A stretch of DNA of 64,000 bases. Origin: Acidimicrobiales bacterium (GTDB taxonomy: Bacteria > Actinomycetota > Acidimicrobiia > Acidimicrobiales > JACCXE01). The position numbers were made by a program, and so were the translations under genes. The notes beneath the pieces are model-generated. The model worked only from the letters and a program-made list of their open reading frames with translations, did no database searches and was not told the DNA's origin. The stretch spans positions 1 to 64,000 of the forward strand of contig DASZWD010000057.1 of NCBI GenBank assembly GCA_035546775.1, written 5' to 3'. Shown piece after piece: positions 1 to 64,000 of this stretch (position 1 is its first letter; every line of letters starts with the position of its first letter).

Positions 1-1194
1 TTAGCCGAGTCGCTCAATAATCGTGGCGTTCGCCATGCCGCCGCCTTCGCACATGGTGAGCAGGCCGTAGCGGCCGTTGGTGCGCTCGAGCTCGTTGAGC
101 AGCGTCGCCAGGAGCTTGGTGCCGGAGCAGCCGAGCGGGTGACCCAGCGCAATGGCGCCGCCGTTGGGGTTGACCTTGGCCGGGTCGACGGTCGGGAACT
201 CCTTGAACCAGGCGAGGGGCACCGAGGCGAACGCCTCGTTGATCTCGAACAGGTCGATGTCCTCGATCTTGAGGCCGGAGCGGGCGATGACCTTCTCGGT
301 GGCCGGGATCGGGCCGGTGAGCATCGTGATCGGGTCGACGCCGGCGAGGGCGAAGGTGTGGAAGCGGGCGCGCGCCTTGAGACCGAGCGCCGCGGCCTTC
401 TCTTCGCTCATGATCAGCGCGGCCGACGCGCCGTCGGCGATCTGCGAGCTGTTACCGGCCGTGATCTTGCCGTCGGGCTTGAACGCCGGCTTGAGGGCGG
501 CGAGCGACTCGGCGGTGGTGCCGGGGCGGATGCCCTCGTCGCGGGTGTGGAGTTCGCCGAGGTCGTTGACCTTTCCGCTGTCGCGGTCGAGCACCTTGGC
601 CTGTACCGGGATGATCTCGTTGTCGAAGCGGCCCTCGTTGGCGGCGCGCTCGGCGCGCTGCTGGCTTTCGGCACCGAAGGCGTCGAGCTCTTCGCGGGAG
701 ATGCCCCACTTGTCGGCGATCATGTCGGCGCCGATGCCCTGGGGCACGAGGCCGCCGGCCGGCGCGTAGCGGGCCATGACGGAGGGGCCGAAGGGGATCG
801 AGCCGGGGGTGATCGACGCGCCCATCGGGGTGGTCGACATGACCTCGACGCCGGCGGCGACGGCGATGTCATAGGCGCCGGAGATGACGCCCTGGGCGGC
901 GAAGTGGGCCGCTTGCTGCGACGAACCGCACTGGCGGTCGACGGAGGTGGCGGGCACCGACTCGGGCCAGCCGGCGCCGAGCACGGCGTTGCGGCCGATG
1001 TTGAGGCCCTGGCTGCCGACCTGCATGACGCAACCCATGATCACGTCGTCGACCAGGCCCGGGTCGAGGTTGTTGCGCTCGGCGAGCGCCTTGAGCACTT
1101 CGGCGGCGAGGTCGGTGGGGTGCCACCCGGACAGACGTCCATTTCGCTTGCCGCCCGCGGTGCGGACGGCGTCGACGATAACGGCGTTGGGCAT
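1..1194 (-). CDS. Acetyl-CoA acyltransferase (thiolase)
   Basis: Complete 397-residue thiolase, the usual family length. It catalyses thiolytic cleavage or condensation of acyl-CoA in the cytosol, most likely the last step of beta-oxidation. The nucleophilic Cys is C89 in DRQCGSSQQA, the catalytic His is H352 in GHPLGCSG, and the second Cys is C382 in CEGGGMA. The ATG follows an AGGAGG ribosome site by about 5 nt. The gene is divergent from an acyl-CoA synthetase across a short region holding a palindrome, so the two are probably co-regulated for fatty-acid or side-chain degradation. Substrate chain length cannot be read from the sequence; the gene could serve sterol side-chain or general fatty-acid oxidation. 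Confidence 0.93.
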   Translation of the reverse strand: MPNAVIVDAVRTAGGKRNGRLSGWHPTDLAAEVLKALAERNNLDPGLVDDVIMGCVMQVGSQGLNIGRNAVLGAGWPESVPATSVDRQCGSSQQAAHFAAQGVISGAYDIAVAAGVEVMSTTPMGASITPGSIPFGPSVMARYAPAGGLVPQGIGADMIADKWGISREELDAFGAESQQRAERAANEGRFDNEIIPVQAKVLDRDSGKVNDLGELHTRDEGIRPGTTAESLAALKPAFKPDGKITAGNSSQIADGASAALIMSEEKAAALGLKARARFHTFALAGVDPITMLTGPIPATEKVIARSGLKIEDIDLFEINEAFASVPLAWFKEFPTVDPAKVNPNGGAIALGHPLGCSGTKLLATLLNELERTNGRYGLLTMCEGGGMANATIIERLG

Positions 1195-1222
1195 TGAAGC
1201 CTCCTAGAACGTGTTTCTCAGA

Positions 1223-1242
1223 ACTTGACTGAGCGGTCAAGT
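1223..1242. promoter_or_regulatory. Palindromic operator candidate between thiolase and acyl-CoA synthetase genes
   Basis: ACTTGAC and GTCAAGT form a perfect 7-bp inverted repeat around TGAGCG. The site overlaps a TTGACT sequence usable as a -35 element and lies between the two divergent start codons. Size and position fit a TetR-type repressor site controlling both lipid genes. The regulator is unknown and the call is inferential. Confidence 0.5.
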
Positions 1243-1310
1243 CTCGCGGTTTGACCGCCGCGATAGCAACCCGGGCCAGACCCCCGGTAATTCCCATATT
1301 GTCCGGCGCC

Positions 1311-2855
1311 GTGGACGTTCTCGCTATGCACACCGCCGCCGACCCGGACAAGACCGCCGTCATCGACGGCGAGCGGGTCATGAACCGGCGGGAGTTCAAC
1401 ACGCTGGTCAACCAGTACGCCGACGTGCTGCTCGGCGCTGGCGTGCGCGCCGGCGAGAAGGTGCTGTGGGTCGGGCAGAACTCCCTCGAGGTCGTCGCCA
1501 TCAATCACGCGGCCCGCAAAGTGGGCGCGGTGTGCGTGCCGATGAACTACCGGCTGGCGCCCGACGAGGCGCAGTACGTCATCGACAACTGCGACGCCGT
1601 CGTCGTGCTGTTCGACATCGAGCAGACGGACCAGCTGGCCACGATCGTCGAGGACTGCAACCGCGTGCGCGCCTGGTACTGCTTCCGCTCTCAGGGCCAG
1701 GCACCGGCGTGGTCGCAGGACTTCGACGCGCTGGCCGCCGCGGCGTCGACGGATGAGCCGGTGCCGGTCGGCGAAGACGAGACGGCGGGCACGACGATGA
1801 TCTATACGTCGGGCACGACCGGCAAGCCGAAGGGCACGGTGCGGCGCACCGAGGCGAGCAAGCACACCGGCGACCTCATCGGGATGCTCGGCTGGGGTCC
1901 TGACGACGTGTACCTCTCGACCGGTCCGCTGTACCACTCGGCACCGCTGGGCTTCATGATGGTGGTGCAGCAACTCGGCGGCTCGGTCGTCGTGCAGCGC
2001 CATTTCGACCCTGAGGAATGGCTGGCGCTCGTCGAAAAGCACAAGGTGACGACGACGTTCTCGGCGCCGACGCCGGTGCGCCGCGCCGTGGACCTGCCGC
2101 TCGAGACGATCAAGCAGTACGACTGCTCCTCGATGCGGGTGCTGCTGGCCAACGCCGCGCCGTGGGCCTTCGAGCTGAAGAAGAAGTACATCGAGCGCAT
2201 CGACGACAAGTCGCTGTTCGAGATCTACGGCTCGACGGAACTGGGCGTCAACACGATCCTGCTGCCCGACGAGCAAATGCGAAAGCCCGGTTCGTGCGGC
2301 CGGCCGGCGCCGGGTGTCGACATCAAGCTGTTCGACGACGACGGCAACGAGGTGACCGAGCCGATGGTGCCCGGCGAACTCTTCGTGCTCAGCGACGCCA
2401 CCTTCGCCACCTATTACAAGGACCCGGACAAGTACGAGAAGGGCAAGCGGCCCGACGGCTACATGTCCGTCGGCGACATCGCCTACCGCGACGACGAAGG
2501 CTTCTATTACATCTGCGACCGCAAGAACGACATGATCATCTCGGGCGGCGTGAACATCTATCCCGCCGAGATCGAAGCGGTCCTCATCGCCCACCCGGAC
2601 ATCGCGGATGCCGCGGTGTTCGGCATCCCCGACGACGAGTGGGGCGAAGCGGTGCACTGCGTCGTCACTACCTACGACGGCAGCGACGTCGACCAAGCGG
2701 AACTCGAGGCGTTCTGCCGCGAGCACCTCGCGGGCTACAAGGTGCCGCGCTCGCACGCGTCGATGAAAGAGATCCCGCGCAGCGCGTCGGGCAAGATCCT
2801 CAAGCGCGAACTGCGCGAGCCGTACTGGGAGGGCCGGTCATCGCGCGTGGGGTAG
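1311..2855 (+). CDS. Long-chain fatty-acyl-CoA synthetase-like AMP-binding enzyme
   Basis: Adenylate-forming enzyme of about 514 residues that would activate a carboxylic acid to acyl-AMP and then acyl-CoA. Visible motifs are the P-loop TSGTTGKPKG (from about 1807), the YGSTE motif (about 2227), the hinge region around GDIAYRDDEGF and DRKNDMI, and the C-terminal PRSASGKILKR with the catalytic Lys. I prefer the GTG at 1311 because TATTGT lies 8 nt upstream, matching the leaderless pattern of neighbouring genes; a TTG at 1251 and an ATG at 1326 are in frame. It is divergent from the thiolase, consistent with a fatty-acid or similar acid degradation role. The acid substrate is not determined. 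Confidence 0.85.
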   Translation: MDVLAMHTAADPDKTAVIDGERVMNRREFNTLVNQYADVLLGAGVRAGEKVLWVGQNSLEVVAINHAARKVGAVCVPMNYRLAPDEAQYVIDNCDAVVVLFDIEQTDQLATIVEDCNRVRAWYCFRSQGQAPAWSQDFDALAAAASTDEPVPVGEDETAGTTMIYTSGTTGKPKGTVRRTEASKHTGDLIGMLGWGPDDVYLSTGPLYHSAPLGFMMVVQQLGGSVVVQRHFDPEEWLALVEKHKVTTTFSAPTPVRRAVDLPLETIKQYDCSSMRVLLANAAPWAFELKKKYIERIDDKSLFEIYGSTELGVNTILLPDEQMRKPGSCGRPAPGVDIKLFDDDGNEVTEPMVPGELFVLSDATFATYYKDPDKYEKGKRPDGYMSVGDIAYRDDEGFYYICDRKNDMIISGGVNIYPAEIEAVLIAHPDIADAAVFGIPDDEWGEAVHCVVTTYDGSDVDQAELEAFCREHLAGYKVPRSHASMKEIPRSASGKILKRELREPYWEGRSSRVG

Positions 2856-2971
2856 TCGGCGGTCCCGCCGACGACGACCCGGGATGGCCGAGCGGGCGGA
2901 GCCTCGTCGCGCTGCTCGTACCGTCAGTCGCGCAACGACGCGCACGCGGCTCGGCGGACGGTCTCGTCGTT

Positions 2972-3418
2972 ATGCGCCAGGTCTTTCTGTCGTTCGTCAC
3001 CGCGGTCCTGTTGTTTCAGGTCGTCCTGGTTGTGATCGGAACGACGCCCGACGTCGCGCCTCGCCCGGGGCTGGCGGTCGCCTTCTTGGGCCTCGGCGTG
3101 CTCATGGTCTTCGTGGTCTCACCGACCGTGCAACGCGGTGCGGCGCTCGACGGCACGAATGCATCCACGCTGGCGGCGTCGTATCGGACGCGGTTCTTCT
3201 TGCGTCTGGCCTTCGCCGAGGCCGCAGCGCTGCTCGGCTTCGTGGCGTTCTTCGTTGCCAACGTTTGGTGGGTGTATCCCGCGTCGCTCGTATCGACGTT
3301 CATCGGGTTCGCCCGGTTGGCGCCGACGAAGGCGCACCTGGCGGCGGACCAGCGCGAGCTGCAGGCACGCGGCTGCACGCTGACAGTCACGCGCGCCCTG
3401 CGGGGTCTCAACCCGTGA
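2972..3418 (+). CDS. Small four-helix membrane protein, function unknown
   Basis: A 148-residue protein with four predicted membrane segments at roughly residues 5-23, 33-50, 76-95 and 98-116, and a short charged C-terminus. I do not recognise a family. The stop overlaps the GTG of the next gene (GTGA, 3415-3418), so the two are probably translationally coupled. The ATG is the only good start after the upstream synthetase gene. Between 2856 and 2971 I see no gene. Confidence 0.65.
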   Translation: MRQVFLSFVTAVLLFQVVLVVIGTTPDVAPRPGLAVAFLGLGVLMVFVVSPTVQRGAALDGTNASTLAASYRTRFFLRLAFAEAAALLGFVAFFVANVWWVYPASLVSTFIGFARLAPTKAHLAADQRELQARGCTLTVTRALRGLNP

Positions 3419-4011
3419 TTGAGGTCTTCGCCGACGTCTGGTGCCCGTTTGCCTATGTCGGTCTGCAGATCGTGCGGGCGCGGCGCGACGAGTTCGCTCC
3501 GGACGTGGCGATTCACGTGCGGGCGTGGCCCCTCGAGTTGGTCAACGGCGCGCCAATGGACGTGGGCAAGACGACGCGCAACGTCGCGGCGTTGCGTCAG
3601 CAACTCGACGTCGGTCTGTTCGCAGGCTTCGACCCCGCGCACTTCCCTACGACGACGCTGCCCGCGCTCGCGGCGGCCGCGGCGGCGACGCGAGCCGGAC
3701 ACGGTGAAGCGGCCAGCTTCCGCCTGCGGGAGGCCCTGTGGGAGGAAGGTCGCGACATCGGCGACGAAGCGCAAGCCGCGATGCTCGCCGCCGAGTTCGG
3801 CGCCGAGATCACCGCCGCCGATCGCCAGTCAGTGCTCGACGACTGGCACGAGGGTCAACAGCGCGGCGTGCAGGGGTCGCCGCACTTCTTCTGCGGCGGC
3901 AACGACGTGTTCTGCCCCAGCCTGGCGCTGGCGCGCGACGACGACGGTGTGCTGCACGTGGCGCCCGACCCGTCGCGGCTCGAAGCGTTCCTCAGTTCCT
4001 GTTGGTCCTGA
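3415..4011 (+). CDS. DsbA-family thioredoxin-fold protein
   Basis: A 198-residue DsbA/FrnE-like protein starting with beta strand VIEVFADVWCPFAYVG, a WCPF motif with a single N-terminal active-site Cys. The middle is helical and the C-terminal part has the QGSPHFF cis-Pro-like segment followed by FCGGNDVFCP. There is no signal peptide, so it is probably cytosolic. Relatives include disulfide oxidoreductases and 2-hydroxychromene-2-carboxylate isomerases; with only one Cys in the active-site motif, classical dithiol chemistry is doubtful. The GTG start overlaps the preceding TGA by 3 nt, implying coupling to the membrane protein gene. Confidence 0.75.
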   Translation: MIEVFADVWCPFAYVGLQIVRARRDEFAPDVAIHVRAWPLELVNGAPMDVGKTTRNVAALRQQLDVGLFAGFDPAHFPTTTLPALAAAAAATRAGHGEAASFRLREALWEEGRDIGDEAQAAMLAAEFGAEITAADRQSVLDDWHEGQQRGVQGSPHFFCGGNDVFCPSLALARDDDGVLHVAPDPSRLEAFLSSCWS

Positions 4012-4012
4012 G

Positions 4013-4068
4013 ACGCGACGGTGCGCCGGGCCCGTACTGGCACCCGGCGCACCACGCTTGTGTCGCGT
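4013..4068. terminator. Bidirectional stem-loop terminator between convergent genes
   Basis: GGTGCGCCGGG (4020-4030) pairs perfectly with CCCGGCGCACC (4043-4053). Outside it ACGCGAC (4013-4019) pairs with GTCGCGT (4062-4068). The structure fills the gap between the stop of the DsbA-like gene and the stop of the convergent 49-residue gene, as expected of a shared terminator. There is no strong T-run. Confidence 0.6.
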
Positions 4069-4071
4069 TGG

Positions 4072-4221
4072 TTAGACGCTACGACTTCGGAAAATGCTGT
4101 AGCCGCCGGGACCGACCAGGCAGGCCACGATGAACAGGATGATGCCGAAGAGGATCTGACCCTGGATCACCTGCACGACACCGGCGATTGCGATTGCCAC
4201 AGCGATGAGCCACAGAAGCAT
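4072..4221 (-). CDS. 49-residue hydrophobic membrane protein (GPGGYS motif)
   Basis: Small gene encoding MLLWLIAVAIAIAG through to GPGGYSIFRSRSV and a TAA stop. It has one or two membrane segments (residues 2-17 and 23-38) and ends in a basic tail. AAGGAG lies 6 nt before the ATG, supporting translation. Small hydrophobic proteins with a GPGG motif occur widely in actinobacteria, often without known function. The gene stands alone between the convergent DsbA-like gene and the divergent thioesterase gene. Confidence 0.75.
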   Translation of the reverse strand: MLLWLIAVAIAIAGVVQVIQGQILFGIILFIVACLVGPGGYSIFRSRSV

Positions 4222-4288
4222 TGCGGTTCTCCTTCGAACTTGGTGTGAGTAAGTGATTGCCCTCGCGCTTCGTGGTTAACCGCGCCTG

Positions 4289-4723
4289 ATGCGCAAGACT
4301 CCGCCCATGGGCAAGGACATGGATCGGTGGTTGGGCGACGGCGGCATGCCCGTCATCGCCGCGATCGGCGGCAGCATCGACGAATACGGCGAAGGTTGGT
4401 GCGCCGGCACGTGGACCCCGACGAAGATGGCGTGCAACCCCCACGACGGCGTGCAAGCGGGCGTGTACGCGGTGATGCTCGACGCCGCGATGAACTTCGC
4501 CATCAACGCGTCGCTCGAGGGCAAGGACCGCACGCGCGCGACGCTCGAGATGAAGACCGACTGCATGAAAGGCGCGGTCCTCGGCGAGAAGCTCACCGTG
4601 CGCGGTTCGCTCGACCGGATGACGAAGGTGATCGCGTTCTCTTCGGCCGAGATCCGCAACGAGAAGGACGAACTGATCTGCCGGTCGACGGGCACGTTCA
4701 TGATCCATCGCGCCGATGGGTGA
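4289..4723 (+). CDS. PaaI-type hotdog-fold acyl-CoA thioesterase
   Basis: A 144-residue single hotdog-domain protein. The central helix segment HDGVQAGVYAVMLDAAM carries the Asp expected of PaaI-type thioesterases, followed by the beta-sheet segments ATLEMKTDCMKGAVLGEKL and RGSLDRMTKVIAFSSAEI. Such enzymes hydrolyse acyl- or aryl-CoA thioesters in the cytosol. Its end overlaps the start of the epoxide hydrolase gene by 8 bp, so the two form an operon. An in-frame ATG at 4307 is an alternative start. The CoA substrate is unknown. Confidence 0.75.
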   Translation: MRKTPPMGKDMDRWLGDGGMPVIAAIGGSIDEYGEGWCAGTWTPTKMACNPHDGVQAGVYAVMLDAAMNFAINASLEGKDRTRATLEMKTDCMKGAVLGEKLTVRGSLDRMTKVIAFSSAEIRNEKDELICRSTGTFMIHRADG

Positions 4724-5837
4724 AGTAACCCCGTTCGCGGTCGACATCGCCGCCGAACAGATCGAGGACCTGCAACAGCGCCTGCGCAACACGCGCTTTC
4801 CCGAACCCGAAACGGTCGACGACTGGGAACAGGGCGTGCCGCTGCAGTACGTGCAGGACCTGTGCACCTACTGGGCCGACACATACGACTGGCCCGCACG
4901 CCAAGCGCAGCTCAACCGCTTCCCCCAGTTCACGACGCAACTCGACGACCTCGATATTCACTTCATCCACGCGCGCTCGCCGCATGACGGCGCGCTGCCG
5001 CTGGTGATGACGCACGGCTGGCCGGGTTCGATCGTCGAGTTCATGAAGGTGATCGAGCCGCTGACGAACCCCGACGACCCGGCCGACGCGTTCCACGTGG
5101 TGTGCCCGTCGCTGCCGGGCTACGGCTGGTCGGACAAGCCGTCGACCACCGGTTGGAACACGCAGCACATCTCCAGGGCGTGGACCGAGTTGATGGCGCG
5201 CCTGGGCTACGACCGCTACGTCGCCCAGGGCGGCGACTGGGGCTCGGCGGTCACGCTCGGCATCGGCGCGATCGACAAGGAGCACTGCGCCGCGGTGCAC
5301 ACCAACATGATCATCGCCCCGCCGTCCAAGGAGATGCGCGAGGACTTGACCGAGGCCGAGCAGCAGGCGCTGGCCGACTACGCCTACCACCAGCGCTGGG
5401 GCATGGGGTACTCGACGCAGCAGTCGACGCGTCCCCAGACGCTCGGGTATTCGTTGGTCGACTCGCCGGCGGGACAGCTGGCGTGGATCGTCGAGAAGTT
5501 CTGGCAGTGGACCGACTGCGACGGCCATCCCGAGAACGTGCTGACGCGCGACGAGATGCTCGACAACGTGATGCTGTACTGGCTGCCCGGCACGGGGGCG
5601 TCGAGTGGGCGGCTGTACTGGGAAAGCTTCAACAACCGCACGTTCGAGCCGGTCCAGGTGCCGGTGTGCGTGTCGGTGTTCCCCAAGGAGATCTTCCGCG
5701 CCTCGCGGCGGTTCGCCGAGCCGCTCTACGACATCCGCTACTGGAACGAGCTCGACAAGGGCGGTCACTTCGCCGCCTTCGAGCAGCCGGATCTGTTCGT
5801 CGACGAACTGCGCACCGCGTTCCGCCAGTTCCGCTAG
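4716..5837 (+). CDS. Epoxide hydrolase with EHN N-terminal domain
   Basis: A 373-residue alpha/beta-hydrolase of the microsomal-type epoxide hydrolase family. The N-terminal EHN lid domain (about residues 3-110) begins TPFAVDIAAEQIEDL. HGWPGS at 100-105 forms the oxyanion region, D174 in GGDWGS is the nucleophile and H351 in KGGHFAAFEQP the general base. It would convert an epoxide to a diol. It is coupled to the upstream thioesterase by an 8-bp overlap. The window has a second, different epoxide-hydrolase-like gene at 23834, so epoxide handling is duplicated here. Confidence 0.9.
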   Translation: MGEVTPFAVDIAAEQIEDLQQRLRNTRFPEPETVDDWEQGVPLQYVQDLCTYWADTYDWPARQAQLNRFPQFTTQLDDLDIHFIHARSPHDGALPLVMTHGWPGSIVEFMKVIEPLTNPDDPADAFHVVCPSLPGYGWSDKPSTTGWNTQHISRAWTELMARLGYDRYVAQGGDWGSAVTLGIGAIDKEHCAAVHTNMIIAPPSKEMREDLTEAEQQALADYAYHQRWGMGYSTQQSTRPQTLGYSLVDSPAGQLAWIVEKFWQWTDCDGHPENVLTRDEMLDNVMLYWLPGTGASSGRLYWESFNNRTFEPVQVPVCVSVFPKEIFRASRRFAEPLYDIRYWNELDKGGHFAAFEQPDLFVDELRTAFRQFR

Positions 5838-5873
5838 GCGACCCCGTTACACCCCGTCGATAGGGTCGGGGGC

Positions 5874-6584
5874 ATGGAATCTTCTTTGAACGAGAAGATC
5901 GTGAGCAGAGTCCAAGCGCTGCTCGCCAAGGCAGAGTCGACTACGTACCCCGAGGAAGCCGAGGCGCTCGTCGCCAAAGCGCAGGAGTTGATGGCGCGTT
6001 ACGCCATCGGGGACGCGGTGGCCCAGCAGCGTCGCGCGTCCGGTGCGCGCCCCGCGATGCGCACGCTCAAGGTCGAGGCGCCGTATGCCCGCGCCAAGAT
6101 CTCGCTGCTCACCCAGATCGGCCACGCCAACGTCGTGCAGGTGGTGTTCAACGGCATGTTCGAGGCGACCCTGTTCGGCTTCGACGCCGACCTCGAGGTG
6201 GTCGAGCTGTTGTTCGCGTCGCTGCTGGTGCAGGCGACCTCCGCGATGCTGCGCGTGCCGCGCGAGAACACCGGCGGCCAGGTCAAGGCGTTCCGCCACG
6301 CCTTCCTGATCGCATACGCGCGGCGCATCGGTGAGCGCCTGCGCGAGGCGCGCGCCGCCGCGCAAGGCGAGGCCGAGTCCGATCTCGGGGTCGCCTTGGT
6401 GCCGCTGTTCGAAGCGCGCCGCGCCGCCATCGACGCGCGCGTGCACGAGGAGTTCCCGCACCTGTCGACGCAGCGGACGTCGGTCAGCCATTACGGCGGG
6501 TACGGCGCCGGCCGTGCGGCGGCCGATCGCGCCAACATCGGCACCAAGGGATTGCGTGGGACCGGCCGAGCTCTCGCGCGCTGA
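5874..6584 (+). CDS. DUF2786 domain protein
   Basis: A 236-residue protein whose N-terminus (NEKIVSRVQALLAKAEST, then EEAEALVAKAQELMARYAI) is the DUF2786 signature, a short helical domain of unknown function. The rest is mixed helix and contains a low-complexity Ala/Arg stretch. TAGGGT at 5861-5866, 7 nt before the ATG, suggests a leaderless transcript. The 3' end overlaps the YcaQ-like gene by 29 bp, which implies joint expression and perhaps a role linked to DNA repair; that link is inferred from position only. Confidence 0.8.
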   Translation: MESSLNEKIVSRVQALLAKAESTTYPEEAEALVAKAQELMARYAIGDAVAQQRRASGARPAMRTLKVEAPYARAKISLLTQIGHANVVQVVFNGMFEATLFGFDADLEVVELLFASLLVQATSAMLRVPRENTGGQVKAFRHAFLIAYARRIGERLREARAAAQGEAESDLGVALVPLFEARRAAIDARVHEEFPHLSTQRTSVSHYGGYGAGRAAADRANIGTKGLRGTGRALAR

Positions 6585-7737
6585 GGCGCGGCGCATCACG
6601 CTCGCCGCGCAGGGCCTAGCCAAGCCGCGCCCGAAGAAGGCCACGGCCAAGCACCTCCTGGGCGTGGTCGACACCCTCGGCGGCGTGCAGGTCGACACCG
6701 TCAACGTGATGGCGCGCGCCCACCTCATGACGCTGTTCTCGCGCGTCGGTCCCTTCGACGAGCACGTGCTGCACCAGCTGTGGCAACCGGGCGGTGGGTT
6801 GATCGAGTACTGGATGCACGGCACGTCGCTCATGCGGTACGACACCTGGCCGCTGTTCGCCTGGCGCATGCGTTCTGACCGCAAGCGCCACGTCGTCGAT
6901 CAAGCCGGCGACGCCGAGGCGCTCAAGCATCTGCAGCGCGAGGTCGACCTGCGGGGCGAGGTCACCGCCGGCGAACTCGAGATCCGCACCAAGCCGAAAG
7001 AACCGTGGTGGGACTGGACGATCACCAAGTCGCGCCTCGAGTATCTGGTGCAGACGGGCACGATCGCGCCGGGGCGCAAACCGAACTTCGAGCGCACCTA
7101 CCTGTCGCTGTTCGAGGCGCTGCCCGACGACATCGTGGCCGCCCGCGACGCCATCGACACCGACGAGGCGCGGCGGCGCAGCATCTTGCTGGCGGCACGC
7201 GCCCTCGGGGTGGCGCGGCAGAAAGACCTCACCTTCTACGTGTGGATGCAGGCGGCCCAGGCCCGACCCGTCATCGGGCAGCTCGTGGCCGACGGCGAAC
7301 TGATCGAGGTGCAGGTCGAGGGGTTGAAGGGGCCGTGGTACCTCCATCCCGCCGCGGCCACGCCGCGCAACGTGAGCGCCGCCGCCCTCGTCAACCCGTT
7401 CGACCCCGTGATGTGGCGCCGCGACCGCCTCGTCGACCTGTTCGGCTTCGACTACGTGCTCGAGATCTTCGTGCCCGAAGCCAAGCGCGTGTTCGGCTAC
7501 TACGTCCTGCCGTTCCTGCTCGGCGAGGACTTCGTCGCCCGCGTCGATCTCAAGGCCGATCGCAAGGCCAAAGCGTTGCTGGTGCAGGCGAGCTACGCCG
7601 AATTCGGCATCGATCTCGACGAAGTCGTACCGGCGTTGGCGCACGAATTGCGGGAAATCGCCCGCTGGCAGGGCCTGGACGATGTGGTCGTAAAGGAGAA
7701 AGGGGACTTGGCAAAACGTTTAGCCGTGGGTATCTGA
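6556..7737 (+). CDS. YcaQ/AlkX-type winged-helix DNA glycosylase
   Basis: A 393-residue protein of the HTH_42 superfamily, whose studied members (E. coli YcaQ, Streptomyces AlkZ) unhook interstrand crosslinks and remove bulky alkyl adducts. The catalytic region near residue 42 reads GGVQVDTVNVMARAH, a Gln-hydrophobic-Asp motif as in YcaQ rather than Gln-hydrophobic-Gln as in AlkZ. Winged-helix segments follow, with FDPVMWRRDRL and GYYVLPFLLGE in the C-terminal half, typical of the family. The GTG start lies inside the end of the DUF2786 gene (29-bp overlap). Probable role: repair of alkylated DNA. Confidence 0.85.
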   Translation: MGPAELSRAEARRITLAAQGLAKPRPKKATAKHLLGVVDTLGGVQVDTVNVMARAHLMTLFSRVGPFDEHVLHQLWQPGGGLIEYWMHGTSLMRYDTWPLFAWRMRSDRKRHVVDQAGDAEALKHLQREVDLRGEVTAGELEIRTKPKEPWWDWTITKSRLEYLVQTGTIAPGRKPNFERTYLSLFEALPDDIVAARDAIDTDEARRRSILLAARALGVARQKDLTFYVWMQAAQARPVIGQLVADGELIEVQVEGLKGPWYLHPAAATPRNVSAAALVNPFDPVMWRRDRLVDLFGFDYVLEIFVPEAKRVFGYYVLPFLLGEDFVARVDLKADRKAKALLVQASYAEFGIDLDEVVPALAHELREIARWQGLDDVVVKEKGDLAKRLAVGI

Positions 7738-7753
7738 CCTAGCGTGGACTCCG

Positions 7754-9199
7754 ATGGGTGAACTTGCATCGCGCCTGGCGGGTCACGCCACGGCGACGGC
7801 GCTGCTCGAGGGCGGCAACCGCGTTACGTACGGCGAACTAAGCGAACGGGTCCTACGGACCGCGGCGGGGTTGCGAGCCCGGGGCCTCGGCGCTGGTGTC
7901 CGCATCGCCGTGATCGCGAATTCCTGCAGCGACGGCGTCGTCGCCTACCTCGGCGTGCAGGCCGCCGGCATGGTGCCGGTGATGCTCGGCATGCAGTCGC
8001 CCCTGGCCGAACACGAGCGCCGCTTCGGTGAGATCGAGCCGGCGCTGGTCATGGTGGCGTCGGATCGTGAGTGCGAAGTCCCCGCCGGCCACGCCATCGT
8101 GCGCCCCGCGCTCTCGCCGGCGAGCGATTACCCGACGGTCGACTCTGATCCGTCCGGCGTCGCCGCCGTCGCCCTCGACGACCCCGCGGTGGTGCTCTAT
8201 ACGAGCGGCGTGTCCGGGCTGCCCAAGCCGGTCGTGCTCACCTATGGCAACCTGGCCGCGACCCGCGACGGCCTCGTGCACGCTCCCGGGGCCGGTCTCG
8301 ACGCCAGCACCGTCGCCTACGCCGGCTTGCCGATCGCGCACGTGTTCGGTCTCAACAGCATCGTGGGCACCGTCCTCAGCGTCGGCGGCAAACTCGTGCT
8401 CAACAACGGCTTCGATCCCCACGAGGTGGCCGAACTGATCGCTCGCCACCGCGTGACCGCCGTCAGCGCGGTGCCGCTCATGTGGAAGGGCCTCGCGGCG
8501 GCCGGCGACCGCGAGCTGATGTCGACGGTCACCCGCGCCACCTACTCCGCCGCGCCGATGCCACCCGCGATTCGCGACGCCGTCGAGCACATGCTCGGCC
8601 TGCGCATCGCCGGTGGGTTCGGGCTGACGGAGACCGCCGGCACGATCTGCCACGACGACCCGACTGATCCGCACCCCGGCACCGTCGGCCGGCCGCTGGG
8701 CGACACGCAGATCCGCGTCGTCGACGACGGCGACGACGCCCTGCTGGGCGACACCGGTGAGATCTGGGTGCGCGGGTCGTCGGTGGCCAAGGAGTACCTC
8801 GACGGGACGCGGCTCGACCGCGCCCGCGGCGGCTGGTTCCGCACCGGCGACGTGGGCATGTTCGACGACGAAGGCCGCCTCGACATCGTCGACCGCAAGA
8901 AGGACGTCATCAACGTCAACGGGTTCAACGTGTCGCCGGCCGAAGTGGAACTGGCGCTCGACCTGCACCCCGGCGTGAGCACCTCAGTCGTCGTCGGCGA
9001 GGTCGAAGACGACCGCGAAGTCGTGGTCGCCCACGTCGTGCCCCAACCCGGGACGACGCCGACCGAGGCCGAACTCGTGGCCCACTGCCGCAAGCAGCTC
9101 TCACGGCACAAGGTCCCCAAGCACGTCTTCCTGCACCGCGAGCTCCCCGTCACCGAGTCCGGCAAAGCCGTCCGCCGACTCATTTCAGGGTCGGCCTAG
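7754..9199 (+). CDS. Acyl-CoA synthetase-like AMP-dependent ligase
   Basis: A 481-residue class I adenylate-forming enzyme. The P-loop reads TSGVSGLPKP, in which the usual T-T-G and final Gly are altered (canonical TSGTTGxPKG), so activity may be modified. GGFGLTETAG, the WFRTGDVGMFDDEGR hinge, DRKKDVINVNG and the C-terminal ESGKAVRR with the catalytic Lys are conserved. TAGCGT at 7740-7745 lies 8 nt before the ATG, again a leaderless arrangement. It is next to storage-lipid genes and may feed acyl chains into them; the substrate is not known. Confidence 0.85.
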   Translation: MGELASRLAGHATATALLEGGNRVTYGELSERVLRTAAGLRARGLGAGVRIAVIANSCSDGVVAYLGVQAAGMVPVMLGMQSPLAEHERRFGEIEPALVMVASDRECEVPAGHAIVRPALSPASDYPTVDSDPSGVAAVALDDPAVVLYTSGVSGLPKPVVLTYGNLAATRDGLVHAPGAGLDASTVAYAGLPIAHVFGLNSIVGTVLSVGGKLVLNNGFDPHEVAELIARHRVTAVSAVPLMWKGLAAAGDRELMSTVTRATYSAAPMPPAIRDAVEHMLGLRIAGGFGLTETAGTICHDDPTDPHPGTVGRPLGDTQIRVVDDGDDALLGDTGEIWVRGSSVAKEYLDGTRLDRARGGWFRTGDVGMFDDEGRLDIVDRKKDVINVNGFNVSPAEVELALDLHPGVSTSVVVGEVEDDREVVVAHVVPQPGTTPTEAELVAHCRKQLSRHKVPKHVFLHRELPVTESGKAVRRLISGSA

Positions 9200-9227
9200 C
9201 CGAATCGGTACGCGGATTGCGAGAGGG

Positions 9228-9938
9228 TTAGGCGATCTGGTCGGGGCGGAGCATGTATTCGTCCACATACGTCTGACCGGAGAGCTGGCTGATCTCGTAC
9301 ATGAGGTCGTCGGTCATCTGACGGGGGGCGAGGGTCTGGTCGGGGCGGGACGAGTAGCGGTCGACGCGGATCGGCTTGCCGATGCGCACGGTGACGTCCT
9401 TGAAGAAGCGCATGACGGTGATGGGGTCGTTCGGCTTCTGCATCTCGTCAGTGCCGATCAGCCCGACGGGGATCAGCGGGGCGCCGGTGCGCAGCGCCAA
9501 ACGCGCCGCACCCGTCTTGCCCTTGTGCAGGAACCCGTCGCGGCTGCGGGTGCCTTCGGGGAAGATCCCGAACAAGTCGCCCTGCTCGAGCACGGCGGTG
9601 GCGGCCTCGAGCGCCGCGCTCCCGGAATCGGAGTCCGAGCGGTCGACGGGGATGTTGCCGAGGGCGAGGAACAAGAACCGCGTCGTCCAGTCCTTCACGT
9701 ACTCGTCTTTGCCGATGAAACGGGTCATCCGCGGCAGCACGCCGAGCAGCACCGTCGAGTCGTGTACGGACAAGTGGTTGGGGCAGATGATCGCCGGGCC
9801 GGTCGCCGGGATGTTCTTCAAGCCCTCGACCGTCAGCTTCTGACCGAAGCGCAGCACCGCGTTCGTGGCGGTTTTGACCGCGTTGAACAGCAGCCGGTTC
9901 GGACTCGGCGGCGCAGGCGAGCTGGCGATGGCGGTCAT
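9228..9938 (-). CDS. 1-acylglycerol-3-phosphate acyltransferase (PlsC family)
   Basis: A 236-residue acyltransferase. The HX4D catalytic motif is NHLSVHD (H55, D60), and PEGT at 127-130 is the glycerol-phosphate binding motif. It should transfer an acyl chain to lysophosphatidate at the inner face of the membrane. It lies 8 bp downstream of, and on the same strand as, a TetR gene, and divergent from an HAD-PlsC fusion and a WS/DGAT, so it probably supplies phosphatidate for phospholipid or triacylglycerol synthesis under that regulator. Confidence 0.88.
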   Translation of the reverse strand: MTAIASSPAPPSPNRLLFNAVKTATNAVLRFGQKLTVEGLKNIPATGPAIICPNHLSVHDSTVLLGVLPRMTRFIGKDEYVKDWTTRFLFLALGNIPVDRSDSDSGSAALEAATAVLEQGDLFGIFPEGTRSRDGFLHKGKTGAARLALRTGAPLIPVGLIGTDEMQKPNDPITVMRFFKDVTVRIGKPIRVDRYSSRPDQTLAPRQMTDDLMYEISQLSGQTYVDEYMLRPDQIA

Positions 9939-9946
9939 CTTGGCAC

Positions 9947-10558
9947 CTAACTCCGCAGCGAGATCAGTGCTTTGCTGGCCAGCTCCAGCAGGTCCGCGCG
10001 CCCGGGCGACAACGCCAGCTGGCGCAGGGCGTAGCGCACCGCCGACATGGTGGCGCCGGCGATGACTTCGGGGCGCGGGTCGCTCGCCGGGTCGACGCCC
10101 ATGCGCTCGGCGACGGCGAGGGTCACGGCTTGTTCGAGCCCGCGCTGCACGACGGCGCGGCTGTAGGCCGACACCGACGGATAGCGCGCCGCCAGCTGCG
10201 CCTGCAGCAGCGTGCGCTCGGGGTCGCCGGCGGCGGCGAGCTGGGCGAGTTCGTGCAGCGCGTGGCCGACGGCCGTGAGCGGCGCCTCGCGCTTGGGACG
10301 GGCGCGGATGGCGTCGCCGAAGGCGGCGGCGACTTCTTCGCTGTCGCCGTAGAGCACGGCCTCCTTCGAAGCGAAGTGGCGGAAGAAGGTGCGCTGGGAG
10401 ACGTCGGCCGCCTCGGCGATGTCGGCGGTGGTCGTCTCGTCGAAGCCCCGCTCGGAGAACAGCCGGGTGGCGGCTGCCACCAACTCGTCGCGGGTGTGCT
10501 GCTTCTTGCGGGCCCGGCGCCCCACTTCTTCGACCCCGGCGGGGAGAGTCAACGTCAC
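9947..10558 (-). CDS. TetR/AcrR family transcriptional regulator
   Basis: About 203 residues. The N-terminal HTH (TRDELVAAATRLFSERGFDE, then TADIAEAADVSQRTFFRHF) is a clear TetR domain; the C-terminal ligand domain is helical and not assignable. The GTG at 10558 is preferred over a TTG at 10576 because TATGAT lies 6 nt upstream. Two TGACA-type palindromes in the divergent promoter region (10570-10593 and 10604-10620) are likely binding sites, the first overlapping this gene's own -10 region. It probably represses itself with plsC and the divergent lipid genes, sensing an acyl-CoA or fatty acid; the ligand is inferred from context. Confidence 0.88.
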   Translation of the reverse strand: MTLTLPAGVEEVGRRARKKQHTRDELVAAATRLFSERGFDETTTADIAEAADVSQRTFFRHFASKEAVLYGDSEEVAAAFGDAIRARPKREAPLTAVGHALHELAQLAAAGDPERTLLQAQLAARYPSVSAYSRAVVQRGLEQAVTLAVAERMGVDPASDPRPEVIAGATMSAVRYALRQLALSPGRADLLELASKALISLRS

Positions 10559-10569
10559 AAACCCATCAT

Positions 10570-10593
10570 ATGACAACGACAGACAAATGTCAT
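10570..10593. promoter_or_regulatory. TetR operator candidate 1 (ATGACA/TGTCAT)
   Basis: ATGACA (10570-10575) and TGTCAT (10588-10593) are 6-bp inverted arms. The site abuts the TATGAT -10 element (10565-10570) of the TetR gene, so binding would block its promoter. Confidence 0.5.
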
Positions 10594-10603
10594 CCGCAAA
10601 CTT

Positions 10604-10620
10604 ATGTCAGCGATTGACAT
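10604..10620. promoter_or_regulatory. TetR operator candidate 2 (ATGTCA/TGACAT)
   Basis: ATGTCA, 5-nt spacer, TGACAT: a perfect 17-bp palindrome sharing the TGTCA half-site with the neighbouring candidate. It is 17 bp upstream of the TACCGT -10 element (10637-10642) of the HAD-PlsC gene, in the -35 zone of that promoter. Confidence 0.55.
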
Positions 10621-10650
10621 TTCGTGGCGGCACCCGTACCGTCGCGTGCT

Positions 10651-12072
10651 GTGACCGCTGCCGCCATCTTCGACCTCGACCGCACGATTCTCAAGGCGTC
10701 TTCGGCGCCGGTGATCCAGCGCCACCTCAAAGACGCCGGTCTCGCCAACCGTGCCTTCCCCGGCGAGCGCCTTTTCCAGTCGGCCTTCGAGCTCTTCGGC
10801 GAGAGCGCGTTGTCGATGCGGGTCGCCCGGACCCAGTCGGGCTGCAAGCCGGGCTGGCGAGTGGACGAGGTGGCCGCCGTCGCCGAGAAGATCGCCGACG
10901 AGCTGATGGATCACGTGCTGCCCTTCGTGCGCCCGCTGATCAAGTCGCATCGCGACGCCGGCCGCACGGTCGTGCTGGCCACGGCGTCGAACCTGGCCAC
11001 GATCGAAGCGCTGGCGAACCGGCTCGAGTTCGACCACGTCGTGGCCACCAAGTGGGAGATCGACGGCGACGTCTACACCGGCGCCATCGACGGCGTTCGT
11101 CTGCACGCCGGCGAGAAGAAGGCGGCGGTGCTGGCGTGGGCCGAGGCCAACGACGTCGATCTCGCCGAGAGCTACGCCTACTCCGACTCGCGCAGCGACG
11201 CCGACCTGCTGGCGCAGTTCGGCCACCCGGTCGCCGTCAACCCCGACCCGGCGCTGCTGGCGTTGGCGACGCTGCGGCGCTGGCCCATCCGGTTCCTCGA
11301 CAAGCCCGAGGGCGTGATGAAGCTCGCCGGGCGCGAGATGCAGGGCTGGCTGCGGCCCTTCGGCAACGAGCGACTCGACGCGCTCGCCACGATTCGCATC
11401 GAGGGCGTCGAGAACATCCCGGCCACCGGCGGCGCCATCCTGGTGTTCAACCACCGCTCGTATTACGACTCGACCGCCGTCGCCTACGTGATCGCCAAGT
11501 CGGGCCGCGACGCCCGCTTCCTCGGCAAGAAGGAAGTCTTCGACGTGCCACTGTTCGGCACGATCGCCACCAGCATGGGCGGCATCCGCGTCGACCGCGG
11601 CACGGGCTCGAACGAGCCGCTCGAGCGCGCCGCGGCGGCGTTGCGCGGCGGCGACGTCATCGCCATGGCGCCGCAGGGCACGATCCCGCGCGGTCCCGCC
11701 TTCTTCGACCCCGAACTCAAGGGCCGGTGGGGCGCGGCGCGCCTGGCCCAGATGACGGGCGTGCCCGTGATTCCCGTCGCCCTGTGGGGCACCGAAAAGG
11801 TGTGGCCCCGCAGCTCGCAGATCCCCCGCGTGGTCGCGCCGGGGCGCACCAAGCCCGTCGTCACCGCCACGGTGGGCACACCGTTCCGGGTGACCTCCGA
11901 CGACCTCGACGTCGCCACCAAGCAGATCATGGACGCCATCGTCGAGCTGCTGCCCGCCGAGGCCCGTCAGCCCTACACGCCCACAGAAGCCGAACTGCGG
12001 GCGACCTACCCTTCGGGATACAGGGGAGACCCCTCGAAGGAAGCCGACCGTCGCCCCGGCAGCGACACCTGA
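10651..12072 (+). CDS. HAD-IB hydrolase / lysophosphatidate acyltransferase fusion
   Basis: A 473-residue two-domain protein. The N-terminal part (about 1-220) is a HAD-IB phosphatase starting AAAIFDLDRTIL with the DxD catalytic motif (D8, D10) and a later DSRSDADLLA motif. The C-terminal part (about 240-470) is PlsC-like with HX4D in NHRSYYDS and the APQGTIPRG motif. Similar fusions occur in mycobacteria and other actinobacteria. Such a protein could make phosphatidate and dephosphorylate a lipid intermediate, i.e. two steps towards diacylglycerol; that coupling is inference. The GTG at 10651 follows TACCGT by 8 nt; a GTG at 10624 is in frame but would add a non-conserved extension. The WS/DGAT gene follows 12 bp downstream. 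Confidence 0.88.
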   Translation: MTAAAIFDLDRTILKASSAPVIQRHLKDAGLANRAFPGERLFQSAFELFGESALSMRVARTQSGCKPGWRVDEVAAVAEKIADELMDHVLPFVRPLIKSHRDAGRTVVLATASNLATIEALANRLEFDHVVATKWEIDGDVYTGAIDGVRLHAGEKKAAVLAWAEANDVDLAESYAYSDSRSDADLLAQFGHPVAVNPDPALLALATLRRWPIRFLDKPEGVMKLAGREMQGWLRPFGNERLDALATIRIEGVENIPATGGAILVFNHRSYYDSTAVAYVIAKSGRDARFLGKKEVFDVPLFGTIATSMGGIRVDRGTGSNEPLERAAAALRGGDVIAMAPQGTIPRGPAFFDPELKGRWGAARLAQMTGVPVIPVALWGTEKVWPRSSQIPRVVAPGRTKPVVTATVGTPFRVTSDDLDVATKQIMDAIVELLPAEARQPYTPTEAELRATYPSGYRGDPSKEADRRPGSDT

Positions 12073-12084
12073 TCGGAGAGTTCG

Positions 12085-13572
12085 ATGGCAGACCAGAAGC
12101 CCATGGACCGCAAGCGCGACTTCGCCTTCGAACGGCGGATGACCGACCAAGAAGCGCTGATGTGGAACATCGAGAAGGACCCGTGGATGAACCCCAACGG
12201 GTCCGCGCTCACGATCCTCGACCAGCCCGTCGACTTCGACCTCATGGTGCGCAAGATCCGCTACGGCCTGTCGCGCATCCCGCGCCTGCGTGAGCGTCCC
12301 GTGCCCGGCCTCGGCCGCTTGTCGCCGCCGGTGTGGGCGACCGACCCCGACTTCGATCTCGGCTACCACATCCGCCACGTCGCGCTACCGGCGCCGGGCT
12401 CGATGCGCCAGCTGCTCGACCTCACGATGCGCCTGCACGAAGAGCCCTTCGATCGCACGCGCCCGCTGTGGATGTTCTATTTGATCGAGGGCCTCGAAGA
12501 CGGCCGCTCCGCGCTGCTGACCAAGCAGCACCACTCGGTCGCCGACGGCATCGGCGCGCTGCGGATGGCCGAGGTGTACACGGACCTCGAACGCCACGCC
12601 CCCGAGCCGCCCGAGGTCGACGTCGAGGCGATCTTCGCCGAGGCCGTCGCCGCCGAGCAGGGGGAGCTGCTCGAAGCCGGCGCCGACATGGGCACCAACA
12701 TCGTCGACACCGCGGCGCGCTCGGTCGGCCACACGCTGCGGCGCCAGGGCGGCATCGTGTCGCGCGTCGCCGGCAGCGCGGTCAACCTCGTCACCCATCC
12801 GGCCGAGTTGGGCAGCGCGGTCGGCAACGTGGTGGGCGAAGTGCGCTCGGCGCTCGAGACGGCCGGTGGCGGTCGCACGGTCGACGCCCACGCCCCGCTG
12901 TGGACGCAGCGGTCGCGCCGGCGTCACTTCGAGGTGTTGAGCGTCAACCTGGAGGAGGCCAAGGCGGCGGCCAAGGCGCTCGGCGGGTCGGTCAACGACC
13001 TGTTCGTCGCCGGCGCGGCGATGGGCGCGCTGGCGTACCACGCCGAGCGCGACACGCCCGTCGAGGCGATCAACCTGACCTTCGTCGTCAGCACCCGCAC
13101 CGACAAGTCGATGGGCGGCAACTCGTTCACGCCCGTCCCGCTGCAGGTGCCCGGCGCGGCCCTGCCCGTCGCCGACCGCTTCGCCCAGGTGCGCGACCTG
13201 ATGGCGCAGCGCAAGGAAGCCGTGAGCGGTCGGGGCGCGATGAGCGCCATCGCCGGGCTCGCCAACCTGCTGCCCACGTCGATGACGACGCGGGTCGCCC
13301 GCGATCAGGCAGCCAAGATCGACCTCGCTACGTCGAACCTGCGCGGCGCGCCGATCGAGACGTACATGGCCGGCGCCAAGGTGCTGGCGATGTACCCGCT
13401 CGGTCCCGTCGCCGGCACGGCGGCCAACATCACGACGATCTCGTCCAACGGCTGGCTGCACATGGGCCTCGTCGTGGATCCGGCGGCGGTGACCGATCCG
13501 GCGGGCCTGCGCCGCAACATCGACGAGGCCTACACCGCGCTACTCGAAGCCGGCGGCGTCGTCCGCGACTAA
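12085..13572 (+). CDS. Wax ester synthase / diacylglycerol acyltransferase (WS/DGAT)
   Basis: A 495-residue enzyme of the Acinetobacter AtfA/mycobacterial Tgs family. The HHxxxDG active-site motif is HHSVADG at 149-155. The C-terminal half contains the conserved ATSNLRG and GWLHMGLVVDP segments. It esterifies acyl-CoA with diacylglycerol or a fatty alcohol, making storage triacylglycerol or wax at the membrane. GGAGAG precedes the ATG. It is 12 bp downstream of the HAD-PlsC gene in one operon, so this block could run from lysophosphatidate to neutral lipid. Its last 33 bp overlap the convergent ATPase gene. Confidence 0.92.
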   Translation: MADQKPMDRKRDFAFERRMTDQEALMWNIEKDPWMNPNGSALTILDQPVDFDLMVRKIRYGLSRIPRLRERPVPGLGRLSPPVWATDPDFDLGYHIRHVALPAPGSMRQLLDLTMRLHEEPFDRTRPLWMFYLIEGLEDGRSALLTKQHHSVADGIGALRMAEVYTDLERHAPEPPEVDVEAIFAEAVAAEQGELLEAGADMGTNIVDTAARSVGHTLRRQGGIVSRVAGSAVNLVTHPAELGSAVGNVVGEVRSALETAGGGRTVDAHAPLWTQRSRRRHFEVLSVNLEEAKAAAKALGGSVNDLFVAGAAMGALAYHAERDTPVEAINLTFVVSTRTDKSMGGNSFTPVPLQVPGAALPVADRFAQVRDLMAQRKEAVSGRGAMSAIAGLANLLPTSMTTRVARDQAAKIDLATSNLRGAPIETYMAGAKVLAMYPLGPVAGTAANITTISSNGWLHMGLVVDPAAVTDPAGLRRNIDEAYTALLEAGGVVRD

Positions 13573-14568
13573 GGCGTTACGGAGCGCGATCTCGCACCAC
13601 ACACGCTTGCCTGACGGTCGGGACTCGACACCCCACGCCGAGGCGACGGCGTCGACGACGTGAAGGCCGCGGCCCCCGAAGTCGTCGGCCGCGGCGTCGC
13701 GCATCTCGGGGTGGGTGTGCGAACCGTCGTCGACTTCGATGCGCACGCCGTCGCCGAGATAACGCACCGTCGCGGTCTGGGGTTCGCGGGAGTGACGCAC
13801 GGCGTTGGTCGCCAACTCCGACGCCGCCAGCTTCACGTCGTTCTCGTCGACGCGATCGGTCAACCGCCAGCTGGCGATGAGGCGGTCGAGGAGCGAGCGC
13901 ACGTCGCGCGCGCTGCTGGCGTCGCGCAGCGCCAACCGAGCCAGACGCGGCGGGCGCGGTGGTTCGGCCCACAGCTCCGGCTGGGCGTCGCCGAGGGGGT
14001 AGCCGGGCAGGTCGAGATCGTCGACCGCGATGCCGATAGCGTCGGCGACGCGCTGGCGCGGATCGGCACCGAGGTCCTCCGGTATCGCCAGCACGACGGA
14101 CGGCACGGTGGCGCACGCCGCGCGCAGTCCTTCGACGTCGCCGGCGCGGGCGAGCAAGGCGTCGAGGAAGCCGTCGGTCGTCGTGTCGTCGTCATCGGGG
14201 TGCGCCAGCACCAACGCATCGCCCGGCCCGAGCCCGACGCGGTCGTCGCCGAGCGGATGCGCGTCGTCGTACGGGTGCCCGCGCACGTCGACCCAGCCGG
14301 CACGGCGCACGACGATCGGCCGCCGCACGTCGGCGTTCGCCAGCGTGACCCACGCGCCGCAGGTGTCGAGTTCGACCTTCGCCAGCGTCAGATCACGCGC
14401 GTCGTCGAATCCCGCGATGACTTCGGACGGCATCGTGGTTCCGGACGCGGTCGGCTGGCTGGGCAGCGCGCCGAACGCCAGCCACCACAGGTTCGGCTCG
14501 GCCTGCCGAATGTGGAGACACGGTTCGCCGGCGGCGCTGACCGCCAACTGCATCCCGGGTATCGACAT
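13540..14568 (-). CDS. Anti-sigma-factor-type ATPase with degenerate N-terminal domain
   Basis: A 342-residue protein. The C-terminal third is a RsbW/HATPase_c_2 domain: LAASELATNAVRHS (N box), then RIEVDDGS and GGRGLHVVDAVASAWGV (G boxes), and a final KRVWCEIAL strand. The N-terminal two thirds are not clearly assignable; the segment VGLGPGDALVLAHPDDDD resembles the end of a SpoIIE-type PP2C phosphatase, but the upstream metal-binding Asp motifs are not evident, so it may be a degenerate phosphatase. Probable role: a partner-switching kinase or anti-sigma regulator. The ATG lies 12 bp from the end of the queA-like gene on the same strand. The 3' end overlaps WS/DGAT by 33 bp. Confidence 0.65.
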   Translation of the reverse strand: MSIPGMQLAVSAAGEPCLHIRQAEPNLWWLAFGALPSQPTASGTTMPSEVIAGFDDARDLTLAKVELDTCGAWVTLANADVRRPIVVRRAGWVDVRGHPYDDAHPLGDDRVGLGPGDALVLAHPDDDDTTTDGFLDALLARAGDVEGLRAACATVPSVVLAIPEDLGADPRQRVADAIGIAVDDLDLPGYPLGDAQPELWAEPPRPPRLARLALRDASSARDVRSLLDRLIASWRLTDRVDENDVKLAASELATNAVRHSREPQTATVRYLGDGVRIEVDDGSHTHPEMRDAAADDFGGRGLHVVDAVASAWGVESRPSGKRVWCEIALRNALVADDAAGFE

Positions 14569-14580
14569 CCGAGGCCGAGA

Positions 14581-15597
14581 CTACGGCACGATCAGGTGCG
14601 TGTCCCCGAACTCGTGCCACAGGTAGCCCTCGGCGAGCGACGCCGCGTAGGACGCTTCGAGCAGTTCGCGGCCGGCGATCGCTTCGAGCATGAGCAGATG
14701 TGACGCCTCGGGCTCGTGCCACCCGGTGAGCAGGCCGTCGACGACGCGCACGCCGCGTTCGGGCGTGATCACGAGATCGGTCCAGCCGTCGAAGGCAGCA
14801 TCACCGGCGGTCTCGAGGGCGCGCACGACGGTGGTGCCGACGGCGATGACGCGCCCGCCTTGCTCATGCGCCAGTCGCACCAGCGCCGCCGTCGTCGGCG
14901 GCACGCGCACGTATTCGGGATACGGCGTCTCGTCGGCTTCGAGCGACGCCACGCCGGTGTGCAGCACGAGTGGCGCCACCATCACGCCCTTGGCGACGAG
15001 ACGCGTAATCAGTTGCGGCGTGAACGGGCGACCCGCGCTCGGCATCTCCGCGCTGCCGGGCTCCGTGGCGTAGACGTTCTGGTACATCGCGATGGGCCAC
15101 GGGCGGTCGATGTAGCGGTACCGGATCGGCCGGCCGTGCGCCGCCACCCACTCCAGCGCGGGCACGGGCAGGGCCAGTCGCGCGACGAACAGCCGGTCGC
15201 TGCCGTGATAGTTCGCCACGACGTCGAGCGACGCGCCTTCGCCGAGCTCGACGTGCGTCGGCGCCTGCTCGCCCCAGCGCTCGGCGCCCCGGCGGAACTC
15301 GACAACCCAGTCGCCCGTCGGCAGCCGCGTCGACAGGTGCACGACGACGCGCTCGCCGAGCGGGCTGAGACCGTCGAGTTCGGCGGCGATCACACCCGAG
15401 GTGTTCACCACGACGAGGTCGCCGGGCGACAGGAAGTCGGGGAGTTCACGAAACCGCGTGTGCACGAGTTCGCCCGTACTGCGGTGGGCGACCAGCATCC
15501 GCACGCCGTCGCGCGACAGCCGACGCGCTTCGGGCGGTTCGTGGGCTTCGAGCGCGGGCGGCAGGTCGAAGGCCAGCCGCGCCGTAGCGGTCGCCAT
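14581..15597 (-). CDS. QueA-like S-adenosylmethionine:tRNA ribosyltransferase-isomerase
   Basis: A 338-residue QueA-family protein with the N-terminal FDLPPALEAHEPPEARRLSRD and LPDFLSPGDLVVVNTSGV segments and a C-terminal VIAVGTTVVRALE segment. In QueA the SAM ribosyl group is transferred to preQ1-modified tRNA. Here the usual HVGxGTF signature is HTGVASLEADE, so it is a divergent subgroup and the substrate is uncertain. No other queuosine gene is in the window. The ATG is 1 nt from overlapping the SDR stop (TGATG), indicating translational coupling with the oxidoreductase. Confidence 0.75.
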   Translation of the reverse strand: MATATARLAFDLPPALEAHEPPEARRLSRDGVRMLVAHRSTGELVHTRFRELPDFLSPGDLVVVNTSGVIAAELDGLSPLGERVVVHLSTRLPTGDWVVEFRRGAERWGEQAPTHVELGEGASLDVVANYHGSDRLFVARLALPVPALEWVAAHGRPIRYRYIDRPWPIAMYQNVYATEPGSAEMPSAGRPFTPQLITRLVAKGVMVAPLVLHTGVASLEADETPYPEYVRVPPTTAALVRLAHEQGGRVIAVGTTVVRALETAGDAAFDGWTDLVITPERGVRVVDGLLTGWHEPEASHLLMLEAIAGRELLEASYAASLAEGYLWHEFGDTHLIVP

Positions 15598-16289
15598 CAC
15601 GCCACTTCCACGAGGGCGCCGGCCTGCACGAACCCACTCGCCGGGCGGGTGTGCAGCATCCGCACGAATGCCGGCACCGCAACCGCGTCGGGCAGCGGCC
15701 GGTCGGAGATGTCCTCGCCGGGGAACGCGTCCTGGTGCATCTGCGTGCGCATGTCGCCCGGGTCGAAGCTCCACACGCGCACCGTCGGCTCCTCGGCGGC
15801 GAGGACGTTTCCGATCTGTTCGAGCGCCGCCTTCGACGCCCCGTACAGGCCCCACGTCTCGTAGGGCCGGCGCGCCGCGTCGGAGGTGATGTTGACGATC
15901 GCCGGCGCGGCGGCCCGGCGCAGTAGCGGCAGCGCCACCTGGATCAGGGCGAGCGGCGCGCCGGCGTTGGTGCGGAAGACCTCGCCGATCTGGTCGACGG
16001 GGAACTCCGCCAGCGTGGGCATGGGGGACGGGCCGAGGGTGCTGGCGTTGTTGACGAGCAGGTCGAGGCCGCCGGTGCGGGCCGCCGCGGCCACGAGCTG
16101 GTCGCGATGCACCGCGTCGGTGACGTCGCCGGGGACCGGCACCACGTTCGGGCCGAGTTGGGCGGCGGTGGCGAGGACTTCGTCGATGTTGCGGCCGTCG
16201 ATGAGGACGGTCCAGCCGTCGTGGACGAGCTCGGCGGCGAGCGCCCGGCCCAGTCCTCGTGAGCCGCCGGTGATGATCGCAGTAGTCAT
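15597..16289 (-). CDS. Short-chain dehydrogenase/reductase
   Basis: A 230-residue SDR with the N-terminal TGGSRGLG cofactor motif, LVNNAS, and the YGASK catalytic Tyr/Lys. It would use NAD(P)H on an unknown carbonyl or alcohol. TATCTT ends 6 nt before the ATG, a leaderless promoter. It is divergent from soxR, and a perfect SoxR-type dyad (16307-16320) lies in the shared promoter, so it is probably a SoxR target. It is first in an operon with the queA-like gene. Confidence 0.88.
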   Translation of the reverse strand: MTTAIITGGSRGLGRALAAELVHDGWTVLIDGRNIDEVLATAAQLGPNVVPVPGDVTDAVHRDQLVAAAARTGGLDLLVNNASTLGPSPMPTLAEFPVDQIGEVFRTNAGAPLALIQVALPLLRRAAAPAIVNITSDAARRPYETWGLYGASKAALEQIGNVLAAEEPTVRVWSFDPGDMRTQMHQDAFPGEDISDRPLPDAVAVPAFVRMLHTRPASGFVQAGALVEVA

Positions 16290-16306
16290 AGCCGCAAGAT
16301 AGAAGC

Positions 16307-16320
16307 TAAAGTGAACTTTA
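16307..16320. promoter_or_regulatory. SoxR-box candidate
   Basis: TAAAGT-GA-ACTTTA, a perfect 14-bp dyad between soxR and the divergent SDR gene. MerR-family activators bind such dyads between promoter elements, and known SoxR boxes contain a comparable AAGT/ACTT core. Confidence 0.65.
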
Positions 16321-16335
16321 AGTCAAGGAGTTCGG

Positions 16336-16773
16336 ATGGATTTGTCGATTGGGGAAGTCGCCGACCGAGCCGGCATCGCCACCTCGGCGCTGCGCTTCTA
16401 CGAGCAGGAAGGCCTCATCCACGCCGACCGCAGCGACGGTGGCCAGCGCCGCTACCACCGCGACGTGCTGCGACTGATCGCGTTCATTCGCGCCGCGCAG
16501 CGCGTCGGCCTCACCCTCGACGACATCCGCGGCGCGCTCGCCACGCTGCCCGAAGGCAAGGTGCCCACCGCGGCGGACTGGTCGCGCCTGTCCAAGAGTT
16601 GGCGGCCGCTGCTCGACCGCCGCATCGAAGAGATGCAGCGCCTGCGCGACCGCCTCGACAGCTGCATCGGCTGCGGGTGCCTCTCGCTCAAGACGTGCGC
16701 GCTCTCCAACCCGAACGACGTTGCGGCAGCCGACGGTCCCGGCGCCCGCTGGCTAATCGTCGGCGACGACTGA
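16336..16773 (+). CDS. soxR: Redox-sensitive transcriptional activator SoxR (MerR family)
   Basis: A 145-residue protein. The N-terminal MerR HTH (SIGEVADRAGIATSALRFYE) is followed by a dimerisation helix and a CX2CXCX5C cluster, C110/C113/C115/C121 (CIGCGCLSLKTC), which binds the redox-sensing [2Fe-2S] cluster of SoxR. Actinobacterial SoxR proteins respond to redox-active compounds and usually control a few local genes. AAGGAG lies 7 nt before the ATG. The SoxR-type dyad just upstream implies control of itself and the divergent SDR/queA-like operon. Its 3' end overlaps the convergent ASCH-like gene by 21 bp. Confidence 0.93.
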   Translation: MDLSIGEVADRAGIATSALRFYEQEGLIHADRSDGGQRRYHRDVLRLIAFIRAAQRVGLTLDDIRGALATLPEGKVPTAADWSRLSKSWRPLLDRRIEEMQRLRDRLDSCIGCGCLSLKTCALSNPNDVAAADGPGARWLIVGDD

Positions 16774-17301
16774 GTCCAGGAACGCCTGTCCCCTCGGAGA
16801 GAGGCGGTAGCCGACCTTCAGGCTCTCGGTGAGTCCCAGTTCCTTGAGGCGACGCACCTTCTGCTTGAACGGCAGCCGTTCCATCCCGAGCTGCGGTGCC
16901 AGCTCGCTGCTCACGATGCCCTCGTTGTCGCGGACGAGGGCCAGGATCGGGACGGCCCACGGAAAGCGATCGACTTTGGCGCGCAGCGCGGTGAGGTCGG
17001 CGGTTTCTTCACGCAGCGCCACCCGCGGGTCGTCGCCCTCGAGGTGGAAGCGGATCCGGTACAGCGTGCCCTCCGGCCGTAGCGCGGCGATGGCCTCGGC
17101 GCGGTCGACGTGGCCAGCGCGGCGGGCGTCAGCGTCGGTGATGGCGTCCTCCGTGATGGGCTCGACGGCGTCGATGAACAGGACGCCCCCGGGCGAGCGC
17201 AGCGTGCCACCGGCCTTGACCGTCGCCCGCTTCTGGCGCCGGAACGCCACCGTAATGGAGCCATCCGCCAGGCCGGGCCAGAATCGCGCGGGAAACAACA
17301 T
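16753..17301 (-). CDS. ASCH-like/winged-helix protein, function unknown
   Basis: A 182-residue protein. The N-terminal part (FWPGLADGSITVAFRRQKRATVKAGG and following strands) resembles an ASCH/PUA-like RNA-binding fold; the C-terminal part (NEGIVSSELAPQLGMERLPFKQKVRRLKELGL) looks like a winged-helix domain. The combination suggests nucleic-acid binding. I make both assignments by eye. It converges on soxR (21-bp overlap), and its start codon shares a CATG with the start of the decayed DUF6886 gene on the opposite strand. Confidence 0.55.
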   Translation of the reverse strand: MLFPARFWPGLADGSITVAFRRQKRATVKAGGTLRSPGGVLFIDAVEPITEDAITDADARRAGHVDRAEAIAALRPEGTLYRIRFHLEGDDPRVALREETADLTALRAKVDRFPWAVPILALVRDNEGIVSSELAPQLGMERLPFKQKVRRLKELGLTESLKVGYRLSPRGQAFLDSVVADD

Positions 17302-17648
17302 GCCCGACTACCTCTACCACTTCAGCGAGGATCCGGCGATCGAGGTCTTCGTGCCGCGCCAGCAGTACGTATGGGCCGACGACGAGTGGCACCAGTTCGC
17401 CACTGGTTTCCCCGCGAGTGCCCGCGGGCGACGCCGCGCCGTTTCGCGAGAACCCCGAAGGCGGCGGCTGGATCACCGAGGAAACGATCACGCCCGTGGC
17501 GGTCGCGTCGGTCGGTCCGCTCGTGTAGAAACACAAAGAGGCCGGCAACGAATTTCGCATCGTTGCCGACCTCACTGCATTGTGGACTCAGGTTGTCGCG
17601 TTGCCCGACACCGACTTCAGCGGCATCCGGCTGCGCAACCTCGAGTGA
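17300..17648 (+). pseudogene. Decayed DUF6886-like gene (frameshift and internal stop)
   Basis: The ATG at 17300 opens MPDYLYHFSEDPAIEVFVPR, the typical beginning of DUF6886 proteins. The homology then continues in a different frame (+1 shift between about 17380 and 17420) as FRENPEGGGWITEETITPVAVAS, runs into TAG at 17526, and resumes in that same frame as EFRIVADLTALWTQVVAL and DFSGIRLRNLE before TGA at 17646. About 116 codons are present against roughly 170 in intact relatives, so part of the middle is also missing. The gene is non-functional unless recoded. Confidence 0.75.
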
Positions 17649-18287
17649 CTACTTCGACGCCGGCTGCGGCACGACGCGCAGGTACGGCTTCACCGCGTTC
17701 CAACCCTCAGGGAAGAGTTCCTTCGCTTCCTCGTCGGTGACGGCCGAGCCGATGACGACGTCTTCGCCCTGCTGCCAGTTCGCCGGCGTGGCGACCTTGT
17801 GCTTGGCCGTGAGCTGCAGGCTGTCGATGACGCGCAGGATCTCGTTGAAGTTGCGGCCCGTCGACGCCGGATAGGTCAGGATCAGCTTGACCTTCTTGTC
17901 CGGGCCGATGATGAACACCGAACGCACCGTGAGGGTGTCGTTGGCGTTCGGGTGGATCATGTCGTAGAGGTCGGCGACCTTGCGGTCGGGGTCCGCGATC
18001 ATCGGGAAGTTGACGGCCGTGCCCTGCGTCTCTTCGATGTCCTTGGCCCAGCCTTCGTGGCTCTCGGCGCTGTCGACCGACAGACCGATCACCTTGACGC
18101 CGCGCTTGTCGAACTCCGGCTTGATCTTGGCGACGTATCCCAGCTCGGTGGTGCAGATCGGCGTGTAGTCCTTGGGGTGGCTGAAGAGCACGCCCCACGA
18201 ATCGCCCAGCCAGTCGTAGAAGTTGATCGTGCCTTCCGTCGTCCCGGCCGTGAAGTCGGGGGCCTCGTCGCCCAGTCGTAATGCCAT
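17649..18287 (-). CDS. Peroxiredoxin (1-Cys Prx6-type)
   Basis: A 212-residue AhpC/TSA protein. The peroxidatic Cys is C45 in HPKDYTPIC (PxxxTxxC). The long C-terminal region (to WQQGEDVVIGSAVTDEEAK and PYLRVVPQP) matches the Prx6 subgroup, which usually lacks a resolving Cys. It reduces peroxides in the cytosol. GGAG lies 7 nt before the ATG. Its stop codon directly abuts the end of the DUF6886 remnant, and it sits in the same neighbourhood as soxR, consistent with oxidative-stress defence. No operator is evident. Confidence 0.93.
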   Translation of the reverse strand: MALRLGDEAPDFTAGTTEGTINFYDWLGDSWGVLFSHPKDYTPICTTELGYVAKIKPEFDKRGVKVIGLSVDSAESHEGWAKDIEETQGTAVNFPMIADPDRKVADLYDMIHPNANDTLTVRSVFIIGPDKKVKLILTYPASTGRNFNEILRVIDSLQLTAKHKVATPANWQQGEDVVIGSAVTDEEAKELFPEGWNAVKPYLRVVPQPASK

Positions 18288-18408
18288 CGGTGTCTCCTGT
18301 AATCGGGGGTCGCCCACAATAACCGACTGATTTGGTCAGGAATTCCGTGGCAGCAATTAAGCGTGAGCTATCCCGCCGGCAGATCCACGTCACCATCATG
18401 CTGTACGC

Positions 18409-19305
18409 GTGGAGAACAAAGCGCGCCTCGGTGCGATTGCCGGCGCGCTGGCGGGACTCGGGTACGCCTTCACCGTCATCTGCGGGCGCAACCTGGCCAA
18501 GGCGCACCTCAACGTGGCCACGGTGCTGAGCATCCGCTTCGCCGTGAGCGGTGCCGTGCTCGTCGCCGTGTGTTTGATCCGCCGCATCCCGCCGCGCCCG
18601 GTGCGCGGTGAATGGCTCGGCATCTTCCTGTTGGGCGCTGTCGGCTACATGGTCGAGTCGTCGTTCTTCTTCGCGGCGATCGCGCGCGGATCGACGGCGG
18701 CGGTGTCGCTGTTGTTCTACGTCTATCCGGCGATGGTGACGGTGATCGAAGCGGTGCGGGGACGGCGCTTCCCGTCGAAGGTCGTGCTGGGCGCGCTGGG
18801 CCTGTCGATTACCGGCTCCGCGCTGGTGGCGGGCGCCGGCGGACACGTCGACATCCAGCGCATGGGCGTCGTGTTCGCGCTCTGCAGCGCCACGACGTTC
18901 GCGTCCTACGTGACGGTGGGCGCGCGGCTCACCGAAAAGTCCGACCCGATGGCGACGGGCGCGTGGGTGGCGCTGGGCGCGAGCGCGTCGTTCACCGTGC
19001 GCGCCGTCGTCGGCCCCGGTTACGCGGCGACGGCGGGCCACTGGCCGATCCTGCTCGGCAACGGCGTGGCGAACGCGCTGGCCTTCGGGATGATGTTCGC
19101 CGCGCTGGCGTTGCTGGGCCCGGCGCGGGCGTCGGTCGTGCTGACGCTCGAAGCGGTGTTCACGGTGATCCTGAGCTTCGTGATCCTCCACGAGCCGCTC
19201 GCGGGGATACAACTCGTCGGCGCCGTCGCCGTGCTCCTCGCGGCGGTAACCGTCGCCCGCTCCAGCGGCAGCGAGATCGTGGAGGAAGAAGCCGCCGTTC
19301 CCTAG
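18409..19305 (+). CDS. EamA-family (DMT) transporter
   Basis: A 298-residue membrane protein with about ten hydrophobic segments and two EamA repeats, the first beginning LGYAFTVICGRNLAKAH, the second FALCSATTFASYVTVG. Such proteins are exporters or permeases of small metabolites. It starts at GTG; no good ribosome site is visible. The stop overlaps the convergent hydrolase stop by 4 bp (CTAG). The 18318-18408 spacer holds no gene. Confidence 0.88.
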   Translation: MENKARLGAIAGALAGLGYAFTVICGRNLAKAHLNVATVLSIRFAVSGAVLVAVCLIRRIPPRPVRGEWLGIFLLGAVGYMVESSFFFAAIARGSTAAVSLLFYVYPAMVTVIEAVRGRRFPSKVVLGALGLSITGSALVAGAGGHVDIQRMGVVFALCSATTFASYVTVGARLTEKSDPMATGAWVALGASASFTVRAVVGPGYAATAGHWPILLGNGVANALAFGMMFAALALLGPARASVVLTLEAVFTVILSFVILHEPLAGIQLVGAVAVLLAAVTVARSSGSEIVEEEAAVP

Positions 19306-20339
19306 TCGCGGGCGAACTGCGCGATCGACGCTGCGGTCTCGCGGCTGATGTCGGGGCACAGCATCGGCAGGATTTCGGTGCCGTGCACGGTGCCCATCAC
19401 CTGGCGGCAACGGGCGTTGACCCCAGCGCCGAGCAGCAGCCGGTAGAAGTTGATGCCCTCGTCGCGCAGCGGGTCACACTCGTTCACGCTGATGACGGTC
19501 GGCGGGAGGCCGCGCACGACCTCCGCCGTGGCGAAGCCGGGCCACGCCAGCGGGTCGCGCGCCTCGAATGCCTCGATGCCATACCCCATCGCACCGTGGT
19601 TGTTGTGCAGGTCGAGCAGGATCCCGTTGTTCTCCGTCGACGACGGGTTCTGCGGCAGCGGCCATGCGCCGGCGATATAGGGACACAGGGCGTACAGGCC
19701 TTTGACGACGCCGGCGTCGCCGTCGCGCAACAGCCGCAGACCCGTCGCCAGCGTGAGGTTGCCCCCGCCGCTCTCGCCGGCGACGACGATGCGCGCCGGG
19801 TCGATGCCGAGATCGGCGGCGTTGGCCACGACCCACCGGAGCCCGGACACGCAGTCGTTCAGGCCAGCGGGGTAGGGCGCCACTTCGTCGACCGACGACG
19901 GCGACACCGAGTTGCGGAAGTCGACCATGGCCACGGCCACGCCGTTGGCCGCGATGATCTTGCCCCACGCCCGGTAGTTGCCGTCGTAACACGACAGCGC
20001 CGCCATGCCGCCGCCGTGGATGTAATAGACACACGGCTTGGGGTCGGCGCCCTCGGGTCGGATGAACCGCAGGTTGATCTTGTTGCCGTCGGGGTCAGAC
20101 ACGAGCTTGTGCTCGGTGATGGTGAGGCCGGCCGACGGCGCCAGGTCTTCGGTGTCGCACGCGTCCATGAAGGCGCTGAGCATCGCCCGCGTCTGGCGCG
20201 CCTGATCGGTGCTGGCGGCGTCGAGCAGTTGCTGGCGGTCGGCCACGTCGGCTTGGGGTTCCATCGTCGGGAACGCGCCCATCACTGCTTTGATGCGGGG
20301 ATCGATACGCGGATCGTCACTGATGCGGGTCACGAACAC
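19302..20339 (-). CDS. Alpha/beta hydrolase fold-3 (HSL-type esterase)
   Basis: A 345-residue hydrolase of the hormone-sensitive-lipase family. The oxyanion HGGG motif is in YYIHGGGMA and the nucleophile elbow is GESGGG. A C-terminal VNECDPLRDEG segment supplies the acid, and MGTVHGTE the His. It probably hydrolyses carboxyl esters. It starts at GTG 20339, 24 bp from the divergent amidohydrolase start, so the two promoters must overlap. Confidence 0.88.
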   Translation of the reverse strand: MFVTRISDDPRIDPRIKAVMGAFPTMEPQADVADRQQLLDAASTDQARQTRAMLSAFMDACDTEDLAPSAGLTITEHKLVSDPDGNKINLRFIRPEGADPKPCVYYIHGGGMAALSCYDGNYRAWGKIIAANGVAVAMVDFRNSVSPSSVDEVAPYPAGLNDCVSGLRWVVANAADLGIDPARIVVAGESGGGNLTLATGLRLLRDGDAGVVKGLYALCPYIAGAWPLPQNPSSTENNGILLDLHNNHGAMGYGIEAFEARDPLAWPGFATAEVVRGLPPTVISVNECDPLRDEGINFYRLLLGAGVNARCRQVMGTVHGTEILPMLCPDISRETAASIAQFARD

Positions 20340-20363
20340 GTTCTAGCGCCGTAGGGTTTGTCT

Positions 20364-21551
20364 ATGCCGTACATCGCTTCGGACCGGTTGGTGCACGACG
20401 CCGATGCCCATGTGGTCGAGACGCCCGACTTCTTCCGCAACTACGCCGACGCCGACATTCGGGACCGCATTCCCGACGCGTACGCCATGAACGTGGCGCC
20501 GGGCGAGGCCGACATGATCGAGCAGTTCCGGCAGCGCCACGCCGACCCCGAGTTCCGGGCGCGCGACGAAGCCGAAATCATGCTGCGCAAGAACTGGAAG
20601 GCGACGGGCAGCTTCATTCCCGAAGACCGTCCGGCGGCGCTCGACATGATCGGCGTGGCGTCGCAGCTCGTGTTCAACACCTTCGCCAACGGTCAGCTCG
20701 AAAAGGCCGAACGGGCCGACGACCTCGACTACGCCTACGGCCTCGCCCGTGCGCATAACCGCGGCATGCTCGACTTCTGCTCGGTCGACAAGCGGCTGCT
20801 GCCGGTCTGTTACGTCCCGCTCGCCGACTTCGACCGCGCCGCCGCCATGGCGGGCGAGGCGATCGACGCCGGCGCCGCCGCGCTGATGATCGCGTCGTCG
20901 TGCCCCAACACGCACAGCCCGTCACACATCGCGCTCGACCCCGTGTGGGCGCAGGCGCAGGAGGCGGGCGTGCCGATCGTGTTCCACGTCGGCGGCGGCG
21001 GCACGCTGCTCAACCCCGCCTACTTCGAAAACGGCCTGCCGCCGGTGCCCGACTTCCACGGCGGCGACGGCAACTTCCGCAGCGTCAGCTACATGGCGAT
21101 CCAGTACCCGGTGATGCAGACGATCTCGACGCTCGTGATCGACGGCGTGTTCGACCGCTTCCCGACACTCCAGTGGGGCGTGATCGAACAAGGCGGTTCG
21201 TGGCTACCGGGGCTCATGCGCGCCCTCGATTCGAGTGCAACGGCGTTCATCAAGAACGAGGAGCGGTTGCAGAAGCTGTCGCTCAAGCCGAGCGAGTTCC
21301 TGCGCCGCCAGTTGAAGGTCACGCCCTACCCGCACGAGGACGCCGGCTGGATTGCCGAACAGTCGGGCCCGGAGATGACGATGTTCTCCTCGGACTACCC
21401 GCACGTCGAAGGCGGGCGCAATCCGATCGGCCGCTTCGACACCTCGCTCGAGAACTGCAGCGAAGACCTCAAGCAGCGCTTCTACTGCGACAACTTCCTC
21501 GAGATGATGGGTCCGACGCTCAAGCGCCTCGGCGTTCCCTCTGCTGCATAA
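20364..21551 (+). CDS. Amidohydrolase 2 family metal-dependent hydrolase
   Basis: A 395-residue TIM-barrel hydrolase/decarboxylase-type protein. Metal-site candidates are DADAH near the N-terminus, H in FHVGGGG and D in FSSDYPHVEGG. Relatives include ACMSD-type decarboxylases and hydrolases of unknown substrate, common in actinobacterial catabolic regions. TAGGGT at 20352-20357 lies 6 nt before the ATG, a leaderless promoter that also fixes the start in preference to the TTG at 20358. A possible tiny coding region (21541) overlaps its end. Confidence 0.82.
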   Translation: MPYIASDRLVHDADAHVVETPDFFRNYADADIRDRIPDAYAMNVAPGEADMIEQFRQRHADPEFRARDEAEIMLRKNWKATGSFIPEDRPAALDMIGVASQLVFNTFANGQLEKAERADDLDYAYGLARAHNRGMLDFCSVDKRLLPVCYVPLADFDRAAAMAGEAIDAGAAALMIASSCPNTHSPSHIALDPVWAQAQEAGVPIVFHVGGGGTLLNPAYFENGLPPVPDFHGGDGNFRSVSYMAIQYPVMQTISTLVIDGVFDRFPTLQWGVIEQGGSWLPGLMRALDSSATAFIKNEERLQKLSLKPSEFLRRQLKVTPYPHEDAGWIAEQSGPEMTMFSSDYPHVEGGRNPIGRFDTSLENCSEDLKQRFYCDNFLEMMGPTLKRLGVPSAA

Positions 21552-21669
21552 CTACCTGCTGCTGGCCCACCAGGGCGGGTGGGACGAGATGCTCGAGTAC
21601 CTCGGCGCCGCCCTGGTGTTCTGGTGGTACGTGCGCCACCGCCGCAACCGCCAGCGCCCGAAGGACTAG
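21541..21669 (+). CDS. Possible 42-residue membrane peptide overlapping amidohydrolase stop
   Basis: The frame reads LLHNYLLLAHQGGWDEMLEY followed by a hydrophobic segment and the basic tail VRHRRNRQRPKD, ending at TAG. It resembles a one-helix membrane peptide, but there is no ATG, GTG or TTG before the conserved-looking part; initiation would have to be at CTG (21541 or 21544) next to the TAA of the amidohydrolase, or at the internal ATG (21589, 26 residues). Tentative. Confidence 0.35.
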   Translation: MLHNYLLLAHQGGWDEMLEYLGAALVFWWYVRHRRNRQRPKD

Positions 21670-21674
21670 AGCCG

Positions 21675-22349
21675 CTAGCGACGCTGGCGTGCCCTGGCGA
21701 TCTTCTCGGTCGCTTCTCCCAGCGCGAGACCGAGTGCGGCGAGGTCGTCGACGAGTTGGTTGCGCGTCACGTCGATGCGGCCGTCGACCCAGTCGAGGAG
21801 CACCTCGCTCATGCCGCCGAGCAGCATCGCTGCCCCGATCTGACTCACGCGCTCGCCTTCGGGCCACGCGCCTGCCGCCTCGACGGCCGCCTGCTCGAGG
21901 GCGTTGATGGCGACGATGTCGGTGGCGCGGCGATGGCGGTTGAGCGCGGCGTTGCTGACCGCCTCGACATAGAGGATGCGCGCCCGCCGGCGGTCCTCGT
22001 CGACGAAGCGCACGATGGCGTCCACCGCGATGCGCGCCACCACGATGGGGGCCATGTCCGGCGAGGCCGCCACTGCGGCTGTCGCCTCCTGGAGCCCGGT
22101 GAGCACGTGGTCGTACACGGCGATCAGCAGCGCGTCGATGTCGGCGAAGCTCTCGTAGAAGTAGCGGGCGTTCAGTTCGGCGCGCTGGCACACGGCGCGC
22201 ACCGTGGTGGCCGCCGCGCCGTCGCTTCCGAGAATCTCGAAACCCGCCTGGACGAGCAGGGCGCGCCGGCGGGCGCGCCGCTCATCGGGCTCGAGGCCAC
22301 TCCAGCGGACATCGCGCCGGGCGGGTTTGCTAGAAACGCGGGTTGGCAA
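21675..22349 (-). CDS. TetR-family regulator of the monooxygenase operon
   Basis: A 224-residue TetR protein with the HTH around ALLVQAGFEILGSDG and TTVRAVCQRAELNARYFYESF. TTG start at 22349; TATGGT (22358-22363) lies 8 nt before it, supporting a leaderless start. Two 18-bp operator-like dyads (22344-22361, 22374-22391) sit in the 61-bp gap to the divergent FAD-monooxygenase operon; the first covers its own -10 element. It is therefore the likely local repressor of the oxidative pathway. The effector is presumably a pathway substrate or product. Confidence 0.88.
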   Translation of the reverse strand: MPTRVSSKPARRDVRWSGLEPDERRARRRALLVQAGFEILGSDGAAATTVRAVCQRAELNARYFYESFADIDALLIAVYDHVLTGLQEATAAVAASPDMAPIVVARIAVDAIVRFVDEDRRRARILYVEAVSNAALNRHRRATDIVAINALEQAAVEAAGAWPEGERVSQIGAAMLLGGMSEVLLDWVDGRIDVTRNQLVDDLAALGLALGEATEKIARARQRR

Positions 22350-22361
22350 CGCCTGTTACCA
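22344..22361. promoter_or_regulatory. TetR operator candidate A
   Basis: TGGCAAC-gcct-GTTACCA: 7-bp arms with one mismatch and a 4-bp spacer. It overlaps the -10 element and start codon of the TetR gene. Confidence 0.6.
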
Positions 22362-22373
22362 TAACCTAGATTT

Positions 22374-22391
22374 TGGATACAGGCGTTACCA
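22374..22391. promoter_or_regulatory. TetR operator candidate B
   Basis: TGGATAC-aggc-GTTACCA: same arrangement as candidate A with two arm mismatches, 30 bp away centre to centre and 20 bp upstream of the monooxygenase GTG. Shared consensus TGGnnAC-N4-GTTACCA. Confidence 0.55.
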
Positions 22392-22410
22392 ATCTTTGGG
22401 AGGGTGTGTA

Positions 22411-23841
22411 GTGGCGAACGTCATCGTGATCGGGGGAGGCGTCGCGGGGCTGGGTTCCGCGCTGGCGCTCAACCGCGCCGGCCACCACGTCACGGTCCTC
22501 GAACGCGACCCGCTGCCGGCCACGGCCGACGCCGAAGAGGCCTTCGAAGCGCCTCGTCGCGGCGCGCCCCAGGTCCACCAAACGCACGGCTTCCTCGCCC
22601 GCATCATGGTCATCCTGCGCGACCGCTACCCCGACGTCCTCGGCAAGCTCATGGACGCCGGAGCGTTCGCCATGCCGGGCGTCGCCAACTTCGACGACGA
22701 ACCGCAGCCGGGTGACGAAGACCTCAAGGTCCTGATCGTGCGGCGCACCACTTTCGAGTGGGTGCTGCGTATGGCGGTGGTGGACGAGCCGAACGTCGAA
22801 GTGCGCACGGGCGTCGCCGTCTCCGGTCTCATCGCCGGCCCCGTGGGCGTGGACGGCGTGCCCACCGTCGTCGGTGTGACGCTCGAAGACGGCACCGAGG
22901 TGCGCGGCGACCTCGTGGTGTGCGCCGGCGGGCGTCGCTCTGACGTGCCCGGTCTCCTCAAGCCGCTCGGCGTCGAGGTCCCGGAGAAGATCGTCGAGAG
23001 CGGCCTTATGTACGTGTCGCGCTGGTACTCGTGGCCGGGCGGACTCGACTTGAAGGAAGCGAAGCTCGGCGGCGACCTCGGGTTCGTGAAGTTCCTCGGC
23101 ATCCCGGGCGACGCCGGCACGATGTCGGTCACCCTGGCGGTGCGCACCGACGATCACGAGCTGCGCCACGCGCTGTCGAACGAGGACAACTTCGACCGCG
23201 CCTGCGAGCTCTTGCCCGGGCCGAACCTGTTCTTCGAAAACGGCCGTCCCGAACCGCGCACCGAGGTGAAGGTGATGGGCGGCTTGCTCAACCGGCTGCG
23301 CACCTTCACCGACGATGTGGGCGAGCCGACGGTCCTCGGCTTCCACGCGGTCGGCGACGCCCACACGTGCACCAACCCGCTGTACGGCCGCGGCTGCTCG
23401 CTGGCGATGGTGCAAGCGACGTTGCTCGCCGACAGTCTCACCGAGCACGAGGGCGACGCCCGTGCCGTCGCCGCCGCCTACGAGGCAGCCTGCCGGCGTG
23501 AGGTCGAGCCTTGGTACGAGCTGTCGGTCCAGATGGACATCGCCGGCGCCGACCCGAAAGGTTGGGCGCTCGGCGGCAAGAGCGATCCCAACGAGATGAA
23601 TCCGATGCGGGCGCTGTTTCTGGCGGCGCAAACCGACCCGGTCATCGGACGGGCCTTCGCCCGCTTCTTCAACCTGCTGGCGCTGCCGCAGGAGTTCATG
23701 GCCGACCCCGAGATCATGCGCCGCGTCGGCGACGTGATGATGCACCCCGAGAACTATCCCGCCCCGCCGGCGATCGAAGGCCCGTCGCGCCGCGAACTGC
23801 TGGCCGAACTACAACGCAACGAGGAGTCTGTCAATGCCTGA
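22411..23841 (+). CDS. FAD-dependent oxidoreductase/monooxygenase
   Basis: A 476-residue flavoprotein with N-terminal GGGVAGLG dinucleotide-binding motif, LERDPLP, a middle DLVVCAGGRRSDVP motif and a C-terminal GFHAVGDAHTCTNPLYGRGCSLA FAD motif. It belongs to the aromatic/squalene-type monooxygenase superfamily. GGGAGG lies about 8 nt before the GTG. It is the first gene of an operon and overlaps the epoxide-hydrolase-like gene by 8 bp. The order suggests that it oxidises an alkene or an intermediate of the same pathway; whether it hydroxylates, epoxidises or desaturates is not known. Confidence 0.82.
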   Translation: MANVIVIGGGVAGLGSALALNRAGHHVTVLERDPLPATADAEEAFEAPRRGAPQVHQTHGFLARIMVILRDRYPDVLGKLMDAGAFAMPGVANFDDEPQPGDEDLKVLIVRRTTFEWVLRMAVVDEPNVEVRTGVAVSGLIAGPVGVDGVPTVVGVTLEDGTEVRGDLVVCAGGRRSDVPGLLKPLGVEVPEKIVESGLMYVSRWYSWPGGLDLKEAKLGGDLGFVKFLGIPGDAGTMSVTLAVRTDDHELRHALSNEDNFDRACELLPGPNLFFENGRPEPRTEVKVMGGLLNRLRTFTDDVGEPTVLGFHAVGDAHTCTNPLYGRGCSLAMVQATLLADSLTEHEGDARAVAAAYEAACRREVEPWYELSVQMDIAGADPKGWALGGKSDPNEMNPMRALFLAAQTDPVIGRAFARFFNLLALPQEFMADPEIMRRVGDVMMHPENYPAPPAIEGPSRRELLAELQRNEESVNA

Positions 23842-24817
23842 AGTGCCCGTCACCGAGCACATCATCGACACCAACGGCGTGCACCTGCGCGTGCTCGACG
23901 CCGGCGAGGGCCCCGCCGTCCTGCTGGCCCACGGCTTTCCCGAGTTGGCCTACTCGTGGCGTCATCAGATCGAGCCGCTGGCGCAGGCGGGCTACCGCGT
24001 GATCGTGCCCGACCAGCGCGGCTACGGCGGCTCGTCGATCCCGAGCGAGATCACCGATTACGACATCGTGCATCTCACCGACGATCTCGCCGGCGTCCTC
24101 GACGCGTTGGGCGAGAAGGACGCGGTCATCGTCGGTCATGACTGGGGTTCGTTCGTCGCCTCGCACTTCGCCCAGCTGCGCCCCGAGCACACGCGGGCGC
24201 TGGTCAACATGTCGGTGCCGCACATGCCGCGCGGTCCGCTGTCGGTGGTCGCCGGTTTGAAGATGGCGATTCCGGAGGACCAGTTCTTCTACATCCTGTA
24301 CTTCCAGGATGTCGGTCCCGCCGACGAAGAGCTGGCGCGCGACCCGCGCCGCACGATGACGCGACTCCTGCTCGGCACGAAGATGACGGCCGAGTCGTCG
24401 GGCGCACTGCTCGACCCCGAGTTCAACAAAAAGGACGGGCGCGGCTTCGTCGACCGCATGCCCGAGCCGCCGGCCGAGTTGCCCGACTGGATCACGCAGG
24501 CCGAGATCGACGTCTACGTCGACACGTTCGCCAAGACCGGCTTCACCGGCGGCATCAACTGGTACCGCAACTTCCACCGCAACTGGGAGCTCACGCCCCA
24601 ACTCGACGGCGTGAAGGTCGAGGTGCCGTCGTTCTTCATTGCCGGCGCGCAGGATCCCGTCATCGCCATGGGCGGTCCCACTATCGGCCACCACGCCCTC
24701 AGCGATCACCGCGGTGACGTCCTCATCGACGACGCCGGTCACTGGGTCCAGCAGGAGAAGCCCGCCGAGACCAACGCCGCTCTTATCTCGTTCCTCAACG
24801 ACGTCCACGGAAAGTAG
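23834..24817 (+). CDS. Soluble-type epoxide hydrolase (alpha/beta hydrolase)
   Basis: A 327-residue hydrolase. HGFPE (34-38) is the oxyanion motif of soluble epoxide hydrolases, D103 in GHDWGS the nucleophile, and H303 in DAGHWVQQEKP the base; cap-domain tyrosines are present (YILYF, INWYRN). It should open an epoxide to a vicinal diol. It overlaps the monooxygenase gene by 8 bp and is followed 12 bp later by the LimB-like gene, placing epoxide formation and hydrolysis in one transcript. Haloalkane dehalogenase is an alternative but lacks support from the neighbours. Confidence 0.88.
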   Translation: MPEVPVTEHIIDTNGVHLRVLDAGEGPAVLLAHGFPELAYSWRHQIEPLAQAGYRVIVPDQRGYGGSSIPSEITDYDIVHLTDDLAGVLDALGEKDAVIVGHDWGSFVASHFAQLRPEHTRALVNMSVPHMPRGPLSVVAGLKMAIPEDQFFYILYFQDVGPADEELARDPRRTMTRLLLGTKMTAESSGALLDPEFNKKDGRGFVDRMPEPPAELPDWITQAEIDVYVDTFAKTGFTGGINWYRNFHRNWELTPQLDGVKVEVPSFFIAGAQDPVIAMGGPTIGHHALSDHRGDVLIDDAGHWVQQEKPAETNAALISFLNDVHGK

Positions 24818-24829
24818 AGACACCCACTC

Positions 24830-26095
24830 ATGCCTCAGGATCGACCCCTTCGCTTCGGTGCCTTCTTCGCACCGTTTCATCCCGTCGGCCAGAGCCCGAC
24901 GCTCGCCTACGAGTACGACCTCGATCGCGCCGAGTGGCTCGACAAGTTCGGCTACGACGAGGTGTGGTTCGGTGAACATCACTCGGGTGGCTACGAGCTC
25001 ATCGGCTCGCCCGAGATCTTCATCGCCGCCGCGGCGCAGCGCACCAAGAACATCAAGCTCGGCACCGGCGTGACGTCGCTGCCGTACCACCACCCGTGGC
25101 TCGTCGCCGACCGCTGGGTGCAGCTCGACCACATGACGCGCGGTCGGTGCATCTTCGGTACCGGCCCCGGCGCCCTGCCGACCGACGCCTACCAAATGGG
25201 CATCGACCCCGTCGACCAGCGCCGCATGATGGAGGAGTCGCTCGAGGCGATCTACGCGCTGTTCAACAGTGAAGAACCGGTGACGCGCGAGACCGACTGG
25301 TTCGTCATGAAGGACTGCCGCCTCCAGGTGCGGCCCTACACGTATCCGCACCCCGAGATCGCGGTGGCGGCCATGGTGACGCCGTCGGGTCCGCGACTGG
25401 CCGGTCACCACAACGCGTCGCTGCTGTCGTTGTCGATGCAGGTGGCCGACGGCTTCGCCGCGGTGGGCAAGGCGTGGGAAGTCGTGACGGAGCAGGCCGA
25501 CAAGATGGGCCACACGCCCGACCGGTCGTCGTGGCGCATCCTCGGCACGATGCACATCGCGGAGACGCGGGAGCAGGCCATCGACGACTGCCTCTACGGC
25601 CTGCGGCAGTTCGCCAACTACTTCGGCGGGGGCGCCGGCTTCGTGCCCCTCGCCGAGAAGGTCGACGGCGACACGTCCGAGCGCGACTTCGTCGAGGCGT
25701 ATGCCGCCTCGCCGAGTTGCGTGATCGGCACGCCCGACGACGCCATCGAGTACATCGAGGGTCTCATCGAGCAGTCGGGCGGCTTCGGCACGTTCCTCAT
25801 GCTCGGCCACGACTGGGCGTCGCCCGAACGCACCCAGAACTGCTACCGCCTCTTCGCCGAGAAGGTCATGCCCCACTTCCAGGGCCAGCTCGGCGCGCCG
25901 CGCACGTCGCACGACTGGGCCACCAACAAGCGCAACGAACTGTTCGGCCGCGCCGGCCAGGCGATGATGAACGCCATCCAGAGCCACGTGCAGGAGAAGG
26001 AAGAAGAGAAGGCGGCGCCGCCGCAGGCGAGCAACGGCAAGGCGACGAACGGCAAAGCCAAGAAGGCGCCGGCGAAGAAGAAGGTCGCCAAGTAA
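24830..26095 (+). CDS. LLM-class flavin monooxygenase resembling limonene 1,2-monooxygenase
   Basis: A 421-residue luciferase-like monooxygenase. RFGAFFAPFHPVGQSPT, DEVWFGEHHSGGYELIGSPE and GTGVTSLPYHHPW strongly recall Rhodococcus LimB, which epoxidises limonene with FADH2. Residues up to about 390 are the catalytic barrel; the last 35 or so are a disordered Lys/Ala/Pro tail (KAAPPQASNGKATNGKAKKA and a basic end), not present in LimB as I know it. Its TAA overlaps the next ATG (TAATG). Neighbouring epoxide hydrolase and alcohol dehydrogenase genes support an alkene/terpene epoxidation role. Confidence 0.82.
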   Translation: MPQDRPLRFGAFFAPFHPVGQSPTLAYEYDLDRAEWLDKFGYDEVWFGEHHSGGYELIGSPEIFIAAAAQRTKNIKLGTGVTSLPYHHPWLVADRWVQLDHMTRGRCIFGTGPGALPTDAYQMGIDPVDQRRMMEESLEAIYALFNSEEPVTRETDWFVMKDCRLQVRPYTYPHPEIAVAAMVTPSGPRLAGHHNASLLSLSMQVADGFAAVGKAWEVVTEQADKMGHTPDRSSWRILGTMHIAETREQAIDDCLYGLRQFANYFGGGAGFVPLAEKVDGDTSERDFVEAYAASPSCVIGTPDDAIEYIEGLIEQSGGFGTFLMLGHDWASPERTQNCYRLFAEKVMPHFQGQLGAPRTSHDWATNKRNELFGRAGQAMMNAIQSHVQEKEEEKAAPPQASNGKATNGKAKKAPAKKKVAK

Positions 26096-27150
26096 TGCGC
26101 GCCGCGGCACTGAAGTCCGGGACGATCTACGTCAACGACCACGCGCCCGATCCCGTTCCCCAGACCGGCGACGTGCTCGTCGAGGTCTGCGCCTGTGGCA
26201 TCTGCGGCTCAGACCTGCACTTCGCCAAGCACGGCGCGTCGATGATGGCGCTGGGCAAGGAGATGAAGGGCATGGGCCCGATGGCCGAGCTCGGCAGCCC
26301 GACGGTCGACCTCGACCAGGACGTGTGGATGGGCCACGAGTTCTCGGCACGCGTGCTCGAGGCGGGCCCCGACACGCAGACGTTCAAGGAAGGCACCATC
26401 GTCACGTCGATTCCGATCCTCTTGGGCGGCCCGACGATGATCCGTCCGATCGTCTACTCGAACGAAGTCATGGGCGGGTACGCCGAGCGCATGATCCTGT
26501 CCGCCCCGATGCTGATCGAGGTGCCCAACGGCCTCGACCCGAAGCTCGCGGCGCTGACCGAGCCGATGGCCGTCGGCATGCACGGCGTCAATCGATCCGG
26601 CATCAAGCCGGGCGAAGGCGCGCTGGTGTTGGGCTGCGGTCCCGTCGGCCTGGCGATCATCGCCGGTCTCAAGGTGAAGGGGATCGAGACGATCATCGCG
26701 GCTGACTTCTCGCCGAAGCGCCGCGAGATGGCGGTGACCATGGGGGCGACCGAAGCCGTCGACCCGAACGTCGAGACGTCGTGGGACGCGTGGAATCGCG
26801 CCGGCGGCGGCAAGCAGCTGCACGTGTTCGAGGCGATCGGTGTGCCCGGCATCCTCAACAACATCCTGCAGTGGGCGCCGCCGCGCACGAAGGTGACCGT
26901 CGTCGGGGTGTGCATGGAGCCCGACACGGTGATGCCGTTCTTCGCCATCACCAAGGAAATCGACATGCAGTTCTGCCTCGGCTACGACCCGATGGAGTTC
27001 GCCGGTTCACTCCGCTCGATCGCCGAGGGCGAGATCGACGTGAAGCCGATGATCACCCGCGAGGTCGGCCTCGACGGCGTCGCTGGCGCCTTCGCGTCGC
27101 TCGGCGACCCCGAGCAGGACTGCAAGATCCTGGTGGTGCCCAACCCGTAG
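26095..27150 (+). CDS. Zinc-dependent alcohol dehydrogenase (MDR family)
   Basis: A 351-residue medium-chain dehydrogenase. The catalytic-zinc motifs are CGICGSD and GHEFSA, and the cofactor motif is GCGPVGLA. The usual structural-zinc four-Cys lobe is absent between the GHEF motif and GGYAERM. It would oxidise the diol formed by the upstream epoxide hydrolase to a hydroxyketone (inference). The ATG overlaps the preceding stop (TAATG). Its TAG directly abuts the stop of the convergent peptidase gene. Confidence 0.88.
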   Translation: MRAAALKSGTIYVNDHAPDPVPQTGDVLVEVCACGICGSDLHFAKHGASMMALGKEMKGMGPMAELGSPTVDLDQDVWMGHEFSARVLEAGPDTQTFKEGTIVTSIPILLGGPTMIRPIVYSNEVMGGYAERMILSAPMLIEVPNGLDPKLAALTEPMAVGMHGVNRSGIKPGEGALVLGCGPVGLAIIAGLKVKGIETIIAADFSPKRREMAVTMGATEAVDPNVETSWDAWNRAGGGKQLHVFEAIGVPGILNNILQWAPPRTKVTVVGVCMEPDTVMPFFAITKEIDMQFCLGYDPMEFAGSLRSIAEGEIDVKPMITREVGLDGVAGAFASLGDPEQDCKILVVPNP

Positions 27151-28113
27151 TCAGTGACGGTGGTGATGCTGGTCCCACCACCACGTCGTCGACGTGGTGG
27201 TGGTCGCATCGTCGTAGATCGTCGTCGAGGTGGTCGGGCGGCGGTGCCACGTGGTGCTCGACGTCGTCGACGACGACGGACCGGGGTGACGTTGCCACGT
27301 CGTTGTCGTGGTCTCCGGCACGAGGACTTCGCCGGACCAGAAACTCGTCTCGGCGCGGGCGCCGGCCCACGACATTGAGATGTGCACGTGGTTGGTGTGC
27401 GGGTTGTCGCCGTCGTAGGGACGCCAGCCCTGATTGGCGTCGTACGCGCCCCAGATCTGGTGGTTCCAGATCACGTACATGATCCCCATCCGGCGGGCGA
27501 GGGCGAACGGATGGCCCTGCGCGTCAGTGGCGAAGAGCGCGTTGAGGAAGTCGTTCACCGCGGCGACGTCCGCCGCGTTGCCGACCTCCGCGCCCCAGTC
27601 AAAGGCGCGTCCTTCCTTGTGCTCGCTCTGGCCTCCGACATCGCAGCTGCGGCTGATGCCAAGGCTGCTAGTGGACGGGTATCGCGCCAGCAGCAGGTCG
27701 CGCAGCGCCACCGTCCCCGGCTTCGGCGTGGGGTCGCACGTCGACTGCGCTTCGTACCGGGCGAAACCTTCGATCTCAGTGCCGGTGTACTTCCCGACGA
27801 ACGGCGTGCCGAGGGGCAATCCCGACGGCGGCGGCTTCGGTCGGGTGTCGGTCCGGTTGGTGTCGTCCTTGCCGTCGCCCTTCGGCCGCGGCTTGACCGC
27901 GACGCGCGTCGTCGTGGGTGCAGCGGTGACGGTCGTCGTCGGAGCAGGAACCACGATGGCGGCTGCGGCGTCGGTCAGCGGGATCGTCGCGACCGGCCCG
28001 GTAGCGGCGACGGCAGGCGCCCCCAGCGTCGGTCGCTCCGAGCGCGCGGTCAATCCAACAGTGATTGAGCCTGCCGCGGCCACGACAGCGAGGAATGCAC
28101 GGGCACGCGACAT
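27151..28113 (-). CDS. Secreted M15-type peptidase with Thr/His-rich tail
   Basis: A 320-residue exported protein. Signal peptide at 1-23; a Thr/Pro linker to about residue 95; then an M15-like D-Ala-D-Ala carboxypeptidase domain with SEHKEGRAFDW (zinc His and Asp) and HTNHVHISM (second zinc His); then a Thr/Ser-rich tail ending TTWWWDQHHHRH. It probably trims peptidoglycan. The terminal His cluster may bind metal. It lies 68 bp downstream of a GlcD-like oxidase gene on the same strand, with no obvious functional link. Confidence 0.75.
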   Translation of the reverse strand: MSRARAFLAVVAAAGSITVGLTARSERPTLGAPAVAATGPVATIPLTDAAAAIVVPAPTTTVTAAPTTTRVAVKPRPKGDGKDDTNRTDTRPKPPPSGLPLGTPFVGKYTGTEIEGFARYEAQSTCDPTPKPGTVALRDLLLARYPSTSSLGISRSCDVGGQSEHKEGRAFDWGAEVGNAADVAAVNDFLNALFATDAQGHPFALARRMGIMYVIWNHQIWGAYDANQGWRPYDGDNPHTNHVHISMSWAGARAETSFWSGEVLVPETTTTTWQRHPGPSSSTTSSTTWHRRPTTSTTIYDDATTTTSTTWWWDQHHHRH

Positions 28114-28181
28114 CGCCGCGCTCCCATCGACCGGCGTTGATCCGGGGTTGAGCCCTGTTGGGTTTTAGGCGGGCGACAGGC

Positions 28182-29555
28182 TCACTCCGTCGCGCGCAGC
28201 AGCACCGACTGCGATCTCGTGGACGTGGGGGTCGACCGTGGGTTCATGATCCCCTCCGGGTCGAATGCGGCTTTGATGCGGGCGCGCAGCGCTTGCTCTT
28301 CGGGTGACTGGGCGAGGTCGAGCCAGCGCAGCTTCGCGCGGCCGATGCCGTGCTCGGCGCTGATGCTGCCGCCGAACTGGACGACGAGTCGCAGGACGGT
28401 GTCGTCGACGGTGTCGTCGTCGGGCGCGGGCCCGAGCACGTTCACGTGGATCGCCGCTTCGCCGGCATGGCCGAAGGCGATGACGGTCGCGTCGCCGACG
28501 ACGGCGGGCAGGGCGTCGAGGAAGTCGGCGACGGTGCCGGGCGGTACCGCGATGTCGAGCTTGTGCGGGATCCCGGCGCGGCTGATCGCGTCCGTGTGCA
28601 ACTCGCGGTAGCGCCACAGCGCGGCGCGGCGCGCTGCGTCCGTAGCGACGGCCACGTCGGCGACGCCGCCGAGGGTGTCGGCCGCCGCGGCCAGCGCGGG
28701 CGTGGGGTCGCTGGTGTCCGCGGCTTCGACGAGCACGTAGCCGCCGTCGACGTCAGCGAACGGCGGTGCCAGGCCGAAGGCGTCACAGACCAGCCGCACG
28801 CCGTCGTCGAAGAACAGCTCGATCGACTCGGCGGCCGGCAACGAGCGGCGCAGCGACTCGGCGGCAACGCACGCGTCACGATGGCTATCGAAGCGCAGGA
28901 GCGCAGTCGCGCGTTCGGGCTGCGGTGCGACCAAACGCAGCCGGGCGCGGGTGACGACGCCGAGCGTGCCTTCGCTGCCGCACAGCAGCGACGGCAGGTG
29001 GTAGCCGGTGTTGTCGCGCAGCGTGCCGGACAGATCGGTGACGACTTCGCCGGCGCCGGTCACGAACTCCACACCGACGAGTTGGCGGCGCGTGTCGCCG
29101 TAGCGCAACACCCGCAGCCCACCGGCGTTGGTGGCGATGTTGCCGCCGATCGTCGCCGAGTCGCGCGCCGCGATGTCGACGCCGTAGCCCCATCCAGCGG
29201 CGCGCGCCGCGGCCTGCACCGCCGACAGCGTCGCGCCGGCGCCAACGGTCACTTGGCCGGCGAGCGCGTCGACAGGATCGATCGTCGTCAGCCGTTCGAG
29301 GCTCAGCACGATGCTGCCGCCGTCGGGCACCGCTCCACCGACGAGGCCGGTGTTGCCGCCCTGGGGCACGATGGCGACGCCGTTGTCGCGACACAGCGCC
29401 ACGATCGCCGCCACCTCGTTCGTGGTCGCAGGCCGCACCACGGCGAGGGCGGTTCCGCGGAATCGCCCCGTCCAGTCGACGACGTAGCGCTCCATGGCCT
29501 CCGGATCGTCGAGGGCGTTGGCCGCGCCGACGACGTCGCGCAGCGCGTCGATCAC
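28182..29555 (-). CDS. FAD-linked oxidase (GlcD/D-lactate dehydrogenase type)
   Basis: A 457-residue flavoenzyme of the vanillyl-alcohol-oxidase/GlcD family. The FAD-binding part reads VVRPATTNEVAAIV, QGGNTGLVGGAVPDGGSIVLSL, and ATIGGNIATNAGG; the C-terminal catalytic part has HAGEAAIHVNV and GGSISAEHGIGRAK. It oxidises a 2-hydroxyacid such as glycolate or D-lactate. The GTG at 29555 is fixed by its 4-bp overlap with the upstream stop (GTGA). It is third in a thiC/PH-like/oxidase run. Confidence 0.9.
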   Translation of the reverse strand: MIDALRDVVGAANALDDPEAMERYVVDWTGRFRGTALAVVRPATTNEVAAIVALCRDNGVAIVPQGGNTGLVGGAVPDGGSIVLSLERLTTIDPVDALAGQVTVGAGATLSAVQAAARAAGWGYGVDIAARDSATIGGNIATNAGGLRVLRYGDTRRQLVGVEFVTGAGEVVTDLSGTLRDNTGYHLPSLLCGSEGTLGVVTRARLRLVAPQPERATALLRFDSHRDACVAAESLRRSLPAAESIELFFDDGVRLVCDAFGLAPPFADVDGGYVLVEAADTSDPTPALAAAADTLGGVADVAVATDAARRAALWRYRELHTDAISRAGIPHKLDIAVPPGTVADFLDALPAVVGDATVIAFGHAGEAAIHVNVLGPAPDDDTVDDTVLRLVVQFGGSISAEHGIGRAKLRWLDLAQSPEEQALRARIKAAFDPEGIMNPRSTPTSTRSQSVLLRATE

Positions 29556-29905
29556 GGCAGGTGCGAACCGACGACGCGGCGCACGTCGCGCAGCGCCGCG
29601 TCCGGGTCGGTGGCGCTGAAGACGACGCGGTCGTAGCGGCCGCCGGAACACTCGATGACGACGACGGGCCGGCCGGTTCCGACGACGAGGAACGCCCGCG
29701 TGTCCTTGGAATGAAACCGCCCGAGTTTGGGCTTGCCCCGCAGTTCGTCGTCTGGGTCAGCGAACAGGTCGACGGACTTGATCCGCAGCGCGGGAATTCG
29801 CACCGACGACCGCAGCGCCCACAGCTTGGCCATTCCGACGGGTACGACGCGCACGGCGTCGTCGCCGACCTCGACGCGTGCCACGGCGCGACCGCCGACC
29901 GGCAC
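29552..29905 (-). CDS. Small PH-like domain protein, function unknown
   Basis: A 117-residue protein made largely of beta strands with a final helix (DPDAALRDVRRVVGSHL), looking like a bacterial PH-type domain, although I cannot confirm the family. It starts at GTG 29905; GAGGAG 6 nt upstream overlaps the thiC stop region. It overlaps the oxidase gene by 4 bp, so it is translationally coupled on both sides. Confidence 0.55.
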   Translation of the reverse strand: MPVGGRAVARVEVGDDAVRVVPVGMAKLWALRSSVRIPALRIKSVDLFADPDDELRGKPKLGRFHSKDTRAFLVVGTGRPVVVIECSGGRYDRVVFSATDPDAALRDVRRVVGSHLP

Positions 29906-29908
29906 GGG

Positions 29909-31612
<1,704 letters not shown>

Positions 31613-32245
31613 CTACCCGCCCAAACGCTCACGTAATTCCGCCATTTCGGTCTCGAGGGCGGCGACGCGTGCTTCCAACTCGTCCAACCGGGTGTCGGAT
31701 TGCGCCCCAGAGGGGCGCAATCCGCGTACGGGTTCGGGTACTCGCTCGGGAACGGGGCCGAGAAGGTGGATCCAGCGGTCCTGCGACTGTCCCGGACCGC
31801 GGCCGACATTGCGGACCAGCGGTTCGTCCTTGCCCGCCAGCCGGTCGAGAATCGATCCCACGGTGTCGGGCGGCTCCCAGTCCGCCAGCCGTTCGGTGCG
31901 GCTCTTCAACTCGTTCTCGGTCTGGGCGCCACGCAACATGAGCACCGCCAGCAGCGCCAGCTCCTCCTTGATCAGCGTGATCTGTTCGTCGAGACGGTGG
32001 CCGTAGCGGTCCACCGAGCGCCCGTGCGAAGGCAGCACCGTGCGCAGGAGTTGGCGGTCCTTCAAGCGCAGCAGCGTCTCTTTCACCTCGGACTCGGCGT
32101 AGCTCGTGACCGGCTCGCGCGACGTCGTCTGGTTGCACCCAGCCACGAGGGCCGAGAGGGTGAGGGGGTAGTACTGCGGCGTCGCCAACTGCTTTTCGAT
32201 CAGCGTGCCGAGAACCCGCTGCTCTTCCGCGTCGAGGTCGAACAT
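31613..32245 (-). CDS. YceH/DUF480 family protein
   Basis: A 210-residue protein: DUF480 winged-helix domains (DAEEQRVLGTLIEKQLATPQ, LTLSALVAGCNQTTSREPV) followed by a Pro-rich linker and a C-terminal coiled coil (RLDELEARVAALETEMAELRERL). Function unknown, probably DNA-binding. The linker codons hold a perfect 13-bp hairpin (31696-31724). It lies immediately upstream of thiC on the same strand. Confidence 0.85.
   Translation of the reverse strand: MFDLDAEEQRVLGTLIEKQLATPQYYPLTLSALVAGCNQTTSREPVTSYAESEVKETLLRLKDRQLLRTVLPSHGRSVDRYGHRLDEQITLIKEELALLAVLMLRGAQTENELKSRTERLADWEPPDTVGSILDRLAGKDEPLVRNVGRGPGQSQDRWIHLLGPVPERVPEPVRGLRPSGAQSDTRLDELEARVAALETEMAELRERLGG
31696..31724. repeat. Perfect 13-bp hairpin inside the DUF480 gene
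   Basis: CGGATTGCGCCCC and GGGGCGCAATCCG are perfect inverted arms separated by AGA. Lying about 95 bp before the thiC start, it could act as a transcription attenuator or a recombination relic. There is no T-run. Confidence 0.6.
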
Positions 32246-32256
32246 GACCTCACGGT

Positions 32257-32763
32257 TTAGTACCCCGAAACCGCGGCGGTGGTCGTCGTCGACGCCGACT
32301 TCATCACCGGGCTGCTGTCAGCGCCGGCGATGTGCCAGATACCGCCGATGCCCTGTCCGTTCGTGTCGCCCGCCGCGGTGTCGCCGCTGAACCGGTACAG
32401 GGGCCAGCCGCCGTAGGTGTACTGGTTCGCGGCGTTGTGCCCCAGCAAAGACGCGTCGAGCCCGTCGCCCGCGCCCGCGCCGTCCGAGGTCGTGAGTGCC
32501 GGCCAGTTGGCGGCGCAGCCGCCGGTGCACGCGGAGGCGGGCTTGGTCGACGCGTCCTTGTCGAAGACGTACAGCGTGTGGCCGTCGCCGTCGGTGAGGA
32601 TCTTGCCGTACTGGTCCGTCGGCTGAAGCGCCACCGCGAGTTTTGCGGCGGTCTTGGTGTTCGTGGACCCCTTCACCGCGGTGTCGTTGGTCTTCCCGTT
32701 CGAACCACAGGCCGCCAAAGCGAGGGCGAGCGCCGCAGCACCGATGAACATGCGCGTTGTCAT
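32257..32763 (-). CDS. Secreted lipoprotein of the COG4315 type
   Basis: A 168-residue lipoprotein: signal peptide with lipobox LAAC (Cys about residue 18) followed by GSNGKTND and two copies of the repeat seen in Lipoprotein_15/COG4315 proteins (DGHTLYVFDKD then CTGGCAANWPALT; YGGWPLYRFSGD then GIGGIWHIAG). Function unknown, surface-exposed. Divergent from the cyclase gene by 49 bp. Confidence 0.82.
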   Translation of the reverse strand: MTTRMFIGAAALALALAACGSNGKTNDTAVKGSTNTKTAAKLAVALQPTDQYGKILTDGDGHTLYVFDKDASTKPASACTGGCAANWPALTTSDGAGAGDGLDASLLGHNAANQYTYGGWPLYRFSGDTAAGDTNGQGIGGIWHIAGADSSPVMKSASTTTTAAVSGY

Positions 32764-32812
32764 GTCTTGTTCTACGAAGGAATTCGCCGCGCGGTTTGCC
32801 AGACTGGGCGCA

Positions 32813-34111
32813 ATGGGCGGCGGCGACGAAGAGATTGTTTGGCGTGGACCGCTCGCAGGCTTCCTGCGACCGATGTCCGTGGCGTATTTCCGCCAGGCGG
32901 CATTCATCACCGCGATCCTCTACGCCCTCGGTGGGTTGGCCAGCGTCCCGATCGCCTTCAACCTGTTGTCAGTGGACGGCGCGCGGCCGGTGGCGATGCG
33001 CTTCACCGTGGCGGCCGCACTCGGCGCCGGTCTCCTGCTCAAGCCGGTGCTCGACCGGGTACCCGACCAACGTCTGCCCTCGCTCGGGCCACCGATCATC
33101 TTCTTCTCCGTCTTCATGGCGGTCATCGTCGTCACCAACGCGCTAATCGCGTCTGGACCGCACCTGGGAGTCGTGGCGGTGTACTTCGTCGAGACACCGC
33201 TGTTGTGCTTCGTGTTTGTCCAGCGACGGTGGGCAATCGCTGCGACCGTGGGCGCCATGGTGGGATACGGCGTGGGTCTGTTCTTCGTCGACGCCGTGGC
33301 GCCGGTGCAGCAGTTGTTCACGGTGCTGTCGTCGGCGGTGGCGAGTTCGGTACTCGTCGGCACGATGGCCACGCGGGTCGACGACTCGCGCCGCGAGGAG
33401 GTGCGCGCCAAGGCCGAACTCGCCGACCTCAACTCCCACCTCGAACAGCGCGTCGCCGACCAGGTCGACGAACTGGAGCGCGCCGGCCGGCTGCGGCGGT
33501 TCCTGTCGCCCCAGATCGCCGACGTGGTCACGTCCGAAGGTGCCGACGCCATGCTGGCGCCGCACCGCCGGTCGATCGCGGCGTTCTTCGTGGACCTCCG
33601 TGGTTTCACCGGCTTCACCAACAGCGTGACGGCGGAGCGCGTGATGCGCGTGCTCGACGAGTACTACGACGCCGTCGGCTCGGTGCTCGACGAGCACGGC
33701 GCGACCATCGGTGGCTTCGACGGCGACGGCGTGTTCGCCTACCTCGGTGATCCGGTCCCCCATCCCGACGCGGCGCGGGCGGCCGTCTCGATGGCCCAAC
33801 AGGTCGCGCAGTCCCTCGACCGGCTCACCGCCGAGTGGTCGGGTGACGGCGGCACCGTCGGATACGGCATCGGTCTCGCGTACGGAGAGGCGACGCTCGG
33901 CCTCGTCGGGTTCGCCGGGCGCGCCGACTACACGCCCGTCGGTGCCGTCGTGAACATGGCGGCGCGCTTGTGCTCGGAAGCCACGCACGGCGAGATCGTG
34001 ATCGACGAGGCGTTGCGTGCGGCTGCCCACCTCGAAGGTGAACTACAGCGTCGCGACGACGTCGACCTCAAAGGCTTTGGTCTCACCGCCACCTATACGG
34101 TGCACCACTGA
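32813..34111 (+). CDS. Membrane-bound class III adenylate/guanylate cyclase
   Basis: About 432 residues. Five or six membrane segments (residues about 25-190) lead through a coiled coil (RAKAELADLNSHLEQRVADQ) to a class III cyclase domain: AAFFVDLRGFTGFTN with the first metal Asp, GGFDGDGVFAYLG with the second, and VVNMAARLC. It should make cAMP (or cGMP). The Lys that usually sets adenine specificity is not evident. An upstream ATG in the same frame (32654) would run through the lipoprotein promoter, so ATG 32813 is chosen. The product could feed the CRP/GlxR-like site at 41911. Confidence 0.85.
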   Translation: MGGGDEEIVWRGPLAGFLRPMSVAYFRQAAFITAILYALGGLASVPIAFNLLSVDGARPVAMRFTVAAALGAGLLLKPVLDRVPDQRLPSLGPPIIFFSVFMAVIVVTNALIASGPHLGVVAVYFVETPLLCFVFVQRRWAIAATVGAMVGYGVGLFFVDAVAPVQQLFTVLSSAVASSVLVGTMATRVDDSRREEVRAKAELADLNSHLEQRVADQVDELERAGRLRRFLSPQIADVVTSEGADAMLAPHRRSIAAFFVDLRGFTGFTNSVTAERVMRVLDEYYDAVGSVLDEHGATIGGFDGDGVFAYLGDPVPHPDAARAAVSMAQQVAQSLDRLTAEWSGDGGTVGYGIGLAYGEATLGLVGFAGRADYTPVGAVVNMAARLCSEATHGEIVIDEALRAAAHLEGELQRRDDVDLKGFGLTATYTVHH

Positions 34112-34527
34112 TGGCCGTGGTCTGGACGTGCCCGAACTGCAAGCGCACGTTCGGCAAGACGAATCAGGGTCACCTGTGCGCGCCCGCGATGACCGAGGAC
34201 GAGTACTTCGCAACGGGTCCGGCGTTCGAGCGGCCGATCTACGAAGAAGTGAAGGCGTTGCTCGTCGCCGCCGATCGTGACGTGCGCATCGAGTACGTCT
34301 CGGTTGGCGTGTTCTTCAAGAAGAAGACGAACTTCGCCGAACTCCGGCCGCTGACCAAGTGGTCGAAGCTCATCTTCAAACTGCCGCGTGACTTCGATCA
34401 CCCGTCGATCACCAAGAAATGGCCGAGCCCGTCGCGCACCTACTACGAGATGCGGCTCCACTCGCCCGCGGATGTCACCGACGAAGTCCGCGGCTGGCTC
34501 GCCGAAGCGGCCGCCGAAGACGTCTAA
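34111..34527 (+). CDS. DUF5655 family protein
   Basis: A 138-residue protein with an N-terminal zinc-finger-like CPNCKRTFGKTNQGHLC segment, followed by the DUF5655 body (EYVSVGVFFKKKTNFAELRPL). Function unknown. Its ATG overlaps the cyclase stop (TGATG), indicating coupled translation. It converges on the YjbR-like gene with a 4-bp overlap. Confidence 0.75.
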   Translation: MAVVWTCPNCKRTFGKTNQGHLCAPAMTEDEYFATGPAFERPIYEEVKALLVAADRDVRIEYVSVGVFFKKKTNFAELRPLTKWSKLIFKLPRDFDHPSITKKWPSPSRTYYEMRLHSPADVTDEVRGWLAEAAAEDV

Positions 34528-34898
34528 CGAACGAGCTGCACGAGCGACTTGGGGGCGACGGTGCAGTACGCGTCTTCGATGATGACAGCGATCTCGTCCC
34601 AGTCGACCTTGCCCTCGAGACGCACGCCGACCCATCCGCGGTGGCCGACGTAGGCCGGTCGGTAGTAGCGCTTCGGGTCGGCGGCGATCATCGCCTCCTG
34701 CGCACCGGGAGGCGCGGCGCACCACATGCCGAAGATGCCGTCGCCATGGTGATTGTGGTGCACCGTGACGAACGTCTTCTTGTCGCGGATGAAGTACGTC
34801 GGCGCGCCGTGCGACAGCCGCTCGTTGACCTCGGGCAGTTCGAGGCACAGCGCCCGCACCTTGTCGTAAATCTTCTTCGTCTGAGCGTCGGTCGCCAT
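34524..34898 (-). CDS. MmcQ/YjbR-like DNA-binding-fold protein
   Basis: A 124-residue protein. LSHGAPTYFIRDKKTFVTVHHNHHGDG and YVGHRGWVGVRLEGKVDW are the conserved YjbR segments. Family members bind or modify nucleic acid in unknown ways. The ATG is 12 bp beyond the end of the ABC ATPase gene on the same strand. Confidence 0.82.
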   Translation of the reverse strand: MATDAQTKKIYDKVRALCLELPEVNERLSHGAPTYFIRDKKTFVTVHHNHHGDGIFGMWCAAPPGAQEAMIAADPKRYYRPAYVGHRGWVGVRLEGKVDWDEIAVIIEDAYCTVAPKSLVQLVR

Positions 34899-34909
34899 AC
34901 GGCGACTGT

Positions 34910-36628
34910 TTACTTCGAGGCGGCGGCGGTGCGCTTGCGCGCCGGGGCCTTCTTGGCCGGCGCCTTCTTCTTGGCGCCCGCGGCACCCGAGCGGTTGATC
35001 GCCGTCTCGTCGGTGCCGAGGTAGGACTCGATGACCTTCGGGTGCTCGAGCACTTCGGTCGGCGTGCCTTCGGCGATCACGGCTCCGAGTTCGAGCGCCA
35101 CCATGCGGTCGCAGATCGTGCGCAGCAGCGGCATGTCGTGCTCGATGACGAGGATGGAACAGCCCGTGTGCTCGCGCACGCGCAGCAGCAGCGGCGCCAA
35201 CGCTTCGGTTTCCTTCTGGGCCACGCCGCCCGACGGCTCGTCGAGCATGAGCACGGTCGGCTCCTGGGCGAGGATGCACGCCAGGTCGACGATGCGCCGC
35301 GACCCCGTCGACAGCTCACCCGTCAGCTTCTCGCGGAAGGCGCCGAGGCCCATGAGGTGGATCAGTTCTTCGACCTTCTCGGCGACTTCGATCTCGGACT
35401 CATACGACGCCGGCAGCTGGAAGGCGGCGGCCACCATGTCCTTGGACTCGAGGTGACGCTCGAGGGCGACCGAGATCGTCTCGGCCACGGTGAGCGACGG
35501 GAACAGCAGCGCGTCCTGGAACGACCGGCCGAGGCCGGCGAGCGCGCGTTCGTGGGGCTGCGCCTCGGTGACGTCGCGACCGTTGAGGAAGATGCGGCCA
35601 CCGTCGATCTGGTTGAACCCGGAGATGCAGTCCATCAGCGTGGTCTTGCCGGCGCCGTTGTGACCGATGAGGCCGAGGATCTCGCCCTCGCGCAACTGGA
35701 GGTCGACATCGTCCACCGCGGTGATGCCGCCGAAGCGCTTGACCAACGCCAGCGTCTCGAGCAGCACCGGTGCGTCGGGGCCCGGCGCGGTGCGCTTCTT
35801 CGCCGTGGCCGGCGACTTCTTGCCGTTGCCTTCGCTCTGGCCACCGGCGACCGCGCCGGCGCCGGCGATGAACACCGACCGCAACACGTCGGGCCGTTCC
35901 AGCAGCTCGGCGGTCGGGCCCTCGAAGCGGACCTCGCCCTTTTCCATGAACACCGCGCGCTCGGCGAGGTTCAGCGCCACGTTGACCGACTGCTCGACGA
36001 GCACGATCGTGGTGCCGCGCCGGTGAATCTCGCGCACGACTTCGAGCAGCTGGCCGACGATCGTCGGCGCCAGGCCGAGGGACAACTCGTCGATCATGAG
36101 CAAGCGCGGCTGGGTCATGAGCGCAGCACCGAGCGCCAGCATCTGCTGCTCGCCACCCGATAGGTCGCCCGCCATCTGCGTCTGGCGCCGCTCGAGGATC
36201 GGGAACAGCTCGTGGACTTCCTTCGTCGCCTGGGCGATCCGCTCCTGGTCGTCACGGATCAGCCACGTGGCCAAGCGAAGGTTCTCGTTGACCGACAGCG
36301 TCGGGAAGACACCCTTGCCGCCGGGCATGAGCGAGATGCCGCGGTGGGTAGTGACGTCGGCCGGCAGGTTGGTGACGTCTTCGCCGGCGAACATGACCGA
36401 CCCCGCGCTCGGCTTCACCAGGCCGCAGATGCCCTTGAGCAACGTCGACTTGCCGGCGCCGTTGGTGCCGAGCAACGCCACGATTTCGTGCTCGGCGACG
36501 GTGAAGTCGACCTCGAAAAGGATCTGCACCGGGCCGTAGGCGATGTCGATGCCGGTGCACGACAGCAGCGACCCGTCGTCGTTGCGCGGGCCGTCGATCT
36601 CGGTGGAGGCGATCTTCGTCTTAGCCAT
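34910..36628 (-). CDS. Fused LivF-LivG ATP-binding protein of a branched-chain amino acid-type ABC transporter
   Basis: A 572-residue protein with two complete ABC domains. The first (about 22-255, LivF-like) has Walker A GTNGAGKST and signature LSGGEQQ; the second (about 288-540, LivG-like) has GHNGAGKTT and a divergent signature LSTGSRR. Between them lies a Lys/Ala linker (GKKSPATAKKRTAPG) and the C-terminus is a Lys/Ala/Pro tail (AKKKAPAKKAPARKR). Normally these are two proteins. It overlaps the permease gene by 8 bp and energises uptake of a small solute. Confidence 0.9.
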   Translation of the reverse strand: MAKTKIASTEIDGPRNDDGSLLSCTGIDIAYGPVQILFEVDFTVAEHEIVALLGTNGAGKSTLLKGICGLVKPSAGSVMFAGEDVTNLPADVTTHRGISLMPGGKGVFPTLSVNENLRLATWLIRDDQERIAQATKEVHELFPILERRQTQMAGDLSGGEQQMLALGAALMTQPRLLMIDELSLGLAPTIVGQLLEVVREIHRRGTTIVLVEQSVNVALNLAERAVFMEKGEVRFEGPTAELLERPDVLRSVFIAGAGAVAGGQSEGNGKKSPATAKKRTAPGPDAPVLLETLALVKRFGGITAVDDVDLQLREGEILGLIGHNGAGKTTLMDCISGFNQIDGGRIFLNGRDVTEAQPHERALAGLGRSFQDALLFPSLTVAETISVALERHLESKDMVAAAFQLPASYESEIEVAEKVEELIHLMGLGAFREKLTGELSTGSRRIVDLACILAQEPTVLMLDEPSGGVAQKETEALAPLLLRVREHTGCSILVIEHDMPLLRTICDRMVALELGAVIAEGTPTEVLEHPKVIESYLGTDETAINRSGAAGAKKKAPAKKAPARKRTAAASK

Positions 36629-38819
36629 GGTGCGACTCCACCAGTTCCACGAGTTCTTCGCCGCCGATCACTTCCAAACCCGCTTCGTCGGACACCTCGT
36701 CGGTCAGGGCGCCTTGCAGCATGCCCACACTGTTCTCCTGTCCGCGTTTATCGGCGACGAGCGACGGCACGATGATGTCGCGCCGGTTCGCCACCCACCG
36801 CAGGTAGCGGTCGCGCACACTCACGAACAGCTGGCCGAAACCGCCGGGCAGCGCGTAGAGCACGACGAGCAGGCCGGTTCCCGTGAGCAGCAGGCGGAGG
36901 TCGCCGAGCGCGGTGATCGTCTCGAGGTAACGGAACAGCAGCACGCCGCTGATCGCGCCGGTGATTGATCCGAGACCACCGATGACCGCCGTCGAGAACA
37001 CCGTGATCGAGTCGGCGGGTTGGTAGGTGTGCTGGGCGAGCGCGTGCTGGATCTGCACGTGCAGGGCGCCCGCCATGCCGGCGATGAACCCGGCGAGGAT
37101 GAACGCCGACAGCTTCACCGCCGTCGTGTTCACCGCGGCCGCGTCAGCGGCGCGTTCGTTGTCGCGCGTCGCGATCACGACGCGCCCGCTGCGCGCTTTG
37201 CGCACGCCGAGGGCCGCGAGGATCGACACCACGAGGAAAGCGAGCGTCGTCAGGTACATGTCGTAGTTGAACTCGAGGTTGAAGCGCTGGAACAGCATCA
37301 CGCGGCTGACGCTGCTGGGCAGCAGCCAGCTGAAGCGGTCGGTGTTGAAGAAGTACTCGTCGAGGGCGATGGCGAAGGCCAACGTCGTGACGGCAAGGAA
37401 CAGGCCTTTGATGCGGAGCGCCGGCAGCCCGACGAGCAGGGCGCACGCCGCGCCCGCCGCGCCGGCGAGCAGCAACGCGAACAAGAAGTCGCCGTGCCAC
37501 TTCGACACGACGTTGCCCGCGGTGATGGCACCGACGCCGACGAAGCCGAACTGGCCGAGCGAGATGTGGCCGCCCCAACCCGTCAGCACGACGAGCGAGA
37601 CCGCCACCATCGCCCACACCATGGCGAAGGCCGCCAACAGTTGATGCGACGACGACCAACCGCTCGGGAGCCAGATGGCGAGAATGCCGACGACGCTGAG
37701 CAGCGCGATCTTGACGTAGCGCACCTCGGGCAGGCGCCGCAGTTCGACGGGGATCGGCTTGACGATGCCGGTCGCGCTCCACGACGACGACACGTTGTCG
37801 AGGGCCCGGCTCAGCTTGCCGCTCTGGAGCAGCAGGGCGGCAAGGATGACCACGAGGTAGGCGACGTTGACGAACGACGGCGAACCGGTGCTGTTCCAGC
37901 GCACCGTCTCCTCCGCGATGCCGAGACCGAGGCCGGCGCCGAAGGCGACGGGCAACGACTCCATGCGGGCCACGACGGCGGCGGCGAGGCCGGGCAGCAG
38001 CACCGTCGGGCCGTTGGCGATGCCGGGCACGACGCCGGAGAACGGCGCCTTGAGGATGAAGGTGAGCGCCGACAGTGCACCGGCGAGTGCCCACACGATC
38101 GTCGCGAGCCGCCGCACCGGGATCCCGAGCAGGAGAGCGCGGTCGGCGTTTTCGGCGGCGGCGCGCACGGCGACGCCCGAGTCCGTCTTGAGCAAGAAGA
38201 AGGCGAGGCCGAGGATGACGAAGGGCACGATCATCATGATCAGGATCTCGTCGCCCTTCAGCGTCTTGACCCCGATGTGCATCGTCAGGTGAATGGGGAT
38301 GTCGAAGCCGCCGGTCAGCGAGATGAAGCCCAACTTCTTGGCGGTGAGGAACTCGAGGCCACCGAGGAACTGCGCCAGGCCGATCGACGCCACGGTCAGC
38401 ACTAGGCGCGTGGCGTTGGCGAAGCGGCGGATGACGATGAGTTCGATCAACGCGCCGTTGATGAGACCGCCGACGACCACCAGTGGCAGCACCACGAAGT
38501 ACGACCAGTGGTGGACCTTGTACAGCGCCACGCCCATGACGCCGACGAAGGAACCCATCGAGCCGTAGGCGAAGTTGATGAACCGGTTGGCGCGGTAGAT
38601 GAGGATGAGGCCGATCGCGAGCAGGGCCGTGACCGATCCCGAGATCAAGCCGATGACGACGACCTCATACGGCATCTTCTGGTGCAGCCAGTGACCGATG
38701 CCGGGCAGCTGGAGTCCGATGACGTAGAGCACCGCGATCGCGCCGACGAACGCCGCGGCGCGGTACTTCTCCGGGATCCGTTCGTACAGGTCGACGAAGG
38801 GCTGCGTGACCCGACTCAT
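36621..38819 (-). CDS. Fused LivH-LivM permease
   Basis: A 732-residue membrane protein joining both permease subunits: LivH-like residues 1-about 330 (GLISGSVTALLAIGLILIYRANRFINFA), a linker, then LivM-like residues about 370-700 (AAFAMVWAMVAVSLVVLTGWGGHISLGQFGF and the EAA-like loop). The ATG at 38819 is fixed by its ATGA overlap with the substrate-binding protein stop. The next gene, encoding the fused ATPase, starts inside its last 8 bp. Confidence 0.9.
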   Translation of the reverse strand: MSRVTQPFVDLYERIPEKYRAAAFVGAIAVLYVIGLQLPGIGHWLHQKMPYEVVVIGLISGSVTALLAIGLILIYRANRFINFAYGSMGSFVGVMGVALYKVHHWSYFVVLPLVVVGGLINGALIELIVIRRFANATRLVLTVASIGLAQFLGGLEFLTAKKLGFISLTGGFDIPIHLTMHIGVKTLKGDEILIMMIVPFVILGLAFFLLKTDSGVAVRAAAENADRALLLGIPVRRLATIVWALAGALSALTFILKAPFSGVVPGIANGPTVLLPGLAAAVVARMESLPVAFGAGLGLGIAEETVRWNSTGSPSFVNVAYLVVILAALLLQSGKLSRALDNVSSSWSATGIVKPIPVELRRLPEVRYVKIALLSVVGILAIWLPSGWSSSHQLLAAFAMVWAMVAVSLVVLTGWGGHISLGQFGFVGVGAITAGNVVSKWHGDFLFALLLAGAAGAACALLVGLPALRIKGLFLAVTTLAFAIALDEYFFNTDRFSWLLPSSVSRVMLFQRFNLEFNYDMYLTTLAFLVVSILAALGVRKARSGRVVIATRDNERAADAAAVNTTAVKLSAFILAGFIAGMAGALHVQIQHALAQHTYQPADSITVFSTAVIGGLGSITGAISGVLLFRYLETITALGDLRLLLTGTGLLVVLYALPGGFGQLFVSVRDRYLRWVANRRDIIVPSLVADKRGQENSVGMLQGALTDEVSDEAGLEVIGGEELVELVESHHG

Positions 38820-40483
38820 CGGACCGGCACCGAAGGCGAGCCGGTCGGGATCTGACCGGGCAGCCAACGCGTGCCGGGCTGCGGGTCGATGTAGGCGCCC
38901 TTCTTGCCGTTGTAGTTCGACGTCGCGTTCGGATCCCAGTAGATCTCGCGGACGTCGTCGGTGCCCGTGTAGTCATGCGGCTTGAAGCTCCAGAACCCGA
39001 CGGGTCCGAGACGTCCGGGGTAGGCGAACATGCCCTTCTGGAAGTTGGCGGGCGTGAGGTCGGGGCCGGCCATCTGGATGCCGATCGCCATCATCTGCAT
39101 CTGGAAGTAGATGAGGTCGACGGAGAAGGCGGGCTCGTCGTTCGGGCGCACCGACTTGTACGCCTCGTAGGCGATCGTCTGGGTGGGCGGGACCGGCTCT
39201 TCGAGCGGGCTGACGCCCAAGATGTGCTTGGCCGCTTCCTGGTTGAACAGCTGGCCGACGATGTCGGTGTCGGTCAGAGCGGTACCGGTGACGATGACCT
39301 CGGGGTAGTAGTTCTCGCGGTTCATCTCGCCGGTCATGAACACGGGGAACACCGGGTCGCAACCGCACAGGATCGTGGTGATGCCCTCGCTCTTGAGCTT
39401 GGGGATCAGGTTGTTGGCCTGGTTCGACATCGTGCCGAGGTCGAGCTGGTACTCGATGTTGTCGGACACCGCGAGGCCCGCCTTGGTGATGTCACTCTTG
39501 GCGATCTGCACCGACTCCTGGTACCAGGAGTTCTCGGGCGCCATCGTGGCCAGCTTGCGTGGCGTGTTGGCCAGCGAACCACCGGCGTACTTGGCCGGGC
39601 CCCACTTGCCGCCCGACGCCAGCCGCTTCACCGCGTACTCGGCCGCCAGCTTGGCGACGGTCGTGCCGTCGACCGCGAGGCTCCAGTCGTAGGGGGCGTG
39701 CTGGTCGTGCCACGGCGTCGACATGTACGGGTCGCCGAAGCCGAGGATGCCGCGGCGCTGGAGCGCGTCGGCGTAGGGCTCCGATGTCGCCGACATGTCG
39801 GCGAACACGTGCAGCGACTTGGCGGTCTCGGCGTCGGCCTCGGCCTTGTCACGGCCACCACCGAGCAGCTCGGTCGTGTTCGAGCCGACGCCGTTGTAGT
39901 AGTCGATGACGAGCTTGCGTCCGTAGAACTGGTAGCGCTTCGAGAAGTACTCCGCGAGCGCGGTCACCGTGTTCTTGATTGTCTCGGGCGTGTCGGTGAG
40001 CGACGCGCCGGCGAGCTCGGCCAGGGTCTGCTGGAAGCCCTTTTCGTTGAGCGAGCGATAGGAGATGTGGATCTCCTTGTCGTTCACGCCCGTTGACGTG
40101 GCGCCGCCGTTGTTGCCGGAGAAAGCGATGCACGGCGGCGAGTACGGGTCGCCTGGCACCTGGTCCTTCTGGGTTGCCGGGCACGCGGTGGGCGCCGCGA
40201 TCGCTTTGCCGTTCGACGCCGTGCCGCCGCCGCTGGCGGTCTGACCCGGTGCGACGGTGCCGGTGGTGTTGTTGTCGGTGTCGGATCCCGACACCGACGC
40301 GCCGTTGCCGCCGTTCCCGCTGTCCGACGCGTTGACCGACTTGACGGTCTGCGGCTTCGACGGGACGAGCACCGCCATCAGCACGACCATGGCGGCGAGC
40401 ACCGCCAACGGCCCGTACCCGCGCAGCAGGCGTTGGTTGATCTGGAACGACCCGCGCGGGGTGCGCGATTCGGTTACCGCCAT
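38816..40483 (-). CDS. Membrane-anchored periplasmic-binding-like protein of the ABC transporter
   Basis: A 555-residue type I periplasmic-binding (Leu/Ile/Val-type) protein. Instead of a lipobox it has an N-terminal uncleaved membrane anchor (about 25-42, YGPLAVLAAMVVLMAVLVP), a Gly/Ser/Thr linker to about residue 90, and then the two-lobed binding domain (ILCGCDPVFPVFM and VSPLEEPVPPTQ among its features). GGAGG precedes the ATG. It is the second gene of the operon, 19 bp after the choice-of-anchor gene. The ligand is not readable from sequence; amino acids, amides or other organic acids are possible. Confidence 0.85.
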   Translation of the reverse strand: MAVTESRTPRGSFQINQRLLRGYGPLAVLAAMVVLMAVLVPSKPQTVKSVNASDSGNGGNGASVSGSDTDNNTTGTVAPGQTASGGGTASNGKAIAAPTACPATQKDQVPGDPYSPPCIAFSGNNGGATSTGVNDKEIHISYRSLNEKGFQQTLAELAGASLTDTPETIKNTVTALAEYFSKRYQFYGRKLVIDYYNGVGSNTTELLGGGRDKAEADAETAKSLHVFADMSATSEPYADALQRRGILGFGDPYMSTPWHDQHAPYDWSLAVDGTTVAKLAAEYAVKRLASGGKWGPAKYAGGSLANTPRKLATMAPENSWYQESVQIAKSDITKAGLAVSDNIEYQLDLGTMSNQANNLIPKLKSEGITTILCGCDPVFPVFMTGEMNRENYYPEVIVTGTALTDTDIVGQLFNQEAAKHILGVSPLEEPVPPTQTIAYEAYKSVRPNDEPAFSVDLIYFQMQMMAIGIQMAGPDLTPANFQKGMFAYPGRLGPVGFWSFKPHDYTGTDDVREIYWDPNATSNYNGKKGAYIDPQPGTRWLPGQIPTGSPSVPVR

Positions 40484-40502
40484 CGGTTGTAGGCCTCCGT
40501 TA

Positions 40503-41858
40503 TTAGGAAATGCGTTGCGCGTGCCGCATCATGCGGCGGTCGCGTTCGGCGAAGAGGAGCAGCCCCACCAGGCCCAGCAAGCCAACCAGGGCCATCTTCC
40601 CGCCGCGGGATCCCTTCTCGGTGGCTGCGAGCGACGGGCCGCGACCGCGGCTGTCGTTGAGCACCTGCGAAGGCGGTGTCGTGGGCAGCGCGCTGAGGGT
40701 GTTGTTCGAGTCGAACGTGGTGAAGCCCCCGAGGCTGCCGCTGTCAAAGGTGTCGTTGCTGCCGAGCGAGGGCACGCCGCCGAGGAAGTTGGTGGTCTTC
40801 AGCGGCTGGGCCGTGGTGTTGACGCCGCCTAGTTCGATCGAGAACGAACCGGCGCCGGTGATCGAACCGATGGCGATGTCGCTCACGGTGATGTACGTGG
40901 CGTTGCCGCAGTCCTCCTTGAGCAGCGCGTCGTACAGCGACTCACGGGCCGGCTGGATCGCCGAGAGGATCCCACCGGTGATCGAGTCACGGGTGGTCGA
41001 CGGCACGATGCGCACCATCAGCGGGTCGACGAAGAGGATGCCGGCGCTGACGTGCGAGGTCGGGATGATGAACTGCACGCCGAGGGGCGCCAGCAGGCCG
41101 TTGGCGTTTTCGAGCGCCTTGATCGGGTCGCCGACCGGCAGCGCCTTGCCCAGCACCTTGAGCGCGCCGATGCCGAACGTGCCGGTGTTGCTGTCGACGG
41201 CGCCCGACTTCGACTCGGCCGACCAGTGCAGGCCGGAGAGTTCGAGCACGCCGGGAATGCCGAAGCTGCCGAGGTCGACGGTGGCGAGGGCGTCGCGCGA
41301 GCCGTCCTTGAGGCCGCTCACGGCCCGGCTGTGGGCACCGGTGATCGTCACGAGCCCACCGGTGCCGGCGACGGGCGCCGTGCTGGTGTTCGACTCGGCG
41401 TAGGGCGACCCGTTCGCCTCGGTTTGCTTGGTGATGACCGGAATGGTCTGGCCGTCGATCGTCTCGGGCTGGCTCTGCACGCCCGGCTTGCTGTCGCGCG
41501 AATCGGAATGCAGCGGCTGGGGCTGCTTGCTGGCCGCGAGCGTGGGGTCGCCGCCGTCGCAACCCTGCGCCGAGAGGGTGGTGCCGATGATGCCGAGGTC
41601 GATGCCGCGGGACTCGGCTTGGGCGACCTGGTTGGTGTAGCCGGCGAGCGAAATGCCGAACGAGACGCCGATCGACAGCGAGGCGGTCGTGGGGTTGACC
41701 TTGTAGGAGGTCGCGGTGGCCGACGCCGTGCCTGCGGTCTGGTTCGTCGCCGGTTCACCCGCGGTGGCGGGCGCGGCAGACGTCAGCGCGCCGACGAGCG
41801 TCGCGACGCCGATACCGCAGGCCGCAACGGCCGTTCGCTTGAAGGGCAACGTGCCCAT
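40503..41858 (-). CDS. Choice-of-anchor P-like exported protein, function unknown
   Basis: A 451-residue surface protein. Signal peptide residues 1-33 (TAVAACGIGVATLVGALTSA), then a beta-rich body with PTTASLSIGVSFGISLAG and DPLMVRIVPSTTRDSITGG, an Asn/Ser-rich segment, and a C-terminal membrane helix (about 425-440) with basic tail ERDRRMMRHAQRIS. There is no LPXTG, so the protein is anchored by its own helix. It is the first gene of the transporter operon and may be a surface or scaffold component. A CRP/GlxR-like site lies 53 bp upstream of the start. Confidence 0.65.
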   Translation of the reverse strand: MGTLPFKRTAVAACGIGVATLVGALTSAAPATAGEPATNQTAGTASATATSYKVNPTTASLSIGVSFGISLAGYTNQVAQAESRGIDLGIIGTTLSAQGCDGGDPTLAASKQPQPLHSDSRDSKPGVQSQPETIDGQTIPVITKQTEANGSPYAESNTSTAPVAGTGGLVTITGAHSRAVSGLKDGSRDALATVDLGSFGIPGVLELSGLHWSAESKSGAVDSNTGTFGIGALKVLGKALPVGDPIKALENANGLLAPLGVQFIIPTSHVSAGILFVDPLMVRIVPSTTRDSITGGILSAIQPARESLYDALLKEDCGNATYITVSDIAIGSITGAGSFSIELGGVNTTAQPLKTTNFLGGVPSLGSNDTFDSGSLGGFTTFDSNNTLSALPTTPPSQVLNDSRGRGPSLAATEKGSRGGKMALVGLLGLVGLLLFAERDRRMMRHAQRIS

Positions 41859-41910
41859 TCGTCTGCACCCCCGTGAGTCAGCCGTCTTTTTACTTGGTTC
41901 CACGCGCCCA

Positions 41911-41926
41911 CGTGACATCTGTCACA
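41911..41926. promoter_or_regulatory. CRP/GlxR-like binding site upstream of the transporter operon
   Basis: On the minus strand TGTGA-CAGATG-TCACG matches the CRP consensus TGTGA-N6-TCACA at nine of ten positions; the perfect core is GTGACA-GA-TGTCAC. It lies 53-68 bp upstream of the choice-of-anchor start, a place for activation or repression. A class III cyclase gene is in the same window. Confidence 0.65.
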
Positions 41927-41965
41927 CCCAGCGCACCCAAATTGGTACCACGACCACGCTCAAGG

Positions 41966-42385
41966 TCAGCCGCGGGCGTCCGATTCGTCCGAAGCACCCT
42001 CTGCGGGAACGAGGCGGATCGACACCGAGTTCATGCAGTAGCGGTCGCCGGTTTCGGTCGGCCCGTCGTCGAACACGTGGCCGAGGTGGCCGCCGCAGTT
42101 CGCACAGCGCACTTCGGTGCGCACCATGCCGTATGAGCGATCTTCGATCAGCGTCACGGCGTCGGGGGAGGCAGTGGCGTCGAAACTCGGCCAGCCGCAG
42201 CCGGCGTCGAACTTGGTCACGGAGTCGAACAGCTTGGCGCCGCAGCCGGCGCAGACGTATTCGCCGTCGCGCCATTCGTCCCAGTACTTGCCCGTGAAAG
42301 CGCGCTCGGTGCCGGCTTCGCGCAGGACGTGAAACGCCTCGGGGCTGAGCTCGCGCTTCCAGTCTTCCTCAGTGCGTGTGTCCAT
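41966..42385 (-). CDS. msrB: Peptide-methionine (R)-S-oxide reductase MsrB
   Basis: A 139-residue MsrB with zinc ligands CAGC and CANC and the catalytic Cys in RYCMNSVS. It repairs oxidised methionine in cytosolic proteins. TACGCT (42392-42397, reverse strand) lies 6 nt before the ATG, a leaderless promoter; a GTG at 42391 is in frame but less likely. Divergent from the Lys/Ala/Pro-tailed protein gene; both starts are served by the 43-bp gap. Confidence 0.95.
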
Positions 42386-42428
42386 GATCACAGCGTAAAC
42401 ACCGTCTGACTTCTGTAAGTTCCCGGCA

Positions 42429-43022
42429 ATGGTTGGTGAAGCAAACGCGCACGATCGAGCGCGCGTCGTCCGTCGTTACCTGTCCGCCCTCGACGCCGTG
42501 CGCGCCGGCCGCAGCGCCGCCAAGACCGCCGAGTCGCTGCACTTCCGCATGCATCAGATCGACACCGAGTTGCTGTCGGCCGACCCGGTCCGGCGGCTCC
42601 ACCTGACCCAGGAGCGGATCGACCTGCACGCCGAGTACCTCCGCCTGACGACGGGCGGTACCGAAATGGCCGAGCTGGAGAAGTCGTTCGTGCGCGTCGC
42701 GCGCGGCTACGGCGATCGTCACGGCATCAGCTACTCGGCGTGGCGCCAGATCGGGGTGGACGCCGACGTGCTGGCGTCGGCCGGCATCAAGCCGACGAAC
42801 AAGGTGCGTCCGGCCACGAACGGCAACGCTGCCGCGCCGGAGGAAGCGGAGCCGGCACCGGGTGCTCCGAAGAAGAAGGCCGCCGCCAAGAAGGCGCCGG
42901 CCACGAAGGCGCCGGCCACGAAGGCGCCGGTGGCGGCCAAGAAGGCATCGCCCGCCAAGAAGACCGTCAAGAAGGCGGCTGCACCCACGGCCGAACCCGA
43001 GCAAACCAACCTTCTCGCTTAG
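42429..43022 (+). CDS. Helical protein with histone-like Lys/Ala/Pro tail, function unknown
   Basis: A 197-residue protein. Residues 1-about 115 are helical and charged ([32 protein letters not shown]). Residues 125-190 are a disordered Lys/Ala/Pro repeat ([19 protein letters not shown]), resembling histone H1 or HupB tails and likely to contact nucleic acid. TAAGTT (42416-42421) lies 7 nt before the ATG (leaderless). It is first of a three-gene run ending with pheA. Confidence 0.65.
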
Positions 43023-43034
43023 CCTGCGCCAGCA

Positions 43035-44024
43035 ATGGCCCGGCGATTGACCCCGCGACAGCGGCGCGCTCGCGTGCTCGTCATTGCGACGGCGTTGAGC
43101 CTGCTCGCGCTGGCGATCCACGCCGTCGCCGGCGGCACGCGCGACCAGAAGCTGCGCCAGCTCGCCTACCTCGACGACGTACGGCCCCTGATCGCCGATT
43201 CGACCGCCCAGGGCAACGACCTGGCGTCGCTGCGCGACAGCGCGGCTGACCTCGGTCGCCCCGGCATCCGCCGCCGCCTCAGTCAGATCGTGACGGGTGC
43301 CCGCCGGACATTGGCGTCGGCGCAGCAGCTCAAGCCGCCGTCGGGGGTCGGCGAGGCGCACAGCCTTTTGGTGGCGACGCTCGAACTGCGGGCGCTCGGC
43401 GCGTCGGCGGCGTCGAAGGCGATGGTCGACGCGTTGAGCAACCAGCCGCCGCCGTCGGTCGTCGACCGGCTCGTCGCCGCGGGGAAGAACCTCGTCGCCG
43501 CCGACCAGGCGTACCGCGCCTTCACCGACGTGGTGGCCACGTCGATGCAGAAGGGGACGGCGTCGGCCGTCGCTCCGTCGGCGTGGGTGCCCGAGGGCAC
43601 GCAATGGGAGGAGCCGGAGTTGACGGCGTTCGTCAACATCTTGAAGGCCAACTCGTCGGTCAACCCGGTCGTCGACGTCTCGACGATCCTCGTGGAGACC
43701 ACGCCCGAAGCGGTTGGCCAGGACGGCGACAAGCTGCTGCTGCCCAAGACGAGCACCGTCAAGCTGCAAGTCGTCGTGGCCAACATCGGCAACCAGCCCG
43801 AGAAGCACGTGAAGCTGGTGGCGTCGCTGTCGGTGAACGGCGGGCCGCCGGATGTGGCGACCAACTACGTCGACCTGAGCCCGGGCAAGCGGCAGGCGAT
43901 CGGCGTGCGCGGCCTGCGGGCGTCGCCGGGCGATGCGGTATTGACCGTGACGATCGGCCCACTCGCGGGCGAAACTTCCACCGTGGACAACACCAAGACG
44001 CTCCAGTTGTCGATCCACCCATGA
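43035..44024 (+). CDS. Membrane-anchored protein with C-terminal CARDB-like domain
   Basis: A 329-residue protein: basic N-terminus, one membrane helix (about 14-31), a helical middle (LRQLAYLDDVRPL to KAMVDAL) and a C-terminal Ig-like/CARDB-like beta domain (STVKLQVVVANIGNQPEKHV to TVDNTKTLQL). Unknown function, probably exposed outside the membrane. The stop overlaps the pheA ATG (ATGA), so it is coupled to prephenate dehydratase although no functional link is obvious. Confidence 0.65.
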   Translation: MARRLTPRQRRARVLVIATALSLLALAIHAVAGGTRDQKLRQLAYLDDVRPLIADSTAQGNDLASLRDSAADLGRPGIRRRLSQIVTGARRTLASAQQLKPPSGVGEAHSLLVATLELRALGASAASKAMVDALSNQPPPSVVDRLVAAGKNLVAADQAYRAFTDVVATSMQKGTASAVAPSAWVPEGTQWEEPELTAFVNILKANSSVNPVVDVSTILVETTPEAVGQDGDKLLLPKTSTVKLQVVVANIGNQPEKHVKLVASLSVNGGPPDVATNYVDLSPGKRQAIGVRGLRASPGDAVLTVTIGPLAGETSTVDNTKTLQLSIHP

Positions 44025-44968
44025 CGACCGAACTGCGCCGCATCGGTTTTCTCGGCCCGCGCGCCACCTTTACCGAGGAGGCCCTGCAGGGCGAAGCGGA
44101 TCTCGCCGAAGCCGAGCACGTGGCTTTCGGGTCGATGGTCGACACGCTCGCCGCCGTCGAGGACGGCCGGGTCGACGCCGCCATCGTCCCGATCGAGAAC
44201 GCCATCGAAGGCACGGTCAACGAGACGCTCGACGCCCTCATCTTCAATCACGACCTGCTGATCCAGCGCGAGATCGTCAAGCGCATCGTCATGAACCTGC
44301 TGACGCCGCCGGGCCTCGCCGTCGCCGACGTGGAACGCGTGCTCACGCTGCCCGTCGCCCACGCCCAGTGTCGCGAGTGGCTCAGCGCCCACCTGCCCAA
44401 CGCCGAGTTCGTGGCCACGTCGTCGACCGCCGACGGAGCGCGCATCGTGGGCGAGCGCTACGCGGCGGACCCATCGGTGCGCGACGCGGCGGTCGGCCCC
44501 GCGCTGTCGGCCGCGCTCTACGGCTTGACCGTCGCCGCTAGCGACATCGAGGACCATCCCGACAACTCGACGCGCTTCGTGCTCGTGCGCCCGAAGGCGA
44601 TCCCTGCCGCGACGGGCCACGACAAGACGTCGATCGTATGCTTCCAGCGCGCCGACACACCGGGGTCGCTGCATTCGATCCTGTCGCAGTTCTCGGCCCG
44701 CAACATCAACCTGACGAAGCTCGAGAGCCGCCCGACGAAGGCGGGTCTGGGCAACTACTGCTTCATCATCGATTTCGAGGGTCACCTCGACGACGAGGTC
44801 GTCTTCGACTGCCTCCGCGACCTGCGGGCGTCGCTCGCCGACCTCAAGTTCCTCGGCTCGTATCCGGCGGCGGGGGAGCACGGCCCGGCGATGCGTCTCG
44901 ACGCCGAGGCGTCCTGGCGCGCCGCCGACGCCTGGGTCACGGGCCTGCGCGGCCAGATCGAGCGGTAA
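44021..44968 (+). CDS. pheA: Prephenate dehydratase with ACT domain
   Basis: A 315-residue enzyme converting prephenate to phenylpyruvate in Phe synthesis. Catalytic domain: IGFLGPRATFTEEAL, PIENAIEGTVNETLD, and the NSTRFVLV segment. Then an ACT regulatory domain (SLHSILSQFSARNINLTKLESRPTK) for Phe feedback. The ATG overlaps the upstream stop. The gene is followed by a large inverted repeat and tRNA-Ser. Confidence 0.95.
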   Translation: MTTELRRIGFLGPRATFTEEALQGEADLAEAEHVAFGSMVDTLAAVEDGRVDAAIVPIENAIEGTVNETLDALIFNHDLLIQREIVKRIVMNLLTPPGLAVADVERVLTLPVAHAQCREWLSAHLPNAEFVATSSTADGARIVGERYAADPSVRDAAVGPALSAALYGLTVAASDIEDHPDNSTRFVLVRPKAIPAATGHDKTSIVCFQRADTPGSLHSILSQFSARNINLTKLESRPTKAGLGNYCFIIDFEGHLDDEVVFDCLRDLRASLADLKFLGSYPAAGEHGPAMRLDAEASWRAADAWVTGLRGQIER

Positions 44969-44982
44969 CTTTCACGCGTCGT

Positions 44983-45035
44983 CACTTCTGTGAAGGCTTC
45001 TCCGTGTAGTGCACGGGCGATCCTTCACAGAAGTG
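44983..45035. terminator. 14-bp perfect inverted repeat between pheA and tRNA-Ser
   Basis: CACTTCTGTGAAGG (44983-44996) and CCTTCACAGAAGTG (45022-45035) pair perfectly around a 25-nt loop that itself has CCGTG/CACGG. It follows the pheA stop by 14 nt and ends 5 nt before the tRNA, so it may terminate pheA. No T-run; a protein-binding role is possible because each arm contains its own short CTTC/GAAG dyad. Confidence 0.55.
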
Positions 45036-45039
45036 CGTT

Positions 45040-45124
45040 GGAGGGGTGGCAGAGCGGACGAATGCGACGGTCTTGAAAACCGTTGAGGTGCAAGCCTCCG
45101 CGGGTTCGAATCCCGCCCCCTCCG
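45040..45124 (+). tRNA. tRNA-Ser (UGA anticodon)
   Basis: 85-nt class II tRNA. Acceptor GGAGGGG (45040-45046) pairs with CCCCTCC (45117-45123); discriminator G. The anticodon loop CTTGAAA gives TGA; T-arm GCGGG-TTCGAAT-CCCGC. A long variable arm lies between anticodon stem and T-arm. CCA is not encoded. Confidence 0.95.
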
Positions 45125-45133
45125 CTCAAGCAG

Positions 45134-46120
45134 TCACGCGGCGGCGGCGCGGGATCGCCGGAGTCTGCGGCCGTAGACGAGGGCCAGGAGTCCGACGAAG
45201 AGCGCGACGAACACGAGCACGCTCAAGATGTCGGACTTCGCCTGACCTTCGGGATGCACGACCGGCCCGCTGCCCGACTTCGGGAACGTGATCGTCGCCG
45301 CCGCGTGTTCCTTCACGAGACCCGACTCGAGATCGAGGCGCGCGTGCCATGGGCCGGCGGGCAGCGCCTTGTTCAGCGTCACGAGCACAGGTTCGGTTTC
45401 GCCGACGCCGAGGGTCGTGCCCAGCTTCACGTCGAACGGACCCGCCGACAGCCCGCCCGGCCCGTTCGTCAGGCGCAATGAGCCCGACAGGTCGAGGGCG
45501 CGCCCGCCGGTGTTCTCGACGCGGGCGACGACCTGGGGCTGGCCCTTGTCGGTCCGGCGCGCCTGGATCCCGGTGACCCGGAAGCTCGACGGTGGTTCGC
45601 CACCCGGGCCCACCGAGAGATAGATGCGCACGCCGACGCGGTTGACGCTGGTGATGCTCTGCCCGGCGGTTGGCGTCGACGACACCGACGCCCACACCAC
45701 GCCGTAGCGCTCGCCCTCGCTGGCGTCCTTCGGCACCGCGATAGTGACGGTGACGAGCTTCGTCTCACCGGGCGCGTACGAGTCGGTCGAGGGCTCGACG
45801 GTCGTCCACGTGGTGAGTTCGTTGCGGGCGTGCCCGTCGCCGAAGCGGAACTCGCCGTCCTTGATCGACGCCGAGGCTGCGTAGGTGTCGATCGACTCGG
45901 TCTCGTTGGTGTTGTTCGACACGCGGACCTTGCGGCTGATCGTCGTTCCGGGCGCGACGTGGTCGACGATGTACACGCGGGCGCGCGGGTCGTTGGCGCG
46001 ATTCGTTGGCGCCTCGGCGAGTGCGATGCCGATGCTGCCTTGCGCTTGTTGCGCCTCGGCGCGAGGCATGCACGTCGCCGCCATTAACAACGTGAGGAGC
46101 GCGAACACGACGCGGCGCAT
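45134..46120 (-). CDS. DUF916-like surface protein with C-terminal membrane helix
   Basis: About 328 residues: signal peptide (VVFALLTLLMAATCMP), two beta-sandwich segments typical of WxL-associated DUF916 proteins (APGTTISRKVRVSNNTNETE; VVARVENTGGRALDLSGSLR), and a C-terminal helix (DILSVLVFVALFVGLLALVYG) with basic tail RRLRRSRAAAA. In Firmicutes, DUF916 proteins pair with WxL surface proteins; two WxL-like genes lie just upstream here on the same strand. An in-frame GTG at 46126 is an alternative start. Confidence 0.7.
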   Translation of the reverse strand: MRRVVFALLTLLMAATCMPRAEAQQAQGSIGIALAEAPTNRANDPRARVYIVDHVAPGTTISRKVRVSNNTNETESIDTYAASASIKDGEFRFGDGHARNELTTWTTVEPSTDSYAPGETKLVTVTIAVPKDASEGERYGVVWASVSSTPTAGQSITSVNRVGVRIYLSVGPGGEPPSSFRVTGIQARRTDKGQPQVVARVENTGGRALDLSGSLRLTNGPGGLSAGPFDVKLGTTLGVGETEPVLVTLNKALPAGPWHARLDLESGLVKEHAAATITFPKSGSGPVVHPEGQAKSDILSVLVFVALFVGLLALVYGRRLRRSRAAAA

Positions 46121-46129
46121 CGACACTGT

Positions 46130-46642
46130 CTACGCGATCGAGTGGGTGATGGTGCCCGAGTATGTGCCGGCGACGGCGTTGGCCGGGATGTGCACCACGA
46201 TGGTCGGGTTCCAACTGACGCTGAACGCCACCGCGCCGCTGGCGGTGAAGGCGACCGCGCCCGCAGTGAGCGGGACGGCGAGACCGGCGTTGAGTTGGCC
46301 GGGGACGTTGGTGAGCAGCACGCCGCTCGTGCTCGTCGCCGAACCCGACCAGTAGTAGATCTGCGACTTGCCGATCGTCTCGTTGGCGGTGCCGCCACCG
46401 GTGGTGAACACCGACGTGGTCACCGTCGCGGTGAACGCCAGCGTGAGCAGGTTGCCGCTGCCGGTGACGGTGCCTAACTGCGCGGACTGCGTCGAGCTAC
46501 CGACCGAGGTCGAGCCGAGGTTGGCGCTCGCCGGCACGCTGATCGACAAGGTGGCGCGGGCCGGTGGCGCGAAACCGACGATGCTGAGCGCGGCCAGCGC
46601 GCTCAGCATCGTCAGGTGAAGAGCATGACAGCGGCGGATCAC
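46130..46642 (-). CDS. WxL-like exported protein 2
   Basis: About 170 residues with a signal peptide (LTMLSALAALSIVGFAPPARA) and a beta-rich domain: LSISVPASANLGSTSVGSS, FTTGGGTANETIGKSQIYYW, and the terminal GTYSGTITHSIA. It is a paralogue of the next gene upstream (shared PASANLGS, TTGGxTANETI, TxTHS). GTG 46642 is preferred because it gives a basic start to the signal peptide; ATG 46609 is an alternative. Part of a three-gene surface operon. Confidence 0.65.
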   Translation of the reverse strand: MIRRCHALHLTMLSALAALSIVGFAPPARATLSISVPASANLGSTSVGSSTQSAQLGTVTGSGNLLTLAFTATVTTSVFTTGGGTANETIGKSQIYYWSGSATSTSGVLLTNVPGQLNAGLAVPLTAGAVAFTASGAVAFSVSWNPTIVVHIPANAVAGTYSGTITHSIA

Positions 46643-46662
46643 CGTCGCCCATGTTCGTCCGG

Positions 46663-47229
46663 TCAGGCGACCGAGTGCGTGACGGTTCCCGTGTAATCGC
46701 CGGCGACGGCCGCGGCCGGCACGTTCACGATGAGTGTCGGGTTCCACGTGACTGAGTTGTTACCGACGACCACAGTGGCGGAGAACGCGGTGCGGGACGC
46801 GCTGAGCGCCACCTTGTTGGCCGACAGCAGCTGGCCCGGGGTGAAGGTGCCGACACCCGACGACGCCGTCGCCGCGCCCGACCAGTAGTCGATCACGGAC
46901 TTGCTGATCGTCTCGTTCGCGGTCGCGCCGCCGGTCGTGAAGTCGGTGCTGCTCACGCTGCCGGTCCAGGAACCGAGGAGCGCCCCGCGCCCGTCGGAGA
47001 TGGTGATGGCGCCGAGCTGGGCGGACGTGGAGGCTGAACCCGTCGCTACAGAGCCGAGGTTCGCACTGGCCGGGGCAGTAATCGCGAGGCTGCCGGCGGT
47101 GAGAGTGAACGTCGTCGTCGTGTCGCCGCTCGTCGCCGCGTAGGCGGGGGAAGCGAGGGCTGCAGCGCACGCCAGGGCCAGTGCCCCAATTGCCGCGGTC
47201 GCGGCGCGCATGCGGTTTGACATGTTCAT
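46663..47229 (-). CDS. WxL-like exported protein 1
   Basis: A 188-residue protein: signal peptide (AATAAIGALALACAAALASPAYA), beta domain with ITAPASANLGSVATGSAS, GSWTGSVSSTDFTTGG (resembling the W-x-L-x-SxTDF pattern) and end GDYTGTVTHSVA. Probably a cell-wall or surface-binding protein. It is the first gene of the operon and its ATG lies 2 nt beyond a candidate switching hairpin (47232-47268). Confidence 0.68.
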   Translation of the reverse strand: MNMSNRMRAATAAIGALALACAAALASPAYAATSGDTTTTFTLTAGSLAITAPASANLGSVATGSASTSAQLGAITISDGRGALLGSWTGSVSSTDFTTGGATANETISKSVIDYWSGAATASSGVGTFTPGQLLSANKVALSASRTAFSATVVVGNNSVTWNPTLIVNVPAAAVAGDYTGTVTHSVA

Positions 47230-47231
47230 GG

Positions 47232-47268
47232 ATGGCCCATCGTCCTTTGGGACTAGGGCCATTAGTCC
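47232..47268 (-). promoter_or_regulatory. Candidate structured leader with two mutually exclusive hairpins
   Basis: Hairpin A pairs GGACTA (47250-47255) with TAGTCC (47263-47268). Hairpin B pairs ATGGCCC (47232-47238) with GGGCCAT (47256-47262), with an inner GTCC/GGAC stem (47242-47245, 47250-47253). They share 47250-47262 and so cannot coexist. B ends 2 nt before the ATG (47229) and would cover the ribosome site; A would leave it open. The pattern fits a translational switch or attenuator. No known riboswitch class is matched by eye. Confidence 0.5.
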
Positions 47269-47361
47269 ATTACGAAAAATTGGGATTTCGTTGATATTTG
47301 GTATGGCGCGGTGTCGGTCGTAACCGCCCCTCCCGGCGATGACCAACGGCTCTACCGGTCA

Positions 47362-47384
47362 CTCGGGGTGTGGCCCACCCTGAG
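47362..47384. promoter_or_regulatory. Inverted repeat upstream of drrA-like gene
   Basis: CTCGGGGTG, 5 nt, CACCCTGAG: 9-bp arms with one G-T pair, in the 183-bp gap between the WxL-like gene and the ABC ATPase gene (28 bp before its start). Could be an operator or a leader hairpin. Confidence 0.45.
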
Positions 47385-47412
47385 AAACGGTTGCACGGTG
47401 TGAGGAGGAACG

Positions 47413-48462
47413 TTGTCCCGTTCGACGCGCGAGGCGGTGGTTGTCGAAACGACGGGCGCCGACGCGGCCGACGCCGACACACCGTCCCCGCCGATCGTCG
47501 TGGTGGCGAACCTCACGAAGCAATTCGACGGCTTCGAGGCGGTGAAGGACGTGAGCTTCGAGGTCCAACCCGGCCAGGTGTTCGCGTTCCTCGGGCCAAA
47601 CGGCGCCGGGAAGTCGACCACCATCAACATGCTGTGCACGCTGGCGCGACCGACGAGTGGGACCGCCACGGTCGCCGGTTTCGACGTGGCCACGCAAGCG
47701 AAGCAGGTGCGGCGACGCATCGGTCTGGTATTCCAAGAGCAGACACTCGACGATCAGCTGACGGCCGAGGAGAACCTGCGCTTCCACGCCGTCCTCTACG
47801 ACGTGCCCCGCAGCGAGGTCAGTTCACGAATCCGCGGCGTGCTGGAACTGGTCGACCTGGCCGATCGCCGCCGCGACCTTGTGTCGACGTTCTCGGGTGG
47901 CATGGCGCGGCGCCTCGAGATCGCTCGCGCCCTGCTGCACACGCCGCGGGTGCTGTTCTTGGACGAGCCGACGCTTGGTCTCGACCCGCAAACCCGGGCG
48001 CTCATGTGGGCCGACGTGCTGCGCCTGCGCGACGAAGAGGGCGTCACGGTGTTTCTCACGACCCACTACATGGACGAGGCCGAGTACGCCGACCGCATCG
48101 CCATCATCGACCACGGGCAGATCGTCGCCCTCGACACGCCCGACAACCTGAAGGCTCTCGTGGGTGCCGACACCGTCACGATCGTCACGGGCGACGACAA
48201 CGTGGCGCAACGCGCCCTCGCCGCCGCCGGTTACCGCGTGCGACAGACGCCGGACGGCATCGTCGCCTTCGTCGACGACGGCGAGTCCGCCGTCGTCGGT
48301 CTCCTCGCCGCGGCCTCGGTGCCAGTACGCCAGGTGCACGTCCACCGGCCCACCCTCGACGACGTGTTCCTCCACTTCACCGGTCGGGCCATCCGCGAGC
48401 AGTCCGGCGACAACCATGCGATGGGCCGCATGGCGCGGGCGCGGTTCGGGCACCACCGGTAG
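47413..48462 (+). CDS. ABC exporter ATP-binding protein (DrrA family)
   Basis: A 349-residue single ABC domain: Walker A GPNGAGKST, signature FSGGMARRLEIARAL, Walker B VLFLDEPTLGLDP, plus the C-terminal DrrA-type domain ending HRPTLDDVFLHFTGRAIRE. It powers export of a hydrophobic compound. It starts at TTG 47413, supported by AGGAGG 5 nt upstream. The permease gene follows 8 bp downstream. Confidence 0.92.
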   Translation: MSRSTREAVVVETTGADAADADTPSPPIVVVANLTKQFDGFEAVKDVSFEVQPGQVFAFLGPNGAGKSTTINMLCTLARPTSGTATVAGFDVATQAKQVRRRIGLVFQEQTLDDQLTAEENLRFHAVLYDVPRSEVSSRIRGVLELVDLADRRRDLVSTFSGGMARRLEIARALLHTPRVLFLDEPTLGLDPQTRALMWADVLRLRDEEGVTVFLTTHYMDEAEYADRIAIIDHGQIVALDTPDNLKALVGADTVTIVTGDDNVAQRALAAAGYRVRQTPDGIVAFVDDGESAVVGLLAAASVPVRQVHVHRPTLDDVFLHFTGRAIREQSGDNHAMGRMARARFGHHR

Positions 48463-48470
48463 GAGCGGCC

Positions 48471-49334
48471 ATGACGACCGTCCCCTCCCGCCCCTCGGAG
48501 CGACTGGCGTCGCGCGAGCCCGGCCTGCCCCACGAACTTCGGACCGCCGCCATGGTCTGGCAACGTGAGTTGCTCCGCTTCGCCCGCACCCGGATCCGCA
48601 TCCTCACCGGGTTCACCCAGCCGATCCTGTTCCTGTTCGTTCTCGGCTACGGGATCAGCCCACTCGTCGGTACCACCGGCGGCTTCGACTTCAAGAAGTT
48701 CGTGTTCCCCGGCGTCGTCGCGATGAGCGTCGTCAGTACCGCCATCTTCGGTGCCATGTCCATCGTGTGGGACAGGGAGTTCGGGTTCATGCGCGAGATG
48801 CTCGTCGCCCCCGCAAGCCGCGCCGCCCTCGTCGTCGGCAAGGCTGCTGGCGGCGCGACCGTCGCCACGCTCCAGGGCACCGTCATGCTCGCCCTCGCTC
48901 CCGCCATCGGCGTCCACCTCACCGTCCTGCTCGTGCTGAAAGTGGTCGCGCTCTGCCTACTGATGGCGGTCGCCCTCACTTCCTTCGGCGTGTTCCTCGC
49001 CAGCCGCATCGATCACATGGAGAGCTTCGGCGTCGTCGTGCAACTGGTGCTGTTCCCCATGCTGTTCCTCTCAGGCGCCATGTTCCCGCTCAGCGGCCTG
49101 CCGGCCTGGCTCAGCGTGCTCACCCGGGTCAATCCCCTCACCTACGCCGTCGATCCCCTCCGCCGCACCGTGTTCGCCGCCCAGAACCTGCCGCCCGCCG
49201 CGCGCGCCCGATTCCCCACTGGGGTCGAGTTGTTCGGGCACACGCTCGGGACTGCGTCAGAACTCGCCATCGTCGCGGGCATCGCCGCGGTCTTCCTCAC
49301 TCTGTCGGTGCGCGCGTTCGGCCGGCCATCGTGA
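48471..49334 (+). CDS. ABC-2 type permease (DrrB family)
   Basis: A 287-residue permease with six membrane segments; TQPILFLFVLGYGIS, AMSIVWDREFGFMREMLVAP and LPAWLSVLTRVNPLTYAVDPLR are the typical ABC-2 motifs. It forms an exporter with the preceding ATPase; the cargo is unknown. The stop overlaps the GTG of the universal stress protein gene (GTGA). Confidence 0.92.
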   Translation: MTTVPSRPSERLASREPGLPHELRTAAMVWQRELLRFARTRIRILTGFTQPILFLFVLGYGISPLVGTTGGFDFKKFVFPGVVAMSVVSTAIFGAMSIVWDREFGFMREMLVAPASRAALVVGKAAGGATVATLQGTVMLALAPAIGVHLTVLLVLKVVALCLLMAVALTSFGVFLASRIDHMESFGVVVQLVLFPMLFLSGAMFPLSGLPAWLSVLTRVNPLTYAVDPLRRTVFAAQNLPPAARARFPTGVELFGHTLGTASELAIVAGIAAVFLTLSVRAFGRPS

Positions 49335-49780
49335 CCGCCAACGAGAAAACAGCGATCGTCGTCGGAGTCGACGGCTCTGACAACGGTCGCCGGGCCATGG
49401 CGTGGGCCCTCGACGAAGCCAAAGCGCGCGGGCTGTCGTGTCTATTGGTCCACGCGGTGGACTTCGGATTCGCGGCTGCGAGCCCCTACGCAGGCGTCAC
49501 GTTCGACCAGTTGCGCGACGCAGGCCAGGCGGTACTCGACACCGAGCTGGCGATCGCTCGCGACGCCGGCGTGCCCGTCGAGGGCCGTCTCGTGATCAGC
49601 TCGGCGGCGCAGGCGCTCATCGATGCATCCCGAGACGCGGCGCTGCTCGTTGTCGGCAGCCGCGGCCGGGGCGGCTTCACCGGCATGCTGCTCGGATCCG
49701 TGTCGACCGCGTGTGTGCACCACGCGCACTGCCCGGTTGTCGTGATGCGTCCACCAGAACCCGAAACCACGAAGAACTGA
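49331..49780 (+). CDS. Universal stress protein (UspA family)
   Basis: A 149-residue USP with IVVGVDGSDNGRRAMAWAL and the ATP-binding GSRGRGGFTGMLLGSVS motif followed by HCPVVVM. USPs of this type bind ATP and act in dormancy or hypoxia. The GTG at 49331 overlaps the DrrB stop; its end overlaps the next frame. Confidence 0.92.
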   Translation: MTANEKTAIVVGVDGSDNGRRAMAWALDEAKARGLSCLLVHAVDFGFAAASPYAGVTFDQLRDAGQAVLDTELAIARDAGVPVEGRLVISSAAQALIDASRDAALLVVGSRGRGGFTGMLLGSVSTACVHHAHCPVVVMRPPEPETTKN

Positions 49781-50787
49781 AACGGCGCCATTACACCACC
49801 GCCCTGAGGGTCGTCGTTCTCGGCCTCGGTGTGTATCTGCTGTTGCCGCGCGTCGCCGGTCTGCGTGACGCGCTCGACAGCCTTGTCCGTCTTCAGTGGT
49901 GGCTCGTTCCCGTTCTCGTCGGGCTCGAGGCCGCCAGCCTCGCCCTGTACGCCGAACTGGCACGCGCGGTGTTCGGTATGGAGGGAGTCGCACCCACACG
50001 GCGACTGCTCGTGCTCGCAGTTCTGGCGGGCACGGCGCTCGGCAAGGTATTGCCGGGCGGCACCGTCGCGGCGCTGCCGCCGACGGTCGGGATCTTGCGC
50101 CGTGAGCACCTCGATCCGGCGCTCTCGGCGACGGCGCTGTTGGCTAGCGGGGTCCTGTCGTCGCTGGTCCTCGTCGTCGCGCTCCCGGTCGTTTCGGCGG
50201 CGTCGGTTCTCGCCGGCGGAGGCGGCGCGGCTGCGCTCGGCCTCGGTGGCGTCGTCCTGGCGATCGGCGTCCTTGCCGGTCTCGGCTGGCTAGGCGTCCG
50301 CGACCCCGACCTTGGCCACTACCTGTCGGCGCGGCTGAACGGGTTGGTGCGCGGGCAACGGTTACGCGCGTGGTTGCACGTCGAGGACGCCGCCGCCGGA
50401 CTCGAACGCGCGGCCGTCGCGCTCCAAGCCGTCGCCAGCAACGGGCGGGGTATGGCGCGTGCGGCCGGACTCGCGCTCGCCAGTTGGGCGTGCGACCTCG
50501 GAGTCATCGCCGCGCTCGCCCTTGCCGTGACGCGAGGCGCGCCCCTCGCGGGCGTCGCCCTCGCCTACGTCGTCGGCCAACTCGCCGCCGCGCTTCCTTT
50601 GACGCCCGGTGGCATCGGTGTGGTCGAAACCGCCATGATCGGCGCCCTTGCGACACAAGGCATGCCCGCTGGCGAGGCGGCGGCCGTCGTGCTCACCTGG
50701 CGGCTCGTAAGCCACTGGCTCCCGATGCTGGTCGGCCTCGTCGTTTACGCGTCCGTCCGCCCTGTCTCGAACGCCGCGCGACCGTGA
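49777..50787 (+). CDS. LPG-synthase TM-region/UPF0104 family membrane protein
   Basis: About 336 residues, seven or more membrane helices, with the LPLTPGGIGVVETA motif diagnostic of the lysylphosphatidylglycerol synthase transmembrane/UPF0104 flippase family. It may move lipid or glycolipid across the membrane. The start is unclear: the frame opens at CTG 49777 overlapping the USP TGA, and the nearest in-frame GTG either cuts into the first helix (49831) or overlaps the USP gene. Confidence 0.72.
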   Translation: MKRRHYTTALRVVVLGLGVYLLLPRVAGLRDALDSLVRLQWWLVPVLVGLEAASLALYAELARAVFGMEGVAPTRRLLVLAVLAGTALGKVLPGGTVAALPPTVGILRREHLDPALSATALLASGVLSSLVLVVALPVVSAASVLAGGGGAAALGLGGVVLAIGVLAGLGWLGVRDPDLGHYLSARLNGLVRGQRLRAWLHVEDAAAGLERAAVALQAVASNGRGMARAAGLALASWACDLGVIAALALAVTRGAPLAGVALAYVVGQLAAALPLTPGGIGVVETAMIGALATQGMPAGEAAAVVLTWRLVSHWLPMLVGLVVYASVRPVSNAARP

Positions 50788-50798
50788 TCACCGGACAA

Positions 50799-50812
50799 GG
50801 GTCCTTTGCCCC
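50799..50812. promoter_or_regulatory. DosR/DevR-box-like site
   Basis: GGGTC-CTTT-GCCCC matches the DosR half-site layout GGGAC-N4-GTCCC at eight of ten positions. It is 57 bp before the DUF1918 gene, next to universal-stress and CBS proteins, which are common DosR regulon members. Confidence 0.4.
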
Positions 50813-50869
50813 TACCCCGACGGCGTTCGCGCGCACGACGATGGCGTCACAAGCGATTGGAGAAAGACC

Positions 50870-51070
50870 ATGCAAGCAAGCGTCGGCGATCGCATCGTGA
50901 TCCAAGGGCACCGTGTCGGAGAGCCCGAACGCGATTGCGAAGTCCTCGAAGTCCATGGACCCGATGGTCACGCGCCCTTCCTCGTCCGTTGGGGCGACAC
51001 GGGTCACGAGTCGTTGTTCTTCCCCGGCTCGGACGCCACGGTCCAACACTTCGAACACGCCCGAGCCTGA
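50870..51070 (+). CDS. DUF1918 protein
   Basis: A 66-residue SH3-like protein: GDRIVIQGHRVGEPERDCEV and FLVRWGDTGHESLFFPGSDA are the DUF1918 signature. Actinobacterial genes of this family are often induced with stress or dormancy genes. GGAG lies 7 nt before the ATG. A DosR-like box lies 57 bp upstream. Confidence 0.88.
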   Translation: MQASVGDRIVIQGHRVGEPERDCEVLEVHGPDGHAPFLVRWGDTGHESLFFPGSDATVQHFEHARA

Positions 51071-51083
51071 AGGAAACCTGCCA

Positions 51084-51530
51084 ATGCAAACCATCGACGC
51101 ACTGCGCCGCTCGAGTGTCGGCATCCGACCGGAGCAAACCATCCGTGAAGCGGCGGTTCTCATGGACAAAGCCGGAGTCGGTTCCATCGCCGTCATCGAC
51201 GGCGCGAACTTGGTTGGGATCGTTACTGACCGCGATCTCGTTCGCCGCGCCTTGGCGCGCGGCCTGCCCGACGACGCGCGCGTCGACGCGGTGATGTCGT
51301 CGCCGGTCGTCACCGTGCCGGCGGACTCCGAGCTGCACGACGTCTTCGCCGTGTTCCGCACCCATGCCGTACGTCGCCTCGCAGTGGTCCGCGGCGCGGC
51401 GTTCCAAGGGATGATCTCGATCGACGACCTGCTGCTCGACCTGTCCGCGGATCTTGCCGACCTGGCCCGACCCGTCACGGCCGAAGTGTTGTTCAGCCAC
51501 CACGACAACCCGGTGCCCGCCACCACCTGA
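51084..51530 (+). CDS. CBS-domain protein (Hrp1-like)
   Basis: A 148-residue protein with two CBS motifs (IREAAVLMDKAGVGSIAVIDGA; ELHDVFAVFRTHAVRRLAVVRG), similar in build to mycobacterial Hrp1 of the DosR regulon. It may bind an adenine nucleotide. AAGGAAA precedes the ATG. Follows DUF1918 by 13 bp, so they are co-transcribed. Confidence 0.85.
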   Translation: MQTIDALRRSSVGIRPEQTIREAAVLMDKAGVGSIAVIDGANLVGIVTDRDLVRRALARGLPDDARVDAVMSSPVVTVPADSELHDVFAVFRTHAVRRLAVVRGAAFQGMISIDDLLLDLSADLADLARPVTAEVLFSHHDNPVPATT

Positions 51531-51626
51531 CCGGCGCATCCCCGTTTTCGGCCGCTCGGGAATCACGACCGAACCGCTACTGACGACCGCAGTTCGGGAG
51601 TGTGGCGACTAACCTCGGCGTCTTCG

Positions 51627-51718
51627 GGAGAGGTGCGAGAGCGGCCGAATCGGACTCACTGCTAATGAGTTGACCTGGGAAACTGGGTCCGAGGGTTCAA
51701 ATCCCTCCCTCTCCGCCA
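51627..51718 (+). tRNA. tRNA-Ser (GCU anticodon)
   Basis: Class II tRNA of 89 nt plus encoded CCA. GGAGAGG (51627-51633) pairs with CCTCTCC (51708-51714), discriminator G51715, CCA 51716-51718. Anticodon loop CTGCTAA gives GCT; T-arm GAGGG-TTCAAAT-CCCTC. No other gene lies in 51531-51626. Confidence 0.95.
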
Positions 51719-51834
51719 AACCAACTCGCTCGGTCGAGGTTTGATGCCGAGTTCTGGCCGCCATTTCGCGTCTACGACGCGGTTTGGCGACCAAGACGTG
51801 GCACAGAAGTCCGATTCGTCGGTAACCCGCCATA

Positions 51835-51933
51835 CTCAGCCAGAGTCGTTGCTGAGAATCTTCTCAGGCTTAGCCACCGTAGGAATTCAGCAAACCGCCG
51901 TTCCTTGAGTCTGACGAGCAGAGTCGTTGCTCG
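51835..51933 (+). promoter_or_regulatory. Leader with two hairpins sharing one loop sequence
   Basis: Hairpin 1: CTCAGC (51835-51840) with GCTGAG (51851-51856), loop CAGAGTCGTT. Hairpin 2: CGAGC (51915-51919) with GCTCG (51929-51933), loop AGAGTCGTT. The loops are identical over nine bases while the outer stem base pairs differ; the shared 13-mer CAGAGTCGTTGCT recurs at 51841 and 51919. Hairpin 1 also competes with CTGAGAA/TTCTCAG (51852-51867). Hairpin 2 ends just before the ribosome site of the 1751-residue protein. Confidence 0.5.
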
Positions 51934-51947
51934 CGAAAGGGGAAACG

Positions 51948-54900
51948 GTGGGGCAATTTCGCAGGCGCGCGCTTCGGTCGCGCGTTCTTCTCGTACTAAC
52001 CGCGGTGTGCACGCTGGCGACCTTCGTCGCCAGCCCGGAAAGCGCCCGCGCGGCGCTGCCGAGTCTGCCGCCCGCGCCGACGGTGACGCCGTTGAAGGAC
52101 TCCAAGGGTGTGCCCGGCGTCCTCAATCTCTCCGGCGGTTTGCAGCAGACGACGAGCGCGGTCGGTCAGGTCGTTTCGGCAGTGCAGGCGCTGGGCGTCG
52201 CACTCCAGGGGACGACCGCTCCTGACGTGCAGTCACAGGTGGCAGCGCTCCAGGCGTCCGTCGCTCAGGTGCAAGCCGACATCGCCGCGCTCGACACCGG
52301 CGCGGCGCAGGCTGACCTGATGGCGGCGGTCTCGTCGATCGAGGGCCAGGTTCTGGCGCTTGGCTTGACGACGGGTCTCACCTCAGGCCTGTCGATCGCG
52401 CAGGACGTGCTGTCGCCGGTGTGCGCGCTCACGGCTGTTCCCACCTCGTTCGTGCCGGGCCTCGGCGCCGACCTGTCGCGCACCTACAAGCTGGCGTCGC
52501 CGACGATCCAGCAAACCGACGCCAAGACCGACGCGTTGATCAAGCAGGTCTATGACACCGTCTACAACGAGGTGCTGGCGCTCTTGGGTGCCAACGCCAC
52601 GACGGCGGCTGTGCCGGCCCTGCTGCAGTTGCTCCAGTTCAACTGGACGACGACGTATCAGGCGCCCGACGGCACCCGCATCACCAAGACGGCCCCGGGC
52701 CTCATCAACCTGCCGACGCCGATCGACGTCGACAACAGCGGCACGTTCGACGTGTGCGCCATGGCGAGCTACGCCCTCGATCCGAGTGGCGCCGTCGTGA
52801 TGAAGGAAACGATCACCAAGATGCCGCTGGCCAAGGCGACGCTGCCGCTGAGCATCGACGCCGGCCTGCTCGCCAACGTGCTGCACGTCGGTTACGACAC
52901 CACGACCCAGCCCGCCTTCGACACCGACGCGTCCGCGGCTGACAACTCCGCTTCGACCGCGCCCGTGTCGTACACGGCGACCACCACGTACGCCTCGAGC
53001 GGTACCAAGTTCGACACGGCGGTCGCGGTGCACCGCGGTACGACGCTCACCTTGCCGCCGGTGGACTTCAACCCGCTGCCGGCGTTGCCGACGATCCCGC
53101 CGCTCACCGAACCGGCGCCCACGCCAAAGCTCACGCAGAACTTCTGCCTGCTGGCGTGCACGACACTGGATCTGACCAACCGCTACGACAACGAGCCGAA
53201 CACCATGCACGTCACGACCGTGACGCCGTCGGCGAGCGCGGAGAACCTGCGCTACACCGGCGACGCCAAGGGCGATCTCTACAGCCTCAACTATGCGGTG
53301 CTGGGCGGCTTGTCGACCGTCGTGAGCAAGGCCGCTCCCGCTCCCGGCACCTTGTCGTACTGCGCCAGCGCCACGACGGGCGCCTGCGCTTCGTCGCCGC
53401 ACAGCTCGACGGACAAGGGTTCGCTGCTCCTCAGCAGCAACCTCCCGATCCACTTCGACAACTACGCCAAGTCCGGCGGGACACCGAACACCACGTGTAC
53501 GGCCCGCGCCGCGGACGTCCACGTCGACGGCACTCGCCTGGCGCTGAGCAACGCGCCCATCGCGGGCAGCAATCCCGGCAAGGTGTTCGTCGACACCGCC
53601 GGAAAGCCGCTGTCGGGCTGCGTCGGTTACGCCGCGTCGGTAACCGGCATCCCCGCCGGTTCGTTCCCCGGTGGTTTCGCGGCCAGCGGACGAGACTCGA
53701 CGTATCACGCGTCCGGTTCCACCCAGATCCCCGACGCCAAAGCCGGCGCGGTCACGTGTCCCGACACCACTGCGTTCACGCTCGGCGCGGCCACCGCGTT
53801 GACGCCCGTCGTCTGTCCGGTGCTCCCGACGCTGACGGGGGGCCCGACGATCTCGGGTGACCCCATCGCGGAGTCGCCGCTGGCGGCGACGAGCACGTGG
53901 TCGCCGGTGGCGGATTCGCCGACGGTGGCCAACTCGCCCACCCTCAACTACCAGTGGCTGCGCTGCGACGAGACCGGCGCCATCTGCGGGCCCGTTAGCG
54001 GCGCCACCAACGCCGTGTACCTACCGGTGTACGGCGACGGCCCCGGCGGCACGACCACCGACATCGGTCACGCGTTCCGCGTGGTCGTGACGGGCACCAA
54101 CCTCGACGGATCGTTCACCTCGCTGGCTTCGCCGGCGACGGCGCCGGTCGTCGATCAGAGTGCGGCGCCGACGAACACCGTCCTGCCCACGATCACGGGC
54201 GTGGCCGGTACGGGCCACACCCTGACCGCACACAGCTCGAAGAGCACGGACTGGACCGGCGGCATCAGCAGCGCGCTGGCCTACCAGTGGCAGAAGTGTG
54301 ACGCGAGCGGAACGCCGGCGTCGTGCGCCGACATCGCCGGGGCCACTGACTCCACCTACAACGTGGCGTATCCGACCGACCTCGACTCGACCATCCAGGT
54401 CGTGGTCACCGCGACGAACCACATCGGTTCGACGCCGGCCACGAGTGCGCAGCAGCGCATCCAGCCGGCGCCGATCAACACCGTCGTGGGCGTCATCCAG
54501 CGCTGCATCAACAGCGCGTGCTCTGTCTCGTCGGACATTCCGGCGGGCTCGGCACCCTTCACCGGTGACAAGTTGAAGGTCACCGACGGGACGTGGCAGG
54601 CCGGTACCGAAACGGCGCTGGCGTATCAGTGGATGCGCTGCGACGCCGACGGCACCAACTGCGCCAACATCGACGGTGCCACCACCAACCGGTACACCGT
54701 CAGCAAGGCCAACGACCTCGGCAAGACGCTCAAGGTCGACATCACCGGTACCAACGACAACCGGGACGACACGAACGCCCCGGTGAAGACGACCGTCACA
54801 ACGGCGCTCACCGCGGTGGTCACGCCGGCCAAGCCCGCCGTCCAGATCGCATCGGCGGTCGACGGCGCCGTCAACTCGGTCGCCACGAGCGGCCACGACA

Positions 54901-57203
54901 CCACTTACCTCGGCGGTAGCTTCGACACCGCCGGTCCCGCGGCAGGCGGTGCCGGTGCCGAGGTTCTCACCGCCGGCTCGACGCAGGGTTCGGTCGTGAA
55001 CGGCGCCGGAATCACCGGCGGCGTGGTCAAGGCCATCACGTCGGACCTCACCGGTGGCTACTTCATCGGTGGCACCTTCGACAAGGTGCAGGGCCAGTCG
55101 TGTGTTGCCTTCGCTCACATCACCTCGGCGGGCGCGCTCGACAACACATATTGCAACCTCGGCGGCATCACCGGTGAGGTGCGGGCCGTGGCGGTCGCGA
55201 GCACTTCGTACGCCGTCACCACTGCCGACACGGTGTACCGCGTCGCGGTCGGCGGTCTCTTCAACGCCGGCGGCCATCACAACTTCATGTACGTCAACAC
55301 CACGACGAAGGACCTGACCTTCGAATCGGCGGGCGACCCGAACGGTGCGGTCAACGTGATCACGCCGCACGGTGCGATCTTCGCCGTCAACCTGGCCTCC
55401 GTGACCCAGCAGGGCAAGGTGTACTTCGGTGGCGACTTCACCAAGCTCGGCAACACGGTGGTCGCCAACCACATCGCCCGCGACAACTGGGGCGGTAGCA
55501 CGGCGGCGCCCACGATCACCTATGACGCCGCCTTCGTGCCGCAGGTCTGCACCGGTGCTCCGGTGTCGGGCGAGTGCGCCACGGCCTCGGTGAAGACCAT
55601 CGCCCTGGCGGCGCAAAGCACGCTGCTCACCCTCCCCGTCTCGGCGCCGGCGTTCATCATGGTCGGCGGTTCCTTCGACGGTGCCTACAAGGCGACCGAC
55701 GCTCCGTCGGCCCGCGGTAACGCCGCAGCGTTCAGCACCACGGCACCCGGTGCGCCGACGACGTGGAACCCGAACACCAACGGGCCCGTCAACGCCATCG
55801 GTCTCGGCTACGGCGGATCGGCGAGCATTCCCTACGCCGTGTTCCTCGGCGGCTCGTTCACCCATGCAGGTGCGGCGTCGCCGGGCGGAGTGGACGTCAC
55901 CAACGCCGTCGCCTACGGCATCACCAGCACGGGTGCGACCTCGACCGCCCCGGCGACTCAGATGAACGGCGCGCCGTCCACGTCGTGGAAGCCGTCGCTC
56001 GACGGGCCCGTCTACGCCATCAGCGCCGGCCCGGCCGCGAGCTCGTACATCGCTCTCGGTGGGTCGTTCAAGAACGCCGAAGGCGCAGCCCGCAACCGCA
56101 TCGCCCTGTACCTCAACCAGACGAGCGCGGCCACCGCAGGTCCAACGCTGCAACCGCTGACGGCGCACGCCGGCAACGACGTGTACGCCCTCGGCCGCGA
56201 CGCTTCGAGTCGGCTGCTCGCCGGCGGCGCGTTCAAGGTCCTCGGCGGCGCCGTCCGCAAGAACGTCGCCGAGATCAGCCAGGCCAGCGGCGTCACCAGC
56301 TGGACGGCGAACACCGACGGCCCGGTTACGGCTGTCGGCGCCAACAGCGACACCGTGTACCTGGCCGGCTCGTTCAGCGCCGTCAACAACACGGCCCGCA
56401 ACGGACTCGCCGGGGTGAAGCAGGCTGACAGCACCGTCACCGGATTCACGCCGAGCCTCAGCCCGGGAGGGGTTGTCAACGTCCTCACAGCCAGCGACGA
56501 CGCCGTCTACGCCGGTGGCAACTTCACCGGCATCGGTGGCTCGGCGCGCAACAGCCTCGCCCAGCTCGATCCGGCAACCGGCAACGCCACCTCGTGGAAC
56601 AGCGGCGGCGTAACCGGCAACGCGGGAACGGTAACGGCGATCGTGCTCGACGGCAGCAACGTCCTCGTCGGTGGATCGTTCACCAACACTGGCGGCGCGA
56701 CCCGCAACAACGCTGCTGCCATCAACACCGCCGGTGCCGCCACGGGATGGGACCCGAGTCCTGACGGTGCGGTGAACGCCATCGCCGTCGACCCGGACAA
56801 CACCCACAGCATCTTCCTCGGGGGTGCCTTCGCCAACGTGGGTGGCGCAGCACGCACCAACGTCGCCAACGTGGACGACACTGCTGGCAACGCGACGGCG
56901 TGGCACGTCGACACCGACGGTCCGGTGAACGCGCTGCTCGTGTTCTCGTCGAACCTGTATCTCGCCGGTGGCTTCAACACGACGGGCGGCAACGCCTACG
57001 GGTCGCTGTCGGGCGTCGACGCCAACACCGGCGAGGTGCTCGACTGGCAGCCCACGCCGAGCGGCCTCATCCGCAGCATGGCGCTGACGACCAGCGGTCT
57101 GATTGCTCTCGGAGGCGACTTCGTGACGTTCAACCCGCCGGTCACCGGCACCAACCCGAATCCGGTGTTCACCTACCGGCCGGGATTTGCCCTGCTCGGC
57201 TAA
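51948..57203 (+). CDS. Giant secreted Ig-like/beta-propeller surface protein
   Basis: A 1751-residue exported protein. Signal peptide (residues 4-33), then a long helical/beta N-terminal region to about 620; three Ig-like repeats at about 625-960, each with a YQWxxCD motif (DNA near 53950, 54283, 54627) and paired cysteines; then a long run of DUF5122-type propeller repeats to the end, each with a GGSF/GGAF/GGNF motif (about fourteen are seen). It has no C-terminal anchor, so it is released or held by other proteins. GTG 51948 is chosen over TTG 51927 because AAAGGGG precedes it by 6 nt. Likely an adhesin or matrix protein. Confidence 0.75.
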   Translation: MGQFRRRALRSRVLLVLTAVCTLATFVASPESARAALPSLPPAPTVTPLKDSKGVPGVLNLSGGLQQTTSAVGQVVSAVQALGVALQGTTAPDVQSQVAALQASVAQVQADIAALDTGAAQADLMAAVSSIEGQVLALGLTTGLTSGLSIAQDVLSPVCALTAVPTSFVPGLGADLSRTYKLASPTIQQTDAKTDALIKQVYDTVYNEVLALLGANATTAAVPALLQLLQFNWTTTYQAPDGTRITKTAPGLINLPTPIDVDNSGTFDVCAMASYALDPSGAVVMKETITKMPLAKATLPLSIDAGLLANVLHVGYDTTTQPAFDTDASAADNSASTAPVSYTATTTYASSGTKFDTAVAVHRGTTLTLPPVDFNPLPALPTIPPLTEPAPTPKLTQNFCLLACTTLDLTNRYDNEPNTMHVTTVTPSASAENLRYTGDAKGDLYSLNYAVLGGLSTVVSKAAPAPGTLSYCASATTGACASSPHSSTDKGSLLLSSNLPIHFDNYAKSGGTPNTTCTARAADVHVDGTRLALSNAPIAGSNPGKVFVDTAGKPLSGCVGYAASVTGIPAGSFPGGFAASGRDSTYHASGSTQIPDAKAGAVTCPDTTAFTLGAATALTPVVCPVLPTLTGGPTISGDPIAESPLAATSTWSPVADSPTVANSPTLNYQWLRCDETGAICGPVSGATNAVYLPVYGDGPGGTTTDIGHAFRVVVTGTNLDGSFTSLASPATAPVVDQSAAPTNTVLPTITGVAGTGHTLTAHSSKSTDWTGGISSALAYQWQKCDASGTPASCADIAGATDSTYNVAYPTDLDSTIQVVVTATNHIGSTPATSAQQRIQPAPINTVVGVIQRCINSACSVSSDIPAGSAPFTGDKLKVTDGTWQAGTETALAYQWMRCDADGTNCANIDGATTNRYTVSKANDLGKTLKVDITGTNDNRDDTNAPVKTTVTTALTAVVTPAKPAVQIASAVDGAVNSVATSGHDTTYLGGSFDTAGPAAGGAGAEVLTAGSTQGSVVNGAGITGGVVKAITSDLTGGYFIGGTFDKVQGQSCVAFAHITSAGALDNTYCNLGGITGEVRAVAVASTSYAVTTADTVYRVAVGGLFNAGGHHNFMYVNTTTKDLTFESAGDPNGAVNVITPHGAIFAVNLASVTQQGKVYFGGDFTKLGNTVVANHIARDNWGGSTAAPTITYDAAFVPQVCTGAPVSGECATASVKTIALAAQSTLLTLPVSAPAFIMVGGSFDGAYKATDAPSARGNAAAFSTTAPGAPTTWNPNTNGPVNAIGLGYGGSASIPYAVFLGGSFTHAGAASPGGVDVTNAVAYGITSTGATSTAPATQMNGAPSTSWKPSLDGPVYAISAGPAASSYIALGGSFKNAEGAARNRIALYLNQTSAATAGPTLQPLTAHAGNDVYALGRDASSRLLAGGAFKVLGGAVRKNVAEISQASGVTSWTANTDGPVTAVGANSDTVYLAGSFSAVNNTARNGLAGVKQADSTVTGFTPSLSPGGVVNVLTASDDAVYAGGNFTGIGGSARNSLAQLDPATGNATSWNSGGVTGNAGTVTAIVLDGSNVLVGGSFTNTGGATRNNAAAINTAGAATGWDPSPDGAVNAIAVDPDNTHSIFLGGAFANVGGAARTNVANVDDTAGNATAWHVDTDGPVNALLVFSSNLYLAGGFNTTGGNAYGSLSGVDANTGEVLDWQPTPSGLIRSMALTTSGLIALGGDFVTFNPPVTGTNPNPVFTYRPGFALLG

Positions 57204-58306
57204 CGGCTCGTCGTCGTCGAGTTCACGGAGGACCCCGCCCGCGCCGGGCGGGGTCCTCTGCTGCTCGGACCATCGAGCGGACGGATCGACATGGTGAGGA
57301 CGAACGCGTCGTCGGCGAGCACGAGACCACCACCCTGGCTCTCGGCGAGGCCGCGGGCGATTGGAAGACCGAGACCTGAGCCCCCGCGGTCGTCGAGGGT
57401 GGCGAACCGCTCGAAGATGCGATCGCGCATCGCGGGAGCAACACCGGGCCCGTCGTCGGTGATCGTCATCGTGAGCGTGTGATCGGCGACGTCCACGACC
57501 AGTTCGATACGGGTGCGGGCGAAGCGGCGGGCGTTGTCGAGCACGTTTTGCAGCGCTTCGGCTGCTGCTTCAGGACTGATCGCCACGAGCTCCGGGACGG
57601 CGTCGCCCACCTCGTAGTCCACGGAGATCAACGGGTTGAGGGCGCGCGTACGCTCGACTTCGTCGGCGACGAGGGCGCGCACATCGGTCGGCATCGTCGG
57701 CAGGACTTCGCCTTGATCCAGGCGGGCCATCCGCAACAGGCCGGTGACGAGGCGGCCACAGCGGGCTGCATCTGACGCGATCCGTTGCAACAGTCGAGCC
57801 GCCTTCGGGTCGACGCCCTCGAGTACGAGCGCATCGCTGGCGGCGCGCACGCTCGCGATTGGCGTGCGCAGCTGATGCGCCGCAAACGCGAGGAACTGCT
57901 GGCTGCGCTGATCTGACGTGCGGGCGCGGTCGAGCACCGAACGAAACCCGGCGATGAGAGCGACGACGATCATCAGCATGGCGGCGCGCATGGCCCCGTT
58001 GGCGATGTGCACGTCGACGCTCGTGTCGTGGCGACGCACGAGGTCGGCCGCAAGCCCGACGACCGCCGTCTCGGCCACCATCACCATGCCGCATCCCGTG
58101 CCGACGAGCACGACGCCGACCGCCACCGGCAGGAGGTACACGGCGCCGAGCGTGAGGTCGGCGCCCGTGCTGACGTCGACGACACCGATGACCGCCACGA
58201 CCACGCTGCACACGGCCCCGATCGCCAGCGCGCGACCGCGCGTTGGCCGCGGCTCCAGCAGCAACTGGTGGAACCACTGCGTCACGCGCGGGCGGATCGA
58301 CGTCAT
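57200..58306 (-). CDS. Sensor histidine kinase of OmpR-type system
   Basis: A 368-residue kinase. About four membrane segments (residues 25-120), H-box FAAHQLRTPIASV with H144 as phospho-acceptor (Gln in place of the usual Glu), N-box LQNVLDNARRFA, G-boxes DDGPGVA and GSGLGLPIARGL. The stimulus is not evident; the sensor region is mostly inside the membrane. It overlaps the regulator gene by 4 bp. Its 3' end overlaps the adhesin stop by 4 bp and carries a terminator hairpin in its last codons. Confidence 0.9.
   Translation of the reverse strand: MTSIRPRVTQWFHQLLLEPRPTRGRALAIGAVCSVVVAVIGVVDVSTGADLTLGAVYLLPVAVGVVLVGTGCGMVMVAETAVVGLAADLVRRHDTSVDVHIANGAMRAAMLMIVVALIAGFRSVLDRARTSDQRSQQFLAFAAHQLRTPIASVRAASDALVLEGVDPKAARLLQRIASDAARCGRLVTGLLRMARLDQGEVLPTMPTDVRALVADEVERTRALNPLISVDYEVGDAVPELVAISPEAAAEALQNVLDNARRFARTRIELVVDVADHTLTMTITDDGPGVAPAMRDRIFERFATLDDRGGSGLGLPIARGLAESQGGGLVLADDAFVLTMSIRPLDGPSSRGPRPARAGSSVNSTTTSR
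57228..57258. terminator. Strong hairpin terminator within the kinase 3' end
   Basis: GAGGACCCCGCCC (57228-57240) pairs perfectly with GGGCGGGGTCCTC (57246-57258) around a 5-nt loop. It lies 25 nt after the stop of the giant protein, serving as its terminator, but is inside the coding sequence of the convergent kinase (C-terminal Arg/Pro/Ser tail). No T-run. Confidence 0.65.
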
Positions 58307-58980
58307 ACCTGCAGCACGTAGCCCTCACCGCGCACCGTGTGGATCAACCGGGAGCCACAACGCTCGAGTTTGCGCCGGAGCGTGCTGATGTAGACCTCGA
58401 CGAGATTGGGGTCGTACTCGTCGTAGCGCCAGACGAGCGACAACAGTTCTTGTTTCGAGAAGACGCGTCCGGGTGCACGCGCAAACACGCACAGCAGACC
58501 GAACTCGGTCGGTGTGAGGTCGATCGCGTTGTCGCGGCGCGTCGCGACACGTGCCGCTTCGTCGATGGTGACGTCCCCGGCCCTGATAACGGCCGACGCG
58601 AACCGTTCGTTCCGCCGCAGGATGGCCCGCAACCGAGCGAGAAGTTCGGCCATGGCGAACGGCTTCACGAGGTAGTCGTCGGCCCCAGTGTCGAATCCCC
58701 GCAGGCGGTCGTCGACGCCGTCGAGCGCGGAGAGAAACATCACCGGCACCGTCGAGACGTTGCGAATGCGGGACGCGACCTCGAAACCGTTCGCGCCCGG
58801 CAGCAGGATGTCGAGGATTACCGCGTCCGGCCCGAACGCCGCCACGACCGATTCCGCCGCGCTGCCGTCGCTTTCCGCCTGTACGTCGAAGCCGCAGGCG
58901 CCGAGTGCGGCGGCGACGCTCTCCCGCAGGCTGTCGTCGTCCTCCACGAGCAGGACCCGTGCCGCCCGGTCGTCTGCCAT
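58303..58980 (-). CDS. OmpR-family response regulator
   Basis: A 225-residue regulator: receiver domain with phospho-acceptor D57 (VILDILLPG), a winged-helix Trans_reg_C output domain (LTPTEFGLLCVFARAPGRVFSKQ; VEVYISTLRRKLE). TAACCT lies 6 nt before the ATG, a leaderless start (58987-58992). It pairs with the kinase through an ATGA overlap. Targets might include the convergent adhesin, inferred from proximity only. Confidence 0.93.
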   Translation of the reverse strand: MADDRAARVLLVEDDDSLRESVAAALGACGFDVQAESDGSAAESVVAAFGPDAVILDILLPGANGFEVASRIRNVSTVPVMFLSALDGVDDRLRGFDTGADDYLVKPFAMAELLARLRAILRRNERFASAVIRAGDVTIDEAARVATRRDNAIDLTPTEFGLLCVFARAPGRVFSKQELLSLVWRYDEYDPNLVEVYISTLRRKLERCGSRLIHTVRGEGYVLQV

Positions 58981-59018
58981 GGCATCAGGTTAAGCACGAC
59001 CGCGGATTGTCCGGCTCC

Positions 59019-60425
59019 CTAACACGTCCGGGCGGTGTGGCCGTTGGCCCGCTGCACCTGCACGAAGCCGGCCCCGGCCTTGAGGTTCAGTATGAGCTTC
59101 GAACCGCTGTCGCAGCCGTTGAAGCTTCCGGCGTAGTCGGGGCTGAAACCGTTGCTCGGGTGGCCGAAGACGTCGAAGCCACCACCGGATTTGGTCGTGG
59201 CGTGCACTACGACCGCAGCGTTGTTGGGCACCGTGACCTGGAGGTAGCCGGCACCGACGCGAGCGTTGACGGTCGACGATGACGACTCGAAGCTCGTCTT
59301 GGTGAGGTCGAGTTTCATGTAGCCCGCGGCGACGCGTTCGGTCACGGATCCGTGCACCGCGGTCGGCCGCACCTCTTGGTAACCGATGGCGCCGTTGATC
59401 GTCAGCGACGCAACGGCGATGCCGACGGGGATGGCGAGCAGCGCCAGTGCGGGGATGATGGCCCGGGCGAAGCGGGCGTGCAGCAGCGTGTTCAGCACGC
59501 CGATGAACACGATCCACGCCGCCACGCCGAGCACGACGGGGGCCCGCACGCTGACGGCGCCGACCAGCCACAGCGCCACCACGGCGACAGCGCCGATGGA
59601 CCACCAGATGAGCAGAAGCCAGCCGAGCACACGCGCCCAACCGAGGGCGGCGCCGCCGGAGTGGCGCACGTCGCCGCTCACCGTCGCCGTTGCGACCGGG
59701 CGCGTCGCCGCCTCTTCTTCGCCGGCGTAGGGGTTGTAGTTGCCGAATTCGTCGAAGCGGTCTTCGGTGTCGTCGTGGTCGTAAGTCGTCGTGTAGGTCG
59801 GCGCCGGCGGCTCACCGCTGCGGCGCGGCCGCGACTCGGTGACCGTGGTGCGGAACTCGCGGAAGGCGTCGGACACGGCTCCGTGAACCGAACCCATCGC
59901 TTCGCTGAACGGGCCGGTGAACGTGGGCGGCAGATCGTCGTCACCGGCCGGCGTCGCGCTGGGGGTTGCAGGACGCGGGTTGGGGGGCCTGGCGTCCCAC
60001 AGGTTGCGGTCCGGCCGGTGACGAGTGAACAGGACGGCGATGCCGATGCCGAGGAGGATGAAGCCGAGTCCGCCGTCGAAGCCGAAGGGGTGCGGATGCG
60101 GATTGGCGAAGCCCCAGAAGCCGCCGACTTTGTTGAACAGCGACAAGACGGCGAGGACCACGAGGGCGATGCGGATGATGCGCGCCGTGGGCTCGGGTGC
60201 CGGCTCGATGAGGCGGCCCCGTTTGGGCGACTCCTCGGGGAGGATGACCCACATCAGGATGTACGCCGCCACGCCGAAGCCCGACAGCACCATGGCGCCG
60301 ACGCAGAGGCGCACGAGGGTGACGTCGAGACCCGAGGCGCGGGCGAGACCCGCGGCCACGCCGCCGAGCATGCGCCCGTCGCGGGCCCGCATCAGCTTGT
60401 AGTCGTTCACGGACACATTTGCCAT
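59019..60425 (-). CDS. PspC-domain membrane protein with LiaF-like C-terminus
   Basis: A 468-residue protein. N-terminal PspC domain (RARDGRMLGGVAAGLARASGLDVTLVRL) with the adjacent helix pair, a disordered Asp/Tyr/Thr middle (about 165-255), several membrane helices, and a C-terminal beta-helix-like segment of the toastrack/LiaF type (AAGYMKLDLTKTSFESSSS, GAGYLQVTVPNNAAV). It is divergent from a PspC-kinase and NarL-type regulator, like LiaFSR of Firmicutes, suggesting an envelope-stress sensing module. Confidence 0.82.
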   Translation of the reverse strand: MANVSVNDYKLMRARDGRMLGGVAAGLARASGLDVTLVRLCVGAMVLSGFGVAAYILMWVILPEESPKRGRLIEPAPEPTARIIRIALVVLAVLSLFNKVGGFWGFANPHPHPFGFDGGLGFILLGIGIAVLFTRHRPDRNLWDARPPNPRPATPSATPAGDDDLPPTFTGPFSEAMGSVHGAVSDAFREFRTTVTESRPRRSGEPPAPTYTTTYDHDDTEDRFDEFGNYNPYAGEEEAATRPVATATVSGDVRHSGGAALGWARVLGWLLLIWWSIGAVAVVALWLVGAVSVRAPVVLGVAAWIVFIGVLNTLLHARFARAIIPALALLAIPVGIAVASLTINGAIGYQEVRPTAVHGSVTERVAAGYMKLDLTKTSFESSSSTVNARVGAGYLQVTVPNNAAVVVHATTKSGGGFDVFGHPSNGFSPDYAGSFNGCDSGSKLILNLKAGAGFVQVQRANGHTARTC

Positions 60426-60460
60426 GCGTGCATCCTGCGCAATCGGGGGCGCCGGCGGTA

Positions 60461-60510
60461 TCGGGAATCACCCTGATTCGTCGGCCGGATGATCTCAGGG
60501 TCGTTCCCGA
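60461..60510. promoter_or_regulatory. Two inverted copies of a 16-bp operator between PspC genes
   Basis: TCGGGAAtcACCCTGA (60461-60476) and, on the other strand, TCGGGAAcgACCCTGA (60495-60510) match at 14 of 16 positions. A shorter palindrome GAATCA-CCC-TGATTC (60465-60479) is also present. They lie between the divergent PspC gene and the kinase gene, so they are likely sites for the linked NarL-type regulator. Confidence 0.6.
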
Positions 60511-60545
60511 TGGTCGAAAACGCCGTCGCGTGCGACCATCGTTTG

Positions 60546-61724
60546 GTGCCGACGCCCCCGCTGCGCCTGTCGATCACCCGGCGACCGCGCTCGCGCATGG
60601 TCGCCGGCGTGTGCTCGGGCATCGCCGCCGCCTTCGGCGTCGAAGCGGGCGTCGTGCGACTCGCTGCCGTGCTGCTGGCGCTCTGCGGCGGACTCGGCGC
60701 GGTCCTCTACGGCGTGCTGTGGTTGTCCCTCCGCCCGTCGAATCAGCCGGTCAGGCCGCCGCGGCGCGGCGCGGCTATCGACTCCGTCGCCATTCTCTGC
60801 GCGGTGGCGGGCGTCGGCCTGATGGCGCGGGCCAGCGGCTACTGGGTGGGCGACCGCATCGCGCTGCCGACCCTCGTCGTCGCAGGCGCGGCCGCGTTGT
60901 TCGGCGGGCGCGACGAGTCGGCGCGCGGGGCGCGCACGCGCGGTTGGCCGCTGCGCGTCGCGCTCGGTCTGACGCTGCTGGCAGCCGGCGCGGCGGTGAG
61001 CGCGGCGGTGGCCGCCGGCGGGTGGACGACGGTGAGCCAGAGCGCGCTCGGTGCCCTGGCCATCGTGGCCGGCGTGGCCTTCCTCGGCTGGCCGTGGATC
61101 GGGCGCTTGACGGCCGACCTCAAGTTCGAACAACGCGAGCGCATTCGCAGCCAGGAGCGCGCCGACGTCGCCGCGCACCTCCATGACGGCGTCCTCCAGA
61201 CCTTGGCGCTCATCCAGCGCCGCGCCGACGATCCCAAGGAAGTGCGCGCTATGGCGCGGCGTCAGGAGCGGGAGCTGCGTGAGTGGCTGTTCGAAGACCC
61301 GAACAAGCGCCAGATCGACTCCGTTGGCACTCTGCTGCGCCGCGAACTGGCAGCGGTCGAAGACGACCATCAGGTGCGCGTCGAGGTCGTATCGTCGGGC
61401 GACGCACCGCTCGACGACGCCGGGCGCGCGCTGGTGGCCGCGGGGCGCGAAGCCGTGGTGAACGCGGCGCGCCACGCCAAGGTCGACAAGATCGACGTGT
61501 ACATGCAGGCCGACCCCGACGCCGTCGAGTTGTTCGTGCGTGATCGCGGGGTCGGTTTCGACCCGTCGACGGTCGACGGGGATCGCCACGGGGTCGCCGA
61601 GTCGATCAAGGGACGCGTGGAGCGCGCCGGAGGCACGGCCACGGTGCGTACCGCACCCGGCGAGGGCACCGAGATCGAACTGCGGGTGCCGCGTCCCAAG
61701 ACCAACGGCGCAGTGGCGCAATGA
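60546..61724 (+). CDS. PspC-domain sensor histidine kinase (HisKA_3, NarL-type)
   Basis: About 392 residues. N-terminal PspC domain (SRMVAGVCSGIAAAFGVEAGV) and membrane helices, then a HisKA_3 domain with the HDxxxQ acceptor (AHLHDGVLQTL, His about 213), and an ATPase domain with GREAVVNAARHA and RDRGVGFDPS. The GTG at 60546 is preferred over an ATG at 60489, which would place an operator inside the gene. ATGA overlap with the regulator gene downstream. Confidence 0.87.
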   Translation: MPTPPLRLSITRRPRSRMVAGVCSGIAAAFGVEAGVVRLAAVLLALCGGLGAVLYGVLWLSLRPSNQPVRPPRRGAAIDSVAILCAVAGVGLMARASGYWVGDRIALPTLVVAGAAALFGGRDESARGARTRGWPLRVALGLTLLAAGAAVSAAVAAGGWTTVSQSALGALAIVAGVAFLGWPWIGRLTADLKFEQRERIRSQERADVAAHLHDGVLQTLALIQRRADDPKEVRAMARRQERELREWLFEDPNKRQIDSVGTLLRRELAAVEDDHQVRVEVVSSGDAPLDDAGRALVAAGREAVVNAARHAKVDKIDVYMQADPDAVELFVRDRGVGFDPSTVDGDRHGVAESIKGRVERAGGTATVRTAPGEGTEIELRVPRPKTNGAVAQ

Positions 61725-62380
61725 CGGCACGCGTGTTCATCGTCGACGACCACCCGCTCGTGCGTTCCGGCGTGCGCACCGAGCTGGGCGACGCCGTGTC
61801 GGTGGTGGGCGAAGCGGGCGACGTCGACGAAGCGGTCAAGGGATTGCTGGCGCTCGACGACGACGCCCTCGACGTCGTGCTGCTCGACGTGCACATGCCC
61901 GGCGGCGGTGGCGTCGAGATCCTGCGTCGCGTCGCGCCGAAGAAGCCGGCGCTGCGCTTTCTCGCGCTGTCGGTGTCCGACGCGCCTGAGGACGTGATCG
62001 CCGTCATCCGCGCCGGTGCGCGGGGCTACATCACCAAGTCGGCCACGGGCGCCGAGATCGCCGAAGCGATCGAGCGCATCGCTGCGGGCGACGCCGCGTT
62101 CTCACCGCGCTTGGCCGGCTTCGTGCTCGACGCGTTTTCGTCAGGAGTGCCGGCTTCGGTGGCCGAAGCACCGGTCGACGCCGAGCTGGAACAGCTCACG
62201 CCGCGCGAACGCGAGGTGCTGCAACTCATCGCCCGTGGCTACGCGTACAAGGAAGTCGGGCGGCGGTTGAACGTTTCGGTGAAGACGGTCGAGACCCACG
62301 TCAGTTCGGTGCTGCGCAAGCTGCAGCTCAGCAGTCGCCACGAGCTGGCGCGCTGGGCGACGGACCGCCGGCTGATCTAA
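61721..62380 (+). CDS. NarL/LuxR-family response regulator
   Basis: A 219-residue regulator. Receiver with D56 (VLLDVHMPG) and Lys106, LuxR-type HTH at the end (LTPREREVLQLIARG, VGRRLNVSVKTVETHVSSVL). Partner of the PspC kinase through the ATGA overlap; its operator candidates are in the promoter region at 60461-60510. It probably controls the divergent PspC protein gene and itself. Confidence 0.93.
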   Translation: MTARVFIVDDHPLVRSGVRTELGDAVSVVGEAGDVDEAVKGLLALDDDALDVVLLDVHMPGGGGVEILRRVAPKKPALRFLALSVSDAPEDVIAVIRAGARGYITKSATGAEIAEAIERIAAGDAAFSPRLAGFVLDAFSSGVPASVAEAPVDAELEQLTPREREVLQLIARGYAYKEVGRRLNVSVKTVETHVSSVLRKLQLSSRHELARWATDRRLI

Positions 62381-62386
62381 GGGGAA

Positions 62387-63334
62387 CTACTGCGGGGTGA
62401 GCGACGTCAGCGTCTGGGTGACGTCGGAGGTCAGCTTCGACGAGAAGCCGTAGCCCGACGACGCCTTGGCGTTGATCACCTGGCGCTGGACAACGGGCAG
62501 GCGCAGCGTATTCGACACCCACATGGTGAGGTCGGCGCTGCCGCTGATGTCGCCCGAGATGCTCAGCGAGGCCGTGATCTCGGTGACACTCACGCTCTGA
62601 CCGGCAATCGTCATCGTCTTGGAATCGCCGACGCCGCCCGTGACGCTCACGTGTGTCGCCCCGTCGCTCGACGTCGCCGACCACGTCCACGACGAGCCCG
62701 ACGGTGACGAGTACGGGATGAACAGCGCGGGGCTCGAGGGCGTGAACACCTTGGTGGTGTCGCCCGCCTTGAGCTGGAAGCTGACCAGGCGCGCCTCGTT
62801 CTGCGAGAACCGCTGCGTGATCTTCACGTCGCCGGGCGTGTTCGGGCTGCTCTGGCGTAAGTCCGAACCGGTGGCGGTGAAGACCACCGATCCCGTCGAC
62901 GGGACGGCCTGCGCCCGGCCGTTCACGCTGGCGCTGCCGGCGAACGTCGCCGCGTAGCTGCCGGCGCCCGGCGCGACGCGCGCAACCGGTGGCGGCGCGG
63001 CAGACGACACGATGCCGGTCATGTCGTCCACCGCGGCCGCCGGACGCGTCGTCGAGGTCCTTGTCGAGGAGGACGCATGCGACGACGTCGATGGCGAGGC
63101 GTGGGGTGCCTGGGGAGAGGGGGTTACGCCGGTGACACTTCTATCGGCAGCAGTGGTGTCGGTTGTGAGGGGATTAGTCGTCGTTGTCGGCTTCGGCCTG
63201 TGGTGCGCCCCGCCGGCGACGTGCGTGACATCGGTGACCGGAGCGTTGACGGTGACGAGCCCGACGACCGCGAACGCCGCGTTGGACGCGACACAGGCGA
63301 GCAGGATGCTGCGGACGCGCCGGGGGATGCTCAC
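62387..63334 (-). CDS. Exported protein with Thr/Ser-rich stalk, function unknown
   Basis: A 315-residue protein: membrane/signal segment (SILLACVASNAAFAVVGLV), a Thr/Ser/Pro-rich stalk (residues about 45-125), then a beta-rich C-terminal domain (SYAATFAGSASVNGRAQ, ARLVSFQLKAGDTTKVF, ITASLSISGDISGSADL). It starts at GTG and overlaps the preceding gene by 4 bp. No family recognised. Converges on the NarL gene with 6 bp between stops. Confidence 0.6.
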   Translation of the reverse strand: MSIPRRVRSILLACVASNAAFAVVGLVTVNAPVTDVTHVAGGAHHRPKPTTTTNPLTTDTTAADRSVTGVTPSPQAPHASPSTSSHASSSTRTSTTRPAAAVDDMTGIVSSAAPPPVARVAPGAGSYAATFAGSASVNGRAQAVPSTGSVVFTATGSDLRQSSPNTPGDVKITQRFSQNEARLVSFQLKAGDTTKVFTPSSPALFIPYSSPSGSSWTWSATSSDGATHVSVTGGVGDSKTMTIAGQSVSVTEITASLSISGDISGSADLTMWVSNTLRLPVVQRQVINAKASSGYGFSSKLTSDVTQTLTSLTPQ

Positions 63335-63996
63335 TTGCCGACCTTCGGCGTGAAGAACGTGAACAGCTTGAAGAAGTTGCTCATCGGCGACGGCGTCGGC
63401 GTGGCGTTCGTCGGCGTGACCGTCGGCGGCTGCGGCAGGACCGTCGGTGTCGTCGTCGGCGTCTCGGGCGTCACGATCTGCGCGTCCGAGGCGACGGGCG
63501 CCTCGGTGGTCGGTGTCTCCTGCGGCGCGGGCGTCGCGACGACACGCGGTGTGATGACCGGCGGAGTCGTGACGGCGGGTGCGGTGACCGGCGGCGTGGT
63601 GACCGGTGTTGCGACGGCGGGAGTCGTGACGTCGGTCGTGAGCGGCGCGGCCGCGAGCGGCGTGCTGCGGGGCGTGGGCGTCGTGGTGCCGTGGTGCAGA
63701 TGACCAAGGGCGAGCACGCCGGCGCCGGCGGACGTAAGGCTCAGCGCGACCGCGATGCCGGTCGCGGGCACGGCGGCGAAACCGAGACGGAGCCGGGGAA
63801 CGCGAAAGTCATGCGCGGCACCGGCGTCGGGGTGCAGCGTGCGGGAGACGGCGCGCACCGTGACGATCACCCCGAAGGCGCTCAGCGCGCAGAGGGCGAC
63901 GACGGCGTGGGTGCGCTCCGAGGTCGGACCGTTGAGCGTGGCGGCCATCGCCTCGAGCGCCCATCGGGTGCTGACGAGCCAGCGCGCCTGGTGCAA
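63331..63996 (-). CDS. Membrane protein with Thr/Pro-rich tail (possibly truncated at window edge)
   Basis: At least 200 residues: two membrane helices (around HAVVALCALSAFGVIVTVRAV and AAVPATGIAVALSLTSAGAGVLAL), then a long Thr/Pro/Val tail with repeated VTTPP units and a final FFKLFTFFTPKVGK. A TTG at 63996 or an ATG at 63948 could start it, but the frame stays open to the window end, so the true start may lie outside. GTGA overlap with the next gene. Confidence 0.5.
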   Translation of the reverse strand: MHQARWLVSTRWALEAMAATLNGPTSERTHAVVALCALSAFGVIVTVRAVSRTLHPDAGAAHDFRVPRLRLGFAAVPATGIAVALSLTSAGAGVLALGHLHHGTTTPTPRSTPLAAAPLTTDVTTPAVATPVTTPPVTAPAVTTPPVITPRVVATPAPQETPTTEAPVASDAQIVTPETPTTTPTVLPQPPTVTPTNATPTPSPMSNFFKLFTFFTPKVGK

Positions 63997-64000
63997 CAGC

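Follow-up and report, generated by a model that had tools for sequence, protein, structure and literature searches.

A repeated 13-nucleotide motif and a predicted start-site hairpin in the leader of a gene for a 1751-residue protein

We analysed the leader of a gene for a 1751-residue protein in a 64,000 nt stretch of DNA (hereafter, the window). The reading that we prefer, at a probability of about 0.45, is that of a secreted-protein gene specific to the lineage, with a structured 5′ leader of an ordinary kind in which a repeated 13-mer and one of two short hairpins, H1, constitute a small repeat without proven paired action. The stable element would be a single long hairpin with the other short hairpin, H2, on top, the lower stem of which would engage the GTG start in base pairs, together with a portion of the Shine–Dalgarno (SD) sequence, and, judging from folding only, would cause a passive drop in translation initiation. 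The repeated 13-mer and H1 would most simply have arisen through coincidence or old local duplication. The analysis does not demonstrate a dedicated RNA switch, and any effect of the leader on expression is one that we infer.

The gene lies at positions 51948–57203 of the forward strand, with an SD-like AAAGGGG at 51936–51942. Its 1751-residue product carries a signal peptide, an Ig-like (AIR9/SCAB) region near residues 870–950 and Rax2/DUF5122 beta-propeller repeats close to the C-terminus, with no obvious C-terminal anchor. The preliminary description had named it a giant surface protein; the surface location is unproven.

Upstream of this gene, the exact 13 nt repeat CAGAGTCGTTGCT is found in two copies in the window, at 51841–51853 and 51919–51931 of the forward strand, and the 9-mer AGAGTCGTT at 51842–51850 and 51920–51928 has no further site in the 64 kb. 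The loop is thus presented twice at a spacing of 78 bp, as first described. Folding placed the two copies on 6 bp hairpins of the same strand, H1 at 51835–51856 with the arms CTCAGC and GCTGAG (51835–51840 with 51851–51856) and one additional C (51841) between the 5′ arm and the loop, and H2 at 51915–51933 with the arms CGAGCA and TGCTCG (51915–51920 with 51928–51933). The H2 stem takes in positions 51920 and 51928, and the unpaired H2 loop is therefore GAGTCGT or smaller. From the loop outward, the two stems have the pairs C-G, G-C and A-T in common, with an additional A-T pair inside these in H2, while the next positions outward are occupied by C51837-G51854 and T51836-A51855 in H1 and, respectively, by G51916-C51932 and C51915-G51933 in H2. 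Two outer pairs were changed on both sides with pairing kept in both hairpins, in agreement with the earlier observation that the outer pairs differ and still pair, and the arrangement is that of one loop on two tandem stems (13-mer at 51841 and 51919, two compensated pairs). The claim of selection on structure plus loop has these two compensated base pairs, seen in two sequences, as its basis. The 3′ end of H2 lies 2 nt 5′ of AAAGGGG, confirming that one hairpin adjoins the ribosome site. A larger ancient tandem duplication was rejected, as the flanks of the copies gave no alignment outside the perfect 13-mer.

Next to these sequence features, the predicted fold of the leader set the two hairpins apart. 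The whole leader was not more stable than its shuffles (z of −0.2 for 201 nt and −1.0 for 160 nt). H2 had a probability of approximately 0.98 in the leader ensemble and, together with the start-site stem, approximately 0.98–1.0 in all full transcripts tested. In this long stem below H2 (51895–51951, forward strand; 51895–51906 with 51937–51951), the start codon is base-paired, as is a portion of the SD sequence. In contrast, H1 formed with a probability of 0.87–0.98 when the transcript ended at 51858, but of approximately 0.01 after the transcript reached 51868 or further, and of 0.1 with the 5′ end at 51830. An alternative hairpin, CTGAGA/TCTCAG at 51852–51867 of the forward strand, recruits the 3′ arm of H1 and cannot coexist with H1, which is thus a transient structure only, ousted by other pairings in longer RNA. 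Two hairpins stable together were not found in the full leader (0.01–0.1 for H1 versus approximately 0.98 for H2), and of the leader RNA with two hairpins proposed at the outset, H2 is retained, whereas H1 falls outside the predicted fold.

Of 200 shuffles, 199 were less stable than the local start-site stem (z of −2.5). Compared across 57 gene starts of the window, whose assignment was approximate, the start region ranked 14th in stability, and 12 of these 57 required at least as much energy to open, indicating that the start-site structure is ordinary for a window of 68.5% GC. H2 on the start-site stem is plausible as an ordinary translational damper on the predicted fold. Hairpins of 5′ UTRs that occlude the ribosome site form a general class, which the present leader resembles in its stable stem covering the start codon and a portion of the SD sequence; it differs from them in that no ligand, partner or response to temperature is known, with a start-site structure within the range of the window.

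The chance expectation for the repeat-plus-stem pair varied with the null model, namely, Markov copies of the whole window or shuffles of the leader only. In order-3 Markov copies of the GC-rich window, comparable pairs, defined by a repeat length of 12 nt or more and by 5 bp or more in each stem, numbered approximately 0.35 per 64 kb; the window itself contains three, at 27183, 29534 and 51841. The GC content of the leader is 55%, against 68.5% for the window. When this AT-richer leader alone was shuffled, a 13-mer repeat was obtained in 11 of 100,000 shuffles; when the repeat was kept constant, 14 of 20,000 shuffles had 6 bp or more in both stems. These figures must be read with the fact that the pair was picked by a reader who had scanned much sequence. 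Within its own leader the pair stands out, though less so when the search through many windows is allowed for.

In the host genome (3.75 Mb, 97.5% complete), the 13-mer pattern had no further copy at up to one mismatch, and looser matches remained at the level of a reversed-pattern control. There is no further intergenic copy of the motif and, therefore, no sign of a regulon. The four other sites of AGAGTCGTT in the genome are all inside coding frames, and there is therefore no intergenic locus for a small RNA with perfect complementarity to the loop; an antisense RNA with the complementary 9-mer was rejected on this ground. Outside the host, searching 257 Gb of genomes with the paired-motif pattern returned 16 matches from unrelated groups, many within repeated sequence, with no recognisable relative of the leader among them. 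A tandem repeat on a Polyangium contig contains the hairpin GGGGGT-AGAGTCGTTGCG-ACCCCC, with the loop letters of the leader, which is apparently a coincidence inside a tandem array.

No DNA homologue of the leader was detected by BLAST in 99 relatives, and a leader covariance model, which consisted of one sequence entered twice and was in essence a sequence search, matched only itself in 298 genomes of the order. The N-terminal 517 residues of the protein had no credible homologue in these 298 genomes, where the sole match (34% identity) was interrupted by stop codons, or in 396 genomes of the phylum, where only the own genome was matched; no relatives of the 1751-residue protein were confirmed in genome contigs. 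The search for covarying homologues thus recovered neither a leader nor a protein N-terminus homologous to the present ones from the 99–396 genomes covered per query, a result that takes away support for the RNA-pair reading and refutes nothing. On these sequence comparisons, the leader region looks lineage-specific. A literature search found nothing useful.

Among known systems, the target leaders of CsrA/RsmE, a translational regulator that binds repeated GGA loops in leaders, are similar in that one loop is shown twice, with one copy adjoining the SD sequence; however, the loop here is GAGUCGU, no GGA was read in the hairpin loops, and there is no genome-wide family of such loops. The leader also resembles T-box and other Rfam cis-regulatory families in being structured and located 3′ of a tRNA gene, but no Rfam cis-regulatory family, and hence no covariance model of a known riboswitch or leader, matched at 50500–52500 at E values up to 10. 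In the Rfam scan of this interval, only the tRNA and a plastid 3′ UTR model overlapping it on the opposite strand scored well. The latter, RF04351 (plastid psbL-rps4 3′ UTR), gave 43 bits, under its cut-off, at 51662–51715 of the minus strand, antisense of tRNA-Ser, which suggests the presence of an antisense tRNA within the model itself.

The repeated loop may mark paired sites, in RNA or in DNA, or be a coincidence. H1 formed during transcription and H2 at the ribosome site might be two RNA recognition sites, at which a protein or small RNA would bind the shared GAGUCGU loop and control translation of the costly protein. The identical loop and closing pair, the two compensated outer pairs, the position of H2 beside the SD sequence and the formation of H1 at the transcript end of 51858 all agree with such a pair, and a constant spacer between variable arms is the expectation for loop display. 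Nevertheless, we consider it unlikely: the loss of H1 at equilibrium in the longer RNA, as modelled, speaks against two stable RNA sites; neither a further intergenic copy nor a candidate antisense RNA perfectly matching the loop was present in the genome; and homologues were not found in the relatives searched. Between the tRNA gene and the 1751-residue gene (51700–51950), the TANNNT −10 element is absent, and no sigma-70-type match or clear promoter was found in the interval before the gene. As guesses from the sequence, a weak CATACT at 51831 would place the RNA start near 51843, within H1, and a weak TAGGAA at 51880 would place it near 51892, past H1. Quite improbable is a lineage-restricted element of translational control that serves as a timed switch for the large secreted protein, in which H1, formed co-transcriptionally, and H2, at the ribosome site, would show one loop to one trans-acting factor and H1 would later be displaced.

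Rather unlikely, too, is a pair of asymmetric 13 bp DNA sites for a transcription factor, upstream of and overlapping the transcription start region. The exact repeat is intergenic and upstream of the gene, and a two-component regulator gene lies at 57200–58980, convergent with the 1751-residue gene; however, the dyad arms and their spacing differ (AGC to GCT, 10 versus 9 nt) around a constant middle, unlike a dimer operator, 78 bp corresponds to approximately 7.4 turns and not to the same face, other intergenic copies are absent, and the stems are left unexplained. A constant centre with varying arms fits a loop displayed in RNA better than it fits a dimer operator. For the ordinary leader, we counted the firm H2 and stem, the loss of H1, the absence of an Rfam match, a second intergenic copy or homologues, the similarity of the whole leader to its shuffles, and the similar pairs at 27183 and 29534. 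Against it, we counted the rarity of the 13-mer repeat and paired stems in leader shuffles and the perfect 13-mer within unalignable flanks, a poor fit to neutral old duplication. The proposal that the loop pair serves binding or sensor control finds partial support: it keeps its repeat, compensated pairs and SD-adjacent hairpin, but is weakened by the loss of H1 and the lack of any sign of a regulon.

The upstream neighbour of the leader is tRNA-Ser (GCT), at 51627–51718 of the forward strand. Between the two lies a 61 bp dispersed palindrome (51744–51804) with 17 copies in the genome, approximately TGGCSGCCA-N3-CGCGTC-N3-GACGCG-N3-TGGCSGCCA within GCC...GGC outer arms. Matches in the relatives searched were close to noise level, and 9 of the 15 other loci inspected sit between convergent genes, as judged from open frames. 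The copies conserve sequence, with no covariation evidence for RNA structure, and no Y1 (RAYT-type) transposase was found in the genome; the family is REP-like or bidirectional-terminator-like. In one congener compared, two tRNA-Ser genes approximately 165 nt apart are followed by a different gene, whereas in the window tRNA-Ser(TGA) and tRNA-Ser(GCT) are 6.5 kb apart (45126–51626) and are followed by the large gene, suggesting from this comparison a tRNA-flanked variable region. This interval contains ABC transporter, LPG-synthase-like and CBS-domain genes. A tandem array with the 15 nt unit GAAGGCGCCGGCCAC lies at 42890–42930.

The leader pattern comes from a single genome and includes one stable hairpin, which gives no basis to generalise. 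The 17-copy palindrome family just upstream is a more solid discovery than the leader pair. A real pair would add a further orphan leader element, here one governing a costly exported protein.
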